Shown here piece by piece: positions 1 to 50,998 of a stretch of DNA of 50,998 nucleotides. Under the pieces are notes generated by a model. That model did no database searches. It was not told where the DNA came from and was given only the letters and a program-made list of their open reading frames with translations. Origin of the DNA: Alphaproteobacteria bacterium (GTDB lineage: Bacteria > Pseudomonadota > Alphaproteobacteria > Micropepsales > Micropepsaceae). Where the stretch lies: assembly GCA_016792565.1 (NCBI GenBank), contig JAEUMK010000019.1:1-50998 (forward strand), read 5' to 3'. A program made the position numbers and the translations under genes. How positions within the stretch are numbered: position 1 is the stretch's first letter; the number at the start of each line of letters is the position of its first letter.

Positions 1-201
1 CAGGGCACGCCGATCGAGCCCGCGCCCGCTCCGGCCCCGCTCGAGCCGGCCGGCCCGGCCCCGGCCGCGACGGTGCAGGAAGCCTCGTCCAGCCAGAACT
101 GGTGGCTGATCGCCCTCGCGGCGGCCATTGCCATCGGCATCATCATCGCCGTCTCCGACGACGATGACGACGACAGCAACGACAACCAGACGCCGGGCTG
201 A
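1..201 (+). CDS. C-terminal fragment of a membrane-anchored protein with an acidic tail
   Basis: The reading frame is open from the first base and ends at TGA 199-201, leaving the last 66 residues of a protein that begins outside the window. It shows a Pro/Ala-rich segment (residues 3-23), one hydrophobic helix starting with two Trp (about 34-51), then six consecutive Asp and a short polar end. This looks like a single-pass membrane anchor after a flexible linker. A strong terminator follows, so it ends its own transcript. Exopolysaccharide genes lie downstream, and small GfcA/YjbE proteins of such operons also carry a hydrophobic segment near the C-terminus, but the similarity is too general to assign a family. 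Function unknown. Confidence 0.6.
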   Translation, partial: QGTPIEPAPAPAPLEPAGPAPAATVQEASSSQNWWLIALAAAIAIGIIIAVSDDDDDDSNDNQTPG

Positions 202-221
202 CAGGCCTAGCGGAACAGAAT

Positions 222-251
222 AGGGGGCGCCCGTGCGGCGTCCCCTTTTTT
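222..251 (+). terminator. Rho-independent terminator
   Basis: A ten-base-pair stem (AGGGGGCGCC, loop CGTGC, GGCGTCCCCT, one G-T pair) runs directly into a run of T. It closes the transcript of the preceding partial gene and separates it from yjbH. Confidence 0.85.
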
Positions 252-340
252 GTTTGCGCGTGACGCCGACGTTTCCTAGCTTGCGGCTCTTGCCGGTCTT
301 CGTTCGGCCTGCTTCCGGCACCATCCTCGGGTAGAATTCG

Positions 341-2674
341 ATGCGTTCCTTCCTCTGCGCTTTGCTGGCGGGCAGTGCGCTTGTGTTTCCCCAGGCGGCG
401 CATGCCGAATCGGGCCGGTGGCCGGCGCCTCAGCCGCTCAATACCTATGGCCATACCGGGTTGCTGGAGATGCCCTCGGCGCGGACCATGCGCGACGGCG
501 AGTTCGCGGTGACGCTCTCGCAGGGGCCGGAATCCTTCCGCACTGCGCTCAGCTTTCAGGTCTTCCCCTGGATGGAAGCCTCGTTCCGCTATTCGCGGAT
601 CAACAATTACTTCGCCTCCGAGGACAAGGACCTGCTGGATCGCAGCTTCAGCCTCAAGCTGCGGCTGGTCGACGAGAGCGAGTATGTCCCGGCCATCGCG
701 ATCGGCGTGCAGGACATTGTCGGCACCGGCATCTACGGCGGCGAGTACATCGCCGCATCCAAGGCGTTCGGCGATTTCGACGTGACGCTGGGCCTGGGCT
801 GGGGCCGTCTCGGCTCCGACGGCATGTTCCGCAATCCGTTCTCCTACATCGACGACCGCTTCGACGACCGGCCGGTCTATGACCCGACCGACGACAAGGG
901 CGGGCGGCCGCTGTTCAACTCGATCTTCCGCGGCCGCGACGTTTCGCTGTTCGGCGGCGTCGTCTGGCAGACCCCGATCGACGGGCTGCAGGCGATCGTC
1001 GAGTACAGCGGCGACGCCTATCGCGACGAGGCCGCGCGCGGGGTCTACGAGCCGAAGTCACAGGTCAATTTCGGCCTCGCCTACCGGCTCGATGCGCTGC
1101 TCGAGGCGACGGCGTCCTATCTCTACGGCGACACGTTCAGCTTCCGCCTGACGCTGCGCTTCGACCCGACGACCGAGACGATGAAGGTCTTCGACAAGCC
1201 GCCGGTGCCGCCCTCGGTACGGCCGCCCGAGCAGCGTCCGCGCAACGTCGTCACGCGCGGCGTGCCGGGCAGGGACGAGCCGGTGATCGACCTGACCGGC
1301 CTGCGCGGCATCCAGTACGCCTCGGCCAGCGGCGACTGGTCGCTCGACGATCATGTCCGCACCGGCAATGCGCTCGTCGCCGATGCAGGCGAGGCTGCGC
1401 CGCCCGGCTCGATGCAGGAGATCATGACCAGCGGCCGCTGGAACGAGGTTCCGGCGATGCGGCAGCAGATCGTCGACGGACTGGTCAAGCTGGCGCGCGA
1501 CCAGTCGCTCGGCCTTGAGGCGATCGATCTGAAGTCCGACTATGTCGCGGTCTTCTACGACAACACGCGCTACAATCGTCAGACCGAGGTGATCCACCGC
1601 CTGCTGCGCGTGCTGACCACGCTGCCGCCCAGCGTGGAGCATTTCTACCTCACCAGTATGGCCAACGGCTTCCCATCGACCGAGGTTCTGGTTTCGCGCT
1701 CCGCCTACGAGCGCGCGGTTCAGCAATTCGCGACCGTCGACAACCTGCTCGAGCACACCCGGATCTCGGCTGCCGGGCTCGATATCCCCGACGATGCCAT
1801 CCGGCTCGGAGACGAGTATCCGCGCTTCGACTGGTCGATCACGCCGCGTCCGCGCACGCTGGTATTCGATCCCAACGAACCGTTCCGGTTCGGCCTCACC
1901 CTGAAGCTGGGCGCCTCGGTCACGTTCGAGGACGGCTGGTCGGTTTCCGGCTCCTGGACCTCGGATCTCGTCGATACGGTAAAGGATCCCAAGCCCGGCA
2001 ATTCGGTGCTGCCGCATGTGCGCACCGACTTCCGTCTCTACCGCGACCAGGGGCGGCACGGCATCGAGTCCCTCATGCTGAAGAAGACCGGCAAGCTCTC
2101 GCCAGAGGTCTTCTACGAGGTCAAGGCCGGCCTTCTGGAAGACATGTTTGGCGGCGTCGGCGGCGAGATCGTCTGGCGCCCGACGGGCGAGGACTGGGCG
2201 ATCGGCGCCGATCTCTACTACGTCAAGCAGCGCGATTTCGATCGCATGTTCGCGTTCCGCGACTACGACGTCGTGACGGGCCATGTCAGCCTCTACTGGC
2301 AGAACGCCGGCTGGCGCGGCGTCAACGTCAATGTGCATGTCGGGCGCTATCTGGCGGGCGACTACGGCGCGACCTTCGAGATCACCCGCAAGTTCGATTC
2401 CGGCGTCGAGATCGGCGCCTACGCGACGCTGACCGACGTGCCGTTCGACGACTTCGGCGAGGGCAGCTTCGACAAGGGTCTCATCATCCGCGTGCCCTTC
2501 GGCTGGATCGCGCCGTTCAACACGAAGTACGAGACGTCCACCTATCTCAGCTCGCTCGTCCGCGACGGTGGCCAGCGGCTGTACGATGTGAATCCGCTGT
2601 GGGATTCGCTGCGCGAAACCAGCGAGCCGGAAATCCGGCGGACCTGGGCGCTCGACGTGACCCCGGGGCTCTGA
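341..2674 (+). CDS. YjbH/GfcD-like outer-membrane exopolysaccharide protein
   Basis: This 777-residue protein belongs to the YjbH (GfcD) family, predicted outer-membrane beta-barrel proteins of exopolysaccharide or group 4 capsule loci. Residues 1-22 are a signal peptide ending in HAE. The mature start contains the family hallmark TGLLEMPSARTMRDGEF (about residues 40-56), followed by long stretches of alternating hydrophobic residues with frequent aromatics, as in barrel strands. The length is close to that of characterised YjbH proteins. No cysteine lipobox is visible. The ATG at 341 is the first in frame and begins the signal peptide; no strong ribosome site precedes it. The yjbF-like lipoprotein gene follows after two bases, so the pair is probably co-transcribed. 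The YjbG partner is not visible here and may lie to the left or be missing. Confidence 0.85.
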   Translation: MRSFLCALLAGSALVFPQAAHAESGRWPAPQPLNTYGHTGLLEMPSARTMRDGEFAVTLSQGPESFRTALSFQVFPWMEASFRYSRINNYFASEDKDLLDRSFSLKLRLVDESEYVPAIAIGVQDIVGTGIYGGEYIAASKAFGDFDVTLGLGWGRLGSDGMFRNPFSYIDDRFDDRPVYDPTDDKGGRPLFNSIFRGRDVSLFGGVVWQTPIDGLQAIVEYSGDAYRDEAARGVYEPKSQVNFGLAYRLDALLEATASYLYGDTFSFRLTLRFDPTTETMKVFDKPPVPPSVRPPEQRPRNVVTRGVPGRDEPVIDLTGLRGIQYASASGDWSLDDHVRTGNALVADAGEAAPPGSMQEIMTSGRWNEVPAMRQQIVDGLVKLARDQSLGLEAIDLKSDYVAVFYDNTRYNRQTEVIHRLLRVLTTLPPSVEHFYLTSMANGFPSTEVLVSRSAYERAVQQFATVDNLLEHTRISAAGLDIPDDAIRLGDEYPRFDWSITPRPRTLVFDPNEPFRFGLTLKLGASVTFEDGWSVSGSWTSDLVDTVKDPKPGNSVLPHVRTDFRLYRDQGRHGIESLMLKKTGKLSPEVFYEVKAGLLEDMFGGVGGEIVWRPTGEDWAIGADLYYVKQRDFDRMFAFRDYDVVTGHVSLYWQNAGWRGVNVNVHVGRYLAGDYGATFEITRKFDSGVEIGAYATLTDVPFDDFGEGSFDKGLIIRVPFGWIAPFNTKYETSTYLSSLVRDGGQRLYDVNPLWDSLRETSEPEIRRTWALDVTPGL

Positions 2675-2676
2675 CC

Positions 2677-3372
2677 ATGGCGACGATCCGTACCGCTCGC
2701 ACCGCTCTCGCGCTTGCCGCCGCCACGCTGCTCGGGGCCTGTTCGTCGTCCGGCGAGGGCGGTCTCGGCGAAGCCGGGAATATCCTCGTCGGCGTCGTCG
2801 GCGGCCTCATCGCAGAGAGCGATCAGCCGCCGGCGCCGCCCAAGGTCGAGCGCACGATGGCGGAGAAATATCCCTTCGCCAGTATCGGCGTCACGATCGA
2901 CAGCAATCCCCAGTTCCTCTTCCTGCTGGCCAACCGCACCGAGACCGACGAGCTCTACACGCTTGGCTACCAGGTCAGCCTCGTGCTGCGCGGCGGCCGG
3001 GTGATCCGCACGCAGGGTCTGGGACGTGACGTTCTGGGCGGCCGCTGGGAGGGGCAGGACCTCGTGAAGGCGGCCGTGAATGCCCCCGGAGCGATCCAGG
3101 GCGTGCGCTGGTTCGAGAGTGCCGAGCGCGGAATCGGTACGCACACGGCCGAGTGCGTGGCCCAGGATTTCGGCGAGGAGACGATCACCGTTCTCGGCTC
3201 GCCGATCTCCACCCGGCACGTCAGCGAAGTCTGCGATGTTGCCAGCATGAAGTGGCATTTCCGGAACGAGTTCTGGATCACGCCGGCCGACGGCAGGGTC
3301 TGGCTCTCGCTCCAGCACGTCCACCCGCGCGTCAATCCGCTGCTGATCGAAACGTTCCGTCCCGCGGAGTGA
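2677..3372 (+). CDS. YjbF/GfcB-like lipoprotein
   Basis: This 231-residue lipoprotein resembles YjbF (GfcB), the lipoprotein partner of YjbH in exopolysaccharide loci. The start at 2677 gives a signal peptide ending in the lipobox LLGAC, followed by Ser and Gly residues. The body carries family features: an early MAEKYPFAS segment, a central FLFLLANRTETDELYTLGYQ stretch, a TQGLGRDVLG turn, and a late WHFRNEFWITPADGRVWLS motif near the C-terminus. An in-frame upstream start would lie inside yjbH and would destroy the signal peptide, so it is rejected. It lies two bases after yjbH. The mature protein is expected at the inner face of the outer membrane. Its exact role is not established even in the better-studied relatives. 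Confidence 0.85.
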   Translation: MATIRTARTALALAAATLLGACSSSGEGGLGEAGNILVGVVGGLIAESDQPPAPPKVERTMAEKYPFASIGVTIDSNPQFLFLLANRTETDELYTLGYQVSLVLRGGRVIRTQGLGRDVLGGRWEGQDLVKAAVNAPGAIQGVRWFESAERGIGTHTAECVAQDFGEETITVLGSPISTRHVSEVCDVASMKWHFRNEFWITPADGRVWLSLQHVHPRVNPLLIETFRPAE

Positions 3373-3477
3373 CGCGAGGGCAGGGCGCAGGTTGACGTTC
3401 GGGTTGGATTGAGCCCCCCCGGCCTATTTGCTAGGCGGGATGCCAGAGCCATCGAGAACTCTGGGGAGAGAAACGAC

Positions 3478-4941
3478 ATGACCGGCATCGTCAGCTATGG
3501 CGGGTACATCCCGCGCCTCAGGCTGCAGCGCAAGGCCGTCGCTACGGCCAATTCCTGGTTCGCGCCGAACCTGATGGGCGCCGCCAAGGGCGAACGCGCC
3601 ATGGCCAACTGGGACGAGGACGCCATCACCATGGCGGTCGAAGCCGGGCGCGACTGTCTGCCCGGCGCCGATCCGCTGTCGGCACGCAAGCACATCGACG
3701 CGGTGTTCTTCGCGTCGACCACGGCGCCCTTCGCCGACCGCCAGAACGCCGGCGTCATCGCCGCCGCGCTCTCTTTGCCCGAGACGATCGCCGCGATGGA
3801 CGTGGGCGGTTCGCAGCGTGCCGCGACGTCGGCCCTCATCGCGGCACTCAACGCGGTGAAGGCGGGGTCTTCGAAGCATGCCGTCGTGCTCGCCTCCGAG
3901 AAGCGCAAGGCCAAGGCCGCCTCCAGCCAGGAGCTGTCGTTCGGCGACGGGGCCGCGGCGCTCGAGATCGGCTCGGAGAACGTGATCGCGCGCCTGCTCG
4001 GCCATGCCGCTCTGACCGTCGACTTCGTCGATCACTTCCGCAGCGAAGGCGAGGACTACGACTACAATTGGGAAGAGCGCTGGATCCGCGACGAGGGCTA
4101 TTCGAAGATCGTGCCGCGCGCCGTGAAGGCGGCGCTCGGCGACGCCGGCGTCGAGCCGTCGGCCATCGACCATTTCGTGATGCCGTGCCCCTTCGCCAAG
4201 CTCGACCAGGCGATCGCCAAGCAATGCGGCATCGCCCCTGAAAAGGTGCGCGATAGCCTCGCCGCCAATGTCGGCGACACCGGCGCGGCCCATCCCATCG
4301 TCATGCTCGTGCATGCGCTGGAACAGGCCAGGCCCGGCGAGAAAATTCTCATCGCCGCCTTCGGCCAGGGCTGCGACGCGCTCGTGTTCGAGGCGACCGA
4401 GGCGCTGGCGAAGCTCCCCAAACGCACGGGCATCACTGGCTCGATCGCCCGGCGCAAGGAAGAGACCAACTACCTCAAGTTCCTCGGCTTCAACGGGCTG
4501 GTCGAACTGGAAAAGGGCATGCGCGCCGAGAAGGACAACAAGACGGCGCTCACCACCGCCTATCGTCGCCGCGACATGCTGTTCGGCCTGACCGGCGGCA
4601 AGTGCTCGAAGTGCGGCACGGCGCAGTTCCCGCGCTCGCGCATCTGTGTGAATCCCAATTGCGGCGCCGTGGATACGCAGGAGCCCTATTGCTTCGCCGA
4701 GCTTCCGGCAAAAGTCCTGTCTTGGTCGGCGGACTTCCTCACCTATTCGATGGACCCGCCGCAGCACTATGGCATGGTGACGTTCGCCGAGGGCGGGCGC
4801 TTCCTTTCCGACTTCACCGATGTCGATCGCGGCACTTTCGATTCCGGGGCCGAGGTCCGCATGGTCTTCCGCATCAAGGACTTCGACGAGAAGCGTGGCT
4901 TCCGCCGCTATTTCTGGAAGGCCGTGCCGCAGACGGCATAG
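3478..4941 (+). CDS. HMG-CoA-synthase-like protein fused to a DUF35 (Zn-ribbon/OB-fold) domain
   Basis: This 487-residue protein joins a thiolase-fold domain of the hydroxymethylglutaryl-CoA synthase/KAS III superfamily (about residues 1-330) to a C-terminal DUF35 acyl-CoA-binding domain. The latter has a rubredoxin-like zinc ribbon (C376, C379, C390, C395) followed by an OB fold. The family is expected to act on acyl-CoA thioesters. At the usual nucleophile segment the sequence reads MDVGGSQRAATSAL (from residue 107), with no cysteine; Ser112/Gln113 occupy the region. An ordinary Claisen-condensing mechanism is therefore doubtful unless another residue serves. The start at 3478 follows a good GGGGAGAG ribosome site; an earlier in-frame start lacks one. 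The epimerase gene starts nine bases after the stop. A thiolase encoded at 6740 is a plausible partner, since DUF35 proteins often pair with thiolases, but this is inference. Confidence 0.8.
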   Translation: MTGIVSYGGYIPRLRLQRKAVATANSWFAPNLMGAAKGERAMANWDEDAITMAVEAGRDCLPGADPLSARKHIDAVFFASTTAPFADRQNAGVIAAALSLPETIAAMDVGGSQRAATSALIAALNAVKAGSSKHAVVLASEKRKAKAASSQELSFGDGAAALEIGSENVIARLLGHAALTVDFVDHFRSEGEDYDYNWEERWIRDEGYSKIVPRAVKAALGDAGVEPSAIDHFVMPCPFAKLDQAIAKQCGIAPEKVRDSLAANVGDTGAAHPIVMLVHALEQARPGEKILIAAFGQGCDALVFEATEALAKLPKRTGITGSIARRKEETNYLKFLGFNGLVELEKGMRAEKDNKTALTTAYRRRDMLFGLTGGKCSKCGTAQFPRSRICVNPNCGAVDTQEPYCFAELPAKVLSWSADFLTYSMDPPQHYGMVTFAEGGRFLSDFTDVDRGTFDSGAEVRMVFRIKDFDEKRGFRRYFWKAVPQTA

Positions 4942-4950
4942 GGGTTCGCG

Positions 4951-5919
4951 ATGGCCGTACTCGTCACCGGCGCGGCTGGGTTCATCGGCTACCATGTGGC
5001 CGAGGCGCTCCTGGCCCGCGGCGAGGACGTCGTCGGTCTGGACGATCTGAACGCCTACTACGACCCGCGGCTGAAGCAGGCCCGGCTCGACCGGCTTGCC
5101 GGGCGGCCGGGCTTTCGTTTCGTGAAGGGCGACATCGCCGACGAGGAGGCGCTCGCCGATGCCGCGGGGCAGGGGACGATCGACCGGATCGTCCACCTCG
5201 CGGCGCAGGCGGGCGTGCGCTACAGCATCGAGAACCCGCGCGCCTATGTGCGCTCCAACCTGGTCGGCCATGTCAACGTGCTGGAGTTGGCCCGGGGGCT
5301 GGGCGCGGAGCTGAAGCACCTGGTCTATGCGTCGTCGTCGTCGGTCTATGGCGGCAACGACAAGGCGCCTTTCGCCGAGACCGATGCGGTGGAGAAGCCC
5401 GTCTCGCTCTACGCTGCCACCAAGCGGGCGGACGAGCTGATGAGCCATGCCTACGCCCATCTCTACGGCATTCCGCAGACCGGCCTGCGCTTCTTCACGG
5501 TCTATGGGCCGTGGGGACGTCCTGACATGGCGTACTGGCTGTTCACCGCTGCGCTTCTGTCGGGCAAGCCCATCGACGTCTTCGCGGGCGGCACCCTCAC
5601 CCGCGACTTCACCTATATCGACGACATCGTCGCGGGCATCCTGAAGGTGCTCGACGGTCCCCCGGAACGCGGCGCGCATCGCCTCTACAACATCGGCAAT
5701 TCCAGTCCGGTCAGCGTCAACGACTTCATCGCCGTACTGGAACGTCTGACTGGCAAGACGGCGGTGCGCAACGAATTGCCGATGCAGCCTGGCGATGTGC
5801 GCGCCACGCACGCCGACACCGGCGCACTCGAGCGCGATTTCGGCTTCCGCCCCTCGACTCCGCTGGACGAGGGCCTCGCGCGCTTCGTTGCCTGGTACAG
5901 GGGCTGGAACGGTCTCTAG
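4951..5919 (+). CDS. NAD-dependent sugar epimerase, UDP-glucuronate 4-epimerase type
   Basis: This 322-residue protein is an extended short-chain dehydrogenase/reductase. The Rossmann motif TGAAGFIG lies at residues 6-13, and the active-site Tyr154-x-x-x-Lys158 lies in SLYAATKRADE, preceded by the serine-rich YASSSSVYGG stretch. The LDDLNAYYDPRLKQARL segment after the second strand and the GPWGRPDMA(Y) motif are typical of UDP-glucuronate 4-epimerases (LpsL/Cap1J type), which make UDP-galacturonate for surface polysaccharides. That fits the yjbH/yjbF genes nearby. It probably shares a transcript with the upstream HMG-CoA-synthase-like gene. Its TAG stop overlaps the stop of the convergent toxin gene through a CTAG at 5916-5919. 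Exact sugar substrate is inferred. Confidence 0.85.
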   Translation: MAVLVTGAAGFIGYHVAEALLARGEDVVGLDDLNAYYDPRLKQARLDRLAGRPGFRFVKGDIADEEALADAAGQGTIDRIVHLAAQAGVRYSIENPRAYVRSNLVGHVNVLELARGLGAELKHLVYASSSSVYGGNDKAPFAETDAVEKPVSLYAATKRADELMSHAYAHLYGIPQTGLRFFTVYGPWGRPDMAYWLFTAALLSGKPIDVFAGGTLTRDFTYIDDIVAGILKVLDGPPERGAHRLYNIGNSSPVSVNDFIAVLERLTGKTAVRNELPMQPGDVRATHADTGALERDFGFRPSTPLDEGLARFVAWYRGWNGL

Positions 5920-6329
5920 CGCACTCGGCCGAACGGATTGGCCACCAGCACACCATAGGGCGTGAAGTCATGGGCATTGCGCGTTGCGACCGTCAGGCCG
6001 TGGTGTAGCGCCGTGGCCGCGATGAGCGCATCGGCGAAGGAATGCGCAGGCCTGCTCGCCGAGAGGCGAGCCCAAAGTCGGAATACCGCGTCGTCGGCCG
6101 GCAGCACTGTCATCCCGGCGCAGAGGCCGCCGAGCCAGCGATCCAGTTCGCCGGCTTTCGCGCCGTGGCTGCGGCGGGCGCGTTCGATGCCGGCTTGCAT
6201 CTCGCCCGCGGTGACGGCGGCAATGGCGATATCGGACGGCGCGAGGCCCTGGGTCCAGGAGAGGACGCCGGCATGGGGCTGCGGCTTGCGCAATTCGGAG
6301 ACGATCGGGGTGTCGAGAAGAAACAGCAT
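5916..6329 (-). CDS. PIN-domain toxin (VapC/FitB-like ribonuclease)
   Basis: This 137-residue protein is a PIN-domain nuclease. The four acidic metal-binding positions of the family are visible: Asp6 (FLLDTPIVSE), Glu43 (VTAGEMQAG), Asp100 (SFADALIAATA) and Asp121 (TRNAHDF). PIN toxins of type II toxin-antitoxin systems cleave RNA and are neutralised by the partner encoded just upstream. The antitoxin stop lies three bases before this start, so the two are co-transcribed in the usual antitoxin-first order. The 3' end overlaps the convergent epimerase gene by four bases. All catalytic acids are kept, so the toxin is probably active. RNA target unknown. Confidence 0.9.
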   Translation of the reverse strand: MLFLLDTPIVSELRKPQPHAGVLSWTQGLAPSDIAIAAVTAGEMQAGIERARRSHGAKAGELDRWLGGLCAGMTVLPADDAVFRLWARLSASRPAHSFADALIAATALHHGLTVATRNAHDFTPYGVLVANPFGRVR

Positions 6330-6332
6330 GGC

Positions 6333-6605
6333 TCAGAGCTTGGGTGGCGCGCGCCACTTATAGGCGCGGCGGTCGGGGCCGGGCAGGCGTTCGATCCGCG
6401 CCTCCGGGGCGAGCAGCCAGTCGATGGCGCTGCGTTCGGGCGTCTTGCCCTGAAGCCGCTCGTAGTCGCGGATCGGCAGCAGAACCGCGGCGGGACGGCC
6501 GCGCCGCGTCACGATCTGCGGCCCATGTTTTTCGGCGTAGTCGACCAGCGCGCTGAACTTCGCCTTGGCGTCGGCGAGCGGCCATTCCCGTGGATTCGCG
6601 GCCAT
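6333..6605 (-). CDS. Phd/YefM-type antitoxin
   Basis: This 90-residue protein matches the Phd/YefM antitoxin family. MAANPREWPLADAKAKFSAL at the start is the DNA-binding N-terminal part, followed by the typical GPQIVTRRGRPAAVLLP strand-turn-strand and DYERL. The Trp/Arg/Pro-rich C-terminus would bind and block the PIN toxin. The start at 6605 is chosen because AGGAGG lies five bases upstream; longer in-frame versions run through the operator and lack a ribosome site. The gene is transcribed with the toxin, and antitoxins of this family normally repress their own promoter. Two palindromes just upstream of the start are the likely binding sites. Confidence 0.9.
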   Translation of the reverse strand: MAANPREWPLADAKAKFSALVDYAEKHGPQIVTRRGRPAAVLLPIRDYERLQGKTPERSAIDWLLAPEARIERLPGPDRRAYKWRAPPKL

Positions 6606-6618
6606 GCGGCCTCCTAAT

Positions 6619-6640
6619 GGACTAGTCCGATGACTAGTCA
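6619..6640. promoter_or_regulatory. Double-palindrome operator of the toxin-antitoxin operon
   Basis: Two ten-base perfect palindromes, GGACTAGTCC (6619-6628) and TGACTAGTCA (6631-6640), share the core GACTAGTC with centres 12 bases apart. They lie directly upstream of the antitoxin ribosome site, and a TTGACA box on the minus strand (6641-6646) abuts the second. The spacing suits two dimers on nearly the same face of the helix. The role as the Phd-type autoregulatory operator is inferred from position and symmetry. Confidence 0.7.
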
Positions 6641-6739
6641 TGTCAAAATACAGCGGAAAACGGGTTATTTCCAGCTTGATCTGAGGGCTCTGGGGCGTAG
6701 CCTGCCGCGCATACGCCAACACTCAGGGAGACAAGCGTC

Positions 6740-7942
6740 ATGGCAACCGGCATTCGCGACAAAGTCGCCATTCTCGGCATGGGCTGCTCGAAATTCGGCG
6801 AGCGCTGGGACGTCGGCGCGGAAGAACTGATGGTCGAGGCCTATATCGAGGCGCTTCAGGATTCCGGTATCGACAATTCGATGATCCAGGCCGCCTGGCA
6901 CTCGACCCATATCGACGAAGTCGGTGTCGGCAAGGGCGGCACGCCGGCCTCGATCGCCCTGCGCCTGCCGAACGTCGCGGTGACGCGCGTCGAGAATTTC
7001 TGCGCCGGCGGGTCGGAAGCCTTCCGCGGCGCGGTCTACGGCGTCGCCTCGGGCGCCTACGACATCGCCCTCGCGGTGGGCGTCGAGAAGCTGAAGGACA
7101 CCGGCTATGGCGGCCTGCCGACCGGCGCACCGGGCACGCTGAACCCGCTGTGGATGGCGAACGGCTCCGCGCCGGGTAATTTCGCCCAGCTCGCTTCCGC
7201 CTACCGCACCAAGCACGGCGTCTCAAAGGAAGACCTCAAGCGGGCCATCGCCCACGTCTCGGTCAAGAGCCACGCCAACGGCGCGAAGAACCCCAAGGCG
7301 CACCTCCAGAAGCCGATCACCGAGGAAATGTGCCTCAACGCGCCGATGATCGCCGAACCGCTCGGCCTCTTCGATTGCTGCGGCGTTTCGGACGGCGCGG
7401 CCGCGGCCATCGTAACGACGCCCGAGATCGCCCGGGCGCTCGGCAAGAAGGACCTCATCACCGTCAAGGCGCTCCAGCTGTCGGTGTCGAACGGTCTGGA
7501 GAGCCAGCACAATTCTTGGGACGGCTCGTACTTCCACACCGCCCGCATCGCGGCGCGCAAGGCCTATGAGGAAGCCGGCATCACCGATCCGCGCAACCAG
7601 GTTTCGATGATGGAGGTGCACGACTGCTTCTCGGTGACCGAACTGGTCACGATGGAAGACCTGCACATCAGCCGCGAGGGCGAGGGTTGGAAGGACGTGC
7701 TCAACGGCTTCTACGACGCCGACGGCCAGGTGCCGTGCCAGATCGACGGTGGCCTCAAGTGCTTCGGCCACCCGATCGGGGCGTCGGGCCTTCGCATGCT
7801 TTACGAGATGTATCTCCAGCTTCAGGGCCGCGCCGGCGCCCGCCAGCTCAAGAACCCCTCGATCGGCATGACCCACAATCTGGGGGGCGCGCCGTCATCG
7901 AACGTCTGCTCGGTCGCCATCATCGGCGCGATGGGCGCCTGA
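6740..7942 (+). CDS. Thiolase (SCP-x-like acetyl-CoA acetyltransferase family)
   Basis: This 400-residue protein belongs to the thiolase superfamily, in the SCP-x-like group often paired with DUF35 proteins. The nucleophile Cys88 sits in ENFCAGGSEAF, followed by His294 in EVHDCFSVTE, where classical thiolases have NEAF, and by Cys341/His344 in CFGHPIGASG. The C-terminal NLGGAPSSNV loop replaces the second catalytic cysteine motif of classical thiolases, as in many SCP-x relatives. It should cleave or form carbon-carbon bonds in acyl-CoA substrates. AGGGAG upstream of the ATG supports the start. It is transcribed away from the toxin-antitoxin operon and followed by a terminator, so it is probably a single-gene transcript. 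Cooperation with the DUF35 fusion at 3478 is possible; substrate unknown. Confidence 0.85.
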   Translation: MATGIRDKVAILGMGCSKFGERWDVGAEELMVEAYIEALQDSGIDNSMIQAAWHSTHIDEVGVGKGGTPASIALRLPNVAVTRVENFCAGGSEAFRGAVYGVASGAYDIALAVGVEKLKDTGYGGLPTGAPGTLNPLWMANGSAPGNFAQLASAYRTKHGVSKEDLKRAIAHVSVKSHANGAKNPKAHLQKPITEEMCLNAPMIAEPLGLFDCCGVSDGAAAAIVTTPEIARALGKKDLITVKALQLSVSNGLESQHNSWDGSYFHTARIAARKAYEEAGITDPRNQVSMMEVHDCFSVTELVTMEDLHISREGEGWKDVLNGFYDADGQVPCQIDGGLKCFGHPIGASGLRMLYEMYLQLQGRAGARQLKNPSIGMTHNLGGAPSSNVCSVAIIGAMGA

Positions 7943-7964
7943 AGGCATTCTGCATGCTTGGGGG

Positions 7965-7992
7965 AAGGGCCGGCCGCCGTGCCGGCCCTTTT
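7965..7992 (+). terminator. Rho-independent terminator after the thiolase gene
   Basis: A perfect ten-base-pair stem (AAGGGCCGGC, loop CGCCGT, GCCGGCCCTT) is followed by a short run of T. It lies 22 bases after the thiolase stop and ends that transcript before the ABC transporter genes. Confidence 0.8.
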
Positions 7993-8081
7993 CGTTGGTG
8001 ACGGCCGCTGCTGGCGAGTGGCGCTGAATCAGGGGATAGTGCGCGGGCCGGGGATCGACCGGCCCTTAGCCATAGGCGCCC

Positions 8082-8993
8082 ATGATCGAGGTTCACAGTC
8101 TCGTCTACGAGTACCCGACCAAGCGGGCGCTCGACGGCGTCAGCCTCCGCATCGAGCCAGGCACGATCACCGCGCTCGTCGGCCCCAACGGGGCGGGCAA
8201 GACCACGCTGATGCGCTGCATCGCGGCGCTGGAGATGCCCTATAGCGGACGTGTGCTGATCGACGGCCGCGACACGCGGGAGGAGCCGCGGCGGATTCAT
8301 GAGGATCTGAGCTTTTTGCCCGATTTTTTCGGGCTTTACGACCAATTGTCGGTGCGGCGCTGCCTGACTTTTGCAGCACTGGCGCACGGTCTCAGAGGCA
8401 GGCGCGTGGCGGCGGCGGTGGAAAAGGCGGCGGAGCGCGTCGGCCTCACCGACCGCATGCACCAGAAGGCGGCGGAACTCTCGCGGGGCCTGCGCCAGCG
8501 CCTCGCCATCGGCCAGTCGATCGTCCACGAGCCCAAGGTGATCCTGCTCGACGAGCCGGCCTCGGGCCTCGATCCCGACGCGCGGCGCAGCCTCTCCCAG
8601 CTCTTCCTGGAGCTGCGCGCCTCCGGCATCACGCTGATCGTCTCCTCGCACATCCTGTCGGAGCTGGAGGACTACTCGTCCTCGATGATCATCATCCAGG
8701 ACGGCAAGCTGGCGGGGGGCCAGGCGGTCTCGCTGGTCCACGACCGTGCGCTCTATGCGCTGGAGGTCGAGGGTCTGGCAGAGGGGCTCGCCGACTTCCT
8801 GCGCGCGTTGCCGGGGGTCGCATCGGCCGAGGTCGAGGGCGGGACCGCCCGGATCGCGCTCGACGGGCCGTCGCGGCGCGCCGCGGTGATCCGGGCGGCG
8901 ATCGAACGGGGCTATGACGTCGTCGGCTTCGGCGAGGCCAGGCGGACGCTCGAGCAGGCCTATCTCGACACCACGCGAAAGGCCGCGCCATGA
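8082..8993 (+). CDS. ABC transporter ATP-binding protein
   Basis: This 303-residue protein is an ABC ATPase of the type that drives ABC-2 membrane proteins. Walker A GPNGAGKT is at residues 34-41. The signature region reads LSRGLRQRLAIGQ, followed by Walker B VILLDEPASGLDP and the switch histidine in IVSSHILSE. About 80 residues beyond the nucleotide domain form a C-terminal extension common in such ATPases. The ATG at 8082 gives a normal N-terminus; the stop overlaps the permease start in an ATGA, so the two are translationally coupled. No substrate-binding protein is encoded nearby, which favours export. Substrate cannot be told from the sequence. Confidence 0.9.
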   Translation: MIEVHSLVYEYPTKRALDGVSLRIEPGTITALVGPNGAGKTTLMRCIAALEMPYSGRVLIDGRDTREEPRRIHEDLSFLPDFFGLYDQLSVRRCLTFAALAHGLRGRRVAAAVEKAAERVGLTDRMHQKAAELSRGLRQRLAIGQSIVHEPKVILLDEPASGLDPDARRSLSQLFLELRASGITLIVSSHILSELEDYSSSMIIIQDGKLAGGQAVSLVHDRALYALEVEGLAEGLADFLRALPGVASAEVEGGTARIALDGPSRRAAVIRAAIERGYDVVGFGEARRTLEQAYLDTTRKAAP

Positions 8994-10357
8994 ATCCGGA
9001 GCTGCTGCGCAACATCTGGCAGGAGCTGACCGAGCGGCGGATCACGCTGATGGTCGTCGTGCTGGGCGCGATCCTGCTGCTCGCCATGACCTCGGGCTCG
9101 CTGGCGAGCGCGGTTTCGACGGCCGAGATCTCGTTCTACGCCGTCGTCGTCGTCTGGGGCACGCGCTGCGCCGCGCAGAGCGTGGTGGAGGAGATCGCCG
9201 GCAAGACCTGGGATGCGCAAAGGCTCTCGGCGATCCGGCCCTGGACGATGGTCTGGGGCAAGCTGATCGGCTCGACGCTGCTCGCTTGGGTCGGCGGCGC
9301 GATGTGCCTTGCGGTCATCCTCTATGCGGCGCTGGTGCAGAAGGGGCCGGCGGGCCTTGCGATGGACGCGGTCTATTTCGTCTCGATCGGGCTGCTGTCG
9401 CAGGCCGCCGCGATGCTGGCGAGCCTCGTCGCCGTGCGGCGGCGGCTGAACCATTCGCGCTTCGATGTCTTCCTCTATCAACTGTTCGGCCTCGGCGCCG
9501 CGGTGCTGGTATGGCGCGTCTGGCAGACCGCCGATCCGGATTCGATGCTGCGCCGCTGGACCGGCCAGGCCGACCCGTTTCAGCTGGCGCATGTCTCCTG
9601 GTGGGGCGAGGCGTACGACACCGGAACCTTCTACATCGTCTCGCTGGTGGTCTTCGCCGCCTGGACGCTGCTCGCCAACTACCGCGTGATGCGGACGGAG
9701 TTGCAGGTCCAGAACGGTCCGCTCGTCTGGCTCGGCTTCCTCGCCTTCGTCGCGCTCTATACCGGCGGCTTCGATCCCTGGCGCGTCAATGTCAGCGGCT
9801 TCGGCATCGAACTCGGCCTGCGGGCGATCCAGGCCGGCACGGCGCTCGGGCTCGTCACCTATGTGATGGCGCTGGTCGAGCCGAAGGAGATCGTCGCCTA
9901 TCGCTGGCTGATCGACCGCTTCACGTCGGGGCGGCTGCTGGCGGTCCTGTCGCGCTTCCCGGCCTGGGCCTATGCCTATGCGGCGACCTTCGCGGCCGGC
10001 ATGGTGGCGATCGCCGTGGTGCCCTGGGACCGCCTGCCGCCCAGCGTCGCGACCGAGTTCGACGCCGCCATCCTTCTGGTCGCGGGTCTCGGCTTCGTGC
10101 TGCGCGATTGCGGTATCTTCGTCGCCTTCGGCCTCGGCCAGACCGGCAAGCGCTCCGACATCGCCGCGCTGGCCGTGCTGGCGGTCCTCTACGTCCTGCT
10201 GCCCGGCATCCTGAGGGCGGATGGGATCAGCCTCTTCTTCTACCCGTCGCTGCACGACCCGGCCTGGCTGAACCCGCTCATCGCCTGGCTGCAGGCCGGG
10301 GCGATGTGGGTCTTCATACTTCAGCGCCGCGATCTGCGCGGGCGGCCGCCGACTTGA
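8990..10357 (+). CDS. ABC transporter permease, ABC-2 type
   Basis: This 455-residue membrane protein has many hydrophobic segments. Examples are LMVVVLGAILLLAMTSGSL near the start, a block near residue 90, several in the middle, and three or four near the C-terminus. It shows the usual early amphipathic ISAIRPWTMVWGKL-like segment before a helix pair seen in ABC-2 permeases (here RLSAIRPWTMVWGKLIGSTL). It overlaps the ATPase gene by four bases and must be its membrane partner, probably in an exporter. The 3' end overlaps the convergent DUF6285 gene by 44 bases, which is a long antisense overlap for this compact region. Substrate unknown. Confidence 0.8.
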   Translation: MNPELLRNIWQELTERRITLMVVVLGAILLLAMTSGSLASAVSTAEISFYAVVVVWGTRCAAQSVVEEIAGKTWDAQRLSAIRPWTMVWGKLIGSTLLAWVGGAMCLAVILYAALVQKGPAGLAMDAVYFVSIGLLSQAAAMLASLVAVRRRLNHSRFDVFLYQLFGLGAAVLVWRVWQTADPDSMLRRWTGQADPFQLAHVSWWGEAYDTGTFYIVSLVVFAAWTLLANYRVMRTELQVQNGPLVWLGFLAFVALYTGGFDPWRVNVSGFGIELGLRAIQAGTALGLVTYVMALVEPKEIVAYRWLIDRFTSGRLLAVLSRFPAWAYAYAATFAAGMVAIAVVPWDRLPPSVATEFDAAILLVAGLGFVLRDCGIFVAFGLGQTGKRSDIAALAVLAVLYVLLPGILRADGISLFFYPSLHDPAWLNPLIAWLQAGAMWVFILQRRDLRGRPPT

Positions 10358-10706
10358 AGCCGGAATAGCCCGGCTGGTCGATCGCCACCTTGTCGAGCGT
10401 CGTCTGCTTCAGGTGCTCGGCGAGGCCGGGCGTCTCCAGCGTGATCTCGCCGGCCGCGATCCGCACGCAGAGCGCCCGGTTCAGCTCGTCCAGGGTTCCC
10501 GAGCGCCCGAGCAGCCTGACCAGGCGCGCCTTCTCGGCCTCCGCCGCCGGGCCGCCGGTCGCGATCTCGCGTTCGGCGATGGCGAGCGCATTGGCGGCGA
10601 CGCGGGCGTGAAAGGCGGTGTGGCCGGAAAGGGCCGGGATCGCCTTCTGCTCGATGAACTCGCGCACGGCGGTGACGATTTCCAGAAGGGTCGGCTTGTC
10701 CATCAT
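10314..10706 (-). CDS. DUF6285 protein
   Basis: This small acidic, mostly helical protein of about 130 residues (start MMDKPTLLEIVTAVREF) resembles DUF6285 proteins. In many proteobacteria these are encoded next to APH-type kinases and acyl-CoA dehydrogenases. No catalytic motif is evident. A GTG at 10715 overlapping the upstream gene's stop as GTGA is an alternative start; the ATG at 10706 is preferred because it matches the usual family beginning. The gene is the last of recG-APH-DUF6285 on the minus strand. The molecular function of the family is not known to me. A role together with the kinase in acyl-CoA metabolism is inferred only from recurring neighbourhood. Confidence 0.75.
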   Translation of the reverse strand: MMDKPTLLEIVTAVREFIEQKAIPALSGHTAFHARVAANALAIAEREIATGGPAAEAEKARLVRLLGRSGTLDELNRALCVRIAAGEITLETPGLAEHLKQTTLDKVAIDQPGYSGFKSAAARADRGAEV

Positions 10707-10711
10707 GGCGA

Positions 10712-11719
10712 TCACCCGATCAGCAGGTTGACGAGGTCGATCTCGGTCTCCGACGAGCGGCGGCCGATCGCCGCGCGCTCGACCGAGCGGTCGTAGCCGG
10801 TGCGGAAGGCCTCATACATGCTCATGCACATGATGCCCCATTTCAGGGTGCCGAAGACCTCCCAGACCTTCACCTCCTCGGGCGTGTAGCGCGCGCCGCC
10901 CGCCGCCTCGTAGCCGGCCAGCATGTCCTCGACCCTGCCGAAGCCGCCGACCGTCTTGCCGGTCATGCCGAAGCGCCACGAATTGATGCAGATCCAGCTG
11001 AGATCCTCCAGCGGATCGCCCAGATGGGCGAGCTCCCAGTCGAGCACGGCGGCAAGGCCGGTCTCGGGGCTGACCATGATATTGCCGTTGCGGAAGTCGG
11101 CATGGACCAGCGTGACCTGGCGGGGCGCTGTCAGGCGGTCCCTGAGCCAGGCGAAGGCGAGTTCGAAGACCGGCTTGGGCTGGTCATAGGTCTGGTAGCG
11201 CTCGCGGTACTGGGCGAGCTGCGTCGGGCCGTCGATGACCTTGAGATCGGCGATGGCGGAGACGTCGGTCCTGTGGATGCCGGCCATCGCCGCGCCGCAC
11301 TGGAAGGCGAGCTTCGGACGCACCGCGTCGAAGGCGGCGTCGCGCAGGATGCGGCGCGCCAGCGTCTCGCCCTCGACATGGGCCATGACATAGCCCTCGC
11401 CGACGCCATCGGCGGGCGTCAGGACGTATTCCACCGCCGGGGCCGCCACGCCGCTCGCCCGCGCCGCCTCGATGATCCGCGCCTCGTTGGCCAGCCCCAC
11501 GGCGTTGCCGGTGCCGCTGGTGCCGCCCTGTCCGCCGCCGCCCGGCGCGCGGCGCAGGATCGCCTTGCGCGTCCCGGCGGCGCTCTCGATGGCGAAGGCC
11601 CAGGTCTCCTGGCTGGCGCCGCCCGACAGGCGTTTCAGCGGCCCGATGCCGGTCACGCCGGGCAGGTGCGCGCAGAGCGCAGCCCCCAGCTTCTCCCTGA
11701 AGTCCGGTTGGTCTGTCAT
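10712..11719 (-). CDS. APH-fold phosphotransferase, ACAD10/11 N-domain type
   Basis: This 335-residue protein has an aminoglycoside-phosphotransferase-like kinase fold. The catalytic loop reads LVHADFRNGNIMV and the metal-binding segment VLDWELAHLGDPLEDL, both typical of the kinase domain found at the N-terminus of eukaryotic ACAD10/ACAD11 and in free-standing bacterial relatives. In ACAD10/11 that domain phosphorylates 4-hydroxyacyl-CoAs during their breakdown. A similar role here is inference; antibiotic resistance is unlikely. The gene lies 14 bases after recG and overlaps or abuts the DUF6285 gene. No acyl-CoA dehydrogenase gene, the commonest companion, is present in the window. Confidence 0.85.
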   Translation of the reverse strand: MTDQPDFREKLGAALCAHLPGVTGIGPLKRLSGGASQETWAFAIESAAGTRKAILRRAPGGGGQGGTSGTGNAVGLANEARIIEAARASGVAAPAVEYVLTPADGVGEGYVMAHVEGETLARRILRDAAFDAVRPKLAFQCGAAMAGIHRTDVSAIADLKVIDGPTQLAQYRERYQTYDQPKPVFELAFAWLRDRLTAPRQVTLVHADFRNGNIMVSPETGLAAVLDWELAHLGDPLEDLSWICINSWRFGMTGKTVGGFGRVEDMLAGYEAAGGARYTPEEVKVWEVFGTLKWGIMCMSMYEAFRTGYDRSVERAAIGRRSSETEIDLVNLLIG

Positions 11720-11733
11720 TGTTTTCTCGTTTC

Positions 11734-13821
11734 CTACCCGGACCGGAGATAGCGCACCGCTTCGTCGCGTTCAAAGAGATAGAGGAGCGTGCGCAGCGCC
11801 GCGCCGCGCGGCGTGGCGAGTTCCGCGTCGCGCGACACCGCCAGCATGGCGTCGTCGCGGGCGGTCGCCAGCAGGTCGGCGTCGCGGAAGAGATCGGCAT
11901 AGTGCAGGTCGGGCGTCCCGGACTGCCTGGTGCCCAGGAGTTCGCCGGCGCCGCGCAGCTTCAGGTCTTCCTCGGCGATGACGAAGCCGTCTTCGGTCTC
12001 GCGCATGATCTTGAGCCGCGCCCTGGCGGTCTCGCCGAGCGGCGGATCGTCCTGGTAGAGCAGCAGGCAGGAACTTGCGCGCGCGCCGCGGCCGACCCGG
12101 CCGCGCAGCTGGTGCAGCTGGGCGAGGCCGAAGCGTTCGGCGTGCTCGACGATCATCACCGTCGCCTCTGGCACGTCCACGCCGACCTCGATGACCGTGG
12201 TGGCGACCAGCACCCGCGCCTCGCCGCTGCGGAAGCGCTCCATCGCGGCGTCCTTGGCGGCCGGCCTCATCTTGCCGTGAGCGAGGGCGACGCGGTCGCC
12301 GAAGCGCCGCTCCAGCTCGCGGAACCGGCTCTCGACGGCGGTGACGTCGAGTTTCTCGTTCTGCTCGACCAGCGGGCACACCCAGTAGACCCGGTCGCCC
12401 GCCGCGATCGCCCGCGCCACGGCGGCCTCGACGTCCTCCAGCCGGGCGAGCGGCACGGCGCGGGTGGCGATGGGCTGGCGGCCCGGCGGCTTCTCGTCCA
12501 GCTTGGAGACGTCCATGTCGCCGTAGATCGTCATCGCCAGCGTGCGCGGGATGGGCGTCGCGGTCATCACCAGCACATGGGTCGGGCGGCCGCCGCGCCC
12601 CGACAGGCTCATGCGCTGCGAGACGCCGAACTTGTGCTGCTCGTCGACCACCGCGAGCGCCAGGTCGGCGAACGCGACATCCTCGGTGAAGAGGGCGTGG
12701 GTGCCGATGAGGATCTGGATCCTGCCGGCCGCCAGATCGTCCAGCAGGGCGGTGCGCGTCCTGCCCTTCTCGCGTCCGGTCAGGACCTCGGCGCGGATGC
12801 CGATCTTCTCGGCCAGCGGGGCGACGGTCGCCATGTGCTGGCGGGCGAGGATCTCGGTCGGGGCCATCAGCGCCGCCTGCGCGCCGCATTCGACGGCGAT
12901 CAGCATGGCCATCAGCGCCACCAGCGTCTTGCCCGCGCCGACATCGCCCTGCAGCAGGCGCAGCATCCGCTCGCCGGTCTTCAGGTCGGCGGCGATCTCG
13001 CGGATCGCCCGCACCTGGGCGCCGGTCGGGGCGAAGGGCAGGGCGGCGAGGAGGCGGGCGCGCAGGCCGCCGTCGCCGTCGAGGACGCGGCCGGCGGCCT
13101 TCTTCATCCGTTCCCGGATCAACATGAGCGCGAGCTGGTTCGCCAGCACCTCGTCATAGGCAAGACGCCGCCGGGCGATCTCCAGCGCCGCCTCGTCGAC
13201 ATGCGGCGGGTGATGGATGGCGGCGAGCGCCTCGCGCCAGGACGGCCAGTGCTGCTTCGCCAGCCAGGCGGTGTCCTGCCACTCGGGGAGGTCCGGCGCG
13301 AGCGTCAGCGCGCCGCGCGCCGCCTTCGCCACCGCCTTGTTGGTGAGGCCCTCGGTCAGCGGATAGACGGGCTCGATCTCGGGGATCTGGGCGGCCTGGT
13401 CCGGCGCGACCACATAGTCCGGGTGCGCCATCTGCAACCGGCCCTCGTGGCGCTCCAGCCGGCCGCTGACGAGGCGCCGGCCGCCCTCGGGCAAAGCGCG
13501 GGCGAGGTAGTCGTTGCTGCCGCCGAAAAAGACCAGTTCCAGCGCGCTCGTCTCGTCGCTGCACAGGATGCGATAGGGAATCTTGGGCCGCGGCGGCTTC
13601 TGGTGGCTGAGGATGTTGAGCGCCAGCGTCGCGACGCTGCCCTCGGGCACCGCGGCGATCGAAGGCCTGAGCCGCCGGTCGACATAGCCGGCCGGGCGCA
13701 GCCACAGCACGTCGATGACCCGCTCGCCCGCGACGCGCGCATATTTCTCGGCCATGCGCGGCCCGACGCCGGGCAGCGTCGTCACGGGCGCGAACAGGGG
13801 GAACAGGATCTCGGGGCGCAT
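11734..13821 (-). CDS. recG: ATP-dependent DNA helicase RecG
   Basis: This 695-residue protein is RecG, the branch-migrating helicase that remodels stalled forks and Holliday junctions. The N-terminal wedge/OB domain begins [20 protein letters not shown] with a helix-hairpin-helix. Walker A GDVGAGKT is at residues 292-299, followed by a [11 protein letters not shown] helicase motif [10 protein letters not shown] (motif III) and the C-terminal QLRGRVGRG motif VI. The start at 13821 gives the normal N-terminus; a longer in-frame reading would add 26 unrelated residues. It is divergent from sdhE-mfd across 122 bases, a recurring alphaproteobacterial order. Two unrelated metabolic genes follow at short spacing. 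Confidence 0.96.
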
Positions 13822-13943
13822 GGGCAGAGGGTAGCGGGAGCGGGGGGCGAGCGGTAGCGCCGCGCGCATCCCGGGGCGGCCGCCGCACGGCCCCGACAAG
13901 GCATGACAAGCGTCCCCGGCTCGCCTATATCCCGCCCCCTGCC

Positions 13944-14216
13944 ATGACCGACGACATCCGCCTCAAGCGTCTTCACTACCGGGCGCATCATCGCGGCTTC
14001 AAGGAAGCCGACCTGCTGCTGGGCGCCTTCGCCGACGCGCATCTGGCGGGGCTTGCGCCCGGCGAGCTGAGCGCGCTGGAAGCCCTGCTGGAAGAGCAGG
14101 ACCAGGACATCTACGACTGGTATCTGGGCAAGTCGCCGGTGCCGCCCGAACACGACACGCCGCTCTTCGCCCTGCTGAAGGCGTTCGAGTTCTTCCCGCG
14201 GGCGTCGTGGAGCTGA
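13944..14216 (+). CDS. sdhE: Succinate dehydrogenase assembly factor SdhE
   Basis: This 90-residue protein is the small FAD assembly factor SdhE (Sdh5/YgfY, DUF339), which promotes covalent flavinylation of succinate dehydrogenase. The family motif appears as [15 protein letters not shown], corresponding to the conserved RG-x-x-E-x-D segment that contacts the flavoprotein. The [10 protein letters not shown] segment near the end is also typical. The ATG at 13944 fits the family length. The last bases overlap the GTG start of mfd by ten bases, so the pair is probably coupled. The succinate dehydrogenase genes themselves are not in the window. Confidence 0.95.
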
Positions 14217-17200
14217 TCCGCCAGATCCTCGCCCGCGGCGGCCGCACGAAGATCGGCGGCGCGCCGGAAGGCTATGACGCCTGGCTCGCCGCCGATCTGG
14301 CGAAAGCCCGCGCCGGGACGGTGCTGCACGTCGCCCGCGACGAGGCCCGCGCTTCGGCCTTCGAGGCGGCGCTGCGCTTCTTCGCCCCGGCGCTCGAGGT
14401 CGTGTCGTTTCCGGCCTGGGACTGCCTGCCCTACGACCGGCTCGGCCCGCGCACCGATCTGCTTGCCCGGCGCATTGCGGCGCTGTCGGAACTCGCCAAG
14501 GCCCCGGCGGGGCGGCGGGTGGTCGTCACCACGGTCAGCGCGCTCACCCAGCGGGTGCCGCCGCGCGCCTGGATCGGCGCCTCGCGCCTTGCGCTGAAGC
14601 CCGACGCGACGCTGACCATCGAGGCGCTGACCGCCTGGCTCGACCGTCAGGGCTATACCCGCGCCGGCTCGGTGGTCGAGGCGGGCGACTACGCCGTACG
14701 CGGCGGCATCGTCGATCTCTTCGCGCCGGGCCTGCCCGAGCCGGTGCGCGTCGATTTCTTCGGCGACCAGATCGAGTCGCTGCGCACGTTCGATCCGGAG
14801 AGCCAGAAATCGACCGGGCGTCTTGCCGGGCTGGAGCTTCTGCCGGTCAGCGAGGCGCCGCTCGACCCCGAGGCGGTCAGCCGCTTCCGCACCGGCTATA
14901 TCGCCGCCTTCGGGGCGCAGACGAGCGCCGATCCGCTGTACGAGAGCATCAGCGCCCGCCGCCGCTACCAGGGCATGGAGCACTGGCTGCCGCTGTTCCA
15001 CGACCGGCTCGAAACCCTGCTCGACTATCTGCCGGGGGCGCTTCTCACGTTGGACGCCCAGGTCGAGGAATCGATCGCCGCCCGCTTCGACCAGATCGGC
15101 GAGTATCACGCCGCCCGCGCCGACGCCCGCGAGCTCGCGGCGCGGTCGCCGGGGCTTCAGGTCGCCGACTACAAGCCGCTGAAGCCGGACGCGCTCTACC
15201 TGACGCCGGCGCAGTGGGCCGAGGCGCTGGAGGACCGCGCGGCGCTGTTCCTGTCGCCGTTCGCGGTCGCCGACGGGCTCGACGCGGGCGGGCGGGCCGG
15301 ACGCGACTTCGCGCCGGAACGCACCCAGGCCGAGGGCGTCGTCTTCGACGCCGTCGCGGGGCACGTGCGCGAGCTCGTCAAGGCGAGGAAGCGCGTCGTG
15401 CTCGCCGGCTGGTCGGAAGGCTCCGCCGACCGCCTCTCGGTGGTGCTCGGCGATCATGGCGTGAAGCCGATCCAGCCGGTCGCCGATCTCGATGCCGTGC
15501 AGGGCCTCGCGCCCGCCGCCGTGGGGCTGGCGGTGCTGCCGCTGGAGCACGGCTTCGAGGCGCGGGGGCTGGTTCTGCTCGGCGAGCAGGACATCCTCGG
15601 CGACCGCCTCATCCGCACGGCGCGCAAGAGCAAGCGGGCGGCGAACTTCCTCGCCGAGGCGGCGGCCCTGACGGTCGGCGACCTGGTGGTCCATGTCGAT
15701 CACGGCATCGGCCGCTACCTCGGGCTGCGGACGATCGAGGTCCTGGGCGCCCCGCACGACTGCCTCGAACTGCAATACGAGGGCGGCAAGCTGTTCCTGC
15801 CGGTCGAGAACATCGAGCTCCTGACGCGGTTCGGCTCGGACGCGGAGGGCATCCAGCTCGACCGGCTGGGCGGGGCGGGGTGGCAGAGCCGCAAGGCGCG
15901 GCTCAAGAACCGCATCCGCGAGATCGCCTCGGAACTCATCCGCATCGCCGCCGAGCGGGCGTTGCGCAAGGCCCCGAGCATCGACGCGCCGCCCGGGCTC
16001 TACGACGAGTTCGCGGCGCGGTTCCCGTTCGACGAGACCGAGGACCAGGCCCGGGCGATCGCCGACACGCTGGAGGACTTCACGCGCGGCCAGCCGATGG
16101 ACCGGCTCGTCTGCGGCGATGTCGGCTTCGGCAAGACCGAGGTCGCACTGCGCGCCGCCTTCGTCGCCGCCATGTCGGGCAAGCAGGTCGCGGTCGTGGT
16201 GCCGACGACGCTGCTGGCCCGCCAGCACTTCAAGACCTTCTCGGCGCGCTTCGCCGGCTGGCCGCTCCAGGTGCGCCAGCTCTCGCGCCTGGTGGGCGCC
16301 AAGGAGGCGAGCGAGACGAAAAAGGGGCTCGCCGAAGGCGGGGTCGACATCGTCGTGGGCACCCACGCGCTGCTGGCCAAGACCGTCGCCTTCAAAAATC
16401 TCGGACTCGTCATCGTCGACGAGGAACAGCATTTCGGCGTCGTCCACAAGGAACGGCTGAAGGCGCTGAAGGCCGACGTTCACGTCCTCACGCTGACCGC
16501 GACGCCGATTCCGCGGACGCTCCAGCTGGCGCTGTCGGGCGTGCGCGACATGTCGCTGATCGCCTCGCCGCCGGTCGACCGGCTGGCGGTGCGCACCTAT
16601 GTCGGGCCGCTCGATCCGGTGACCGTCCGCGAGGCGCTGCTGCGCGAGCATTATCGCGGCGGGCAGAGCTTCTATGTCGTGCCGCGGATCGCCGATCTGG
16701 CGGAGTCGATGGCGTTCCTGAAGGAGACGGTGCCGGAGGTCCGCGCCGTCATCGCCCACGGCCAGATGCCGCCGGGCCAGCTCGACGACGTGATGAACGC
16801 CTTCTACGACCGCAAGTTCGAGGTGCTGCTCTCCACGACGATCGTCGAGTCCGGTCTCGACATCCCGACCGCCAACACGATGATCGTCCACCGCGCCGAC
16901 ATGTTCGGCCTCGCCCAGCTCTACCAGCTGCGCGGCCGCATCGGACGCTCGAAAGTGCGGGCCTATGCCTATCTGACGACGCCGCCCGGCCGGCTGCTGA
17001 CCGACAACGCCGAGCGCCGGCTGCGCGTCCTCCAGTCGCTCGACGCGCTGGGCGCGGGGTTCACCCTCGCCAGCCACGATCTCGACATCCGCGGCGCCGG
17101 CAACCTGCTCGGCGACGAGCAGTCCGGCCATATCCGCGAAGTCGGCATGGAGCTGTATCAGGAGATGCTGGAGGAGGCGGTGGCCAATCTGCGCTCGGGG

Positions 17201-17677
17201 CGCGGCGAGGAGGCCGACGAGGGCGAGTGGTCGCCGCAGATCAATCTGGGCGCCTCGGTCCTCATCCCGGAAGCCTATGTGCCCGATCTCGACGTCCGCA
17301 TGTCGCTCTATCGCCGCCTGGCGGGGCTGGAGGAGCAGGCCGATATCGACGGCTTCGCGGCCGAGCTGATCGACCGCTTCGGCGCGCTGCCGGACGAGGT
17401 CAAGCAGCTGCTCCAGATCGTCTCGATCAAGCGGCTCTGCCGCCTGGCCGGCGTGGAAAAGATCGACGCCGGTCCCAAGGGCGCGATCGTCGCCTTCCGC
17501 AACAATGTCTTCGCCAATCCCGCCGGGCTGATGGCGCTGATCTCCGACAATCCCAAGACGCTGAAGGTGCGCCCCGACCAGAAGGTCGTCGCTGTCCGCG
17601 CCTGGGCCGATGTCGAGGAGCGCCTGAAGGGGGCCGCCCAGATCCTCAGGAAATTCGCCGAACTGGCGAAAGCCTGA
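14207..17677 (+). CDS. mfd: Transcription-repair coupling factor Mfd
   Basis: This 1156-residue protein is Mfd, the ATP-driven translocase that removes stalled RNA polymerase and recruits UvrA. The UvrB-like N-terminal half is followed by the polymerase-interacting CarD-like domain (about 475-540, VGDLVVHVDHGIGRYLGL). The RecG-like translocase has Walker A GDVGFGKT at residues 637-644, DEEQHFG at 738-744, [12 protein letters not shown], and QLRGRIGRS. The C-terminal TRCF domain is complete. The start is a GTG inside the end of sdhE; the reading VELIRQIL gives a normal N-terminus. Full length, no anomaly. Confidence 0.96.
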   Translation: MELIRQILARGGRTKIGGAPEGYDAWLAADLAKARAGTVLHVARDEARASAFEAALRFFAPALEVVSFPAWDCLPYDRLGPRTDLLARRIAALSELAKAPAGRRVVVTTVSALTQRVPPRAWIGASRLALKPDATLTIEALTAWLDRQGYTRAGSVVEAGDYAVRGGIVDLFAPGLPEPVRVDFFGDQIESLRTFDPESQKSTGRLAGLELLPVSEAPLDPEAVSRFRTGYIAAFGAQTSADPLYESISARRRYQGMEHWLPLFHDRLETLLDYLPGALLTLDAQVEESIAARFDQIGEYHAARADARELAARSPGLQVADYKPLKPDALYLTPAQWAEALEDRAALFLSPFAVADGLDAGGRAGRDFAPERTQAEGVVFDAVAGHVRELVKARKRVVLAGWSEGSADRLSVVLGDHGVKPIQPVADLDAVQGLAPAAVGLAVLPLEHGFEARGLVLLGEQDILGDRLIRTARKSKRAANFLAEAAALTVGDLVVHVDHGIGRYLGLRTIEVLGAPHDCLELQYEGGKLFLPVENIELLTRFGSDAEGIQLDRLGGAGWQSRKARLKNRIREIASELIRIAAERALRKAPSIDAPPGLYDEFAARFPFDETEDQARAIADTLEDFTRGQPMDRLVCGDVGFGKTEVALRAAFVAAMSGKQVAVVVPTTLLARQHFKTFSARFAGWPLQVRQLSRLVGAKEASETKKGLAEGGVDIVVGTHALLAKTVAFKNLGLVIVDEEQHFGVVHKERLKALKADVHVLTLTATPIPRTLQLALSGVRDMSLIASPPVDRLAVRTYVGPLDPVTVREALLREHYRGGQSFYVVPRIADLAESMAFLKETVPEVRAVIAHGQMPPGQLDDVMNAFYDRKFEVLLSTTIVESGLDIPTANTMIVHRADMFGLAQLYQLRGRIGRSKVRAYAYLTTPPGRLLTDNAERRLRVLQSLDALGAGFTLASHDLDIRGAGNLLGDEQSGHIREVGMELYQEMLEEAVANLRSGRGEEADEGEWSPQINLGASVLIPEAYVPDLDVRMSLYRRLAGLEEQADIDGFAAELIDRFGALPDEVKQLLQIVSIKRLCRLAGVEKIDAGPKGAIVAFRNNVFANPAGLMALISDNPKTLKVRPDQKVVAVRAWADVEERLKGAAQILRKFAELAKA

Positions 17678-17683
17678 TCCGGT

Positions 17684-18229
17684 TCAGCGCAGCCGGCTGA
17701 CCATGGCGTCGCGGCGGCGGCCGAAAGCCGGCTGGCTCTGCGGGCGGGGCGCCGGCGCCCCGGCAATGCGGGCGTTGATGCGCAGCTGCGGGATTTCGCC
17801 GCGCCCGATCTGGGCGGTGCGCTGAAGGATCAGATCGCGCAGTTCGGCCAGCCCGTTCGGCTGCGGCAGGCAGGCCGCCGGCACGACCGTCGTCCGGCCG
17901 CGATGCAGGATCGTCAGCTGCTTGCTGCCGCCGCGCCGCTCGGTCAGCGTCGACTGGATGTGGCGGAAGGGGATCGTCACCTCATAGGTGGCGAAGAGGC
18001 CGGCCGGCACGGTCACGGACGACAGGGCGACTTCGACGCGGCGCTCGCGGGTCGCCAGCAGCACGCTCAGCGCCAGACCGGCGGCCGCCACCAGCCCCAT
18101 CAGCGCGGCCGGGCCCCAGTTGCCGGCCATCGCCACCGGAACGGCGCCGCAGCCCAGGGCGACGAACACGAGCGCCAGCGCCACGATGATCGCGGGCTGC
18201 GGACGATAGGGCAGGATGATCGTATTCAT
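17684..18229 (-). CDS. Two-TM membrane protein with a PH-like C-terminal region
   Basis: This 181-residue protein has two adjacent hydrophobic helices (about residues 14-34 and 40-60), with a short polar hairpin. A beta-rich soluble domain follows (SVTVPAGLFATYEVTIPFRHIQS, then KQLTILHRGRTTVVPAA, quoted as separate pieces). The pattern of two helices followed by strand-rich sequence recalls bacterial PH-domain membrane proteins, but I do not recognise the family with certainty. The start at 18229 is preceded by CGGAGTC at a good distance; a longer version lacks this. It converges with mfd, six bases between stops. It does not overlap the kinase gene, and no operon partner is evident. Confidence 0.65.
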   Translation of the reverse strand: MNTIILPYRPQPAIIVALALVFVALGCGAVPVAMAGNWGPAALMGLVAAAGLALSVLLATRERRVEVALSSVTVPAGLFATYEVTIPFRHIQSTLTERRGGSKQLTILHRGRTTVVPAACLPQPNGLAELRDLILQRTAQIGRGEIPQLRINARIAGAPAPRPQSQPAFGRRRDAMVSRLR

Positions 18230-18349
18230 GGCCGACTCCGGTTTCCCGGCCTCAGCAGCAATCGCCATGCCCGTTGGCGGCTCGGTTTTCCTCCCAAACC
18301 GTCCCGGAATGACGCGGTTGCGGGCTGTCGCGCCCGGTTTTGTCCCGCG

Positions 18350-19669
18350 TCAGACGATTGCGGTAAACGTCAGGACGACCTGCGCGCCGCCCGAGGGGGC
18401 GTCGCCGATCGTCACGCTCCCGCCATGCGCCTCGACGATCTGCTGCACGATCGCGAGGCCGAGGCCGGAGCCGCCGGTCGACCGGCTGCGCGATCCCTCA
18501 AGGCGGTGGAACGGTTCGAAGACGGCCAGGCGTTCGGCCGCCGGGATGCCGGGGCCGTCGTCCTCGACCGTCACGACGGCGCGGTCGCCGGATTGCGCAA
18601 CCGCGATCCGGGCGCGCTCGCCATAGCGGACCGCGTTCGCCACGACATTGGCAAGGGCGCGCTTCAGCGCCAGAGGGTCGCCCATCGTGCGGACGGCGCC
18701 GTTCGCCCGAGCGCTGGCGCCCGGCGTCTCGAGCGCGATGGAAGCGGCCAGAGCGGCGAGATCGACCGGCTCGCGCCGTTCCGGTGCGGCAGAGCCGCGC
18801 GCCACCGACAGCGCGTCGTCGATCAGCGCCGTCATCTCTTCGAGATCGCCGACGATCTTGGTGCGCAGACCATCGTCCTCGATCGCTTCGGCGCGCAGGC
18901 GCAGCCGCGTCACATAGGTCTTCACGTCGTGCGAGATGCCGGCCAGCAGCGTGACCCGGCCGCGCAGCAGCGCCGCGATGCGCTCCTGCATCCGGTTGAC
19001 CGCCTCGATCAGGCTGCGGATTTCGGGCGCGCCGGCCGGCGCGACCCGGCGCGGCTCAGCCGTCGCCTGGAAGGCCTGCACGCTGGCGGCGAGCGCCCGC
19101 AGCGGGCGGGCCTCGCGCGAAAGGGTGATCAGCGCCACCGCGCCGACCAGGAACCCGGCGGCCGCCAGCCAGAAGCCGGGGGCAAGGCCGAACAGGCGGC
19201 GGCCGAGATCGCCGCCGGTCTCGATCACCGCCCAGTCGCCGTCCGCCAGTTTCACCGCCAGCCTGATGCGTTGCTCGGCCGAGCGCCAGATCGCCCAGCG
19301 GCTCAGCCGCCCGTCCTCGTCGGGCAGGGCGAGGATGACGACTTCGCGGCCCGGCAGCCGATCCAGGTAGATCGCGAGCGCCTGCTCCGCGCCGCGCAGC
19401 TGGCGCTCGTCCATGGCCCGGACCGGCCGTTCGGCAGCGATCGTGACGGTCAGGGCGTTGCCGTTGACCGCCTGCAGGACCGCCTCGCGATCCTCGGCCG
19501 GGCGCTCGAGCAGCCTGACGATGCCGGCCACCTGGACGGCCAGTTCGCCGGCGCGCGGCGCCTCGACGTCGCGCTGCGCGTAGTTGATCCCGGCGATGAC
19601 GGCGAGCAGCGCCATGAAGCTGAGGAACACGATGGCCGACAGCCGTCCGAAGAGCCCCAGCCTGCCCAT
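18350..19669 (-). CDS. Sensor histidine kinase (EnvZ-like)
   Basis: This 439-residue inner-membrane histidine kinase has two transmembrane helices (about 9-30 and 158-180) enclosing a periplasmic sensor region. A HAMP segment and the dimerisation/phosphoacceptor domain with His247 follow. The H-box reads ISHDVKTYVTRLRLRAE, with Tyr where most EnvZ-like kinases have Pro after the Thr, a variant seen in several alphaproteobacterial kinases. The ATPase domain has NVVANAVRYG (N box), VEDDGPGIP (G1) and GGSGLGLAIV (G2). The start at 19669 follows the regulator's stop by two bases, so the two are co-expressed as a cognate pair. The stimulus is unknown. Confidence 0.92.
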   Translation of the reverse strand: MGRLGLFGRLSAIVFLSFMALLAVIAGINYAQRDVEAPRAGELAVQVAGIVRLLERPAEDREAVLQAVNGNALTVTIAAERPVRAMDERQLRGAEQALAIYLDRLPGREVVILALPDEDGRLSRWAIWRSAEQRIRLAVKLADGDWAVIETGGDLGRRLFGLAPGFWLAAAGFLVGAVALITLSREARPLRALAASVQAFQATAEPRRVAPAGAPEIRSLIEAVNRMQERIAALLRGRVTLLAGISHDVKTYVTRLRLRAEAIEDDGLRTKIVGDLEEMTALIDDALSVARGSAAPERREPVDLAALAASIALETPGASARANGAVRTMGDPLALKRALANVVANAVRYGERARIAVAQSGDRAVVTVEDDGPGIPAAERLAVFEPFHRLEGSRSRSTGGSGLGLAIVQQIVEAHGGSVTIGDAPSGGAQVVLTFTAIV

Positions 19670-19671
19670 CG

Positions 19672-20370
19672 TCAGAGCTTCTTCACCGGCAGCGTCAGCA
19701 CGTAGCCGGCGTTGCGGACGGTCTTGATGATCTCGCCGCTGTCGTCGTCCATCTTCTTGCGCAGCCGGCTCATCTGTACGTCGATGGCGCGGTCCAGCGG
19801 CTCGGCCTTGCGCCCCCGCGTCCAGTCCATCAGCTGGTCGCGCGACAGCACGCGCTGAGGCCGCGTCACGAAGCAGGCGAGGAGGTCGAACTCGGCGCTG
19901 GTCAGGTCGAGGACCGCGTCGCCGCGCGTCGCCCGGCGGGCCGCGATGTCGACCACCATGCCGGCGACCTCGTAGCGCTCGCCCTCCAGAGGGGCCGGCT
20001 CCATGCGGCGCAGGATCGAGCGGATCCGGGCGACCAGCTCGCGCGGATTGAACGGCTTGGCCATGTAGTCGTCGGCGCCCATCTCCAGCCCGACGATGCG
20101 GTCGATGTCGTCGGCCCGGGCGGTCAGCATCAGCATGGGGATGCGCGTGGCGGCGCGCAGCCGGCGGACGATCGACAGCCCGTCCTCGCCCGGCATCATC
20201 AGGTCCAGCACGATGAGGTCGGGCGGGCCCGACACCGAGAGGATGCGGTCCAGCGCCGCGCCGCCGTCGGCCGCCTCGACGGCGAAGCCCTGGCGCAGCA
20301 GATAGTCGGTGAGGAGGGTGCGGACCTCGGCGTCGTCCTCGACGACGATCAGGCGCTGCTTGTCGGCCAT
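19672..20370 (-). CDS. OmpR-family response regulator
   Basis: This 232-residue regulator has a receiver domain with acidic pocket Glu11-Asp12-Asp13, phosphoacceptor Asp56 in IVLDLMMPGEDG, and the conserved Lys in MAKPFNPREL. The C-terminal winged-helix OmpR/PhoB domain contains LTSAEFDLLACF and SRDQLMDWTRGR...DVQMSRLRKKM. The start at 20370 gives the normal MADKQRLIVVEDD beginning; longer frames add an unrelated N-terminus. It is the first gene of the two-component operon and is divergent from a small secreted-protein gene across 161 bases, which makes that gene a candidate target. No known operator is recognisable. Confidence 0.93.
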   Translation of the reverse strand: MADKQRLIVVEDDAEVRTLLTDYLLRQGFAVEAADGGAALDRILSVSGPPDLIVLDLMMPGEDGLSIVRRLRAATRIPMLMLTARADDIDRIVGLEMGADDYMAKPFNPRELVARIRSILRRMEPAPLEGERYEVAGMVVDIAARRATRGDAVLDLTSAEFDLLACFVTRPQRVLSRDQLMDWTRGRKAEPLDRAIDVQMSRLRKKMDDDSGEIIKTVRNAGYVLTLPVKKL

Positions 20371-20531
20371 GGCGCAGTGATGCCGGACGCCCGGCCGGGC
20401 CGCAAGCGGGCGCGTCCGGCTGATACAATTCGTAACACCGGCGCCCGTTCCCGACACAAGGGAGAGACGGGCGGGAGGCATGGTTCCCGACATCGCCGCT
20501 GCGGCGGCCCCTTGATGACAGGAGACACCCC

Positions 20532-20840
20532 ATGCGCACTCTGGCCCTCACCGCTCTCGCCGCCGTCCTGCTCGCCGCGCCCGCCGCGGCCGCCTCGTGG
20601 TCGCGCAGCGGCGAAACGACCGGCCCCAACGGCCGCACCGTCACCACCGAGGTCAGCGGCGCCTGCGCCGACGGCCGCTGCGAGCGCGATGCGGTCAAGA
20701 CCGGTCCGGAGGGCAAGACGTGGACGTCGGAGAGCGAGTCGGTGCGGACCGCCCCCGGCACCATCGAGCGCACGACGACCAAGACCGGACCGAACGGCCG
20801 CGAGGTCACGCGCCGCGGCACCCGCACGATCACCCGCTGA
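20532..20840 (+). CDS. Small secreted protein with TGPNG repeats
   Basis: This 102-residue protein has a clear signal peptide (MRTLALTALAAVLLAAPAAA, cleavage near AAA-ASW). The mature part consists of three similar Thr-rich units centred on TGPNGRTVTTE, TGPEGKTWTSE and TGPNGREVTRR, with one Cys pair (GACADGRC) between the first two. Regular alternation suggests beta hairpins. GGAG precedes the ATG at a good distance. I know no function. It is divergent from the two-component operon, so it may be regulated by it or affect the envelope state it senses; this is inference. Confidence 0.75.
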   Translation: MRTLALTALAAVLLAAPAAAASWSRSGETTGPNGRTVTTEVSGACADGRCERDAVKTGPEGKTWTSESESVRTAPGTIERTTTKTGPNGREVTRRGTRTITR

Positions 20841-20902
20841 TCCCCGCAGCGGACTGAGGGCCGGGGCGCCTGCCCCCGCCGGGCATCCCGGCCCGCCAAT
20901 TC

Positions 20903-20947
20903 CTCACGAGCCGTTAACGCGCGCCGCCGCCGTTAACGGCTCGTGAG
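20903..20947. repeat. Perfect 17-bp inverted repeat with two GTTAAC cores
   Basis: The arms CTCACGAGCCGTTAACG (20903-20919) and CGTTAACGGCTCGTGAG (20931-20947) are perfectly complementary, with an 11-base G+C-rich spacer. No T-run follows on either strand, so it is not a typical terminator. It lies immediately before ftsB, between ftsB and the secreted-protein gene. It could be a binding site for a dimeric regulator with GTTAAC half-sites or a stable RNA hairpin in the ftsB leader. Confidence 0.85.
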
Positions 20948-20969
20948 TTGTATTGCGCCGCAACCGGTG

Positions 20970-21305
20970 ATGGGATGGCTCATGCGCCGCCGTATGACCG
21001 TCAAGCGTTTCGCCCAGGGCATGATCGTGCCCTCGCTGTGCGTTGCGCTCATTTCCTATTTCGCCTGGCATGCGGTCTATGGCGAGTACGGCGCCTTCAA
21101 GCTGACCCGCCTGGACGAGCGGGTCGCCATTCGCACCGCCGAGCTGGAGACGGTCAGCAGCGAGCGCGAACGCATGGAGCGCCGGGTCAAGCTGATGCAG
21201 CCGGGCAAGGTCGATCCCGACATGCTGGACGAGCAGTCGCGCTCGGCGCTCGGCTATTCGCGTCCCGACGAGCTGACGATCTACTGGGACAGCGTCACCC
21301 GCTGA
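20970..21305 (+). CDS. ftsB: FtsB/DivIC-type septum formation initiator
   Basis: This roughly 111-residue protein is a small bitopic division protein of the FtsB/DivIC family. A basic N-terminus is followed by one transmembrane helix (MIVPSLCVALISYFAWHAVY) with the typical YGEYG junction. A coiled-coil heptad region (LDERVAIRTAELETVSSERE) and the conserved DPDMLDEQSRSALGYSRPDE segment come next. FtsB links FtsL and FtsQ in the divisome. Possible starts are GTG 20943, ATG 20970 and ATG 20982. The GTG lies inside the inverted repeat and is rejected; 20970 is a moderate choice. It precedes pdhA, as in many alphaproteobacteria. Confidence 0.88.
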   Translation: MGWLMRRRMTVKRFAQGMIVPSLCVALISYFAWHAVYGEYGAFKLTRLDERVAIRTAELETVSSERERMERRVKLMQPGKVDPDMLDEQSRSALGYSRPDELTIYWDSVTR

Positions 21306-21387
21306 CAGTCTGTCAGCGGCTTCTTGGGTGACATGCAAGGCGAGGGCGCGCTACATATCGCGGCGTAGCCTTCAGCGCCGGGAACCC

Positions 21388-22359
21388 ATGTCCAAGACCG
21401 CTTCCAACGCCGCGCTTCTGATCCAGTTCTATCGCGACATGCTGCTGATCCGCCGCTTCGAGGAGCGGGCGGGCCAGCTCTACGGCATGGGACTGATCGG
21501 CGGGTTCTGCCATCTCTATATCGGCCAGGAAGCGGTCGTCGTCGGCATGCAGGCGGCGATCGAGCCGGGCGACCAGGTCATCACCGCCTATCGCGACCAC
21601 GGCCACATGCTGGCGGCGGGCATGGAGCCCGACGGCGTCATGGCCGAACTCACCGGGCGCTCGGGCGGCTATTCGCGCGGCAAGGGCGGCTCGATGCACA
21701 TGTTCAGCCGCGAGAAGAACTTCTATGGCGGCCACGGCATCGTCGGCGCCCAGGTGCCGCTCGGTACCGGCCTCGCCTTCGCCAACCGCTATCGCGGCAA
21801 CGACCGGGTGTGCCTGACCTATTTCGGCGACGGCGCCGCGAATCAGGGCCAGGTCTACGAGAGCTTCAACATGGCCGCCGTCTGGAAGCTTCCGGTGGTC
21901 TATGTCATCGAGAACAACCAGTACGCGATGGGCACGGCGATCCAGCGCTCGACTTCCGAGACCCATCTGCACAAGCGCGGGGTAAGCTTCAACATCCCCG
22001 GCGAGGAAGTGGACGGCATGGACGTCGAGGCGGTGTTCGCCGCCGGGCGCAAGGCGGTCGAGCACTGCCGGCGCGGCGAGGGGCCCTACATCCTGGAGAT
22101 GAAGACCTATCGCTATCGCGGCCACTCGATGTCGGATCCCGCCAAGTACCGCTCCAAGGAGGAGGTCCAGGAGATGCGCGAGAAGCACGACCCGATCGAG
22201 GGTTTGCGGGCCCGCATGCTGGCCGCCGGGGCGATCGACGAGGCCGGCCTCAAGGCGATCGACAAGGAGATCAAGGACGTCGTCGCCCAGTCGGCGGAGT
22301 TCGCGCAGATGAGTCCGGAGCCCGATCCGAAGGAGCTCTGGACCGACGTATACGCGTAG
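21388..22359 (+). CDS. pdhA: Pyruvate dehydrogenase E1 component, alpha subunit
   Basis: This 323-residue protein is the E1 alpha subunit of the pyruvate dehydrogenase complex, which decarboxylates pyruvate with thiamine diphosphate and loads the E2 lipoyl arm. The thiamine diphosphate motif is GDGAANQGQVYE...NN. The regulatory-loop region YRGHSMSDPAKYRSKEEVQ is intact, as is the early GFCHLYIGQEA active-site segment. The ATG at 21388 gives the usual length; an earlier in-frame start adds 20 unrelated basic residues. It is the first gene of the pdh cluster; a MAPEG gene separates it from pdhB. Confidence 0.96.
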   Translation: MSKTASNAALLIQFYRDMLLIRRFEERAGQLYGMGLIGGFCHLYIGQEAVVVGMQAAIEPGDQVITAYRDHGHMLAAGMEPDGVMAELTGRSGGYSRGKGGSMHMFSREKNFYGGHGIVGAQVPLGTGLAFANRYRGNDRVCLTYFGDGAANQGQVYESFNMAAVWKLPVVYVIENNQYAMGTAIQRSTSETHLHKRGVSFNIPGEEVDGMDVEAVFAAGRKAVEHCRRGEGPYILEMKTYRYRGHSMSDPAKYRSKEEVQEMREKHDPIEGLRARMLAAGAIDEAGLKAIDKEIKDVVAQSAEFAQMSPEPDPKELWTDVYA

Positions 22360-22399
22360 GGCGACAACCGGCCGCGCGTTTCAAGGGGGGACTTTCAGA

Positions 22400-22795
22400 A
22401 TGCCTGTCGAACTCACGATGCTCGCCTACAGCGTGGCGCTGCTCTTCGTCATCATCCTCATCCAGGCCAATGCCGGGATCATGGCGCAGGGCCTGATGCC
22501 GCTCGCCAACAGCCGCGACGACCTGCCGCCGCCGGGGGCCTTCCAGGCGCGCATGAAGCGCGTCGTCGACAACCACCGCGAGGGCCTGATCCTGTTCGCG
22601 CCGCTCGTCCTCATCGCCGCGCAGCAGGGCATCTCCACCTCCACCACCGTGCTGGGGGCGCAGCTCTTCTTCTATGCCCGCGTCGCGCACGCGGTGCTCT
22701 ACATCTTCGGCGTCCCGATGATCCGCCCGCTCGCCTGGGCCGTCGGCATCGTCGGCACCGTCATGATCTTCCTGGCGATCCTCGGCATCGCCTGA
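22400..22795 (+). CDS. MAPEG-family membrane protein
   Basis: This 131-residue protein has four predicted transmembrane helices and MAPEG features. These are the [18 protein letters not shown] segment with the Arg/Asn/His/Glu cluster, a [17 protein letters not shown] stretch, and a hydrophobic C-terminal hairpin. MAPEG proteins include glutathione-dependent transferases and peroxidases, but many bacterial members are uncharacterised. A run of G (AAGGGGGG) upstream of the ATG provides a ribosome site. It sits between pdhA and pdhB with 40 and 20 bases on the two sides, so it is almost certainly co-transcribed with them. Why it belongs there is not obvious. Confidence 0.88.
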
Positions 22796-22815
22796 ACCCC
22801 AAGGTCCGCGCCCGT

Positions 22816-24183
22816 ATGTCCATCCCCATTCTCATGCCCGCCCTGTCTCCGACGATGGAGGAGGGCACGCTCGCCAAATGGCTGGTCAAGGAAGGCCAGA
22901 GCGTGAAGGCGGGCGACGTGATCGCCGAGATCGAGACCGACAAGGCGACCATGGAGGTGGAGGCGGTCGACGAGGGCGTGGTGGCGCGCCTGCTCGTCGC
23001 CGAGGGCACCGAGGGCGTGAAGGTCAACACCCCCATCGCCGAACTTGAGGGCGAGGGGGCGGCGGTGGCGGCGCCGCCGAAGGCCGGGCCCGTCGCGGCG
23101 GCGATGCCCGCTGCACCCAGGGCGGCTGCGGCGCCCGCCCTCGCGCCGCAGTCGAAGGGCGACGCCGCGACGCCGTCCGACGAGATCCCGCCTGGAACGG
23201 CGATGCAGGACCAGACGGTGCGCGAGGCCCTGCGCGACGCGATGGCCGAGGAGATGCGCCGCGACAACGCGGTCTTCCTGATGGGCGAGGAGGTCGGGCA
23301 GTACCAGGGCGCCTACAAGATCAGCCAGGGTCTGCTGGAGGAGTTCGGGCCGAAGCGGGTCATCGACACACCGATCACCGAACAGGGTTTCGCAGGGCTC
23401 GGGGTCGGCGCGTCGTTCGCGGGCCTGAAGCCCATCGTCGAGTTCATGACCTGGAACTTCGCCATGCAGGCGATCGACCAGATCGTCAACTCGGCGGCCA
23501 AGACGCTCTACATGGCGGGCGGGCAGATGGGGTCGCCCATCGTCTTCCGCGGCCCCAACGGCGCGGCCGCCCGCGTCGCCGCGCAGCACAGCCAGAACTA
23601 CGCCGCCTGGTATGCCCATGTGCCGGGGCTGAAGGTCGTCGCGCCGTATTTCGCCGCCGACGCCAAGGGACTGCTGAAAGCCGCGATCCGCGATCCCAAC
23701 CCGGTCATCTTCCTGGAAAACGAGATCGTCTACGGCAAGACCTTCCCGGTGCCGGTGATGGACGACTTCGTGCTGCCGATCGGCAAGGCGCGGGTGGTGA
23801 AGCCCGGCACGGACATCACGCTGGTTTCGTTCTCGGTCTCGATGGGGCTGATCATCGAGGCGGCGGCGGAGCTGGCGAAGGACGGCATCGACGCCGAGAT
23901 CATCGACCTGCGCTCGCTGCGGCCGCTCGATACCGCCACCGTCATCGCCTCGGTGAAGAAGACCAACCGCCTCGTCGTGGTCGAGGAGGGCTGGCCGATC
24001 TGCTCGATCTCGTCCGAGATCGCCGCCCAGGTGCAGGGCGAGGCCTTCGACTGGCTCGACGCGCCCGTCATGCGCGTCACCGGCAAGGACGTGCCGATGC
24101 CCTATGCCGCCAATCTGGAAAAGCTCGCGCTGCCCTCGCTCGACGACGTGATGGCGGCGGCCAGAGCCGCGCTCTACCGCTAG
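22816..24183 (+). CDS. pdhB: Pyruvate dehydrogenase E1 component, beta subunit with N-terminal lipoyl domain
   Basis: This 455-residue protein is E1 beta. An N-terminal lipoyl domain (about residues 1-78; lipoylated Lys in [11 protein letters not shown]) is joined by an Ala/Pro linker (about 80-130) to the transketolase-like beta subunit beginning near [14 protein letters not shown]. The lipoyl-bearing E1 beta is characteristic of alphaproteobacteria. Conserved beta-subunit pieces are [30 protein letters not shown] and [13 protein letters not shown]. The lipoyl-domain DNA is almost identical to that of pdhC (135 of 147 bases). It lies 20 bases after the MAPEG gene and 11 before the DUF5076 gene. 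Confidence 0.96.
22831..22977 (+). repeat. Lipoyl-domain direct repeat, copy 1 (pdhB)
   Basis: These 147 bases in pdhB align without gaps to 24539-24685 in pdhC with 12 mismatches. Both encode the core of a lipoyl domain, including the lipoylated lysine. The copies are in the same orientation about 1.7 kb apart. Confidence 0.9.
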
Positions 24184-24194
24184 GGCCGCCGGCG

Positions 24195-24518
24195 ATGGTC
24201 TTCGACCCCAGGACGCGCGAACTCGCCATCCCGCCCGCTGCGGCGCGCGACGAAAACTGCGGCGAGGTGCTGCGCGCCTGGATCGTCAACCAGGGCCTGC
24301 ACGTCTCGCTGACGCCCAGCGCCTTCGGCCCAGACGCCGGCGTCTGGGGCCTGCTGCTGGTCGATATCGCCCGCCATGTCGCAAGAGCCCTTCACGCCGA
24401 GACCGGGGCCGACCAGGACGCGACGCTCGCCGCCATCCGCGCCATGTTCGACGCCGAATGGAACGACGCCACCGATACCGGCGCGACCGCAGCCGTTCAG
24501 CCCGCGAAGGGGCACTAG
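24195..24518 (+). CDS. DUF5076 protein of the pdh operon
   Basis: This 107-residue protein resembles DUF5076, a small family found in alphaproteobacterial pyruvate dehydrogenase operons between pdhB and pdhC. It contains [20 protein letters not shown] and [18 protein letters not shown], but has no membrane segment, signal peptide or evident catalytic motif. The ATG at 24195 is 11 bases after pdhB. The stop precedes pdhC by five bases, so all three are translated from one message. A role in assembly or regulation of the complex is inferred only from its position. Function unknown. Confidence 0.8.
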
Positions 24519-24523
24519 CACCC

Positions 24524-25945
24524 ATGCCGACCAACATCCTCATGCCCGCGCTGTCGCCGACGATGGAGGAGGGCACGCTCGCCAAGTGGCTGGTCAAGGT
24601 AGGCCAGAGCGTGAAGGCCGGCGACGTGATCGCCGAGATCGAAACCGACAAGGCGACGATGGAAGTCGAAGCCGTCGATGAGGGCACGCTGGCGAAAATC
24701 CTGGTGCCCGAAGGCTCGGAGGGCGTGAAGGTCAACACGCCGATCGCCGTGCTCGCAGCCGAGGGCGAGGACGCGAGCGCCGCCCCGGCCGCCGCGCCCC
24801 CTCCGTCGCTTCGCGCCACCTCCCCCGCAAGCGGGGGAGGAAAGACAGACAAGGCAGACATGGATCCCGCTCCGGCCCCCGCCACCGTTTCCTCCCCCGT
24901 CCGCGGGGGAGGTGCCCCCGCAGGGGGCGGAGGGGGGCTTGCCGTCGCCGCCTCGGGCGAGCGCGTGTTCGCCTCGCCGCTGGCCCGGCGCATCGCGGGC
25001 GAGGGCAAGGTGGACCTGACGCTGATCACCGGCACCGGCCCCGGCGGTCGCATCGTGAAGGCGGATGTCGAGAAGGCGCTGGCCGGCGGGCCGATGAAGG
25101 CGGTCAAATCTCCCGACACGTTGCTCTCCCCGCCTGCGGGGGGAGAGAGCCCGGCCAAAGGCCGGGCAGAGGGGGGCAAGCCGGCACCGGCCGCGCCCAC
25201 TCCTGCCGGCGCGCTCCCCGACGCCAGGCTCTTCTACAAGGAGGGCAGCTACACCGCCGTGCCGCACGATTCCATGCGCAAGACGGTGGCGAAGCGGCTG
25301 ACCATCGCCAAGCGGGACATCCCGCACTACTACCTCACCGCCGACATCGAGATCGACGCCCTGCTCGCGGCGCGCGAAGCGATCAACGCGAAGTCGCCGA
25401 AGGACGGCCCTGACGCCTACAAGGTCTCGGTCAACGACTTCATCGTGAAGGCGGCCGCCGCCGCGCTGATGAAGGTGCCGCACGTCAACGCCTCGTGGAC
25501 CGAGACCGAGATGCTGCTGCACAAGCACGCCGATGTCGGCGTCGCCGTGGCGCTGCCCGGCAACGGCCTCATCACGCCGATCATCTTCGCGGCGGAAACC
25601 AAGGGTCTCGTGCAGATCTCGCGCGAGACGAAGGATCTTGCCGCCCGCGCCAAGGCGAAGAAGCTCAAGCCGTCGGACTACGAGGGCGGCTCGTTCTCGA
25701 TCTCCAATCTCGGCATGTTCGGGATGCGCGACTTCACCGGCGTCATCAACCCGCCGCAGGCCTCGATCCTCGCGGTCGGGGCGGGCGAGAAGCGCGCCGT
25801 CGTGCGCGGCGACAGACTGGAAATCGCCACCGTGATGACCGTCCGCATGTCCTGCGACCACCGGGTCATCGACGGCGCGCTGGGCGCGACCTGGCTGGCG
25901 GCGCTGAAGGGCTATCTCCAAGACCCGGTGACGATGCTGGCCTAG
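24524..25945 (+). CDS. pdhC: Dihydrolipoyllysine acetyltransferase (E2) of pyruvate dehydrogenase
   Basis: This 473-residue E2 subunit moves acetyl groups from its lipoyl arm to CoA and forms the core of the complex. It has an N-terminal lipoyl domain (1-78, [15 protein letters not shown]), linker 1 (about 80-147), a peripheral subunit-binding domain (148-187, [13 protein letters not shown] to [15 protein letters not shown]), linker 2 (188-235) and the acetyltransferase domain. The catalytic His446 and Asp450 lie in CDHRVIDG. Both linkers contain DNA palindromes translated in frame, giving Gly/Pro/Ser-rich stretches. The length is somewhat above that of E2 proteins lacking these inserts. ATG 24524 gives the normal N-terminus. 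The stop shares a CTAG with the convergent gene. Confidence 0.96.
24539..24685 (+). repeat. Lipoyl-domain direct repeat, copy 2 (pdhC)
   Basis: This is the partner of the 147-base segment at 22831-22977 in pdhB, with 135 of 147 bases identical by direct comparison and no gaps. Confidence 0.9.
24796..24845. repeat. Palindromic repeat element A inside pdhC linker 1
   Basis: The core hairpin CCTCCCCCGC / GCGGGGGAGG (24819-24828 and 24831-24840, two-base loop) is preceded by a C-rich CCCCCTCCG arm and a short TCGCTTCGCGCCA spacer. The layout matches the reverse complement of element B. It is translated in frame as part of the E2 linker (about residues 92-108). Confidence 0.8.
24885..24938. repeat. 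Palindromic repeat element B inside pdhC linker 1, inverted
   Basis: The core CCTCCCCCG / CGGGGGAGG (24891-24899 and 24904-24912) is followed by a second hairpin, GCCCCC-GCA-GGGGGC (24914-24928), and CGGAGGGGGGC. Read on the other strand it follows the same plan as element A, so the two form an inverted pair within one linker. In frame. Confidence 0.8.
25119..25178. repeat. Palindromic repeat element C inside pdhC linker 2
   Basis: It has a hairpin GCTCTCCCC...GGGGAGAG (25123-25147), then a perfect GCCCGGCC-AAA-GGCCGGGC (25149-25167), then AGAGGGGGGC. The final AGAGGGGGGC matches the outer-arm plan of A and B (GGAGGGGGG). It is translated in frame into linker 2 (about residues 199-219). Confidence 0.8.
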
Positions 25946-26394
25946 AGCCGCTTCGCCTTCTGCACCGCCGTATCCAGCGCCTGCAGGAACCGCGAGCGGT
26001 CCTGGGCGCTGAACGGCCGCGGTCCGCCGCCGCCTTCGCCGAACGAGCGCAGGTGCTCCATCACCGCGCGCTGGGCCAGCGACGTGCCGATGGAATCCGT
26101 CGTGAAGGCCTTGCCGGTCGCGCCCAGCGCCTGGCCGCCGGCCTTCAGCGTCCGGTCGGCGAGGGGGATGTCGTTGGTGACGACGATATCGCCCGGCTTC
26201 ACCCGTTCGGCGATCCAGTCGTCGGCGAGGTCCGGGCCGGCCTCGACCATCACGAAGGTCGCGTCGGCCGGCGTCCGCATGAAGCTGTTGGCGACGACGA
26301 AAACCGCGCATCCGGTGCGCCGCGCGACCTTGTAGACCTCCTCCTTCACCGGGCAGGCGTCGGCATCGACAAAGATGGTGGGGGCGGCGGTCAA
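25942..26394 (-). CDS. YaiI/YqxD-family protein (DUF188)
   Basis: This 150-residue protein belongs to the YaiI/YqxD (UPF0178, DUF188) family. It begins with the hallmark [18 protein letters not shown] and continues with [34 protein letters not shown] and [15 protein letters not shown]-like segments, all family signatures. The conserved Asp residues (DADACP, DIPLAD) suggest a PIN-like nuclease or metal-binding fold, but the activity is not established. It converges on pdhC with a four-base CTAG overlap of stops. No partner gene is evident on the minus strand. Confidence 0.93.
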
Positions 26395-26474
26395 GCGGGG
26401 TCTCTGGCGGGGATGTCCGGAGCGGACTGGATAGGCGGTTTGATCCTGCCCGTCATGGGATAATCTCCGCTCCC

Positions 26475-26846
26475 ATGTGGCGCTATCTGCTCCTGGCCCT
26501 GATCGGTCTTCCGCTGGTCGCGGCGACCTTCGGCGTCGTCACCAATGCGGCGACGGCGCGGGCCGTGCGCCGCCTGCCCCTGCCGCCGGAGGACGAGTTC
26601 GGCGTGCCCTTTCTCGCCCCGTGGGCGGCGACGGCAGCCTTCCTGATCGGCTTCGGGGCGCTCTGCCTCACCGGGCGGGCGGGGGCCGGACCGGTGATCG
26701 CGGCGGCGTTCGGGCCGTTCCTGCTGCTCGCCGTGCTGTCGGTCGGCTGGAGCCGGGCCTCGGCCTCGGTCTGGACGGCGCAGATGCTGGCGAGCGGTCT
26801 CGTCTTCGCCGCCGCCGCCACGCTGTTCCTGGCGCGCCGAGGTTGA
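26475..26846 (+). CDS. Small membrane protein of unknown function
   Basis: This 123-residue hydrophobic protein has three or four predicted transmembrane helices: about residues 3-25, 48-66, 70-88 and 98-118. A polar loop RRLPLPPEDEFGVPF lies after the first. It begins MWRYLLLALIGLPLV and ends in RRG. I recognise no family. It is divergent from the YaiI-family gene and precedes a 230-base spacer leading to lpdA, so it is probably a single-gene transcript. Coding is supported by the hydrophobic pattern and start position rather than by homology. Confidence 0.6.
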   Translation: MWRYLLLALIGLPLVAATFGVVTNAATARAVRRLPLPPEDEFGVPFLAPWAATAAFLIGFGALCLTGRAGAGPVIAAAFGPFLLLAVLSVGWSRASASVWTAQMLASGLVFAAAATLFLARRG

Positions 26847-26859
26847 GGATCGGAGAAAA

Positions 26860-26873
26860 ATCCTATATAGGAT
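26860..26873. promoter_or_regulatory. AT-rich palindrome
   Basis: ATCCTATATAGGAT is a perfect 14-base palindrome, conspicuous in this G+C-rich context, 14 bases after the small membrane-protein gene. It could be an operator or an overlapping pair of -10 boxes for either strand. Function not known. Confidence 0.5.
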
Positions 26874-26935
26874 ATTGCGCCGCGTGGGCGTCGGCGGGTG
26901 GGGGAAGCGGTGACGAAAAAGGCCGAACGAGCCCA

Positions 26936-26948
26936 TGACGTTACGTCA
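26936..26948. promoter_or_regulatory. Inverted repeat TGACG-TTA-CGTCA upstream of lpdA
   Basis: A symmetrical TGACGTTACGTCA lies 129 bases before the lpdA start in an otherwise gene-free 230-base spacer. Its form resembles an operator for a dimeric regulator. No regulator can be named with confidence. The rest of the spacer (26949-27076) shows nothing else I can assign. Confidence 0.5.
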
Positions 26949-27076
26949 ATTGCCCCCCGTCCGCGGCTTCCTGAACAACCGCGCGAAATCGACGTTCGAA
27001 TGCCATTCAACCCCGTCCTGCGCCGGGCGAACCGTCTAAGATCCTGAAATCGCTGGAATCACCGCCGGAATTGAAC

Positions 27077-28477
27077 ATGTCCAACTCCTTCGATGTCATC
27101 GTGATCGGCGCCGGCCCCGGCGGCTATGTCTGCGCCATCCGCGCCGCCCAGCTCGGCAAGTCGGTCGCCGTGGTGGAGCGCGAGAATCTGGGAGGCATCT
27201 GCCTCAACTGGGGCTGCATCCCGACCAAGGCGCTGCTGCGCTCGTCCGAGATCTGGCACCTGATGCACCGGCTCAGCGAGTTCGGGCTGGCCGCCGACAA
27301 TCTGCGTTTCGATCTCGACGCCGTCGTGAAGCGCTCGCGCAAGGTCGCGGCGCAGCTGTCGAACGGCGTCAAATTCCTGATGAAGAAGCACAAGATCGCC
27401 GTGCTGGACGGCGAGGCGACGCTGACGGGGCCGGGCAAGGTCGCCGTCACCGGCAAGGACGGCAAGACGGCCGAGGTGACGGCGCAGGACATCGTGATCG
27501 CCACCGGCGCGCGGGCCCGCTCGCTGCCGGGTCTTGAGGGCGACGGCAGGCTGGTGTGGACCTATCGCGAGGCGCTGGTCCCGCCGTCGATGCCGAAATC
27601 GCTGCTGGTCATCGGCTCAGGGGCGATCGGCATCGAGTTCGCCTCGTTCTACCGCACCCTCGGCGCCGAGGTGACGGTGGTCGAGGTGATGGACCGCGTT
27701 CTCCCGGTCGAGGACGAGGAGATTTCGGCGTTCGCCGCCAAGGCCTTCAGGAAGCAGGGGATGACGCTCATCACCGGCGCGTCGGTAACGAAGCTGGCGA
27801 AGGGCGCGGACAGCGTCACCGCGACCGTCAAGGGCAAGGACGGCAAGGAGACAGCGATCACCGTGGAGCGGGTCATCTCGGCCGTCGGCATCGTCGGCAA
27901 TGTCGAAAATCTCGGCCTGGAAGCGGCGGGCGTGCAGATCGAGAAGACCCATATCGTCATCGACGAATGGGGCGCGACGGGCGTGAAGGGCCTCTGGGCC
28001 ATCGGCGATGTCGCCGGCCCGCCCTGGCTCGCCCACAAGGCGATGCACGAGGGCGTCATCGTCGCCGAACGCATCGCCGGGCATGAAGGAGCGCATCCTC
28101 TGGATGTCTCGCGCGTGCCGGGCTGCACCTATTGCACGCCGCAGGTGGCGAGCGTCGGCCTGACCGAAGCCGCCGCGAAGGCGAAGGGCCACGAGGTCAA
28201 GGTCGGCCGCTTCCCGTTCATCGGCAACGGCAAGGCCATCGCGCTCGGCGAAACCGAGGGTCTGGTGAAGACCGTCTTCGACGCCAAGACGGGGGAACTG
28301 CTCGGCGCCCACATGGTTGGCGCGGAGGTCACCGAACTGATCCAGGGCTACACCATAGCCCGCACGCTGGAATCGACGGAAGCGGAGCTGAAAGCCACCA
28401 TATTCCCGCACCCGACGATCTCGGAAGCCATGCACGAAGCCGTGCTGGATGCCTTCGGCGGCGTGCTGCACATTTGA
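27077..28477 (+). CDS. lpdA: Dihydrolipoyl dehydrogenase (E3)
   Basis: This 466-residue flavoprotein is E3, which reoxidises the dihydrolipoyl groups of 2-oxoacid dehydrogenases using NAD+. It has FAD-binding VIGAGPGGY (residues 9-17), the redox-active pair Cys42/Cys47 in GGICLNWGCIPTK, and an NAD-binding VIGSGAIGIEFASF. A second FAD contact lies in LWAIGDVAGPPWLAHKA, and the C-terminal HPTISEAMHEA carries the catalytic His-Glu. The ATG at 27077 is preferred to an in-frame TTG two codons earlier. It follows the pdh genes but has its own long upstream region, so it may also be expressed alone. It ends twelve bases before the convergent AMP-binding gene. Confidence 0.96.
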   Translation: MSNSFDVIVIGAGPGGYVCAIRAAQLGKSVAVVERENLGGICLNWGCIPTKALLRSSEIWHLMHRLSEFGLAADNLRFDLDAVVKRSRKVAAQLSNGVKFLMKKHKIAVLDGEATLTGPGKVAVTGKDGKTAEVTAQDIVIATGARARSLPGLEGDGRLVWTYREALVPPSMPKSLLVIGSGAIGIEFASFYRTLGAEVTVVEVMDRVLPVEDEEISAFAAKAFRKQGMTLITGASVTKLAKGADSVTATVKGKDGKETAITVERVISAVGIVGNVENLGLEAAGVQIEKTHIVIDEWGATGVKGLWAIGDVAGPPWLAHKAMHEGVIVAERIAGHEGAHPLDVSRVPGCTYCTPQVASVGLTEAAAKAKGHEVKVGRFPFIGNGKAIALGETEGLVKTVFDAKTGELLGAHMVGAEVTELIQGYTIARTLESTEAELKATIFPHPTISEAMHEAVLDAFGGVLHI

Positions 28478-28489
28478 GACGGCGAGCCG

Positions 28490-30058
28490 CTACGCTGCCT
28501 TCGGCTCGCTGTCGGCGTCGGCGATCTTCTGGACGGCGACGTAGTTGGTCTTGCCGGTGCCGAGCAGCGGCACCTCGTCGACATGGATGATCTTGCGCGG
28601 CACGGCGAGTTCAGGGACGCCGTGATTGTGCGCCCAGCCGTGCAGGTCGGCGCGGTTCGCCTCCCTGGAGTCGGTCACCAGCACGATCTGCTCGCCCTTG
28701 CGCGAGTCGGGAATGCTCACCGCCGCATGCATGTTGTCGGGCCAGAGGGCGCTGGCGCAATTCTCGACCACGGTGAGCGACACCATCTCGCCGCCGATCT
28801 TGGCGAAGCGCTTGAGGCGGCCCTTGATGGCGATGTGGCCGTGCTTGTCGATGGCGACGACGTCGCCGGTGTCGTGCCAGCCGTCTGGCAGGGTCTGGAG
28901 CACGCCGGGTTGGTCGGGCTTCAGGTACCCGGCCATGACGTTCGGACCCTTCACATACAGCCGGCCGGCGTTCGGGATGCCCTCGACGGGTTCGAGGCGG
29001 TGCTCCATCTGGGGCAGCAGCCTTCCGACCGTGCCGGGGCGGTTCGCCTCGATCTGGTTGGCCGCGACGACCGGGGAGGCCTCGGTCACGCCGTAGCCTT
29101 CCAGAATCTCGATATTGTACTTCTTGCGCACCAGCTGGCGGGTCTCGTCGCGCACGCGCTCGGCGCCGCAGACCGCGAGACGGACCGAGTTGAGGTCGCC
29201 CTGGTCGCCCTGGCGCGCGTAGTGACCGATGAAGGTGTCGGTCGCCAGCAGGATGGTCGCGCCGCTCTCGCGGATCTTCTTCGGGATGATCGAGACGTGC
29301 AGCGGCGAGGGGTAGAGGATCTCCTTCACGCCGACGATCATCGGCAGGATCGCGCCGACGGTGAGGCCGAAGCAGTGGAAGGTCGGCAGCGGGTTGAAGA
29401 CGATGTCGTCCTCGGTCAGCTCGATGTGGCAGCGGACCTGCTCGACATTGGCGAGGACGTTCTGGTGGCTGAGCACGACGCCCTTGGGGTCGCCCTCGGT
29501 GCCGGAGGTGAAGAGGATGACGCCGGGATCGGTCGGCTTCACCCGCGCCTTGAAGAGGCCGGGCAGCTTCGAGCCGACAAGCGCGGTCAGCTTGTCGCCG
29601 AGGGTCAGGTTCTCGCGGAGGTCGTCCAGATAGACGAGGTTCGAGACGCCCTTGAGGTCCTCCACCAGGTCTTCCAGCTTGCCGATCTCGATGAAGCGCT
29701 TGGCGGTGAGAACGGTCTTGATGCGGCCGAGCTTGAGCGCCGCCTTCACCGCGCGCTCGCCGGCGGTGAAATTCAGCATCGCCGGAATGCGGCCGAAGGC
29801 GTGGAGCGCGAAGAAGGCGATGACCGCCCCGGCGCTGGTCGGCAGCATGATGCCGACGTGTTCGCCCTTGGCCGTCATCTTCTTCAGCGCGTGGCCGAGC
29901 GCGAAGGCGGCGCGGACCACTTCGTTGTAGGAGAGCTTGCGGTCGTCGTTGCCGTCCCAGAGGATTTCCTTGGACGCGCCGAAATCGTGCCGCGCTTTCA
30001 GCAGCGCATCGAAGATGGACATCTCGGTTCGCGTCGCGTCGTAGGACGGAAGAGGCAT
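28490..30058 (-). CDS. AMP-binding enzyme, Aas/acyl-CoA synthetase-like
   Basis: This 522-residue adenylate-forming enzyme has the ATP loop ILFTSGTEGDPKGVV (about residue 182 on). It also has GYGVTEASPVV, the Asp of WHDTGDVVAID, the hinge KGRLKRFAKIGGE, and a late invariant lysine in GTGKTNY. The LKRFAKIGGEMVSL hinge and the C-terminal part recall the acyl-ACP synthetase half of Aas (2-acylglycerophosphoethanolamine recycling). No acyltransferase domain is attached, and none is encoded beside it. It should activate a fatty acid. Whether the acceptor is ACP or CoA is not decided by the sequence. It is divergent from lipA over 140 bases. Confidence 0.8.
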   Translation of the reverse strand: MPLPSYDATRTEMSIFDALLKARHDFGASKEILWDGNDDRKLSYNEVVRAAFALGHALKKMTAKGEHVGIMLPTSAGAVIAFFALHAFGRIPAMLNFTAGERAVKAALKLGRIKTVLTAKRFIEIGKLEDLVEDLKGVSNLVYLDDLRENLTLGDKLTALVGSKLPGLFKARVKPTDPGVILFTSGTEGDPKGVVLSHQNVLANVEQVRCHIELTEDDIVFNPLPTFHCFGLTVGAILPMIVGVKEILYPSPLHVSIIPKKIRESGATILLATDTFIGHYARQGDQGDLNSVRLAVCGAERVRDETRQLVRKKYNIEILEGYGVTEASPVVAANQIEANRPGTVGRLLPQMEHRLEPVEGIPNAGRLYVKGPNVMAGYLKPDQPGVLQTLPDGWHDTGDVVAIDKHGHIAIKGRLKRFAKIGGEMVSLTVVENCASALWPDNMHAAVSIPDSRKGEQIVLVTDSREANRADLHGWAHNHGVPELAVPRKIIHVDEVPLLGTGKTNYVAVQKIADADSEPKAA

Positions 30059-30198
30059 CGGACGGTTCCTGGTCGTTTGCGCGGTTTGTTACATTTTGTC
30101 GCGGACCGCGAACCTAACGTTTCGTCATCCCGGTTCAAGAGGGCGGACCGGCCAAATTCGGGCGTGGTGAAGGCCGCGGAAGGGCTTATATCTCCGCC

Positions 30199-31155
30199 AT
30201 GACCGTCCTCTACGATCAGTCCGCCGACGAGCGCCGGGCGCTGCGCCATCCCGAGAAACGCAACCGCGCCGAAACGCCCCTGCTGCGCAAGCCGGCCTGG
30301 ATCAGGGTCAAGGCGCCCAATGCGCCGGCCTTTTTCGAGACCGAAAAACTCATGCGTTCCAATGGGTTGTCGACGGTCTGCGAGGAGGCCGGGTGCCCCA
30401 ATATCGGCGAGTGCTGGTCGCAGAAGCACGCCACCATGATGATCATGGGCGATACCTGCACGCGCGCCTGCTCATTCTGCAACGTCAAGACGGGGATGCC
30501 GGGGCCGCTCGATTCGGGCGAGCCGGGGCGCGTCGCCGACGCGGTGGCGAAGCTGGGCCTAGCCCATGTGGTGATCACCTCGGTCGACCGCGACGATCTG
30601 GCGGACGGCGGCGCGGCGCACTTCGCGGCGGTGATCCGAGCCGTCCGGGCGGCCTGTCCGGGGACGACCATCGAGGTGCTGACGCCGGACTTCCTGCGCA
30701 AGGACGGGGCGCTGGAGGTCGTGGTCGAGGCCCGGCCCGACGTCTTCAACCACAATCTCGAAACCGTGCCCCGGCTCTACCTGCCGATCCGTCCGGGGGC
30801 GCGCTATTTCCACTCGCTGCGCCTGCTCCAGAAGGCCAAGGAACTCGACCCGGCGATCTTCACCAAGTCCGGGCTGATGGCCGGGCTCGGCGAGACGCGG
30901 GAGGAGGTCATGCAGGTCATGGACGATCTGCGCTCCGCCTCGGTCGATTTCCTGACCGTCGGCCAGTATCTCCAGCCGACGCGCCGGCACGCCGCCGTCG
31001 ATCGCTTCTGGACGCCCGAGGAGTTCAAGGGGCTCGAGACCATCGCCTATGCCAAGGGCTTCCTGATGGTCTCGTCCAGCCCGCTGACCCGCAGCTCCTA
31101 TCATGCCGATTCGGACTTCGCCCGGATGAAGGCGGCGCGCCTCAAGACCGCCTGA
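30199..31155 (+). CDS. lipA: Lipoyl synthase
   Basis: This 318-residue radical-SAM enzyme inserts two sulfurs into octanoyl groups to make lipoate on E2 and related proteins. The auxiliary-cluster cysteines are Cys61, Cys66 and Cys72 ([12 protein letters not shown]). The radical-SAM cluster is Cys87, Cys91 and Cys94 (CTRACSFC), and the C-terminal RSSYHAD completes the set. It lies near pdhABC and lpdA, consistent with supply of lipoyl groups. The stop overlaps the next start (TGATG), so it is coupled to the COQ10-like gene. Confidence 0.97.
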
Positions 31156-31616
31156 TGCCGCACGCCGAAGACACCCGTACGGTCCCCTACCTGCCGCAGC
31201 AGATGTACGAGATGGTCGCCGACGTCCGGCGCTATCCGGAGTTCCTGCCGTGGTGCAAGGCGCTGCGCGTGCGCAGCGAGGTGCTGGACGTGGAGGGCAG
31301 GGGGCTGCTGGTCGCCGACATGGTGGCGCGCTTCAAGGGTTTCGAGGAACGCTTCACCAGCCGCGTCACCTTCGACAGGCCCGCGCTCGCCATCGACGTC
31401 GCCTATGTCGACGGGCCGTTCAAGCACCTGTCGAACGCCTGGCGCTTCACGCCGGCCGGCGAGGGACGCTGCCGGATCGGATTCGTCATAGACTTCGAAT
31501 TCCGCAGCAGGATGCTGCAGCTTGTGGCGAACTCGATGTTCGAAAAGGCCCTGATGAAGCTTTCAAGCGCCTTCGTAACGCGTGCCGACCAGCTCTACGG
31601 CACGGCGGCGATCTAG
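31155..31616 (+). CDS. COQ10/RatA-like START-domain protein
   Basis: This 153-residue protein is a START-fold polyketide-cyclase-like protein of the COQ10/RatA family. It has LPQQMYEMVADVRRYPEFLPW at the N-terminal helix (quoted without the last residue it is PQQMYEMVADVRRYPEFLP), RVTFDRP, a DGPFKHLSNAW strand and the closing IDFEFRSRML-LVANSMFEKA segment. In mitochondria COQ10 binds ubiquinone. In alphaproteobacteria the gene commonly follows lipA, which suggests the quinone role rather than the RatA toxin role. It overlaps lipA by one base. Its stop shares a CTAG with the convergent gene. Confidence 0.88.
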   Translation: MPHAEDTRTVPYLPQQMYEMVADVRRYPEFLPWCKALRVRSEVLDVEGRGLLVADMVARFKGFEERFTSRVTFDRPALAIDVAYVDGPFKHLSNAWRFTPAGEGRCRIGFVIDFEFRSRMLQLVANSMFEKALMKLSSAFVTRADQLYGTAAI

Positions 31617-31894
31617 GACTTGCAGCGCTGCTTCTCGTCTGCGGCCACCCACTTGACGCCCTTGCTGGCGTCGTTGGGATCGACGGCGGCGCAGGTAAGC
31701 TTCACCGTCCCCGAGATGCAGACCTGCGCGTCGATGCTGTAGAGCTTGCTGTCCTGGACGCAGAAGGTCTTGGAGACCATCGCCGGGTCCTGCATGTCGA
31801 TCAGGATCTCGAGACCGGCCGTATCATCGGCGGCCGCGACCGGTGCGAGAACCGAACACGTGATCAGAAATGCGGCAATCTTGGCGCGACGCAT
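31613..31894 (-). CDS. Small secreted cysteine-containing protein
   Basis: This 93-residue protein has a signal peptide (MRRAKIAAFLITCSVLAPVA, cleavage after AAA). The mature domain has four cysteines spaced as in FCVQDSKLYSIDAQVC, VKLTC and KQRC. The pattern of a Cys-x-x-x-x-x-x-YS segment followed by a short strand and another Cys recalls DUF1496 (YnjH-like) proteins, but I am not certain. The ATG at 31894 is chosen because the signal peptide starts there; an upstream in-frame start adds eleven residues. It converges on the COQ10-like gene with a four-base overlap. Function unknown. Confidence 0.65.
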   Translation of the reverse strand: MRRAKIAAFLITCSVLAPVAAADDTAGLEILIDMQDPAMVSKTFCVQDSKLYSIDAQVCISGTVKLTCAAVDPNDASKGVKWVAADEKQRCKS

Positions 31895-31953
31895 GGACGA
31901 AACCCCCGGTACCTTGAAGCAGCGCACTTATCACCAACCCGTGAGTCCGGCAA

Positions 31954-32451
31954 TCAGCCGCGGTCGGCTTGCTCCTGGAGCAGGGCCAGCGCCCTGCCGA
32001 CAGCAAGGAGCCTGATGGTGCCACGGCCCAGGTCGCCGAAGCTCTGGACCTCATGGAGGGTCGGCTGGCCCTTTCGGGCTACCGCGAAATGGACAAGCCC
32101 GACCGGCTTCATCGCCGTGCCGCCGCCGGGGCCTGCGACGCCGGTTACCGATGCGGAAATTTCGGCCTGGGCATAGGTCAGGGCCCCCTCAGCCATCGCG
32201 CGCGCCACTGGTTCGCTGACAGCGCCGAAGTCAGCGATCAGGTCCTTGGGTACCCCCAATTGACCGGACTTGGCGGCATTGGAATAGGTGATGAAGCCCC
32301 GCTCGAAGACATCGGACGAGCCTGCTATCTCGGTCAGGACGCCTGACAAGAGGCCCCCGGTGCAGCTCTCCGCAACCGCTATGCGAAGGCCCGCGGCGCG
32401 GCAGGTCGCAAGCAGGTGCGTCGCACGGGCGATCAGATCGTCCGGAAACAT
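31954..32451 (-). CDS. CinA C-terminal domain protein (nicotinamide-nucleotide amidohydrolase type)
   Basis: This 165-residue protein is a stand-alone CinA C-terminal domain, the PncC family, which deamidates nicotinamide mononucleotide for NAD recycling. It contains VAESCTGGLLSGVLTEIAGS, ERGFITYSNAAK and VTGVAGPGGGTAMKPVGLV, which carry the conserved Ser, Tyr/Lys and Gly-rich residues of the active site. The ATG at 32451 shares its A with the pgpA stop, so it is coupled to pgpA. It is the last gene of ispDF-pgpA-cinA, a conserved alphaproteobacterial cluster. Confidence 0.92.
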   Translation of the reverse strand: MFPDDLIARATHLLATCRAAGLRIAVAESCTGGLLSGVLTEIAGSSDVFERGFITYSNAAKSGQLGVPKDLIADFGAVSEPVARAMAEGALTYAQAEISASVTGVAGPGGGTAMKPVGLVHFAVARKGQPTLHEVQSFGDLGRGTIRLLAVGRALALLQEQADRG

Positions 32452-32945
32452 CACAGCCAACCCAGCCAGCTGGCTGCGAATACGATCAGGGCGCCGTAAG
32501 CTCCCGCAAACATGTCGTCCATCATGACCCCCAACCCTCCGTCCAGATCGCGGTCGGCCCACGAGGCCGGCCATGGTTTGACGATGTCGAACACCCGGAA
32601 TGCCAGGAAGGCGGCGAGGAATCCTTGCCAAGTGAGGGGCGCCAGCGAGAGCGTCAGCAACTGGCCCGCCACCTCGTCCACGACAATGGCCTGGGGATCC
32701 TGGACCCCGAGCCGTCGAACCACCAGATCCGATGCGATGACGCCGATCAGACAGACAATGAGAGCGGCACCGGCCAGGGCTAGCGAGCCGCCCGCCTCGG
32801 CGATGAGCCAGCCGAGCGGCAAGGTGGCCAGCGAGGCCCAAGTCCCTGGCGCGGCCGGCAGGAAGCCGATGCCGAACGCGCTGCTGATGACGCCAGACAC
32901 CGAAGCGAACGGGCGCGGCTGCGGCGTCGCACCTTCCTTCCTCAT
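32451..32945 (-). CDS. pgpA: Phosphatidylglycerophosphatase A
   Basis: This 164-residue membrane enzyme removes phosphate from phosphatidylglycerophosphate. It shows the family's [19 protein letters not shown] segment near the N-terminus, the acidic [11 protein letters not shown] motif and the [19 protein letters not shown] region, ending in [13 protein letters not shown]. Several hydrophobic helices lie between. The ATG at 32945 overlaps the ispDF stop as ATGA, and a longer frame antisense to other genes is rejected. It is the middle gene of a tightly overlapping three-gene operon. Confidence 0.94.
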
Positions 32946-34123
32946 CTGATCGGTAACCTGACTGTCGCCGTTGCCAGCGCTGCGATGCCCTCTCCCCGTC
33001 CCGCGAAGCCCAGACGTTCTGTGGTCGTCGCCTTGACGCTCACCCGATCGGCCGCAATGCCCAGAATGTCCGCGATACGTCCGATCATTGCCCCGCGATG
33101 AGGTGCGATCTTGGGCGCTTCGCAGACCAGCGTGACATCCACGTGGGCGACCACGCCGCCCTTCTCTTCGACAAGGCGAGCGGCATGAGCGAGAAACAAG
33201 TCCGAACTGGCGCCCTTCCATTTCGGGTCCGACGGCGGAAAGTGAGCGCCGATATCGCCGGCCCCGGCGCAGCCCAGAATGGCGTCGGTGAGAGCGTGCA
33301 GGCCTACATCGGCATCCGAATGCCCAATGAGGCCCGCGTTGTGGTCGATGCGGACTCCGCACAGCATGACGTGGTCGCCCGGCCCAACGGCATGGACATC
33401 AAATCCTTGGCCGGTGCGTATATCGCCAAGTTCCAGCATCAACTGAGCCTCTGCTCGTCGAAAGTCCTCGACGGTCGTAAGTTTGAAATTCCGGTCGTCT
33501 CCCGGAATGACGCGCAGTCTGAGGCCGGCAGCTTCCGCGACGGCGAAGTCATCGGTCAGATCCGGATCGGTCGCCGCCGCCTCGTGAGCTTCGTAAATCG
33601 CATTGAATCGAAATGCCTGCGGCGTCTGCATGCGCCAAAGCCCCGCGCGAGGAATGCTCGCCACAACGGCGCCATCGTCGGTGCACTTCTTGATGCTATC
33701 GGCAATGGCCAGAGCTGGTGCAACGCCATCGATGTCAGGGTCATCGGCAAGAGCGTCAACGATGTTGCGGATCAGGTCGGGCGACACAAAGGGCCTTGCC
33801 GCGTCGTGAACCAGCACCATGGCCGGCGCTTGATGGGCAAGTGCGCGCAGGCCGAAGCGTACGCTCTCCTGGCGGCTTGCCCCGCCGCGGGTAGGAGGAA
33901 GCAAACGAAATCTGGCCGTCAAATCCGCTATGAGGGGTGCGTGGTCGGGCGAGACGACGACCTGGATCGGTGCGTCAGGCAAGGCAGTCCGGAACGCCGC
34001 CAAGGTGCGGCTCAGGACGGACTGCCCGCCAAGCAACCTGTATTGTTTCGGCAAACCTTCCCCTGCACGGCTGCCTGTGCCTGCAGCCACGACCAGGACA
34101 GCTATGGGTGCCGAAGCGGGCAT
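32942..34123 (-). CDS. ispDF: Bifunctional IspDF of isoprenoid biosynthesis
   Basis: This 393-residue fusion joins IspD (MEP cytidylyltransferase, about 1-230) to IspF (cyclodiphosphate synthase, about 235-393). IspD motifs are [18 protein letters not shown] and [14 protein letters not shown]. IspF motifs are GQGFDVH (metal ligands), [16 protein letters not shown] and [19 protein letters not shown]. Both catalytic sites look intact. The fusion is common in alphaproteobacteria and lets consecutive steps of the MEP pathway share a protein, with IspE acting between them. The start at 34123 gives the usual [15 protein letters not shown] beginning; an alternative ATG lies at 34144. Divergent from dusB over 82 bases. 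Confidence 0.95.
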
Positions 34124-34205
34124 CTCATCTGATCGCACAAGCATTTGGGGCCACGCAAGGCCTCTGCTATTCATCCTGCGTTTGCTGTTCGATCGGGCTC
34201 CAGAC

Positions 34206-35198
34206 TTGTCAAATTCACTCATCGGCTTGCCGCATCCTTGGTCGACCGGCTCCGGCGTACCGGTCTGCCTGGCGCCGATGTCCGGTCTTACCGACAGGCC
34301 GTTTCGCAGTATGGCACGCAAGTTCGGCGCCAGCATGGTTGTCAGCGAGATGATCGCCAGTGATCGGCTTGTGGCTGGCGAGGAGGAGGAGACCCTCAAG
34401 AGCGCAAATGACGCATCGGGGTTGCCGTTTGTCGTTCAGCTCGCCGCTTGCGATCCGATCTGGATCAGCGAAGCGGCGAGGATGGCCGAGGCAAACGGTG
34501 CTTCGGCAGTGGACATCAATATGGGGTGCCCGGCAAAGCGCGTGGTGGGGGGGCAGGCCGGTTCCGCGCTGATGCGTGACCTCAGACTGGCGACGGCGCT
34601 TATCGAGGCGGCTATCAAGGCGGTCCGCATCCCCGTGTCCGTAAAGATGCGCCTCGGCTGGGATCACAACTCGCGCAATGCCGCCGATCTTGCCCGGATT
34701 GCCGAGGATCTCGGTGCCAAGCTCGTGTCAGTCCATGGACGTACGCGGAACCAGTTCTATCAGGGTAAGGCGGATTGGTCGGAGGTCGGTCTCGTCGTCC
34801 AGGCGGTCTCGATCCCGGTCCTGGTGAACGGCGATGTCGAGGATGCCGCCAGTGCCCGGACGGCGTTGAACCGATCAGGCGCTGCCGGCCTCATGATCGG
34901 TCGTGCAGCCATCGGACAACCTTGGCTGCTTGGGCACGTTCGCAGCGAACTGAGCGGGTCGATGGAGCGGCCACCAACGTTTGGCGAAAAGTGCAATGCA
35001 ATCCGCGAACATCTGCAGTTGTCTTTGAGCGCCTATGGCGCTCACCGAGGGCTGCTGCGATTCCGCAAGCATCTTGCGTCGTACCTTAAGCATCTGGGCG
35101 TCGATGCAGCGCGCGTGTCCGATCTCTGCAGGGCAGACAGCGCCGAAGTGGTGCTAGCGGGCATTGAGGGTTTTCGCAGCGAGGCGAGCTTTGCCTAA
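34206..35198 (+). CDS. dusB: tRNA-dihydrouridine synthase DusB
   Basis: This 330-residue flavoenzyme reduces uridine in tRNA. The N-terminal barrel begins [15 protein letters not shown], the active-site Cys108 lies in [20 protein letters not shown], and FMN-binding parts include VSHGRTR-like ([16 protein letters not shown]), LVNGDVEDA and [14 protein letters not shown]. No ATG lies in a suitable position. The TTG at 34206 gives the normal length and begins SNSLIGLP; an upstream ATG near 34104 would overlap ispDF and is less likely. It is the first gene of dusB-ntrB-ntrC, historically called nifR3-ntrBC. The ntrB start overlaps its 3' end. Confidence 0.93.
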
Positions 35199-36324
35199 CA
35201 AGCCAGTGCAGGAACTGACGACATCATGTCTGGACGGCCAGTCGCTGCAGGATCTTGTCCTGAATGCGATCTCAAATGCCGTCATCGTCATCGGTGAAGC
35301 CAATCATATCATCTACGCCAATCAGGCTGCCGAGCACTTCTTCGGAATGAGCGCTACGAGCCTGCTCAAGAATCGTATCGAAGACGTCGTGCCGGGAGAC
35401 AGCCCGCTTATCTCGCTCATCGCACAGTCCAGAAGCGGCGGCGCTGCGGTGAGCGAGTATGAAGTTGACATCGGCACGCCGCGGACGGGCGTCCACCTGA
35501 TGGATGTTCAGGCTTCGCCGCTCGGCGAAGGAGATCAACGATGCCTGGTCCATCTTCAAGAGCGCGGCATGGCGCAGAAGATGGACAAGCAGCTCATCCA
35601 CAGGGGCGCAGCCCGATCCGTGTCGGCGATGTCGGCAATCCTCGCTCACGAGATCAAGAATCCCTTGGCCGGCATCCGCGGAGCGGCGCAACTCATAGAG
35701 CAAAACGCAAGCGCCGCGGACCGAACCCTGACTCAACTGATCTGCGAGGAGACAGACCGCATCCGAAAGCTCGTCGACCGGATGGAGATCTTCGGCGACT
35801 CCAGGCGCATCGAGAGGCATCCGGTCAACATTCATCAGGTCCTCGATCACGTGCGCCGTATCGCCGAGGCGAGCTTCGCCAAGGGAATCCGGTTCACCGA
35901 GACCTACGACCCCTCATTGCCGCCAATTCCCGGGGATCGTGACCAGTTGATCCAGGTCTTTCTCAACCTGACCAAGAACGCAGCCGATGCGATAGCCGAT
36001 GGTCCTGCCCCCGGAGAAGGCGAGATCGCGTTCTCGACGTCCTATCGACCAGGTGTGAGGCTGTCCGTGCCGGGCAGTGGCGAGCGGATCGGGTTGCCGC
36101 TCGAAGTCCGGGTTCGCGACAATGGCGGCGGCGTGCCCAAGGACATCGAGCCCTATTTGTTCGATCCCTTCGTAACGACGAAGCGCAATGGTACAGGGCT
36201 CGGTCTCGCCCTTGTAGCCAAGATCGTCGGGGATCACGGCGGAGTCATCGAATGTATGAGTGAGCCCAGAAGAACGGTCTTTCGCGTTCTGCTTCCCTGG
36301 CAGGCAGATCAGAAGGCGCCCTAA
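35191..36324 (+). CDS. ntrB: Nitrogen-regulation sensor kinase NtrB
   Basis: This 377-residue soluble kinase is NtrB (GlnL), which phosphorylates or dephosphorylates NtrC under control of PII. It has a PAS domain (about 25-120), phosphoacceptor His153 in [17 protein letters not shown], and the ATPase domain with [21 protein letters not shown] and [13 protein letters not shown]. The chosen start is a TTG at 35191 inside the end of dusB, preceded by GAGGCGAG at a suitable distance. It ends in a TAATG overlap with ntrC. Together they control genes for nitrogen assimilation through sigma-54. Confidence 0.93.
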
Positions 36325-37769
36325 TGTCCGCTGGAACAATTCTTATTGCTGACGATGACGCCGCGATCCGCACGGTGCTTAGCCAGGCCTTGGGTAGGGC
36401 AGGGTTCGATGTCAGGACCTGCGGGAATGCAGCGACCCTGTGGCGCTGGGTTTCACAGGGAGATGGCGATCTCGTTGTCACCGATGTCGTCATGCCGGAC
36501 GAGAGCGGGTTCGATCTCATCCCCCGCATTCAGCGTCTGCGACCGGACCTGCCGATCGTCGTCATGAGCGCACAAAATACGTTGCTCACGGCCATCACCG
36601 CCGCCGAACGGGGCGCTTACGACTATCTTCCCAAGCCTTTCGACTTGAGCGAACTAGTCGCTATCGCGCGCCGAGCGCTCTCCAATCCGCGCGCTGGAGA
36701 TAAGGTGCGGACTGCCGAGACCGATGATGCGGCGGGTATGCCGCTGATCGGTCGCTCTCCAGCCATGCAGGACGTGTATCGCGTCATGGCGCGACTGATG
36801 GGCACCGATCTTACGGTCCTGATCACCGGCGAGAGCGGGACGGGCAAGGAGCTCGTGGCGCGCGCCCTGCACGATTATGGAAAGCGCAAGCGAGGGCCTT
36901 TCGTCGCCGTCAATATGGCAGCGATCCCCCGCGAATTGATCGAAAGCGACTTGTTCGGGCATGAGAAGGGCGCCTTCACCGGAGCCAGCGCGCGAACCAT
37001 TGGCCGCTTCGAGCAAGCCGAAGGCGGCACGCTCTTCCTCGACGAGATCGGTGACATGCCTCTTGAGGCGCAGACCCGACTTCTGCGCGTCCTCCAACAG
37101 GGAGAGTACACCGCTGTCGGCGGACGGCACTCGACCAAGACCAACGTCCGGATTGTCGCAGCCACCAACCGGGATCTGCGTCAACTGGTTCAACAGGCGC
37201 TGTTCCGCGAAGACCTCTACTATCGATTGAATGTCGTGCCGCTGCGGCTGCCTCCCTTGAGAGAACGAAGCGAGGATGTCCCGGATCTTCTGAGGCACTT
37301 TCTCGCAAATGCAGCGAACCAGGGATTGCCGCGCAAGGTTGTCGACGTCGATGCGCTGGAACGCCTGAAGCGTCACAACTGGCCAGGAAATGTGCGGGAA
37401 CTCGAAAACCTCGCCCAGCGGCTGGCGGCACTGCATGCCGAAGAGGTCATCACGGCAGCGGTCGTCGAGCACGAGCTCGATCTGCCAACACCGAACGATC
37501 CAGCGCTGCCACAGAACGACGATGGAATCGCAGCGGCTGTCGAACGTTACGTCCTCGGGCTCCTCAGCAAGGAGGAGCCCGGGCGGTTCCCTCAAGATGG
37601 TCTCTACAACGCGGTTCTTGAGCAGGTGGAACGCCCCCTGTTGTCTGCCGTACTCGGCGCGACACGGGGCAATCAGATTAAGGCAGCCAAGATGCTGGGG
37701 CTCAATCGAAATACGCTGCGCAAGAAACTGAAGGCACTGGATGTCACCCTTGCTCGGGGCCTAAAGTGA
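36324..37769 (+). CDS. ntrC: Sigma-54-dependent response regulator NtrC
   Basis: This 481-residue activator has a receiver domain (Asp54 in [12 protein letters not shown]), a AAA+ domain with Walker A GESGTGKE (169-176) and the sigma-54-contacting GAFTGA (216-221). [14 protein letters not shown] Walker B and a Fis-type DNA-binding C-terminus ([19 protein letters not shown]) follow. It activates nitrogen-assimilation promoters after phosphorylation by NtrB. The ATG at 36324 shares a base with the ntrB stop. A short stem-loop follows before ntrY. Codon use and composition resemble its neighbours in this block rather than the flanking genes. Confidence 0.97.
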
Positions 37770-37783
37770 TGCAATACAGCAAC

Positions 37784-37805
37784 GGCGTTGCAGCGAGGCA
37801 ACGCC
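37784..37805. other. Stem-loop between ntrC and ntrY
   Basis: A perfect eight-base-pair stem, GGCGTTGC with loop AGCGAG and GCAACGCC, sits 14 bases after the ntrC stop. No T-run follows, so it is not a typical terminator. It may slow or process the message between the two two-component systems, or be a protein-binding site. It lies just upstream of the ntrY ribosome site. Confidence 0.55.
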
Positions 37806-37822
37806 CCGAGGTGTAACAACGT

Positions 37823-40129
37823 TTGCCTGACATGGCATCAGAACAGGCATCGCCATTGGCAGCCGCGCCGTACCTGGATGAGCGGTCAGCCTCAGGTTGG
37901 CTGAAGCGTAGGTTTCCCCAGTGGTGGTTGCTGGAACTCTCGCTCGGCGCGACTGCGACGGCAATCGCCGTTGCCACCTATCTGGTCTTGAGTGGCGCCA
38001 CGCCCGTCGAGCCGTCGCCCCGGACGGTCACCCTGCTGATGCTTGCGAACGTCCTGGTTGCCGTTGCGCTGGTCGGTGCAATCGCCTGGCGGCTCTACAA
38101 TCTTTCCCGAACCAGGGGCAGCGGGGCTGCGGGAGCACAGCTCCACGTTCGAATGGTGATGGTATTCGCGGCGATCTCGATCGTGCCGACTGTCATGGTG
38201 GCGCTGTTCTCGGCCGTCATGCTCAATCTCGGTATCGATTCCTGGTTCAGCGCGCGCGTGAAAACCTCGATCGACAACGCGGCGAGCTTGGCGCAAGCCT
38301 ATGTCGCCGAGCAGAAGCAGTCGATGCGAGCGGATGTCTTGGCCTTGGCTGCGGACGTCAATCGCCAGCTGTTTCTCGCTGTCAGCGACCCACTGGCCTT
38401 CCGCGAATACCTGCTCAGGCAGATAGGGGGCCGAAAGCTCTCGATGGTCGCGATCTATGACGGCAGCGGCAACTACATCGACGCTGTTCGTAACACCTAC
38501 ATGGTCGAACTTGGCAGTCCCCCATCGATAGAGGACTTCAAACAGGCGAGCATGGGAATTGTCGTCATTCCCAATGACAGCGGTGACGACAGGGTGCAGG
38601 CTCTGGTTCGCCTCGAGGAGTACTCCGATCGCTATCTGCTCGCCATTCGATACGTGGATTCGAAGGTTCTCCAGAATCAGAAGCAGACGATTGAGGCCGC
38701 TCGCGAGTACGAACGTCTCGAGTCGAATCGCACGGGCGTTCAGCTTGCCTTCGCAGCGGTGTACTCGGTCGTGGGATTGCTGACGCTTCTTGTAGCTGTG
38801 TCGCTGGGGCTCAGCGCCGCGAACCGGATCGTGATGCCAATCAGCCGGCTCATCGGAGCTGCCGAGCGGGTGAGCGACGGCGATTTGCGCGCGCGCGTGG
38901 AGACACAGGACGTTTCTGGCGAGCTTGCAACCCTGAGCAATGCGTTCAATCGCATGACCGCTGAACTCCAGAGCCAGCAAGATGAGTTGGTGGAAGCCAA
39001 TCGCGTCGCAGAAGACCAGCGCCTTTTCGCAGAGGCGGTGTTGACCGGTGTTTCGGCAGGCGTGGTTGGCCTTGACGCATGGGGACGCGTGGATTCGGCC
39101 AACCCGTCCGCAGAAGCATTTCTAGGCGTGGAGCCGGGCGGGCTCCACGGTCAGGCCATCAGCGAGCTTGCCCCAGAATTGTCGTCACTTCTGGCGGAAG
39201 CGCGAGTGAGCGGGGACGGACGGGCCTCCGGCCAGCTTGACCTCATCCGCGCGGGGAGAACCCGCAATCTCTCAGTGCGTGTAACCTCCGAGCGTACAGA
39301 TGGCCGGCGGACCGGCTTCGTCATGACCTTTGACGACATGACAGACTTGGTTGCCGCAGAACGCAGCGCGGCATGGGGCGACATTGCGCGTCGCATCGCC
39401 CATGAGATCAAGAACCCGCTGACCCCCATTCAGCTTTCGGCCGAACGCCTGCGGCGCAAGTATGGACGCGAGATCGTCACCGAGCCGGAAGTCTTCGAGC
39501 AATGCACTCAGACGATCATTCGACAGGTTGGTGATATCGGCCGAATGGTCGATGAGTTCTCGTCATTCGCGCGGATGCCAGCCCCGACAATGCGTGTCGA
39601 GGATGCCAGCGAACTGCTGCGCCAGGCCGTCTTTCTACAGAGCGTCGGGAATCCCGACATCGAGTATCAAGGCGAGATCCCGCCCGAAGGGGTGCCGTTG
39701 GTCTGTGATGGCCGACTGGTGGCCCAGGCGCTGACGAACGTCCTGAAGAACGCCTCGGAATCGGTCAGTACAAAATTCCTGGCCGAGGAAGGCGAGGACC
39801 GAAGCGCGACTCAGCCGAGCGGCGGCACGATCAAGGCTACGCTGGCGCGCGATGAGCACGCGGTGACGATCACGATCGTGGACAACGGGATCGGCCTGCC
39901 TGGTCATGATCGTGACAGGTTGACCGAGCCGTATGTCACGACCCGCGGCCGCGGCACCGGTCTTGGTTTGGCGATCGTGAAGAAAATCATGGAAGACCAT
40001 GCCGGGTCGATCACACTCATGGATTCTCCGGAAACCGGCGGAGCGAAGGTCGTTCTGGAGTTCCCCGTGACGAATAACCCTGTACCTCATGAAGACGGCG
40101 ACAATGAGCAAAGCGGCAAACTGGCATAG
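37823..40129 (+). CDS. ntrY: Sensor histidine kinase NtrY
   Basis: This membrane-bound kinase of about 768 residues has N-terminal transmembrane helices (about 38-60, 72-92 and 115-140) and a large extracytoplasmic loop. A further helix (about 310-332), HAMP, a PAS domain (about 400-500), phosphoacceptor His527 in [18 protein letters not shown] and the ATPase domain follow. It is the partner of NtrX in the alphaproteobacterial NtrYX system, linked to nitrogen metabolism, redox and envelope functions. Two starts are possible: TTG at 37823, which has GAGGTG nine bases upstream, or ATG at 37832, where that site is too far. The TTG is preferred by spacing, moderately. It overlaps ntrX. Confidence 0.93.
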   Translation: MPDMASEQASPLAAAPYLDERSASGWLKRRFPQWWLLELSLGATATAIAVATYLVLSGATPVEPSPRTVTLLMLANVLVAVALVGAIAWRLYNLSRTRGSGAAGAQLHVRMVMVFAAISIVPTVMVALFSAVMLNLGIDSWFSARVKTSIDNAASLAQAYVAEQKQSMRADVLALAADVNRQLFLAVSDPLAFREYLLRQIGGRKLSMVAIYDGSGNYIDAVRNTYMVELGSPPSIEDFKQASMGIVVIPNDSGDDRVQALVRLEEYSDRYLLAIRYVDSKVLQNQKQTIEAAREYERLESNRTGVQLAFAAVYSVVGLLTLLVAVSLGLSAANRIVMPISRLIGAAERVSDGDLRARVETQDVSGELATLSNAFNRMTAELQSQQDELVEANRVAEDQRLFAEAVLTGVSAGVVGLDAWGRVDSANPSAEAFLGVEPGGLHGQAISELAPELSSLLAEARVSGDGRASGQLDLIRAGRTRNLSVRVTSERTDGRRTGFVMTFDDMTDLVAAERSAAWGDIARRIAHEIKNPLTPIQLSAERLRRKYGREIVTEPEVFEQCTQTIIRQVGDIGRMVDEFSSFARMPAPTMRVEDASELLRQAVFLQSVGNPDIEYQGEIPPEGVPLVCDGRLVAQALTNVLKNASESVSTKFLAEEGEDRSATQPSGGTIKATLARDEHAVTITIVDNGIGLPGHDRDRLTEPYVTTRGRGTGLGLAIVKKIMEDHAGSITLMDSPETGGAKVVLEFPVTNNPVPHEDGDNEQSGKLA

Positions 40130-41519
40130 GGCACCGGAGGTTCTTGTCGTCGATGACGAGGCAGACATCCGGGAATTGATCGCCGGTATCCTGTCCGACG
40201 AAGGCTACGAGACCAGGCTGGCCAAGGATGCCGATGGCGCACTCGCAGCCATTCGGGCGCGCCAACCTGCCATCGTTGTGCTCGACATCTGGCTCCAGGG
40301 AAGCAGAATCGACGGGCTCGCGGTGCTTGAGGAAATCAAGCGCGATTGCCCCGACTTGCCAGTCATCGTGATTTCCGGTCACGGTACGATCGAGACGGCC
40401 GTGGCGGCGATCAAGCGCGGCGCTTACGATTTCATTGAGAAGCCGTTCAAGTCGGATCGCCTGCTAATCCTCGTGGAGAGGGCGCTGGAGTCGGCCAAGC
40501 TGCGCCGCGAGAACGAGGAACTGCGTCAGCGGTCCAGTGAGGACTTCGACCTGGTCGGGCGCTCTAACATCATCACACAGTTGCGGCAGACTATAGACAA
40601 GGTCGCACCGACCGGCAGCCGTGTCCTGATCACCGGCCCGGCCGGCTCGGGAAAGGAAGTGGTCGCTCGCCTGATCCATGCGCGCTCGCGTCGCGCCCGC
40701 AATCCCTTCGTGGCGCTCAATTGCGCGATCATGGCTCCCGATCGGATGGAGCAGGAACTGTTCGGCGTCGAGGGCAATGAAGGCACTGGCCGAAAAGTCG
40801 GGCTGCTTGAGCAGGCACACGGCGGAACGCTTTATCTCGACGAAATGGCGGACATGCCCCTCGAGACGCAGGGCAAGATCCTGCGTGTGCTGCTCGATCA
40901 GACGTTTACGCGGCTGGACGGGGCGCAGCGCGTGCAGGTCGACGTCCGCATCATCTCCTCCTCCAGTCGTGATCTGCGCCGCGAAATCGCTGACGGCAAC
41001 CTCCGCGAGGACCTCTTTCACCGTCTGGGCGTCGTTCCGATCCGTGTGCCATCGCTGGCAGAGCGGCGCGACGACATCCCGTTCCTTGTCGAGCACTTTC
41101 TCAGCCGGTTTTCGCGCATGTACGGGGGACATACGTGCCGCATTGGCGAGGATGCGATGGCTGCCCTGCAGGCGCATGACTGGCCTGGGAACGTCCGTCA
41201 GCTTCGCAACAACATCGAACGATTGGTCATTCTGACGTCCGACCAACCCGATGCGATGATCAAGGCGGACATGTTGCCGATCGAAGTCAGTTCTTCGGCA
41301 CCAGCCGTGACGCAGGGGCCTTCGGGAGAGCACATCATTTCGCTGCCGCTGCGCGAGGCGCGCGAGATGTTCGAGCGCGAGTATCTCGTGGCACAGATCA
41401 ACCGCTTCGGCGGCAATATCTCGCGCACGGCCGCCTTTATCGGCATGGAGAGGTCGGCGTTGCACCGCAAGCTGAAGACGCTGGGCGTCGGGTCGCGCGG
41501 CGACGAAATCGCCCCCTAG
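40104..41519 (+). CDS. ntrX: Response regulator NtrX
   Basis: This 471-residue regulator has a receiver domain (Asp61 in VVLDIWLQGSRIDG), an AAA+ domain with Walker A GPAGSGKE (178-185) and a Fis-type C-terminus (NISRTAAFIGMERSALHRKL). Where sigma-54 activators carry GAFTGA, this protein reads GVEGNEGTGRK (from residue 221), so it probably does not activate sigma-54 polymerase. This divergence has been noted for other alphaproteobacterial NtrX proteins. Starts at 40089 or 40104 both overlap ntrY; 40104 gives the shorter, usual N-terminus. Confidence 0.94.
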   Translation: MSKAANWHRAPEVLVVDDEADIRELIAGILSDEGYETRLAKDADGALAAIRARQPAIVVLDIWLQGSRIDGLAVLEEIKRDCPDLPVIVISGHGTIETAVAAIKRGAYDFIEKPFKSDRLLILVERALESAKLRRENEELRQRSSEDFDLVGRSNIITQLRQTIDKVAPTGSRVLITGPAGSGKEVVARLIHARSRRARNPFVALNCAIMAPDRMEQELFGVEGNEGTGRKVGLLEQAHGGTLYLDEMADMPLETQGKILRVLLDQTFTRLDGAQRVQVDVRIISSSSRDLRREIADGNLREDLFHRLGVVPIRVPSLAERRDDIPFLVEHFLSRFSRMYGGHTCRIGEDAMAALQAHDWPGNVRQLRNNIERLVILTSDQPDAMIKADMLPIEVSSSAPAVTQGPSGEHIISLPLREAREMFEREYLVAQINRFGGNISRTAAFIGMERSALHRKLKTLGVGSRGDEIAP

Positions 41520-41528
41520 GATAGTCAC

Positions 41529-42392
41529 GTGACGCGCATCGCATTCGTAAACGGTCGCTATGTCCCCTTTGCGCAGGCTTGCGTTCATGTGGAGGACCGC
41601 GGGCTGCAATTCGCCGATTCGGTCTATGAGGTGTGTGCCGTTTCGGACGGACTGGCGCTGGAACGTGACGCGCATCTGGCCCGTCTGGAGCGATCGCTGA
41701 TCGAGCTGGAGCAGGGTAGTCCGATGAGCCGCCTCGCCATGGCCGGGCACATCGATCGGATGATCTCCCTCAACCGCATCAGGAACGGGATTGTCTACAT
41801 TCAGGTGACACGCGGTGTGGCGCGGAGGGACCACCCCTTCCCGGTCCAGACAGTGCATCCGACATTGATCATGACGGCCCGCCGCACCGATCCGGTCAGG
41901 GCGTCGGAGATGGCCGCTCGCGGTATCGCCGTGAAGACCATGCCGGACATCCGCTGGGGGCGCTGCGATATCAAGACCACGGCCCTGGTAGCCAATGTTC
42001 TGGCCAAGCAGGAGGCGCGCGCATCGGGCGCCTATGAGGCCTGGCTGGTCGACGAGGCGGGACTGGTTACCGAAGGTGCGAGCTCGAATGCCTGGATCGT
42101 CGATTCCGAAGGTGCTCTGGTCACACGCTCGCTGAGCCATGACATCCTGCCCGGTATCACACGTGCATCGATCCTCGCGCTGGCCCGCGAGCGGCAGATG
42201 GCGGTCGTCGAACGCGCCTTTACGGTTGAAGAAGCGCTTTGCGCACGCGAGGCGTTCATCACCTCGGCAGGCGCGTTTGTCATGCCGGTGGTCGCCATCG
42301 ACGGCCGGCCGGTAGGTCCGGGCGTTCCGGGGCCGGTAGCCAGCAGCCTGCGCAGGGATTATATTCGTTCGCACATGCAAACGAAGAACTGA
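41529..42392 (+). CDS. D-amino-acid aminotransferase-like class IV PLP enzyme
   Basis: This 287-residue enzyme belongs to class IV pyridoxal-phosphate aminotransferases. The start [22 protein letters not shown], quoted in part, is typical of D-alanine transaminases. The PLP lysine is Lys149 in [13 protein letters not shown]. The [11 protein letters not shown] and [15 protein letters not shown] segments form the cofactor phosphate pocket. In alphaproteobacteria a dat gene of this kind commonly lies between ntrX and hfq, so D-alanine/D-glutamate exchange is likely. The start is a GTG, nine bases after ntrX. Confidence 0.88.
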
Positions 42393-42517
42393 GTTCCCTA
42401 GGCCACTACTTCGCACTTGCAGCAAGACGAGAATTCGCCAAATTACGCTTGGCCTCAGATTCACGGCCACCCGCAACCCGCCCGCCGTTTCCCGGGCCAA
42501 GAATGAGAAAGTTCGCC

Positions 42518-42769
42518 ATGAGCGAAAAGCAGAACCTGCAGGACGTGTTTCTCAACGCCGTCCGCAAGACCAAGACGCCGCTGACCGTGTTTCTCGTGAA
42601 CGGCGTCAAACTGCAGGGCGTGATCACCTGGTTCGATAATTTCTGCGTCCTCCTGCGGCGCGACGGGCATTCTCAGCTGGTGTACAAGCATGCGATCTCG
42701 ACCGTGATGCCTCTGAACCCGGTGCAGTTGTTTGAGCAGGAAACCGAAGGCCTCGAAGCCAGCCGCTAA
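42518..42769 (+). CDS. hfq: RNA-binding protein Hfq
   Basis: This 83-residue protein is Hfq, the hexameric Sm-like RNA chaperone that pairs small RNAs with messages. Its sequence carries the Sm1 motif [20 protein letters not shown] and the Sm2 motif [10 protein letters not shown], with the conserved [10 protein letters not shown]-terminal helix. The C-terminal tail is short, as in alphaproteobacteria. An ATG at 42503 would add five residues; 42518 gives the normal MSEKQN start. A 125-base upstream gap could hold its promoter. The hflX start lies inside its 3' end. Confidence 0.97.
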
Positions 42770-44123
42770 GGACGCGCGGATACGCGCTGCCGTAGTACTC
42801 CACCCGTACGACAAGACGGGCAGGGGCGGCGGCGGGCGTAGCCCGGAAGGCGCGCTTGCGGAGGCCTCCGGCCTGACGCTGGCCATCGGCATGACGCCGG
42901 TGGCCGAGATACTTATTCCCATGACGGCGCCGCGTCCGTCGACCTATCTCGGCGAGGGAAAGGTCGAGGAGATCGCGGCGCTGTGCGCCGAGACCGAGCC
43001 AGAGGTCGTCGTGTTCGACGGGGCGCTGTCGCCGGTGCAGCAGCGCAATCTGGAGAAGGCGCTCAAGGCCAAGGTCATCGACCGGACGGGGCTGATCCTC
43101 GAGATCTTCGGCGAGCGGGCGCGGACCAAGGAAGGCCGGCTGCAGGTCGAACTGGCCCATCTCAACTACCAGAAGAGCCGGCTGGTGCGGTCGTGGACCC
43201 ACTTGGAGCGCCAGCGCGGCGGCTTCGGCTTCCTCGGCGGTCCCGGCGAATCGCAGATCGAGACCGACCGCCGGCTGATCGGCGAGCGGATCGCCAAGAT
43301 CCGCAAGGAATTGGCGGAGACGGTGCGGACCCGCGAGCTGCACCGGACGGCGCGGCGGCGCGTGCCGTATCCGATCGTCGCGCTGGTCGGCTACACCAAT
43401 GCCGGAAAATCGACCCTGTTCAATGCGCTGACCCGGGCCGAGGTGCTGGCCGAGGACATGCTGTTCGCGACGCTCGACCCGACGATGCGGGCGGTGAAGC
43501 TGCCCGGCGGTCGGCAGGCGGTGCTGTCGGACACGGTGGGCTTCATTTCCGACCTTCCGACCCAGCTCGTCGCGGCCTTCCGGGCGACGCTGGAGGAGGT
43601 GCTGGAGGCCGATCTCGTGCTGCATGTGCGGGACATCTCGCATCCCGACAGCGAGGCGCAGCGGCAGGATGTCGAGGCGGTTCTGGGGGAACTCGGGATC
43701 GAGGGCGAGCGGCTGGATCAGGTGGTCGAGGTCTGGAACAAGATCGACGCCCTGTCGGCGGACGACGCAGCGGCGGCGCGGCGGCGCGGCAGCAGGCCCG
43801 GCCCACGCGGGCCGGTTGCGATCTCGGCGATCACCGGCGAGGGGCTGGACCAGTTGCGGGCGCTGATCGAGCAGCGGCTGTCGGCGCATGAGGTGCAGCT
43901 GAAGATCACGGTGGCGGCCGGGGACGGGCAGGGGCTCGCCTGGGCTTATAGCCATGCCTCGGTCCGGGGCCGGACGGACAAGCCGGACGGTCGGGTGGAG
44001 CTCAAGCTGTCGGTGCCGCTGGACAAGGAAGCGGTCTTCCGGGAGCGTTTTCCGGCCGCGGGTAAACAGCGTTCGGCGAAGGTGAAGGCGACGCGGCCGA
44101 AGCGCCGCAAGCTGGCCGACTAG
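42732..44123 (+). CDS. hflX: GTPase HflX
   Basis: This 463-residue GTPase binds and splits stalled ribosomes. The N-terminal HflX domain includes [18 protein letters not shown] and [18 protein letters not shown]-like sequence ([18 protein letters not shown]). The G domain has G1 GYTNAGKST (220-228), G3 DTVGF and G4 NKID. No ATG lies near the N-terminus. The TTG at 42732, inside hfq, gives the normal length and a 38-base overlap, so it is coupled to hfq. Its stop shares a CTAG with the convergent mazG. Confidence 0.93.
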
Positions 44124-44923
44124 AGGCCCTCTGCCTTGGCCTGATCCCACAGTGCGTCCATCTCTTCGAGGGTGGATGTGGCGGGGGTTTCCCCTTTTAT
44201 TTGAAGTAATTCCTCTATTTTTTTAAACCTCTTTACGAACTTCAGGTTGGTCGTCGCGAGGGCTTTCTCCGGGTCGTGGCCGAGCTTGCGGGCGAGGTTC
44301 GCGACAACGAAGAGAACGTCGCCCAGCTCGGCCTCGACGGCCTCTGGCGGGGCGCCTTCGGCGAGCGCCGCCTTCACCTCGCCGATCTCCTCGTCCAGCT
44401 TGGCGAAGACGTGGCCGGCGTCCGGCCAGTCGAAGCCGACGCGGGCGGCGCGCTGCTGAAGCTTCAGGGCGCGGGGCAGGGCGGGGAGGGTGCGAGGAAC
44501 GTCATCGAGGATGCCCTGGGCTGGCCCGGCCGGTTTCGCCGCGCGCTCGGCGGCCTTGATGACCTCCCAGTCGACCGTCTGTTCGGCGGCGGTACGGGGG
44601 GCTGCGCCGGCGAAGACATGGGGGTGGCGGCGGACCATCTTGGCCTCGATCGCCGCGACCACGTCGGCGAAGGCGAAGTGGCCGGCCTCCTCGGCCATGC
44701 GGGCGTGGAAGACGACCTGGAAGAGGAGGTCGCCCAGCTCGTCGCGCAGCGCCGCCATGTCGCCCTGCTCGATGGCGTCGGCGACCTCGTAGGCCTCCTC
44801 GACCGTGTAGGGGGCGATGGTTGCGAAGGTCTGCTCGCGGTCCCACGGACAGCCGCCCTCGGGCGCGCGCAGACGGGCCATGAGGGCGAGGAGATCGGCG
44901 ATGCGGCCGGGGCCTTCGGTCAT
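44120..44923 (-). CDS. mazG: Nucleoside triphosphate pyrophosphohydrolase MazG
   Basis: This 267-residue all-helical NTP pyrophosphohydrolase hydrolyses noncanonical or excess NTPs. Both MazG repeats are present: GGCPWDREQTF with VEEAYEVADAI and DELGDLLFQVVFH in the first, and the EIGEVKAAL / ELGDVLFVVANLARK set in the second. A stretch near the C-terminus (about residues 229-243, 44195-44239) is very A+T-rich and uses codons otherwise avoided here, although the encoded residues (KFVKRFKKIEELLQIKGE) fit the family. It follows the transporter gene by 22 bases on the same strand and converges on hflX. Confidence 0.94.
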   Translation of the reverse strand: MTEGPGRIADLLALMARLRAPEGGCPWDREQTFATIAPYTVEEAYEVADAIEQGDMAALRDELGDLLFQVVFHARMAEEAGHFAFADVVAAIEAKMVRRHPHVFAGAAPRTAAEQTVDWEVIKAAERAAKPAGPAQGILDDVPRTLPALPRALKLQQRAARVGFDWPDAGHVFAKLDEEIGEVKAALAEGAPPEAVEAELGDVLFVVANLARKLGHDPEKALATTNLKFVKRFKKIEELLQIKGETPATSTLEEMDALWDQAKAEGL

Positions 44924-44945
44924 GCGCTTCTGCCCGCGGTCCGCA

Positions 44946-46319
44946 TCAGTCGATCCGCATGGCGGCGATCTCGTCGGCTTCGGCCTGGCGCTTGCGGGCG
45001 ATGGCCTCGCGGACTTCGCGCTGCTTGAACTCGTCGATGGGGAAGTTCCACATCGACCAGGCGGTCAGCAGCATGAAGATGAGCGGCAGGCCGACAAAGG
45101 TCAGGGCGAGGCCCATGACCGCCTCGGGCGAGTTGGTCGCGCCGGGGCGCCCGTCGAAGCCGACGAGGGCGAGGACGGGGTAGGCGAGGCCGGCGGCGGC
45201 ATAGCCCAGCTTGTTGGTCATCACGAGCAGCGAATAGAAGAGGCCCGAGCGCTCGCTGCCCGTCGCCAGCGTGTCGATGTCCACGACGTCGGCCATGATC
45301 GAGCGCAGCAGGAAGCCGCCCGCGCCGTAGCCGACGCCGAACAGGATGAAGGCGACCGTCAACGCCCAGAAATCGCCCTTGGGCACCAGCAGGATGAGCG
45401 GCAGCAGGCAGGACGTGTAGAGCAGCGCGTAGGCGAGGGTGCGATGCTTGGAGAAGCGATAGGAGAGCCTGATCCAGAGCGGCACGAAGAACAGCCCGGC
45501 GACGAAGTAGATGAAGAGGATCGTCGAGGCCGCCTTGGGCAGTTCGAAATAGAAGACGATCAGCCAGATGAAGAGCGAGCCGGTGATGCCGGGCGCCAGG
45601 CCCTGCAGGAGATCGGCGAGCAGGAGCTTGCGCAGTGCGGCGTTGCCGGCGATCAGCCTGACTGCCGCCCCGACATCCAGCTTGTGGCCGGACGCGGCCG
45701 GCGCGGCGGGCTCGGGCACCACGAGCAGCGTGATGAGCACGGTGATCGGCATGGCGATGACGATGAACCAGCCCATCAGACCGACCTTTTCAACCAGCGT
45801 CGCGGTCGGGTCGAAGGTTTCCAGCAACACGGGCAGGGCGAGCACCAGCAAGAAGCCCGAAATGCCTGCGAATTCGCGCCAGCCCTGAACGCGGCTGCGT
45901 TCGTGGTAGTGGCCCGACAGTTCGGCGCCCCAGGCGATGTGGCTGATCGCGGCGACCGAATAGGCGAGGTAGGAGAGGATCACCCAGGCTGCGAACCAGC
46001 CGATGGTCGCGCCCTGCGGCGGCAGGAAGAGCAGGAAGACGCCGGTGACGAAGAACGGCACGGCGGCAGTCATCCAGGGCCGGCGGCGGCCCCAGCGGGT
46101 GCGCGTCGAATCGCTGGCCCAGCCGATGACCGGATCGACCAGCAGGTCGAGCAGGCGGGCGATCAGCAGCACGAGGCCGACCTGCGACTGGTCGAGGCCG
46201 AGGCCGCTGACATAGAACGGCGCGACATAGACGACGAGCGGCAGGCCGAGAGCCGCCAGCGGCGCGGTCGGCAGGACATACGCAGCGATCGTGCGGCCGG
46301 GCAGCGAAAAGCCGGTCAT
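44946..46319 (-). CDS. GPH-type sugar/cation symporter (MFS)
   Basis: This 457-residue protein has about twelve transmembrane helices and resembles glycoside-pentoside-hexuronide:cation symporters (MelB-like). A hallmark is the segment LVDPVIGWASDSTRTRWGRRRP after helix 2, here in parts DLLVDPVIGWASDSTRTRWG and RRRPWM. The long cytoplasmic loop and the second-half DIDTLATGSERSGLFYSLL are also typical. The ATG at 46319 is preferred because AGGGAA lies upstream; a second ATG at 46358 lacks one. It precedes mazG in an operon and is divergent from the dioxygenase gene. Substrate unknown. Confidence 0.88.
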   Translation of the reverse strand: MTGFSLPGRTIAAYVLPTAPLAALGLPLVVYVAPFYVSGLGLDQSQVGLVLLIARLLDLLVDPVIGWASDSTRTRWGRRRPWMTAAVPFFVTGVFLLFLPPQGATIGWFAAWVILSYLAYSVAAISHIAWGAELSGHYHERSRVQGWREFAGISGFLLVLALPVLLETFDPTATLVEKVGLMGWFIVIAMPITVLITLLVVPEPAAPAASGHKLDVGAAVRLIAGNAALRKLLLADLLQGLAPGITGSLFIWLIVFYFELPKAASTILFIYFVAGLFFVPLWIRLSYRFSKHRTLAYALLYTSCLLPLILLVPKGDFWALTVAFILFGVGYGAGGFLLRSIMADVVDIDTLATGSERSGLFYSLLVMTNKLGYAAAGLAYPVLALVGFDGRPGATNSPEAVMGLALTFVGLPLIFMLLTAWSMWNFPIDEFKQREVREAIARKRQAEADEIAAMRID

Positions 46320-46434
46320 GGATGATTTGTTCCCTGGGCGATATTGTTGTGCATCCATCTGACCGATTGTCAGGGGCGCTGTCCATCACCGAGGCGGCCC
46401 CCGGCGGTTCACAACAAGGCAGGGGCGAGGGAAC

Positions 46435-47250
46435 ATGGGGCACGATCCGGCGGCACGGGCCGCCCATGCCGAGCGGCTGGCGCGGGACGGCTACACGATC
46501 GTCGAAAACGCGATCGAGCCCGATCTGGTCGACGCGCTGAACGCGGCGCTGGCGCGGCTGGAGCGCGAGCTGGACGCCAAGCCGGCCATGAACACGTTCG
46601 AGGGCCACCGGACGGTCCGGATCTACAATCTGCTGGCCCATGGCGCGCCGTTCGACCGGATTCCGGCGCATGACGCCGTCCTGCCGCTGGTCGAGAGCGT
46701 GCTGGACGCCGAGTGCCTGATCTCGTCGCTGTCCTCGATCGCCATCGATCCCGGCGAGACGGCCCAGCCGATCCATTCGGACGACCAGGCGATTCCGCTG
46801 GAGAAGCCGCATGCCGCCATCGTGTGCAATTCGATGTGGGCGCTGACCGACTTCACCGAGGAGAACGGCGCGACGCGGATCATCCCGGGCAGCCATACCG
46901 GGCCGAGCCCGGTCTACGGCCAGTCCTACGACTCGATCCCGGCCGAGATGGCGAAGGGCAGCGTGCTGATCTGGAACGGGGCGCTGTGGCATGGCGGCGG
47001 CGCGAACCGTTCGGGCCGGCGGCGCACGGGCATTGCGATGAACTACTGCGCCGGGTTCATCCGGCAGCAGGAAAACCAGCTTCTCGGCGTGCCGGCAGAC
47101 CTCGCCCGGGGCTTCAGCCGCCGGGTGCAGGCGCTGATGGGCTATGAGCCCTATCGCGGGCTGATCGGGCATATCGACAAGCAGAGCCCGGCCCAGATGC
47201 TGAACGGCGAGGCCGGGGATTTCCGCTCGATCTGGGACCGGGGACGGTAG
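46435..47250 (+). CDS. Phytanoyl-CoA dioxygenase-family protein
   Basis: This 271-residue protein is an Fe(II)/2-oxoglutarate oxygenase of the PhyH family. The metal ligands are His114 and Asp116 (PIHSDDQA) and distal His186 in LWHGGGANRSGRR, with Arg192 or Arg195 likely to bind 2-oxoglutarate. TRIIPGSHTGPSP is a further family hallmark. The enzyme would hydroxylate an unknown small molecule. It is divergent from the GPH transporter over 115 bases, which hints at uptake and modification of one substrate. The ATG at 46435 follows AGGGGCGAGGG. Confidence 0.88.
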   Translation: MGHDPAARAAHAERLARDGYTIVENAIEPDLVDALNAALARLERELDAKPAMNTFEGHRTVRIYNLLAHGAPFDRIPAHDAVLPLVESVLDAECLISSLSSIAIDPGETAQPIHSDDQAIPLEKPHAAIVCNSMWALTDFTEENGATRIIPGSHTGPSPVYGQSYDSIPAEMAKGSVLIWNGALWHGGGANRSGRRRTGIAMNYCAGFIRQQENQLLGVPADLARGFSRRVQALMGYEPYRGLIGHIDKQSPAQMLNGEAGDFRSIWDRGR

Positions 47251-47261
47251 CGGGGCCTGGG

Positions 47262-47295
47262 CCGAGGGGCGGGAAGCCCCGCTTCCGCCCCTCGG
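47262..47295 (+). terminator. G+C-rich hairpin after the dioxygenase gene
   Basis: CCGAGGGGCGG (47262-47272) pairs with CCGCCCCTCGG (47285-47295), the stem extended by three more pairs past a bulged G. No T-run follows, so termination would be weak or Rho-assisted. It begins the 320-base region without a conventional gene (47251-47570), which otherwise holds repeat elements D and E and the degenerate small frame on the minus strand. Confidence 0.5.
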
Positions 47296-47296
47296 G

Positions 47297-47323
47297 CACC
47301 TTCCCCCGACGGGGGAAGGGAGG
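47297..47323. repeat. Palindromic repeat element D, intergenic
   Basis: The hairpin CCTTCCCCC-GAC-GGGGGAAGG (47299-47319), preceded by CA and followed by GAGGGGG, has the same plan as elements A and B in pdhC: a CACCT(T)CCCCC core and an outer GGAGGGGG arm. It appears to be an intergenic member of the same family. Confidence 0.65.
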
Positions 47324-47336
47324 GGGTGGCGGTGCG

Positions 47337-47375
47337 TCCTTCGAGACGGCCGCCTGGCGGCCTCCTCAGGACGAT
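47337..47375. repeat. Short palindromic element E, intergenic
   Basis: A CCTTCGAGACGGCCGCCTGG start followed by CGGCCTCCTCAGGACG encloses a GGCCGCC-TG-GGCGGCC-like hairpin (47348-47362). Sequences of this form recur between genes in many G+C-rich alphaproteobacteria. It lies directly after element D, so two unrelated repeat types are joined here. Confidence 0.55.
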
Positions 47376-47399
47376 TGAAATCAGAGATATCTCTTTCTT

Positions 47400-47574
47400 T
47401 TGAATGCCTTGCGCGCGCTAACTTAGACGCCGTTCGAGCGATGGCGCAGAGCAGGCGGGTGCGCCTGGCGAGGCGGCGGCGTTCGGCGCGGGCGGCCCGG
47501 GCCGCGGCGCTGTAGTAGCCGTGGGTCAGGCGATTGCGATTGCCGGGCTGGCCGCCCCGCCGGCGCCGGTTCAG
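47400..47574 (-). pseudogene. Small GNRN/HG-motif protein, CTG start or degenerate
   Basis: The minus-strand frame from a CTG at 47574 reads (M)NRRRRGGQPGNRNRLTH and continues GYYSAAARAARAERRRLARR. This matches a recurrent small-protein motif of proteobacteria (GNxNxLxHGxYS followed by an Arg-rich helix). No ATG, GTG or TTG lies between the preceding in-frame stop and the motif. The CTG overlaps the upstream gene's stop as CTGA, exactly where an ATGA overlap would be expected. The frame does not stop after the motif but runs into repeat elements D/E and on into the antisense of the dioxygenase gene, so the original end seems lost. It may be a CTG-initiated coupled gene or a decaying one. The 3' limit given is approximate. 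Confidence 0.45.
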
Positions 47575-48305
47575 CCCGGCCGGGGGCGGCCGATCGAAGG
47601 AGGGTCGTCGTCATCTCCGTGCCGGCCCTCCATGAGCTCGGCAGCTATTCGAACCTCGATTTCGCGCAATTTCTGCGGATCGGCGGGCTGCCCGGTCAGC
47701 GCGGCCTCGCGGGCGTCGAGCCGGGCGAGATCAAGCCGGAACCCGGCGATGGAGCGCACGGCATGGGCGCGCTCGGCCTCGATGCGGTCCTCGGGCCGGG
47801 CCGGCGACATGCCGACTTCGGCGCGGGCCGCGTCGCTCCACAAATCGGGTTCGTAGGGGGCGATCTTGCGCTCGAACTCGTGCATCGCGCGGTCGCCGTC
47901 CTCATAGGCCTCCTTGAGGCTGCGCTGGATGCCCGGACGGCCGGTGCGCTCGACGCGGACGGCGCGCGAGAAGAGCCGGTCCATCTCGGTGAGGAGCGCC
48001 GGCATGAGGGTCGATTCCGGGGCGCCGGCGACCGCGCCGTCGGCCAGCCGCTTCAGGGCGAGCCCGAGGCCGGCGAGGGCGCGGGCATGGGCGAGGGTGC
48101 GCAACTCCGGTGGGCGGGCCGGGCCGCCCGCCGGGGGCGCCTCGGGCTCGGGCAGCTGAAGGGCGGCATGGGCACGCAGGCCCGCCAAGGCGAAATCGCG
48201 CAGCAGGATGCCGCGCACGGCGTCGGCGACCTCGGCGGCGCTGGCGCCCGGAAAGGCCAGTTCGGGTTCGGGGATATAAGGCGGTTCGTCGTCGTCATCG
48301 TCCAT
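47571..48305 (-). CDS. Acidic helical protein of unknown function
   Basis: This 244-residue protein begins with an Asp-run (MDDDDDEPPYIPEPE) and is otherwise mostly helical, rich in Ala, Arg and Glu. There are long segments such as RTLAHARALAGLGLALKRL and GDRAMHEFERKIAPYEPDLW, and it closes with GDDDDPPSIGRPRPG. I recognise no family and see no signal peptide or membrane helix. The start at 48305 is chosen because GGAG lies eight bases upstream; the ATG at 48311 would leave only two bases. Its TGA overlaps the putative CTG of the small GNRN-motif gene, suggesting a two-gene unit. Function unknown. Confidence 0.6.
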   Translation of the reverse strand: MDDDDDEPPYIPEPELAFPGASAAEVADAVRGILLRDFALAGLRAHAALQLPEPEAPPAGGPARPPELRTLAHARALAGLGLALKRLADGAVAGAPESTLMPALLTEMDRLFSRAVRVERTGRPGIQRSLKEAYEDGDRAMHEFERKIAPYEPDLWSDAARAEVGMSPARPEDRIEAERAHAVRSIAGFRLDLARLDAREAALTGQPADPQKLREIEVRIAAELMEGRHGDDDDPPSIGRPRPG

Positions 48306-48553
48306 CGGCATCGCTCCGGTCAGGCCGCCAAGATAGGGCGGATCGGCCGGGATAGGAATATCATCGTAAGAGTAAAGTCCGCGCGTGGCCGCCGCGCCTC
48401 AGCCATATCGCGTATAAGATATATTATGGAAAATATCGGCATGGGGAAACGGAGCCATTCCGGGGTTTCCAGCGGTCCGCTGCGGCCGGGCCTTGCGGCC
48501 GCTTCCAGCCGCGCCCAGATGTGCTCCATCGCCCTCGGACCGGACAGACGATC

Positions 48554-49093
48554 ATGTCGCTGCGCATCGTCGCCGTATCGGGGAGCCTGCGCGGCGCATC
48601 GTCGAACAGCGCGCTGATGCTGGCAGCCGTTCGCGTGGCGCCGCCGGGCATGACGGTCGAGGTGTTCGACGCCATCGCCGATCTGCCGCACTTCAATCCC
48701 GATCTCGACATCGAGCCGGCGCCGCCGGCCGTGGCGGCCTGGCGCGCGCGCATCCGGGGCGCCGACGGGCTGCTGATCTCGTGTCCGGAGTATGCGCGCG
48801 GCATTCCAGGGGCCTTCAAGAACGCGCTGGACTGGCTGGTGAGCGATCCCGCGGGCTTCGCCAAGCCGATCGCGCTGTGGAACGCCTCGCCGCGGGCGGT
48901 CGCCGCCCCGGAGGCCCTGCGGCTGGTGCTGAGCACGATGTCGGGCCGTGTGGTCGAGGCGGCGAGCCTCACCCTGCCCTTGCTTGGCCGCAGCTGGACG
49001 CCGGAGGAACTGGCGTCGGACCCCTCGATCGCGGCGCTGCTGAGGGCCTCGTTGCAGAGTCTGACCCAAGCAGTTGAACCGCCTACCGATTGA
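48554..49093 (+). CDS. NAD(P)H-dependent FMN reductase
   Basis: This 179-residue protein has a flavodoxin-like fold of the NADPH-dependent FMN reductase family (ChrR/YieF/ArsH relatives). The phosphate loop is GSLRGASSN (residues 9-17) and the flavin-contacting motif SCPEYARGIPGAFKNALDWL. It should reduce quinones, flavins or other electrophiles with NAD(P)H. The ATG at 48554 gives the normal beginning MSLRIVAVSGSLR; an upstream in-frame start adds eleven unrelated residues. It stands alone, with an A+T-rich stretch (48411-48436) upstream that may contain its promoter. Confidence 0.9.
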   Translation: MSLRIVAVSGSLRGASSNSALMLAAVRVAPPGMTVEVFDAIADLPHFNPDLDIEPAPPAVAAWRARIRGADGLLISCPEYARGIPGAFKNALDWLVSDPAGFAKPIALWNASPRAVAAPEALRLVLSTMSGRVVEAASLTLPLLGRSWTPEELASDPSIAALLRASLQSLTQAVEPPTD

Positions 49094-49121
49094 GGCGCGG
49101 ATCAGTCGAAACGGATGACCG

Positions 49122-50054
49122 TCATGGCGGGGCGATGGTGAGTTTCATGCGGTAAGTGCCGCGGGAGGCGGGGTCGAAACGCCATTGCTCGACCGCCGCC
49201 TTGGCCGCGTCTCCGAAGCCGTAGTCCTCCGGACGTTCCTGGATGATCTTGACCCCGCTCACTCGGCCGACCCCGTCTATGGTCAGCGCCAGCCGCACAT
49301 AACCATGGCGGTCGTTGGCCACCGCCTGGGGCGGCGGGACGGGATCGACCCTGAGGATGGGTTCAGGTGCTGGTGCGAGATCGTACCAGTTGACCCGTCC
49401 GTCGTGGCGGCCGGTCGTGAACTTGAAGTGGATCGTGAAAAGCCCGGCGTAGCCAGGCGCGAAGGCCCACTGCCGGGCCGCCGTCAGCGCGGCTGCCGCG
49501 AAACCGTAATCAGGCGGTAGTTCGTCCGTTACCCTAGCGTCTGTCAGCGTGCCGTCCTCTGCGATCTGGACGACGACGACGGCAACGCCATTTACGCCCA
49601 GTGTTGCGGCGCGCGAGGGGTATTTGGGCGGTACCTTTCTCAGGACCTTGGGCGGGGTCGGCAGCCGGTCGACACTGTGGGCCTCCCGGCCCTCCGCCGG
49701 CCGGAATTCCAGAGTAACGAAGGTACGGCCGGGACGGTTCGGCTCGAATGTCCAGGATTTCAGGGCGGCGGTCGCGGCTTCGCCGAAACCGAAACCGGCG
49801 GGGTCTTCCTCGATGAGATCGACTTGCGTGACCCGGCCGGCCTGATCGACATCAAGGCGTGCGTTGACCTTGCCGACGATGCCCGCCTTATCGGCGGCCG
49901 GGGGATAGACGGGCTGAGGTTGCGTTAGCGGCACAGGGCCGGACGCTGCTGGGGCAGGTGTCGCCGAAGCGGCCGTAGCCAGAACCGCGGCAGCGAGAGC
50001 TGCGCCGCCCAGCGCCCAGGCGAACGCGACGCCGATCAGCCATGTCCGTCGCAT
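49122..50054 (-). CDS. Secreted protein with three TonB C-terminal-like units
   Basis: This 310-residue protein has an N-terminal signal or anchor (MRRTWLIGVAFAWALGGAAL) and three tandem TonB_C-like units of about 80-90 residues. Each begins with a Pro-rich YP segment, has strands of the form VNARLDVDQAGRV, and ends in a helix. The ends read EEDPAGFGFGEAATAALKSW, ELPPDYGFAAAALTAARQW and ERPEDYGFGDAAKAAVEQW. The cytoplasmic start and long Pro-rich spacer of true TonB are missing and no exbB/exbD is present. It is likely periplasmic, binding some partner rather than energising a receptor. The start at 50054 gives the signal sequence. Confidence 0.75.
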   Translation of the reverse strand: MRRTWLIGVAFAWALGGAALAAAVLATAASATPAPAASGPVPLTQPQPVYPPAADKAGIVGKVNARLDVDQAGRVTQVDLIEEDPAGFGFGEAATAALKSWTFEPNRPGRTFVTLEFRPAEGREAHSVDRLPTPPKVLRKVPPKYPSRAATLGVNGVAVVVVQIAEDGTLTDARVTDELPPDYGFAAAALTAARQWAFAPGYAGLFTIHFKFTTGRHDGRVNWYDLAPAPEPILRVDPVPPPQAVANDRHGYVRLALTIDGVGRVSGVKIIQERPEDYGFGDAAKAAVEQWRFDPASRGTYRMKLTIAPP

Positions 50055-50151
50055 CGCCCGCCCCCTCGCGTGGCCGTGTCGACCGGAGACTGCCCGATCC
50101 CATGCCGCCGTCAAGCAAGCGCCGGTTGCGCGGTACGGTGGTACCGGGCCG

Positions 50152-50793
50152 TTACGGTTTGAATGTCACGCGGACGATCAGCGGGTCCGTCGATGTGCCG
50201 GGCGGGAAACGCCAGTCATCGACCGCGCGCACGGCCGCGCGGCCGAACTCGTAGTCCTTCGGCGTTTCCTGCGCGACGTCGGCGCGCGCGACGGTGCCAT
50301 CGGCCCGCAGTTGCACGACGATGTCCACCTGGCCGCTGACACCTGCGGCCAGCGCCTTCTCGGGATAGACGGGGTCCACGCGCTCAAGCGGTGCCGGGGC
50401 CTCGGGGATGCCTGACACGCTCTTCTCGACGCCATCGGGGTTGTGCTGGGGATCGTAGAGCGAGAACACGACCCGCTGGCGATAGGTGCCGGCGCGGCCG
50501 CCGGGATAGACCCATTTGCGCACTGCCTTGCGCGCTTCGATCGCGAAGCCGTAGCCCGGCGGGTCTTCGGCCTCGACGCTGAGGTCGGTCACCCTGCCCT
50601 CGGGCGCGATCGTGACGACCAGGGTGACGACGCCGGCGAGGTCGCGGATGCGGGCCCCGTCCGGATAACGCAGGCCGCCCGAATAGAGCGGTGCCGGGGC
50701 GTCCCGGAAGTCCTGCGGTACGGCGGTTTCGGCGGCGACCGGCAGCAGGCCGCTCATGAACGCCAGCGCCGCGAGTGCACGACACGAGATCAT
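50152..50793 (-). CDS. Secreted protein with two TonB C-terminal-like units
   Basis: This 213-residue protein has a signal peptide (MISCRALAALAFMSGLLPVA, cleavage after AAE) and two TonB_C-like units. Unit 1 contains GLRYPDGARIRDLAGVVTL and EDPPGYGFAIEARKAVRKW. Unit 2 contains VDPVYPEKALAAGVSGQVDI and ETPKDYEFGRAAVRAVDDW. GAGAGG seven bases upstream supports the ATG at 50793; an ATG at 50814, overlapping the upstream gene's stop as ATGA, is the alternative. It shares strand and design with its two neighbours and probably an operon with the upstream one. Function unknown. Confidence 0.75.
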   Translation of the reverse strand: MISCRALAALAFMSGLLPVAAETAVPQDFRDAPAPLYSGGLRYPDGARIRDLAGVVTLVVTIAPEGRVTDLSVEAEDPPGYGFAIEARKAVRKWVYPGGRAGTYRQRVVFSLYDPQHNPDGVEKSVSGIPEAPAPLERVDPVYPEKALAAGVSGQVDIVVQLRADGTVARADVAQETPKDYEFGRAAVRAVDDWRFPPGTSTDPLIVRVTFKP

Positions 50794-50810
50794 CCTGCCG
50801 CCTCTCATTG

Positions 50811-50998
50811 TCATTTCGGCAGGCGGAACTTGGCAACGAAGATATAGTCGCCGGGCGCGGCATCGAACCTCGCCTCCGCCATCGCGAGCTGTCCGAAGAG
50901 TCCGAAATCAAAACCGGTGGGATCCTCGTGCACGATGCCGCTGCCTGCCACCCTGCCCTCGGCGTCGATCGTGACGCGGATGGCCACCTCGCCTTCGA
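50811..50998 (-). CDS. C-terminal part of a third TonB C-terminal-like protein
   Basis: The frame is open to the right edge and stops at 50811-50813 (TGA). The 61 visible residues contain EVAIRVTIDAEGRVAGSGIV, then EDPTGFDFGLFGQLAMAEAR, and end FVAKFRLPK. That is the same unit plan as the two downstream genes: strand, DxxGRV turn, E-D-P-x-G-F-x-F, helix. Its stop overlaps a possible ATG of the next gene as ATGA. The N-terminus lies outside the window. Confidence 0.65.
   Translation of the reverse strand, partial: EGEVAIRVTIDAEGRVAGSGIVHEDPTGFDFGLFGQLAMAEARFDAAPGDYIFVAKFRLPK

Follow-up and report, generated by a model that had tools for sequence, protein, structure and literature searches.

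Tandem, apparently secreted TonB C-terminal domains encoded at the probable tail of a Ton operon in an alphaproteobacterium

What could a cell do with TonB C-terminal domains (tips) that are apparently exported as free strings, and do such strings belong to a Ton system or stand apart from one? The question is raised by the right end of a stretch of DNA from a member of the Micropepsaceae (Alphaproteobacteria; GenBank assembly GCA_016792565.1, contig JAEUMK010000019.1), referred to here as the window. The window is an entire contig (C33; 50,998 bases), one of 114 contigs, and it ends inside the gene T3a. The three genes concerned are listed in Table 1, and they and their relatives are referred to below as arrays.

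Table 1. Array genes of the window, with their extent, strand and the evidence on which each rests.
Feature	Positions	Strand	Basis
T3b, 310 aa, apparently secreted, with TonB C-terminal domains in three tandem copies	49122..50054	-	Pfam, unit map, AlphaFold2 model
T2, apparently secreted protein with two tandem TonB C-terminal domains	50152..50814	-	Pfam, structure model
T3a, only the 3' end, encoding the final unit of a protein with three units	50811..50998	-	Overlap of the contig end with C72

The Pfam TonB_C profile (PF03544) matches T3b in three stretches (E = 8.6e-38, 129.1 bits) and T2 in two (E = 4.1e-23, 82.1 bits). The window holds one unit of T3a, which is truncated at its 5' end by the end of the contig and has its stop codon at 50811-50813; this fragment of 61 residues scores 14.0 bits, below the PF03544 cut-off of 24.6. 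The gene is complete on another contig of the same genome, C72 (L009:9196-10080), and the whole protein scores 59.1 bits, above the cut-off, with three units recognized by the array profile, two of which pass Pfam. The unit map places the units of T3b at about residues 36-120, 131-215 and 226-310; this gene has an ATG at 50054, and its first possible start is a TTG at 50114. The T2 protein has 220 aa, or 213 aa if translation starts at 50793, which, judged by eye, we think the likelier start; the first listed ATG of T2, as read from the sequence, shares four bases with the stop of T3a. The likeness to TonB was also scored with a model made from nine linked tonB C-terminal domains, without any array units, which gave 153.5 bits for T3a, 124.2 for T2 and 201.1 for T3b. 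The best scores obtained with 300 residue shuffles of each protein were 6.7, 10.3 and 8.0, respectively, and a gap of this size means that the likeness of the arrays to TonB_C is far beyond chance. The original prediction, made from the window alone, of three adjacent minus-strand genes with TonB C-terminal units was therefore borne out by TonB_C matches in both complete genes and in the whole of T3a. Its count of at least six units was right as to the repeats and low as to the total, which is eight in the combined locus (3+2+3 units in three genes), T3a having three on C72. The NCBI model TIGR01352 scores T3b and T2 above its cut-off, giving them the name 'TonB family protein'.

C72 was located by a TonB_C search of the source genome. 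Its last 334 bases align over their full length with the first bases of reverse-complemented C33, 10 of them mismatched (97% identity; L009:9893-10226 against window 50665-50998). Directly upstream of the arrays and on the same strand, C72 carries exbB (MotA_ExbB, PF01618, 1.2e-31), exbD (PF02472, 7.1e-29) and two tonB genes, tonBa and tonBb (PF03544, E = 1e-13 and 2.1e-10), together with the whole of T3a and the first 50 codons of T2. The combined gene order is exbB, exbD, tonBa, tonBb, T3a, T2, T3b. The exbB and exbD genes are adjacent and on the same strand on C72, and also, without any break, in two genomes of the same genus (G001 and G003). Given the overlap with C72 and the order exbB-exbD-tonB-tonB-array in a genus relative, T3a, T2 and T3b probably close a conventional Ton operon that is split over two contigs. 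We infer the join of C72 to C33 from overlap and synteny, because contigs taken apart from their reads would also fit a tandem T3a-T2 copy. Eight of the differences in the overlap fall in T3a and all of them change the protein (seven codons), and the other two fall in T2 and are silent; the T3a differences are few events and are compatible with neutral chance. The mismatches could represent strain variation in the sample, or two T3a-T2 copies.

It is because the contig stops that exbB and exbD are not visible in the window. The original prediction was correct on this point for the window itself, and both genes lie on C72, across the contig break. It was also correct that no receptor gene is visible, with no plug domain listed on C33 or C72, but its picture of a set apart from ExbBD does not hold, since an ordinary exbB-exbD-tonB locus appears to be adjacent. 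An independent, ExbBD-free system was considered and set aside in view of the exbB, exbD and two tonB genes across the break. The Ton genes and the arrays may be co-transcribed, to judge from spacing and strand only; scans for promoters and terminators gave few matches, none of them clearly above shuffles, and do not support a single transcript.

The locus can be followed through the five genomes of the genus. G003, a one-contig genome, has exbB, exbD and tonBa separated by a two-gene insert from tonBb, which a four-unit array follows. The insert (L048:9237-12992) lies on the opposite strand and encodes, by eye, a KaiC-like ATPase and a histidine kinase with a response-regulator domain. The array of G003 is followed by a gene resembling the FMN reductase gene of the window (48521-49093; PF03358, 2.8e-26) and by a gene resembling that at 47571-48311 (by eye). 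In G001 a single contig carries exbB, exbD, tonBa and tonBb, followed by a three-unit array, and in G002 a contig of 3.3 kb carries tonBb with an array of three units. G004 (88% complete) has exbB, exbD, tonBa and tonBb and no array at the locus, which continues with genes resembling the MFS, mazG and hflX genes of the window; genome-wide, it gave only single-unit matches. The number of arrays beside tonBb is thus zero in G004, one each in G001, G002 and G003, and three in the source genome. A survey of unit counts in relatives, one of the checks proposed at the outset, therefore returns a variable set: zero to three array genes at the locus within the genus, and up to four units per protein. 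The presence of an array after tonBb in four of the five genomes means that the arrays still need explaining, despite the ordinary Ton locus. A second array of G001 (L056:5292-6368), in which two units are clear and a third is partial, adjoins the dif-like site of that genome and lies about 30 kb from its Ton operon on the same contig. In the stretches read for three arrays, those on C50 of G001 and on C284 and C183 of G002, no exbB or exbD match was found.

The fold of the units was examined with AlphaFold2 models made from two-row alignments, in which T3b forms three domains (pLDDT 75.2, pTM 0.41) and T2 is modelled with a pLDDT of 80.6 and a pTM of 0.52; both pTM values are low, and the models are read for the fold of each unit, not for the arrangement of the units. 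Structure searches covered four units (the three of T3b and the second of T2, the first unit of T2 being barely covered by the match list). Unit 1 of T3b matched E. coli TonB 1u07 (Z 12.9, rmsd 1.6 over 84, residues 6-91), unit 2 matched E. coli TonB 1xx3 (Z 12.7, rmsd 1.8 over 88, residues 102-191) and unit 3 matched Vibrio TonB2 2k9k (Z 9.5, rmsd 3.0 over 84, residues 195-279). Matches were also obtained to TonB in its receptor-bound form, for unit 1 of T3b with the BtuB complex 2gsk_B (Z 12.6, rmsd 1.3 over 80) and the FhuA complex 2grx_C (Z 10.4, rmsd 1.6 over 77), and for unit 2 of T2 with 2gsk_B (Z 11.6, rmsd 1.6 over 80). All four covered units are thus predicted to match the TonB-tip fold, the outcome anticipated when structure prediction against TonB tips was proposed as a check.

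The N-terminal parts of the proteins differ from those of TonB. T3a, T2 and T3b have hydrophobic N-termini containing AxA-type sites, those at residues 18, 28 and 31 among them; the proteins look secreted, their signal peptides are likely to be cleaved, and we infer a periplasmic location. Six of the 10 array proteins found in the genus were examined for a His within their first 60 residues, and none has one; the six are T3a, T2, T3b and the arrays linked to tonBb in G001, G002 and G003. All eight tonB proteins examined, in contrast, have a His in the N-terminal helix, within an S-3X-H motif in the four tonBb proteins and without it in tonBa. The N-terminal His of TonB is assigned to the motor-docking motif (PMC12204202, PMC12905483). 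The six array proteins thus lack the SHLS (Ser-3X-His) motor box that the N-terminal transmembrane helix of an energy-transducing TonB carries, and T3a, T2 and T3b have no long periplasmic spacer of the often Pro-rich kind: their first units begin at residues 17, 36 and 36, against 113 in tonBa and 125 in tonBb. Without an ExbB-docking His and without a spacer, the array proteins should not be energy transducers on their own. The signal sequences, the missing spacer and the argument against an energy transducer had all been put forward in the original prediction, and all three are supported.

Residue conservation was compared between the arrays and the linked TonBs in E. coli numbering. P164 and G186 are present in all 26 genus array units, F202 in 25, Y163 in 20 and W213 in 19; in the nine linked TonB tips, P164, G186, F202 and Y163 are present in all nine and W213 in eight. 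These counts leave out two G006 tips, the single units on C151 of G002 and C13 of the source genome, and a partial unit on C98 of G001. The retention of P164 and G186 in 26 of 26 array units and of Y163 in 20 of 26 implies that the fold is under constraint. Position 166 is basic in all nine linked TonB domains (eight Arg, one Lys) but in only three of the eight units of the source genome, and Glu is found at column 171 in nine of nine linked TonBs versus four of 26 array units; with changes at both positions, the receptor contacts of the array units may have changed. The expected final helix ending in Trp or a similar residue has its Trp in five of the eight source units, and in none of the three units of T3a.

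Sequence identity shows much weaker conservation in the arrays than in the exbBD and tonB genes linked to them. Among the six tonBb-linked array proteins identity is 31-42%, both within and between species, whereas the tips of tonBa are 58-79% identical between species and those of tonBb 52-75%; within the genus, identity to the source genome is 82-95% for exbD and 68-84% for exbB. GC content at the third codon position is 0.75-0.85 in the arrays versus 0.85-0.89 in exbB and exbD, and all array frames are intact. In a tree of 40 units, a weak one with 21 of its 37 inner branches open and an unsettled bootstrap, a single open group (91/97) holds the nine linked TonB tips, and there is a hint that many array units are on longer branches.

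The arrays were also sought beyond the genus. With the array profile at E <= 1e-18, multi-unit matches were found in four of the five genus genomes and in none of the 90 other genomes of the family (95 family genomes, with the best 24 candidates scored per genome), and across 289 genomes of the class (best eight candidates per genome) only in the source genome. These profile censuses understate the group, because the two-unit proteins of G047 and G067 were missed. Pfam coordinates for all matches in 33 genomes, including the source, gave reading frames with two TonB_C in at least two of the 32 other class genomes (twice in G047 and once in G101), weaker second units being uncounted. At least one family genome (G067) has a two-unit protein of 243 aa among the matches listed. 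The two-unit TonB_C proteins (L090, L095, L096 and L097) resemble the arrays in having a signal-peptide-like start (by eye) and units in one frame, but, unlike the genus arrays, they have two units only. No exbB or exbD match was found in the stretches read around them, and L096 differs further from the genus arrays in that its units are preceded by a long N-terminal part containing a Pro run. A cluster in G049, from another family (L098:5526-6633), is similar in that three adjacent, apparently exported TonB_C genes lack a spacer, but each has one unit, and the third has a lipoprotein-like Cys (by eye). Exported, spacer-free TonB tips thus make up a scattered group, and three- and four-unit strings beside exbBD were found only in this genus among the genomes sampled.

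A dif-like XerCD site, CGCGTATAAGATATATTATGGAAAAT, is found on the plus strand at 48409-48434, with no chance matches in 100 shuffles; we take it to resemble the dif site of E. coli. One exact copy is found in each of G000, G002 and G004, and G001 and G003 have close variants. The idea that the site marks a replication terminus is based on the motif, on the single exact copy in three of the five genus genomes and on its position at about 52% of the G003 record; GC skew has no sign change around the site, which argues against a terminus there.

The reading that we prefer, with a probability of about 0.42, is that T3a, T2 and T3b form the tail of a Ton operon and encode exported strings of tips that passively bind the TonB boxes of transporters. 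The three proteins would be exported to the periplasm, each with two or three TonB C-terminal domains on short linkers. With neither a motor-docking helix nor a spacer, they could not carry the proton-motive force, and untethered tips of this kind could hold a transporter but not pull it. Their simplest role would be that of a passive competitor, holder or cluster-former on the cell's own transporters. E. coli TonB is inhibited by its own periplasmic tip fragments. The last strand of the TonB domain pairs with the TonB box, which is thereby added as a beta-strand (PMC12905483). Binding to FhuA and BtuB in vitro is described for soluble TonB fragments that have lost the transmembrane helix but retain some or all of the spacer (PMC11658791), so free tips could grip transporters without powering them. 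By analogy, the arrays may bind TonB boxes and modulate transport, and the original suggestion of a scaffold or competitor for TonB-box binding is a reasonable guess from sequence. The altered contact residues make another partner possible (peptidoglycan, TonB itself or ExbD). Receptor plug domains number 17 in the source genome and 16, 24, 38 and 20 in G001 to G004, respectively; array number does not track these counts in the five genomes, which is of no help to a reading of the arrays as competitors for transporters.

The fast turnover of the arrays makes low-value duplicates a serious rival to this reading. Local duplicates of the TonB C-terminal domain, exported and folded but contributing little, would be gained and lost, as the variation from zero to three array genes beside tonBb within the genus suggests, and would diverge freely, in line with an identity of 31-42% against 58-79% for tonBa tips and 82-95% for exbD. 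The eight base changes in the T3a overlap, all of which alter the protein, fit relaxed constraint as well as they fit adaptation. Such by-products are nevertheless rather unlikely given the intact frames, the GC3 of 0.75-0.85, a fold core kept in 26 units and the occurrence of arrays in four of five genomes. A role in the cell wall or in assembly is improbable: tandem domains would bind peptidoglycan, the tonBa and tonBb tips or ExbD, and would position the Ton complex rather than act on transporters. A tandem protein is a ready-made multimer, and the pattern lost at columns 166 and 171 fits a changed partner, but no match to a peptidoglycan-binding family was found among the window proteins at E <= 1, and the role of TonB dimers is under debate according to a review.

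Two further readings take their cue from the neighbourhood of the arrays. Multivalent soluble tips encoded with the Ton motor beside a dif-like site might act as periplasmic decoys, titrating TonB boxes that belong to bacteriocins or phages, or to surplus transporters, and diversifying under conflict. Dif-like sites collect mobile elements, and in each of the five genus genomes one is found near an array or near tonBb; the arrays themselves are multivalent, show poor conservation and vary in number. The bacteriocin pyocin S2 has a TonB box of its own (PMC9022066). Fast change has simpler causes, however, and the neighbours inspected by eye are not defence genes, which leaves the decoy very unlikely. 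Next to no credence can be given to flavin-carrying units, a reading prompted by matches to PF04205 (FMN_bind) and by the neighbouring gene for an NADPH-dependent FMN reductase (48521-49093). Against a cut-off of 22 bits, PF04205 scores 27.3 in T3b and 31.3 in the G001 array, in which no single stretch passes. The best stretches cover profile positions 1-36 of 77 and overlie TonB_C units, that in T3b being positions 4-36 of 77 and not the whole profile; the flavin-attachment Thr is presumably in the part of the profile beyond the stretch matched by T3b. T2 and the G003 array are below the PF04205 cut-off, the predicted fold is that of TonB, and the FMN reductase gene is on the other strand, with no signal sequence noticed. 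The PF04205 matches were thus set aside as a partial cross-match.

For energy transduction TonB requires a tip, a spacer and a motor helix. Natural strings of two to four tips and nothing else, encoded with motor genes, offer a way to test whether outer-membrane transport is regulated by tip binding alone. The label 'TonB family protein' invites an energy-transducer reading of T3b and T2, and even if the arrays are inert duplicates they serve as a warning about it. In the open-access literature searched, no paper on secreted tandem TonB tips was found, and no role for operon-linked, spacer-free strings.

Among known systems, the closest in family is TonB itself, in the ExbBD-TonB systems of E. 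coli and of this locus (tonBa and tonBb). The arrays have the C-terminal family and the predicted fold in common with these proteins and are encoded in the same gene cluster as tonBa and tonBb, but, unlike TonB, they have no motor-docking motif and no Pro-rich spacer, carry two to four C-terminal domains serially and are less conserved. TonB proteins with two serial C-terminal domains, mostly membrane-anchored, were reportedly described by Chu, Peacock and Vogel in BioMetals in 2007. The arrays resemble those proteins in their tandem C-terminal domains, and differ from them in looking secreted, in being free of a spacer, in having up to four units and in their place behind exbBD-tonB.
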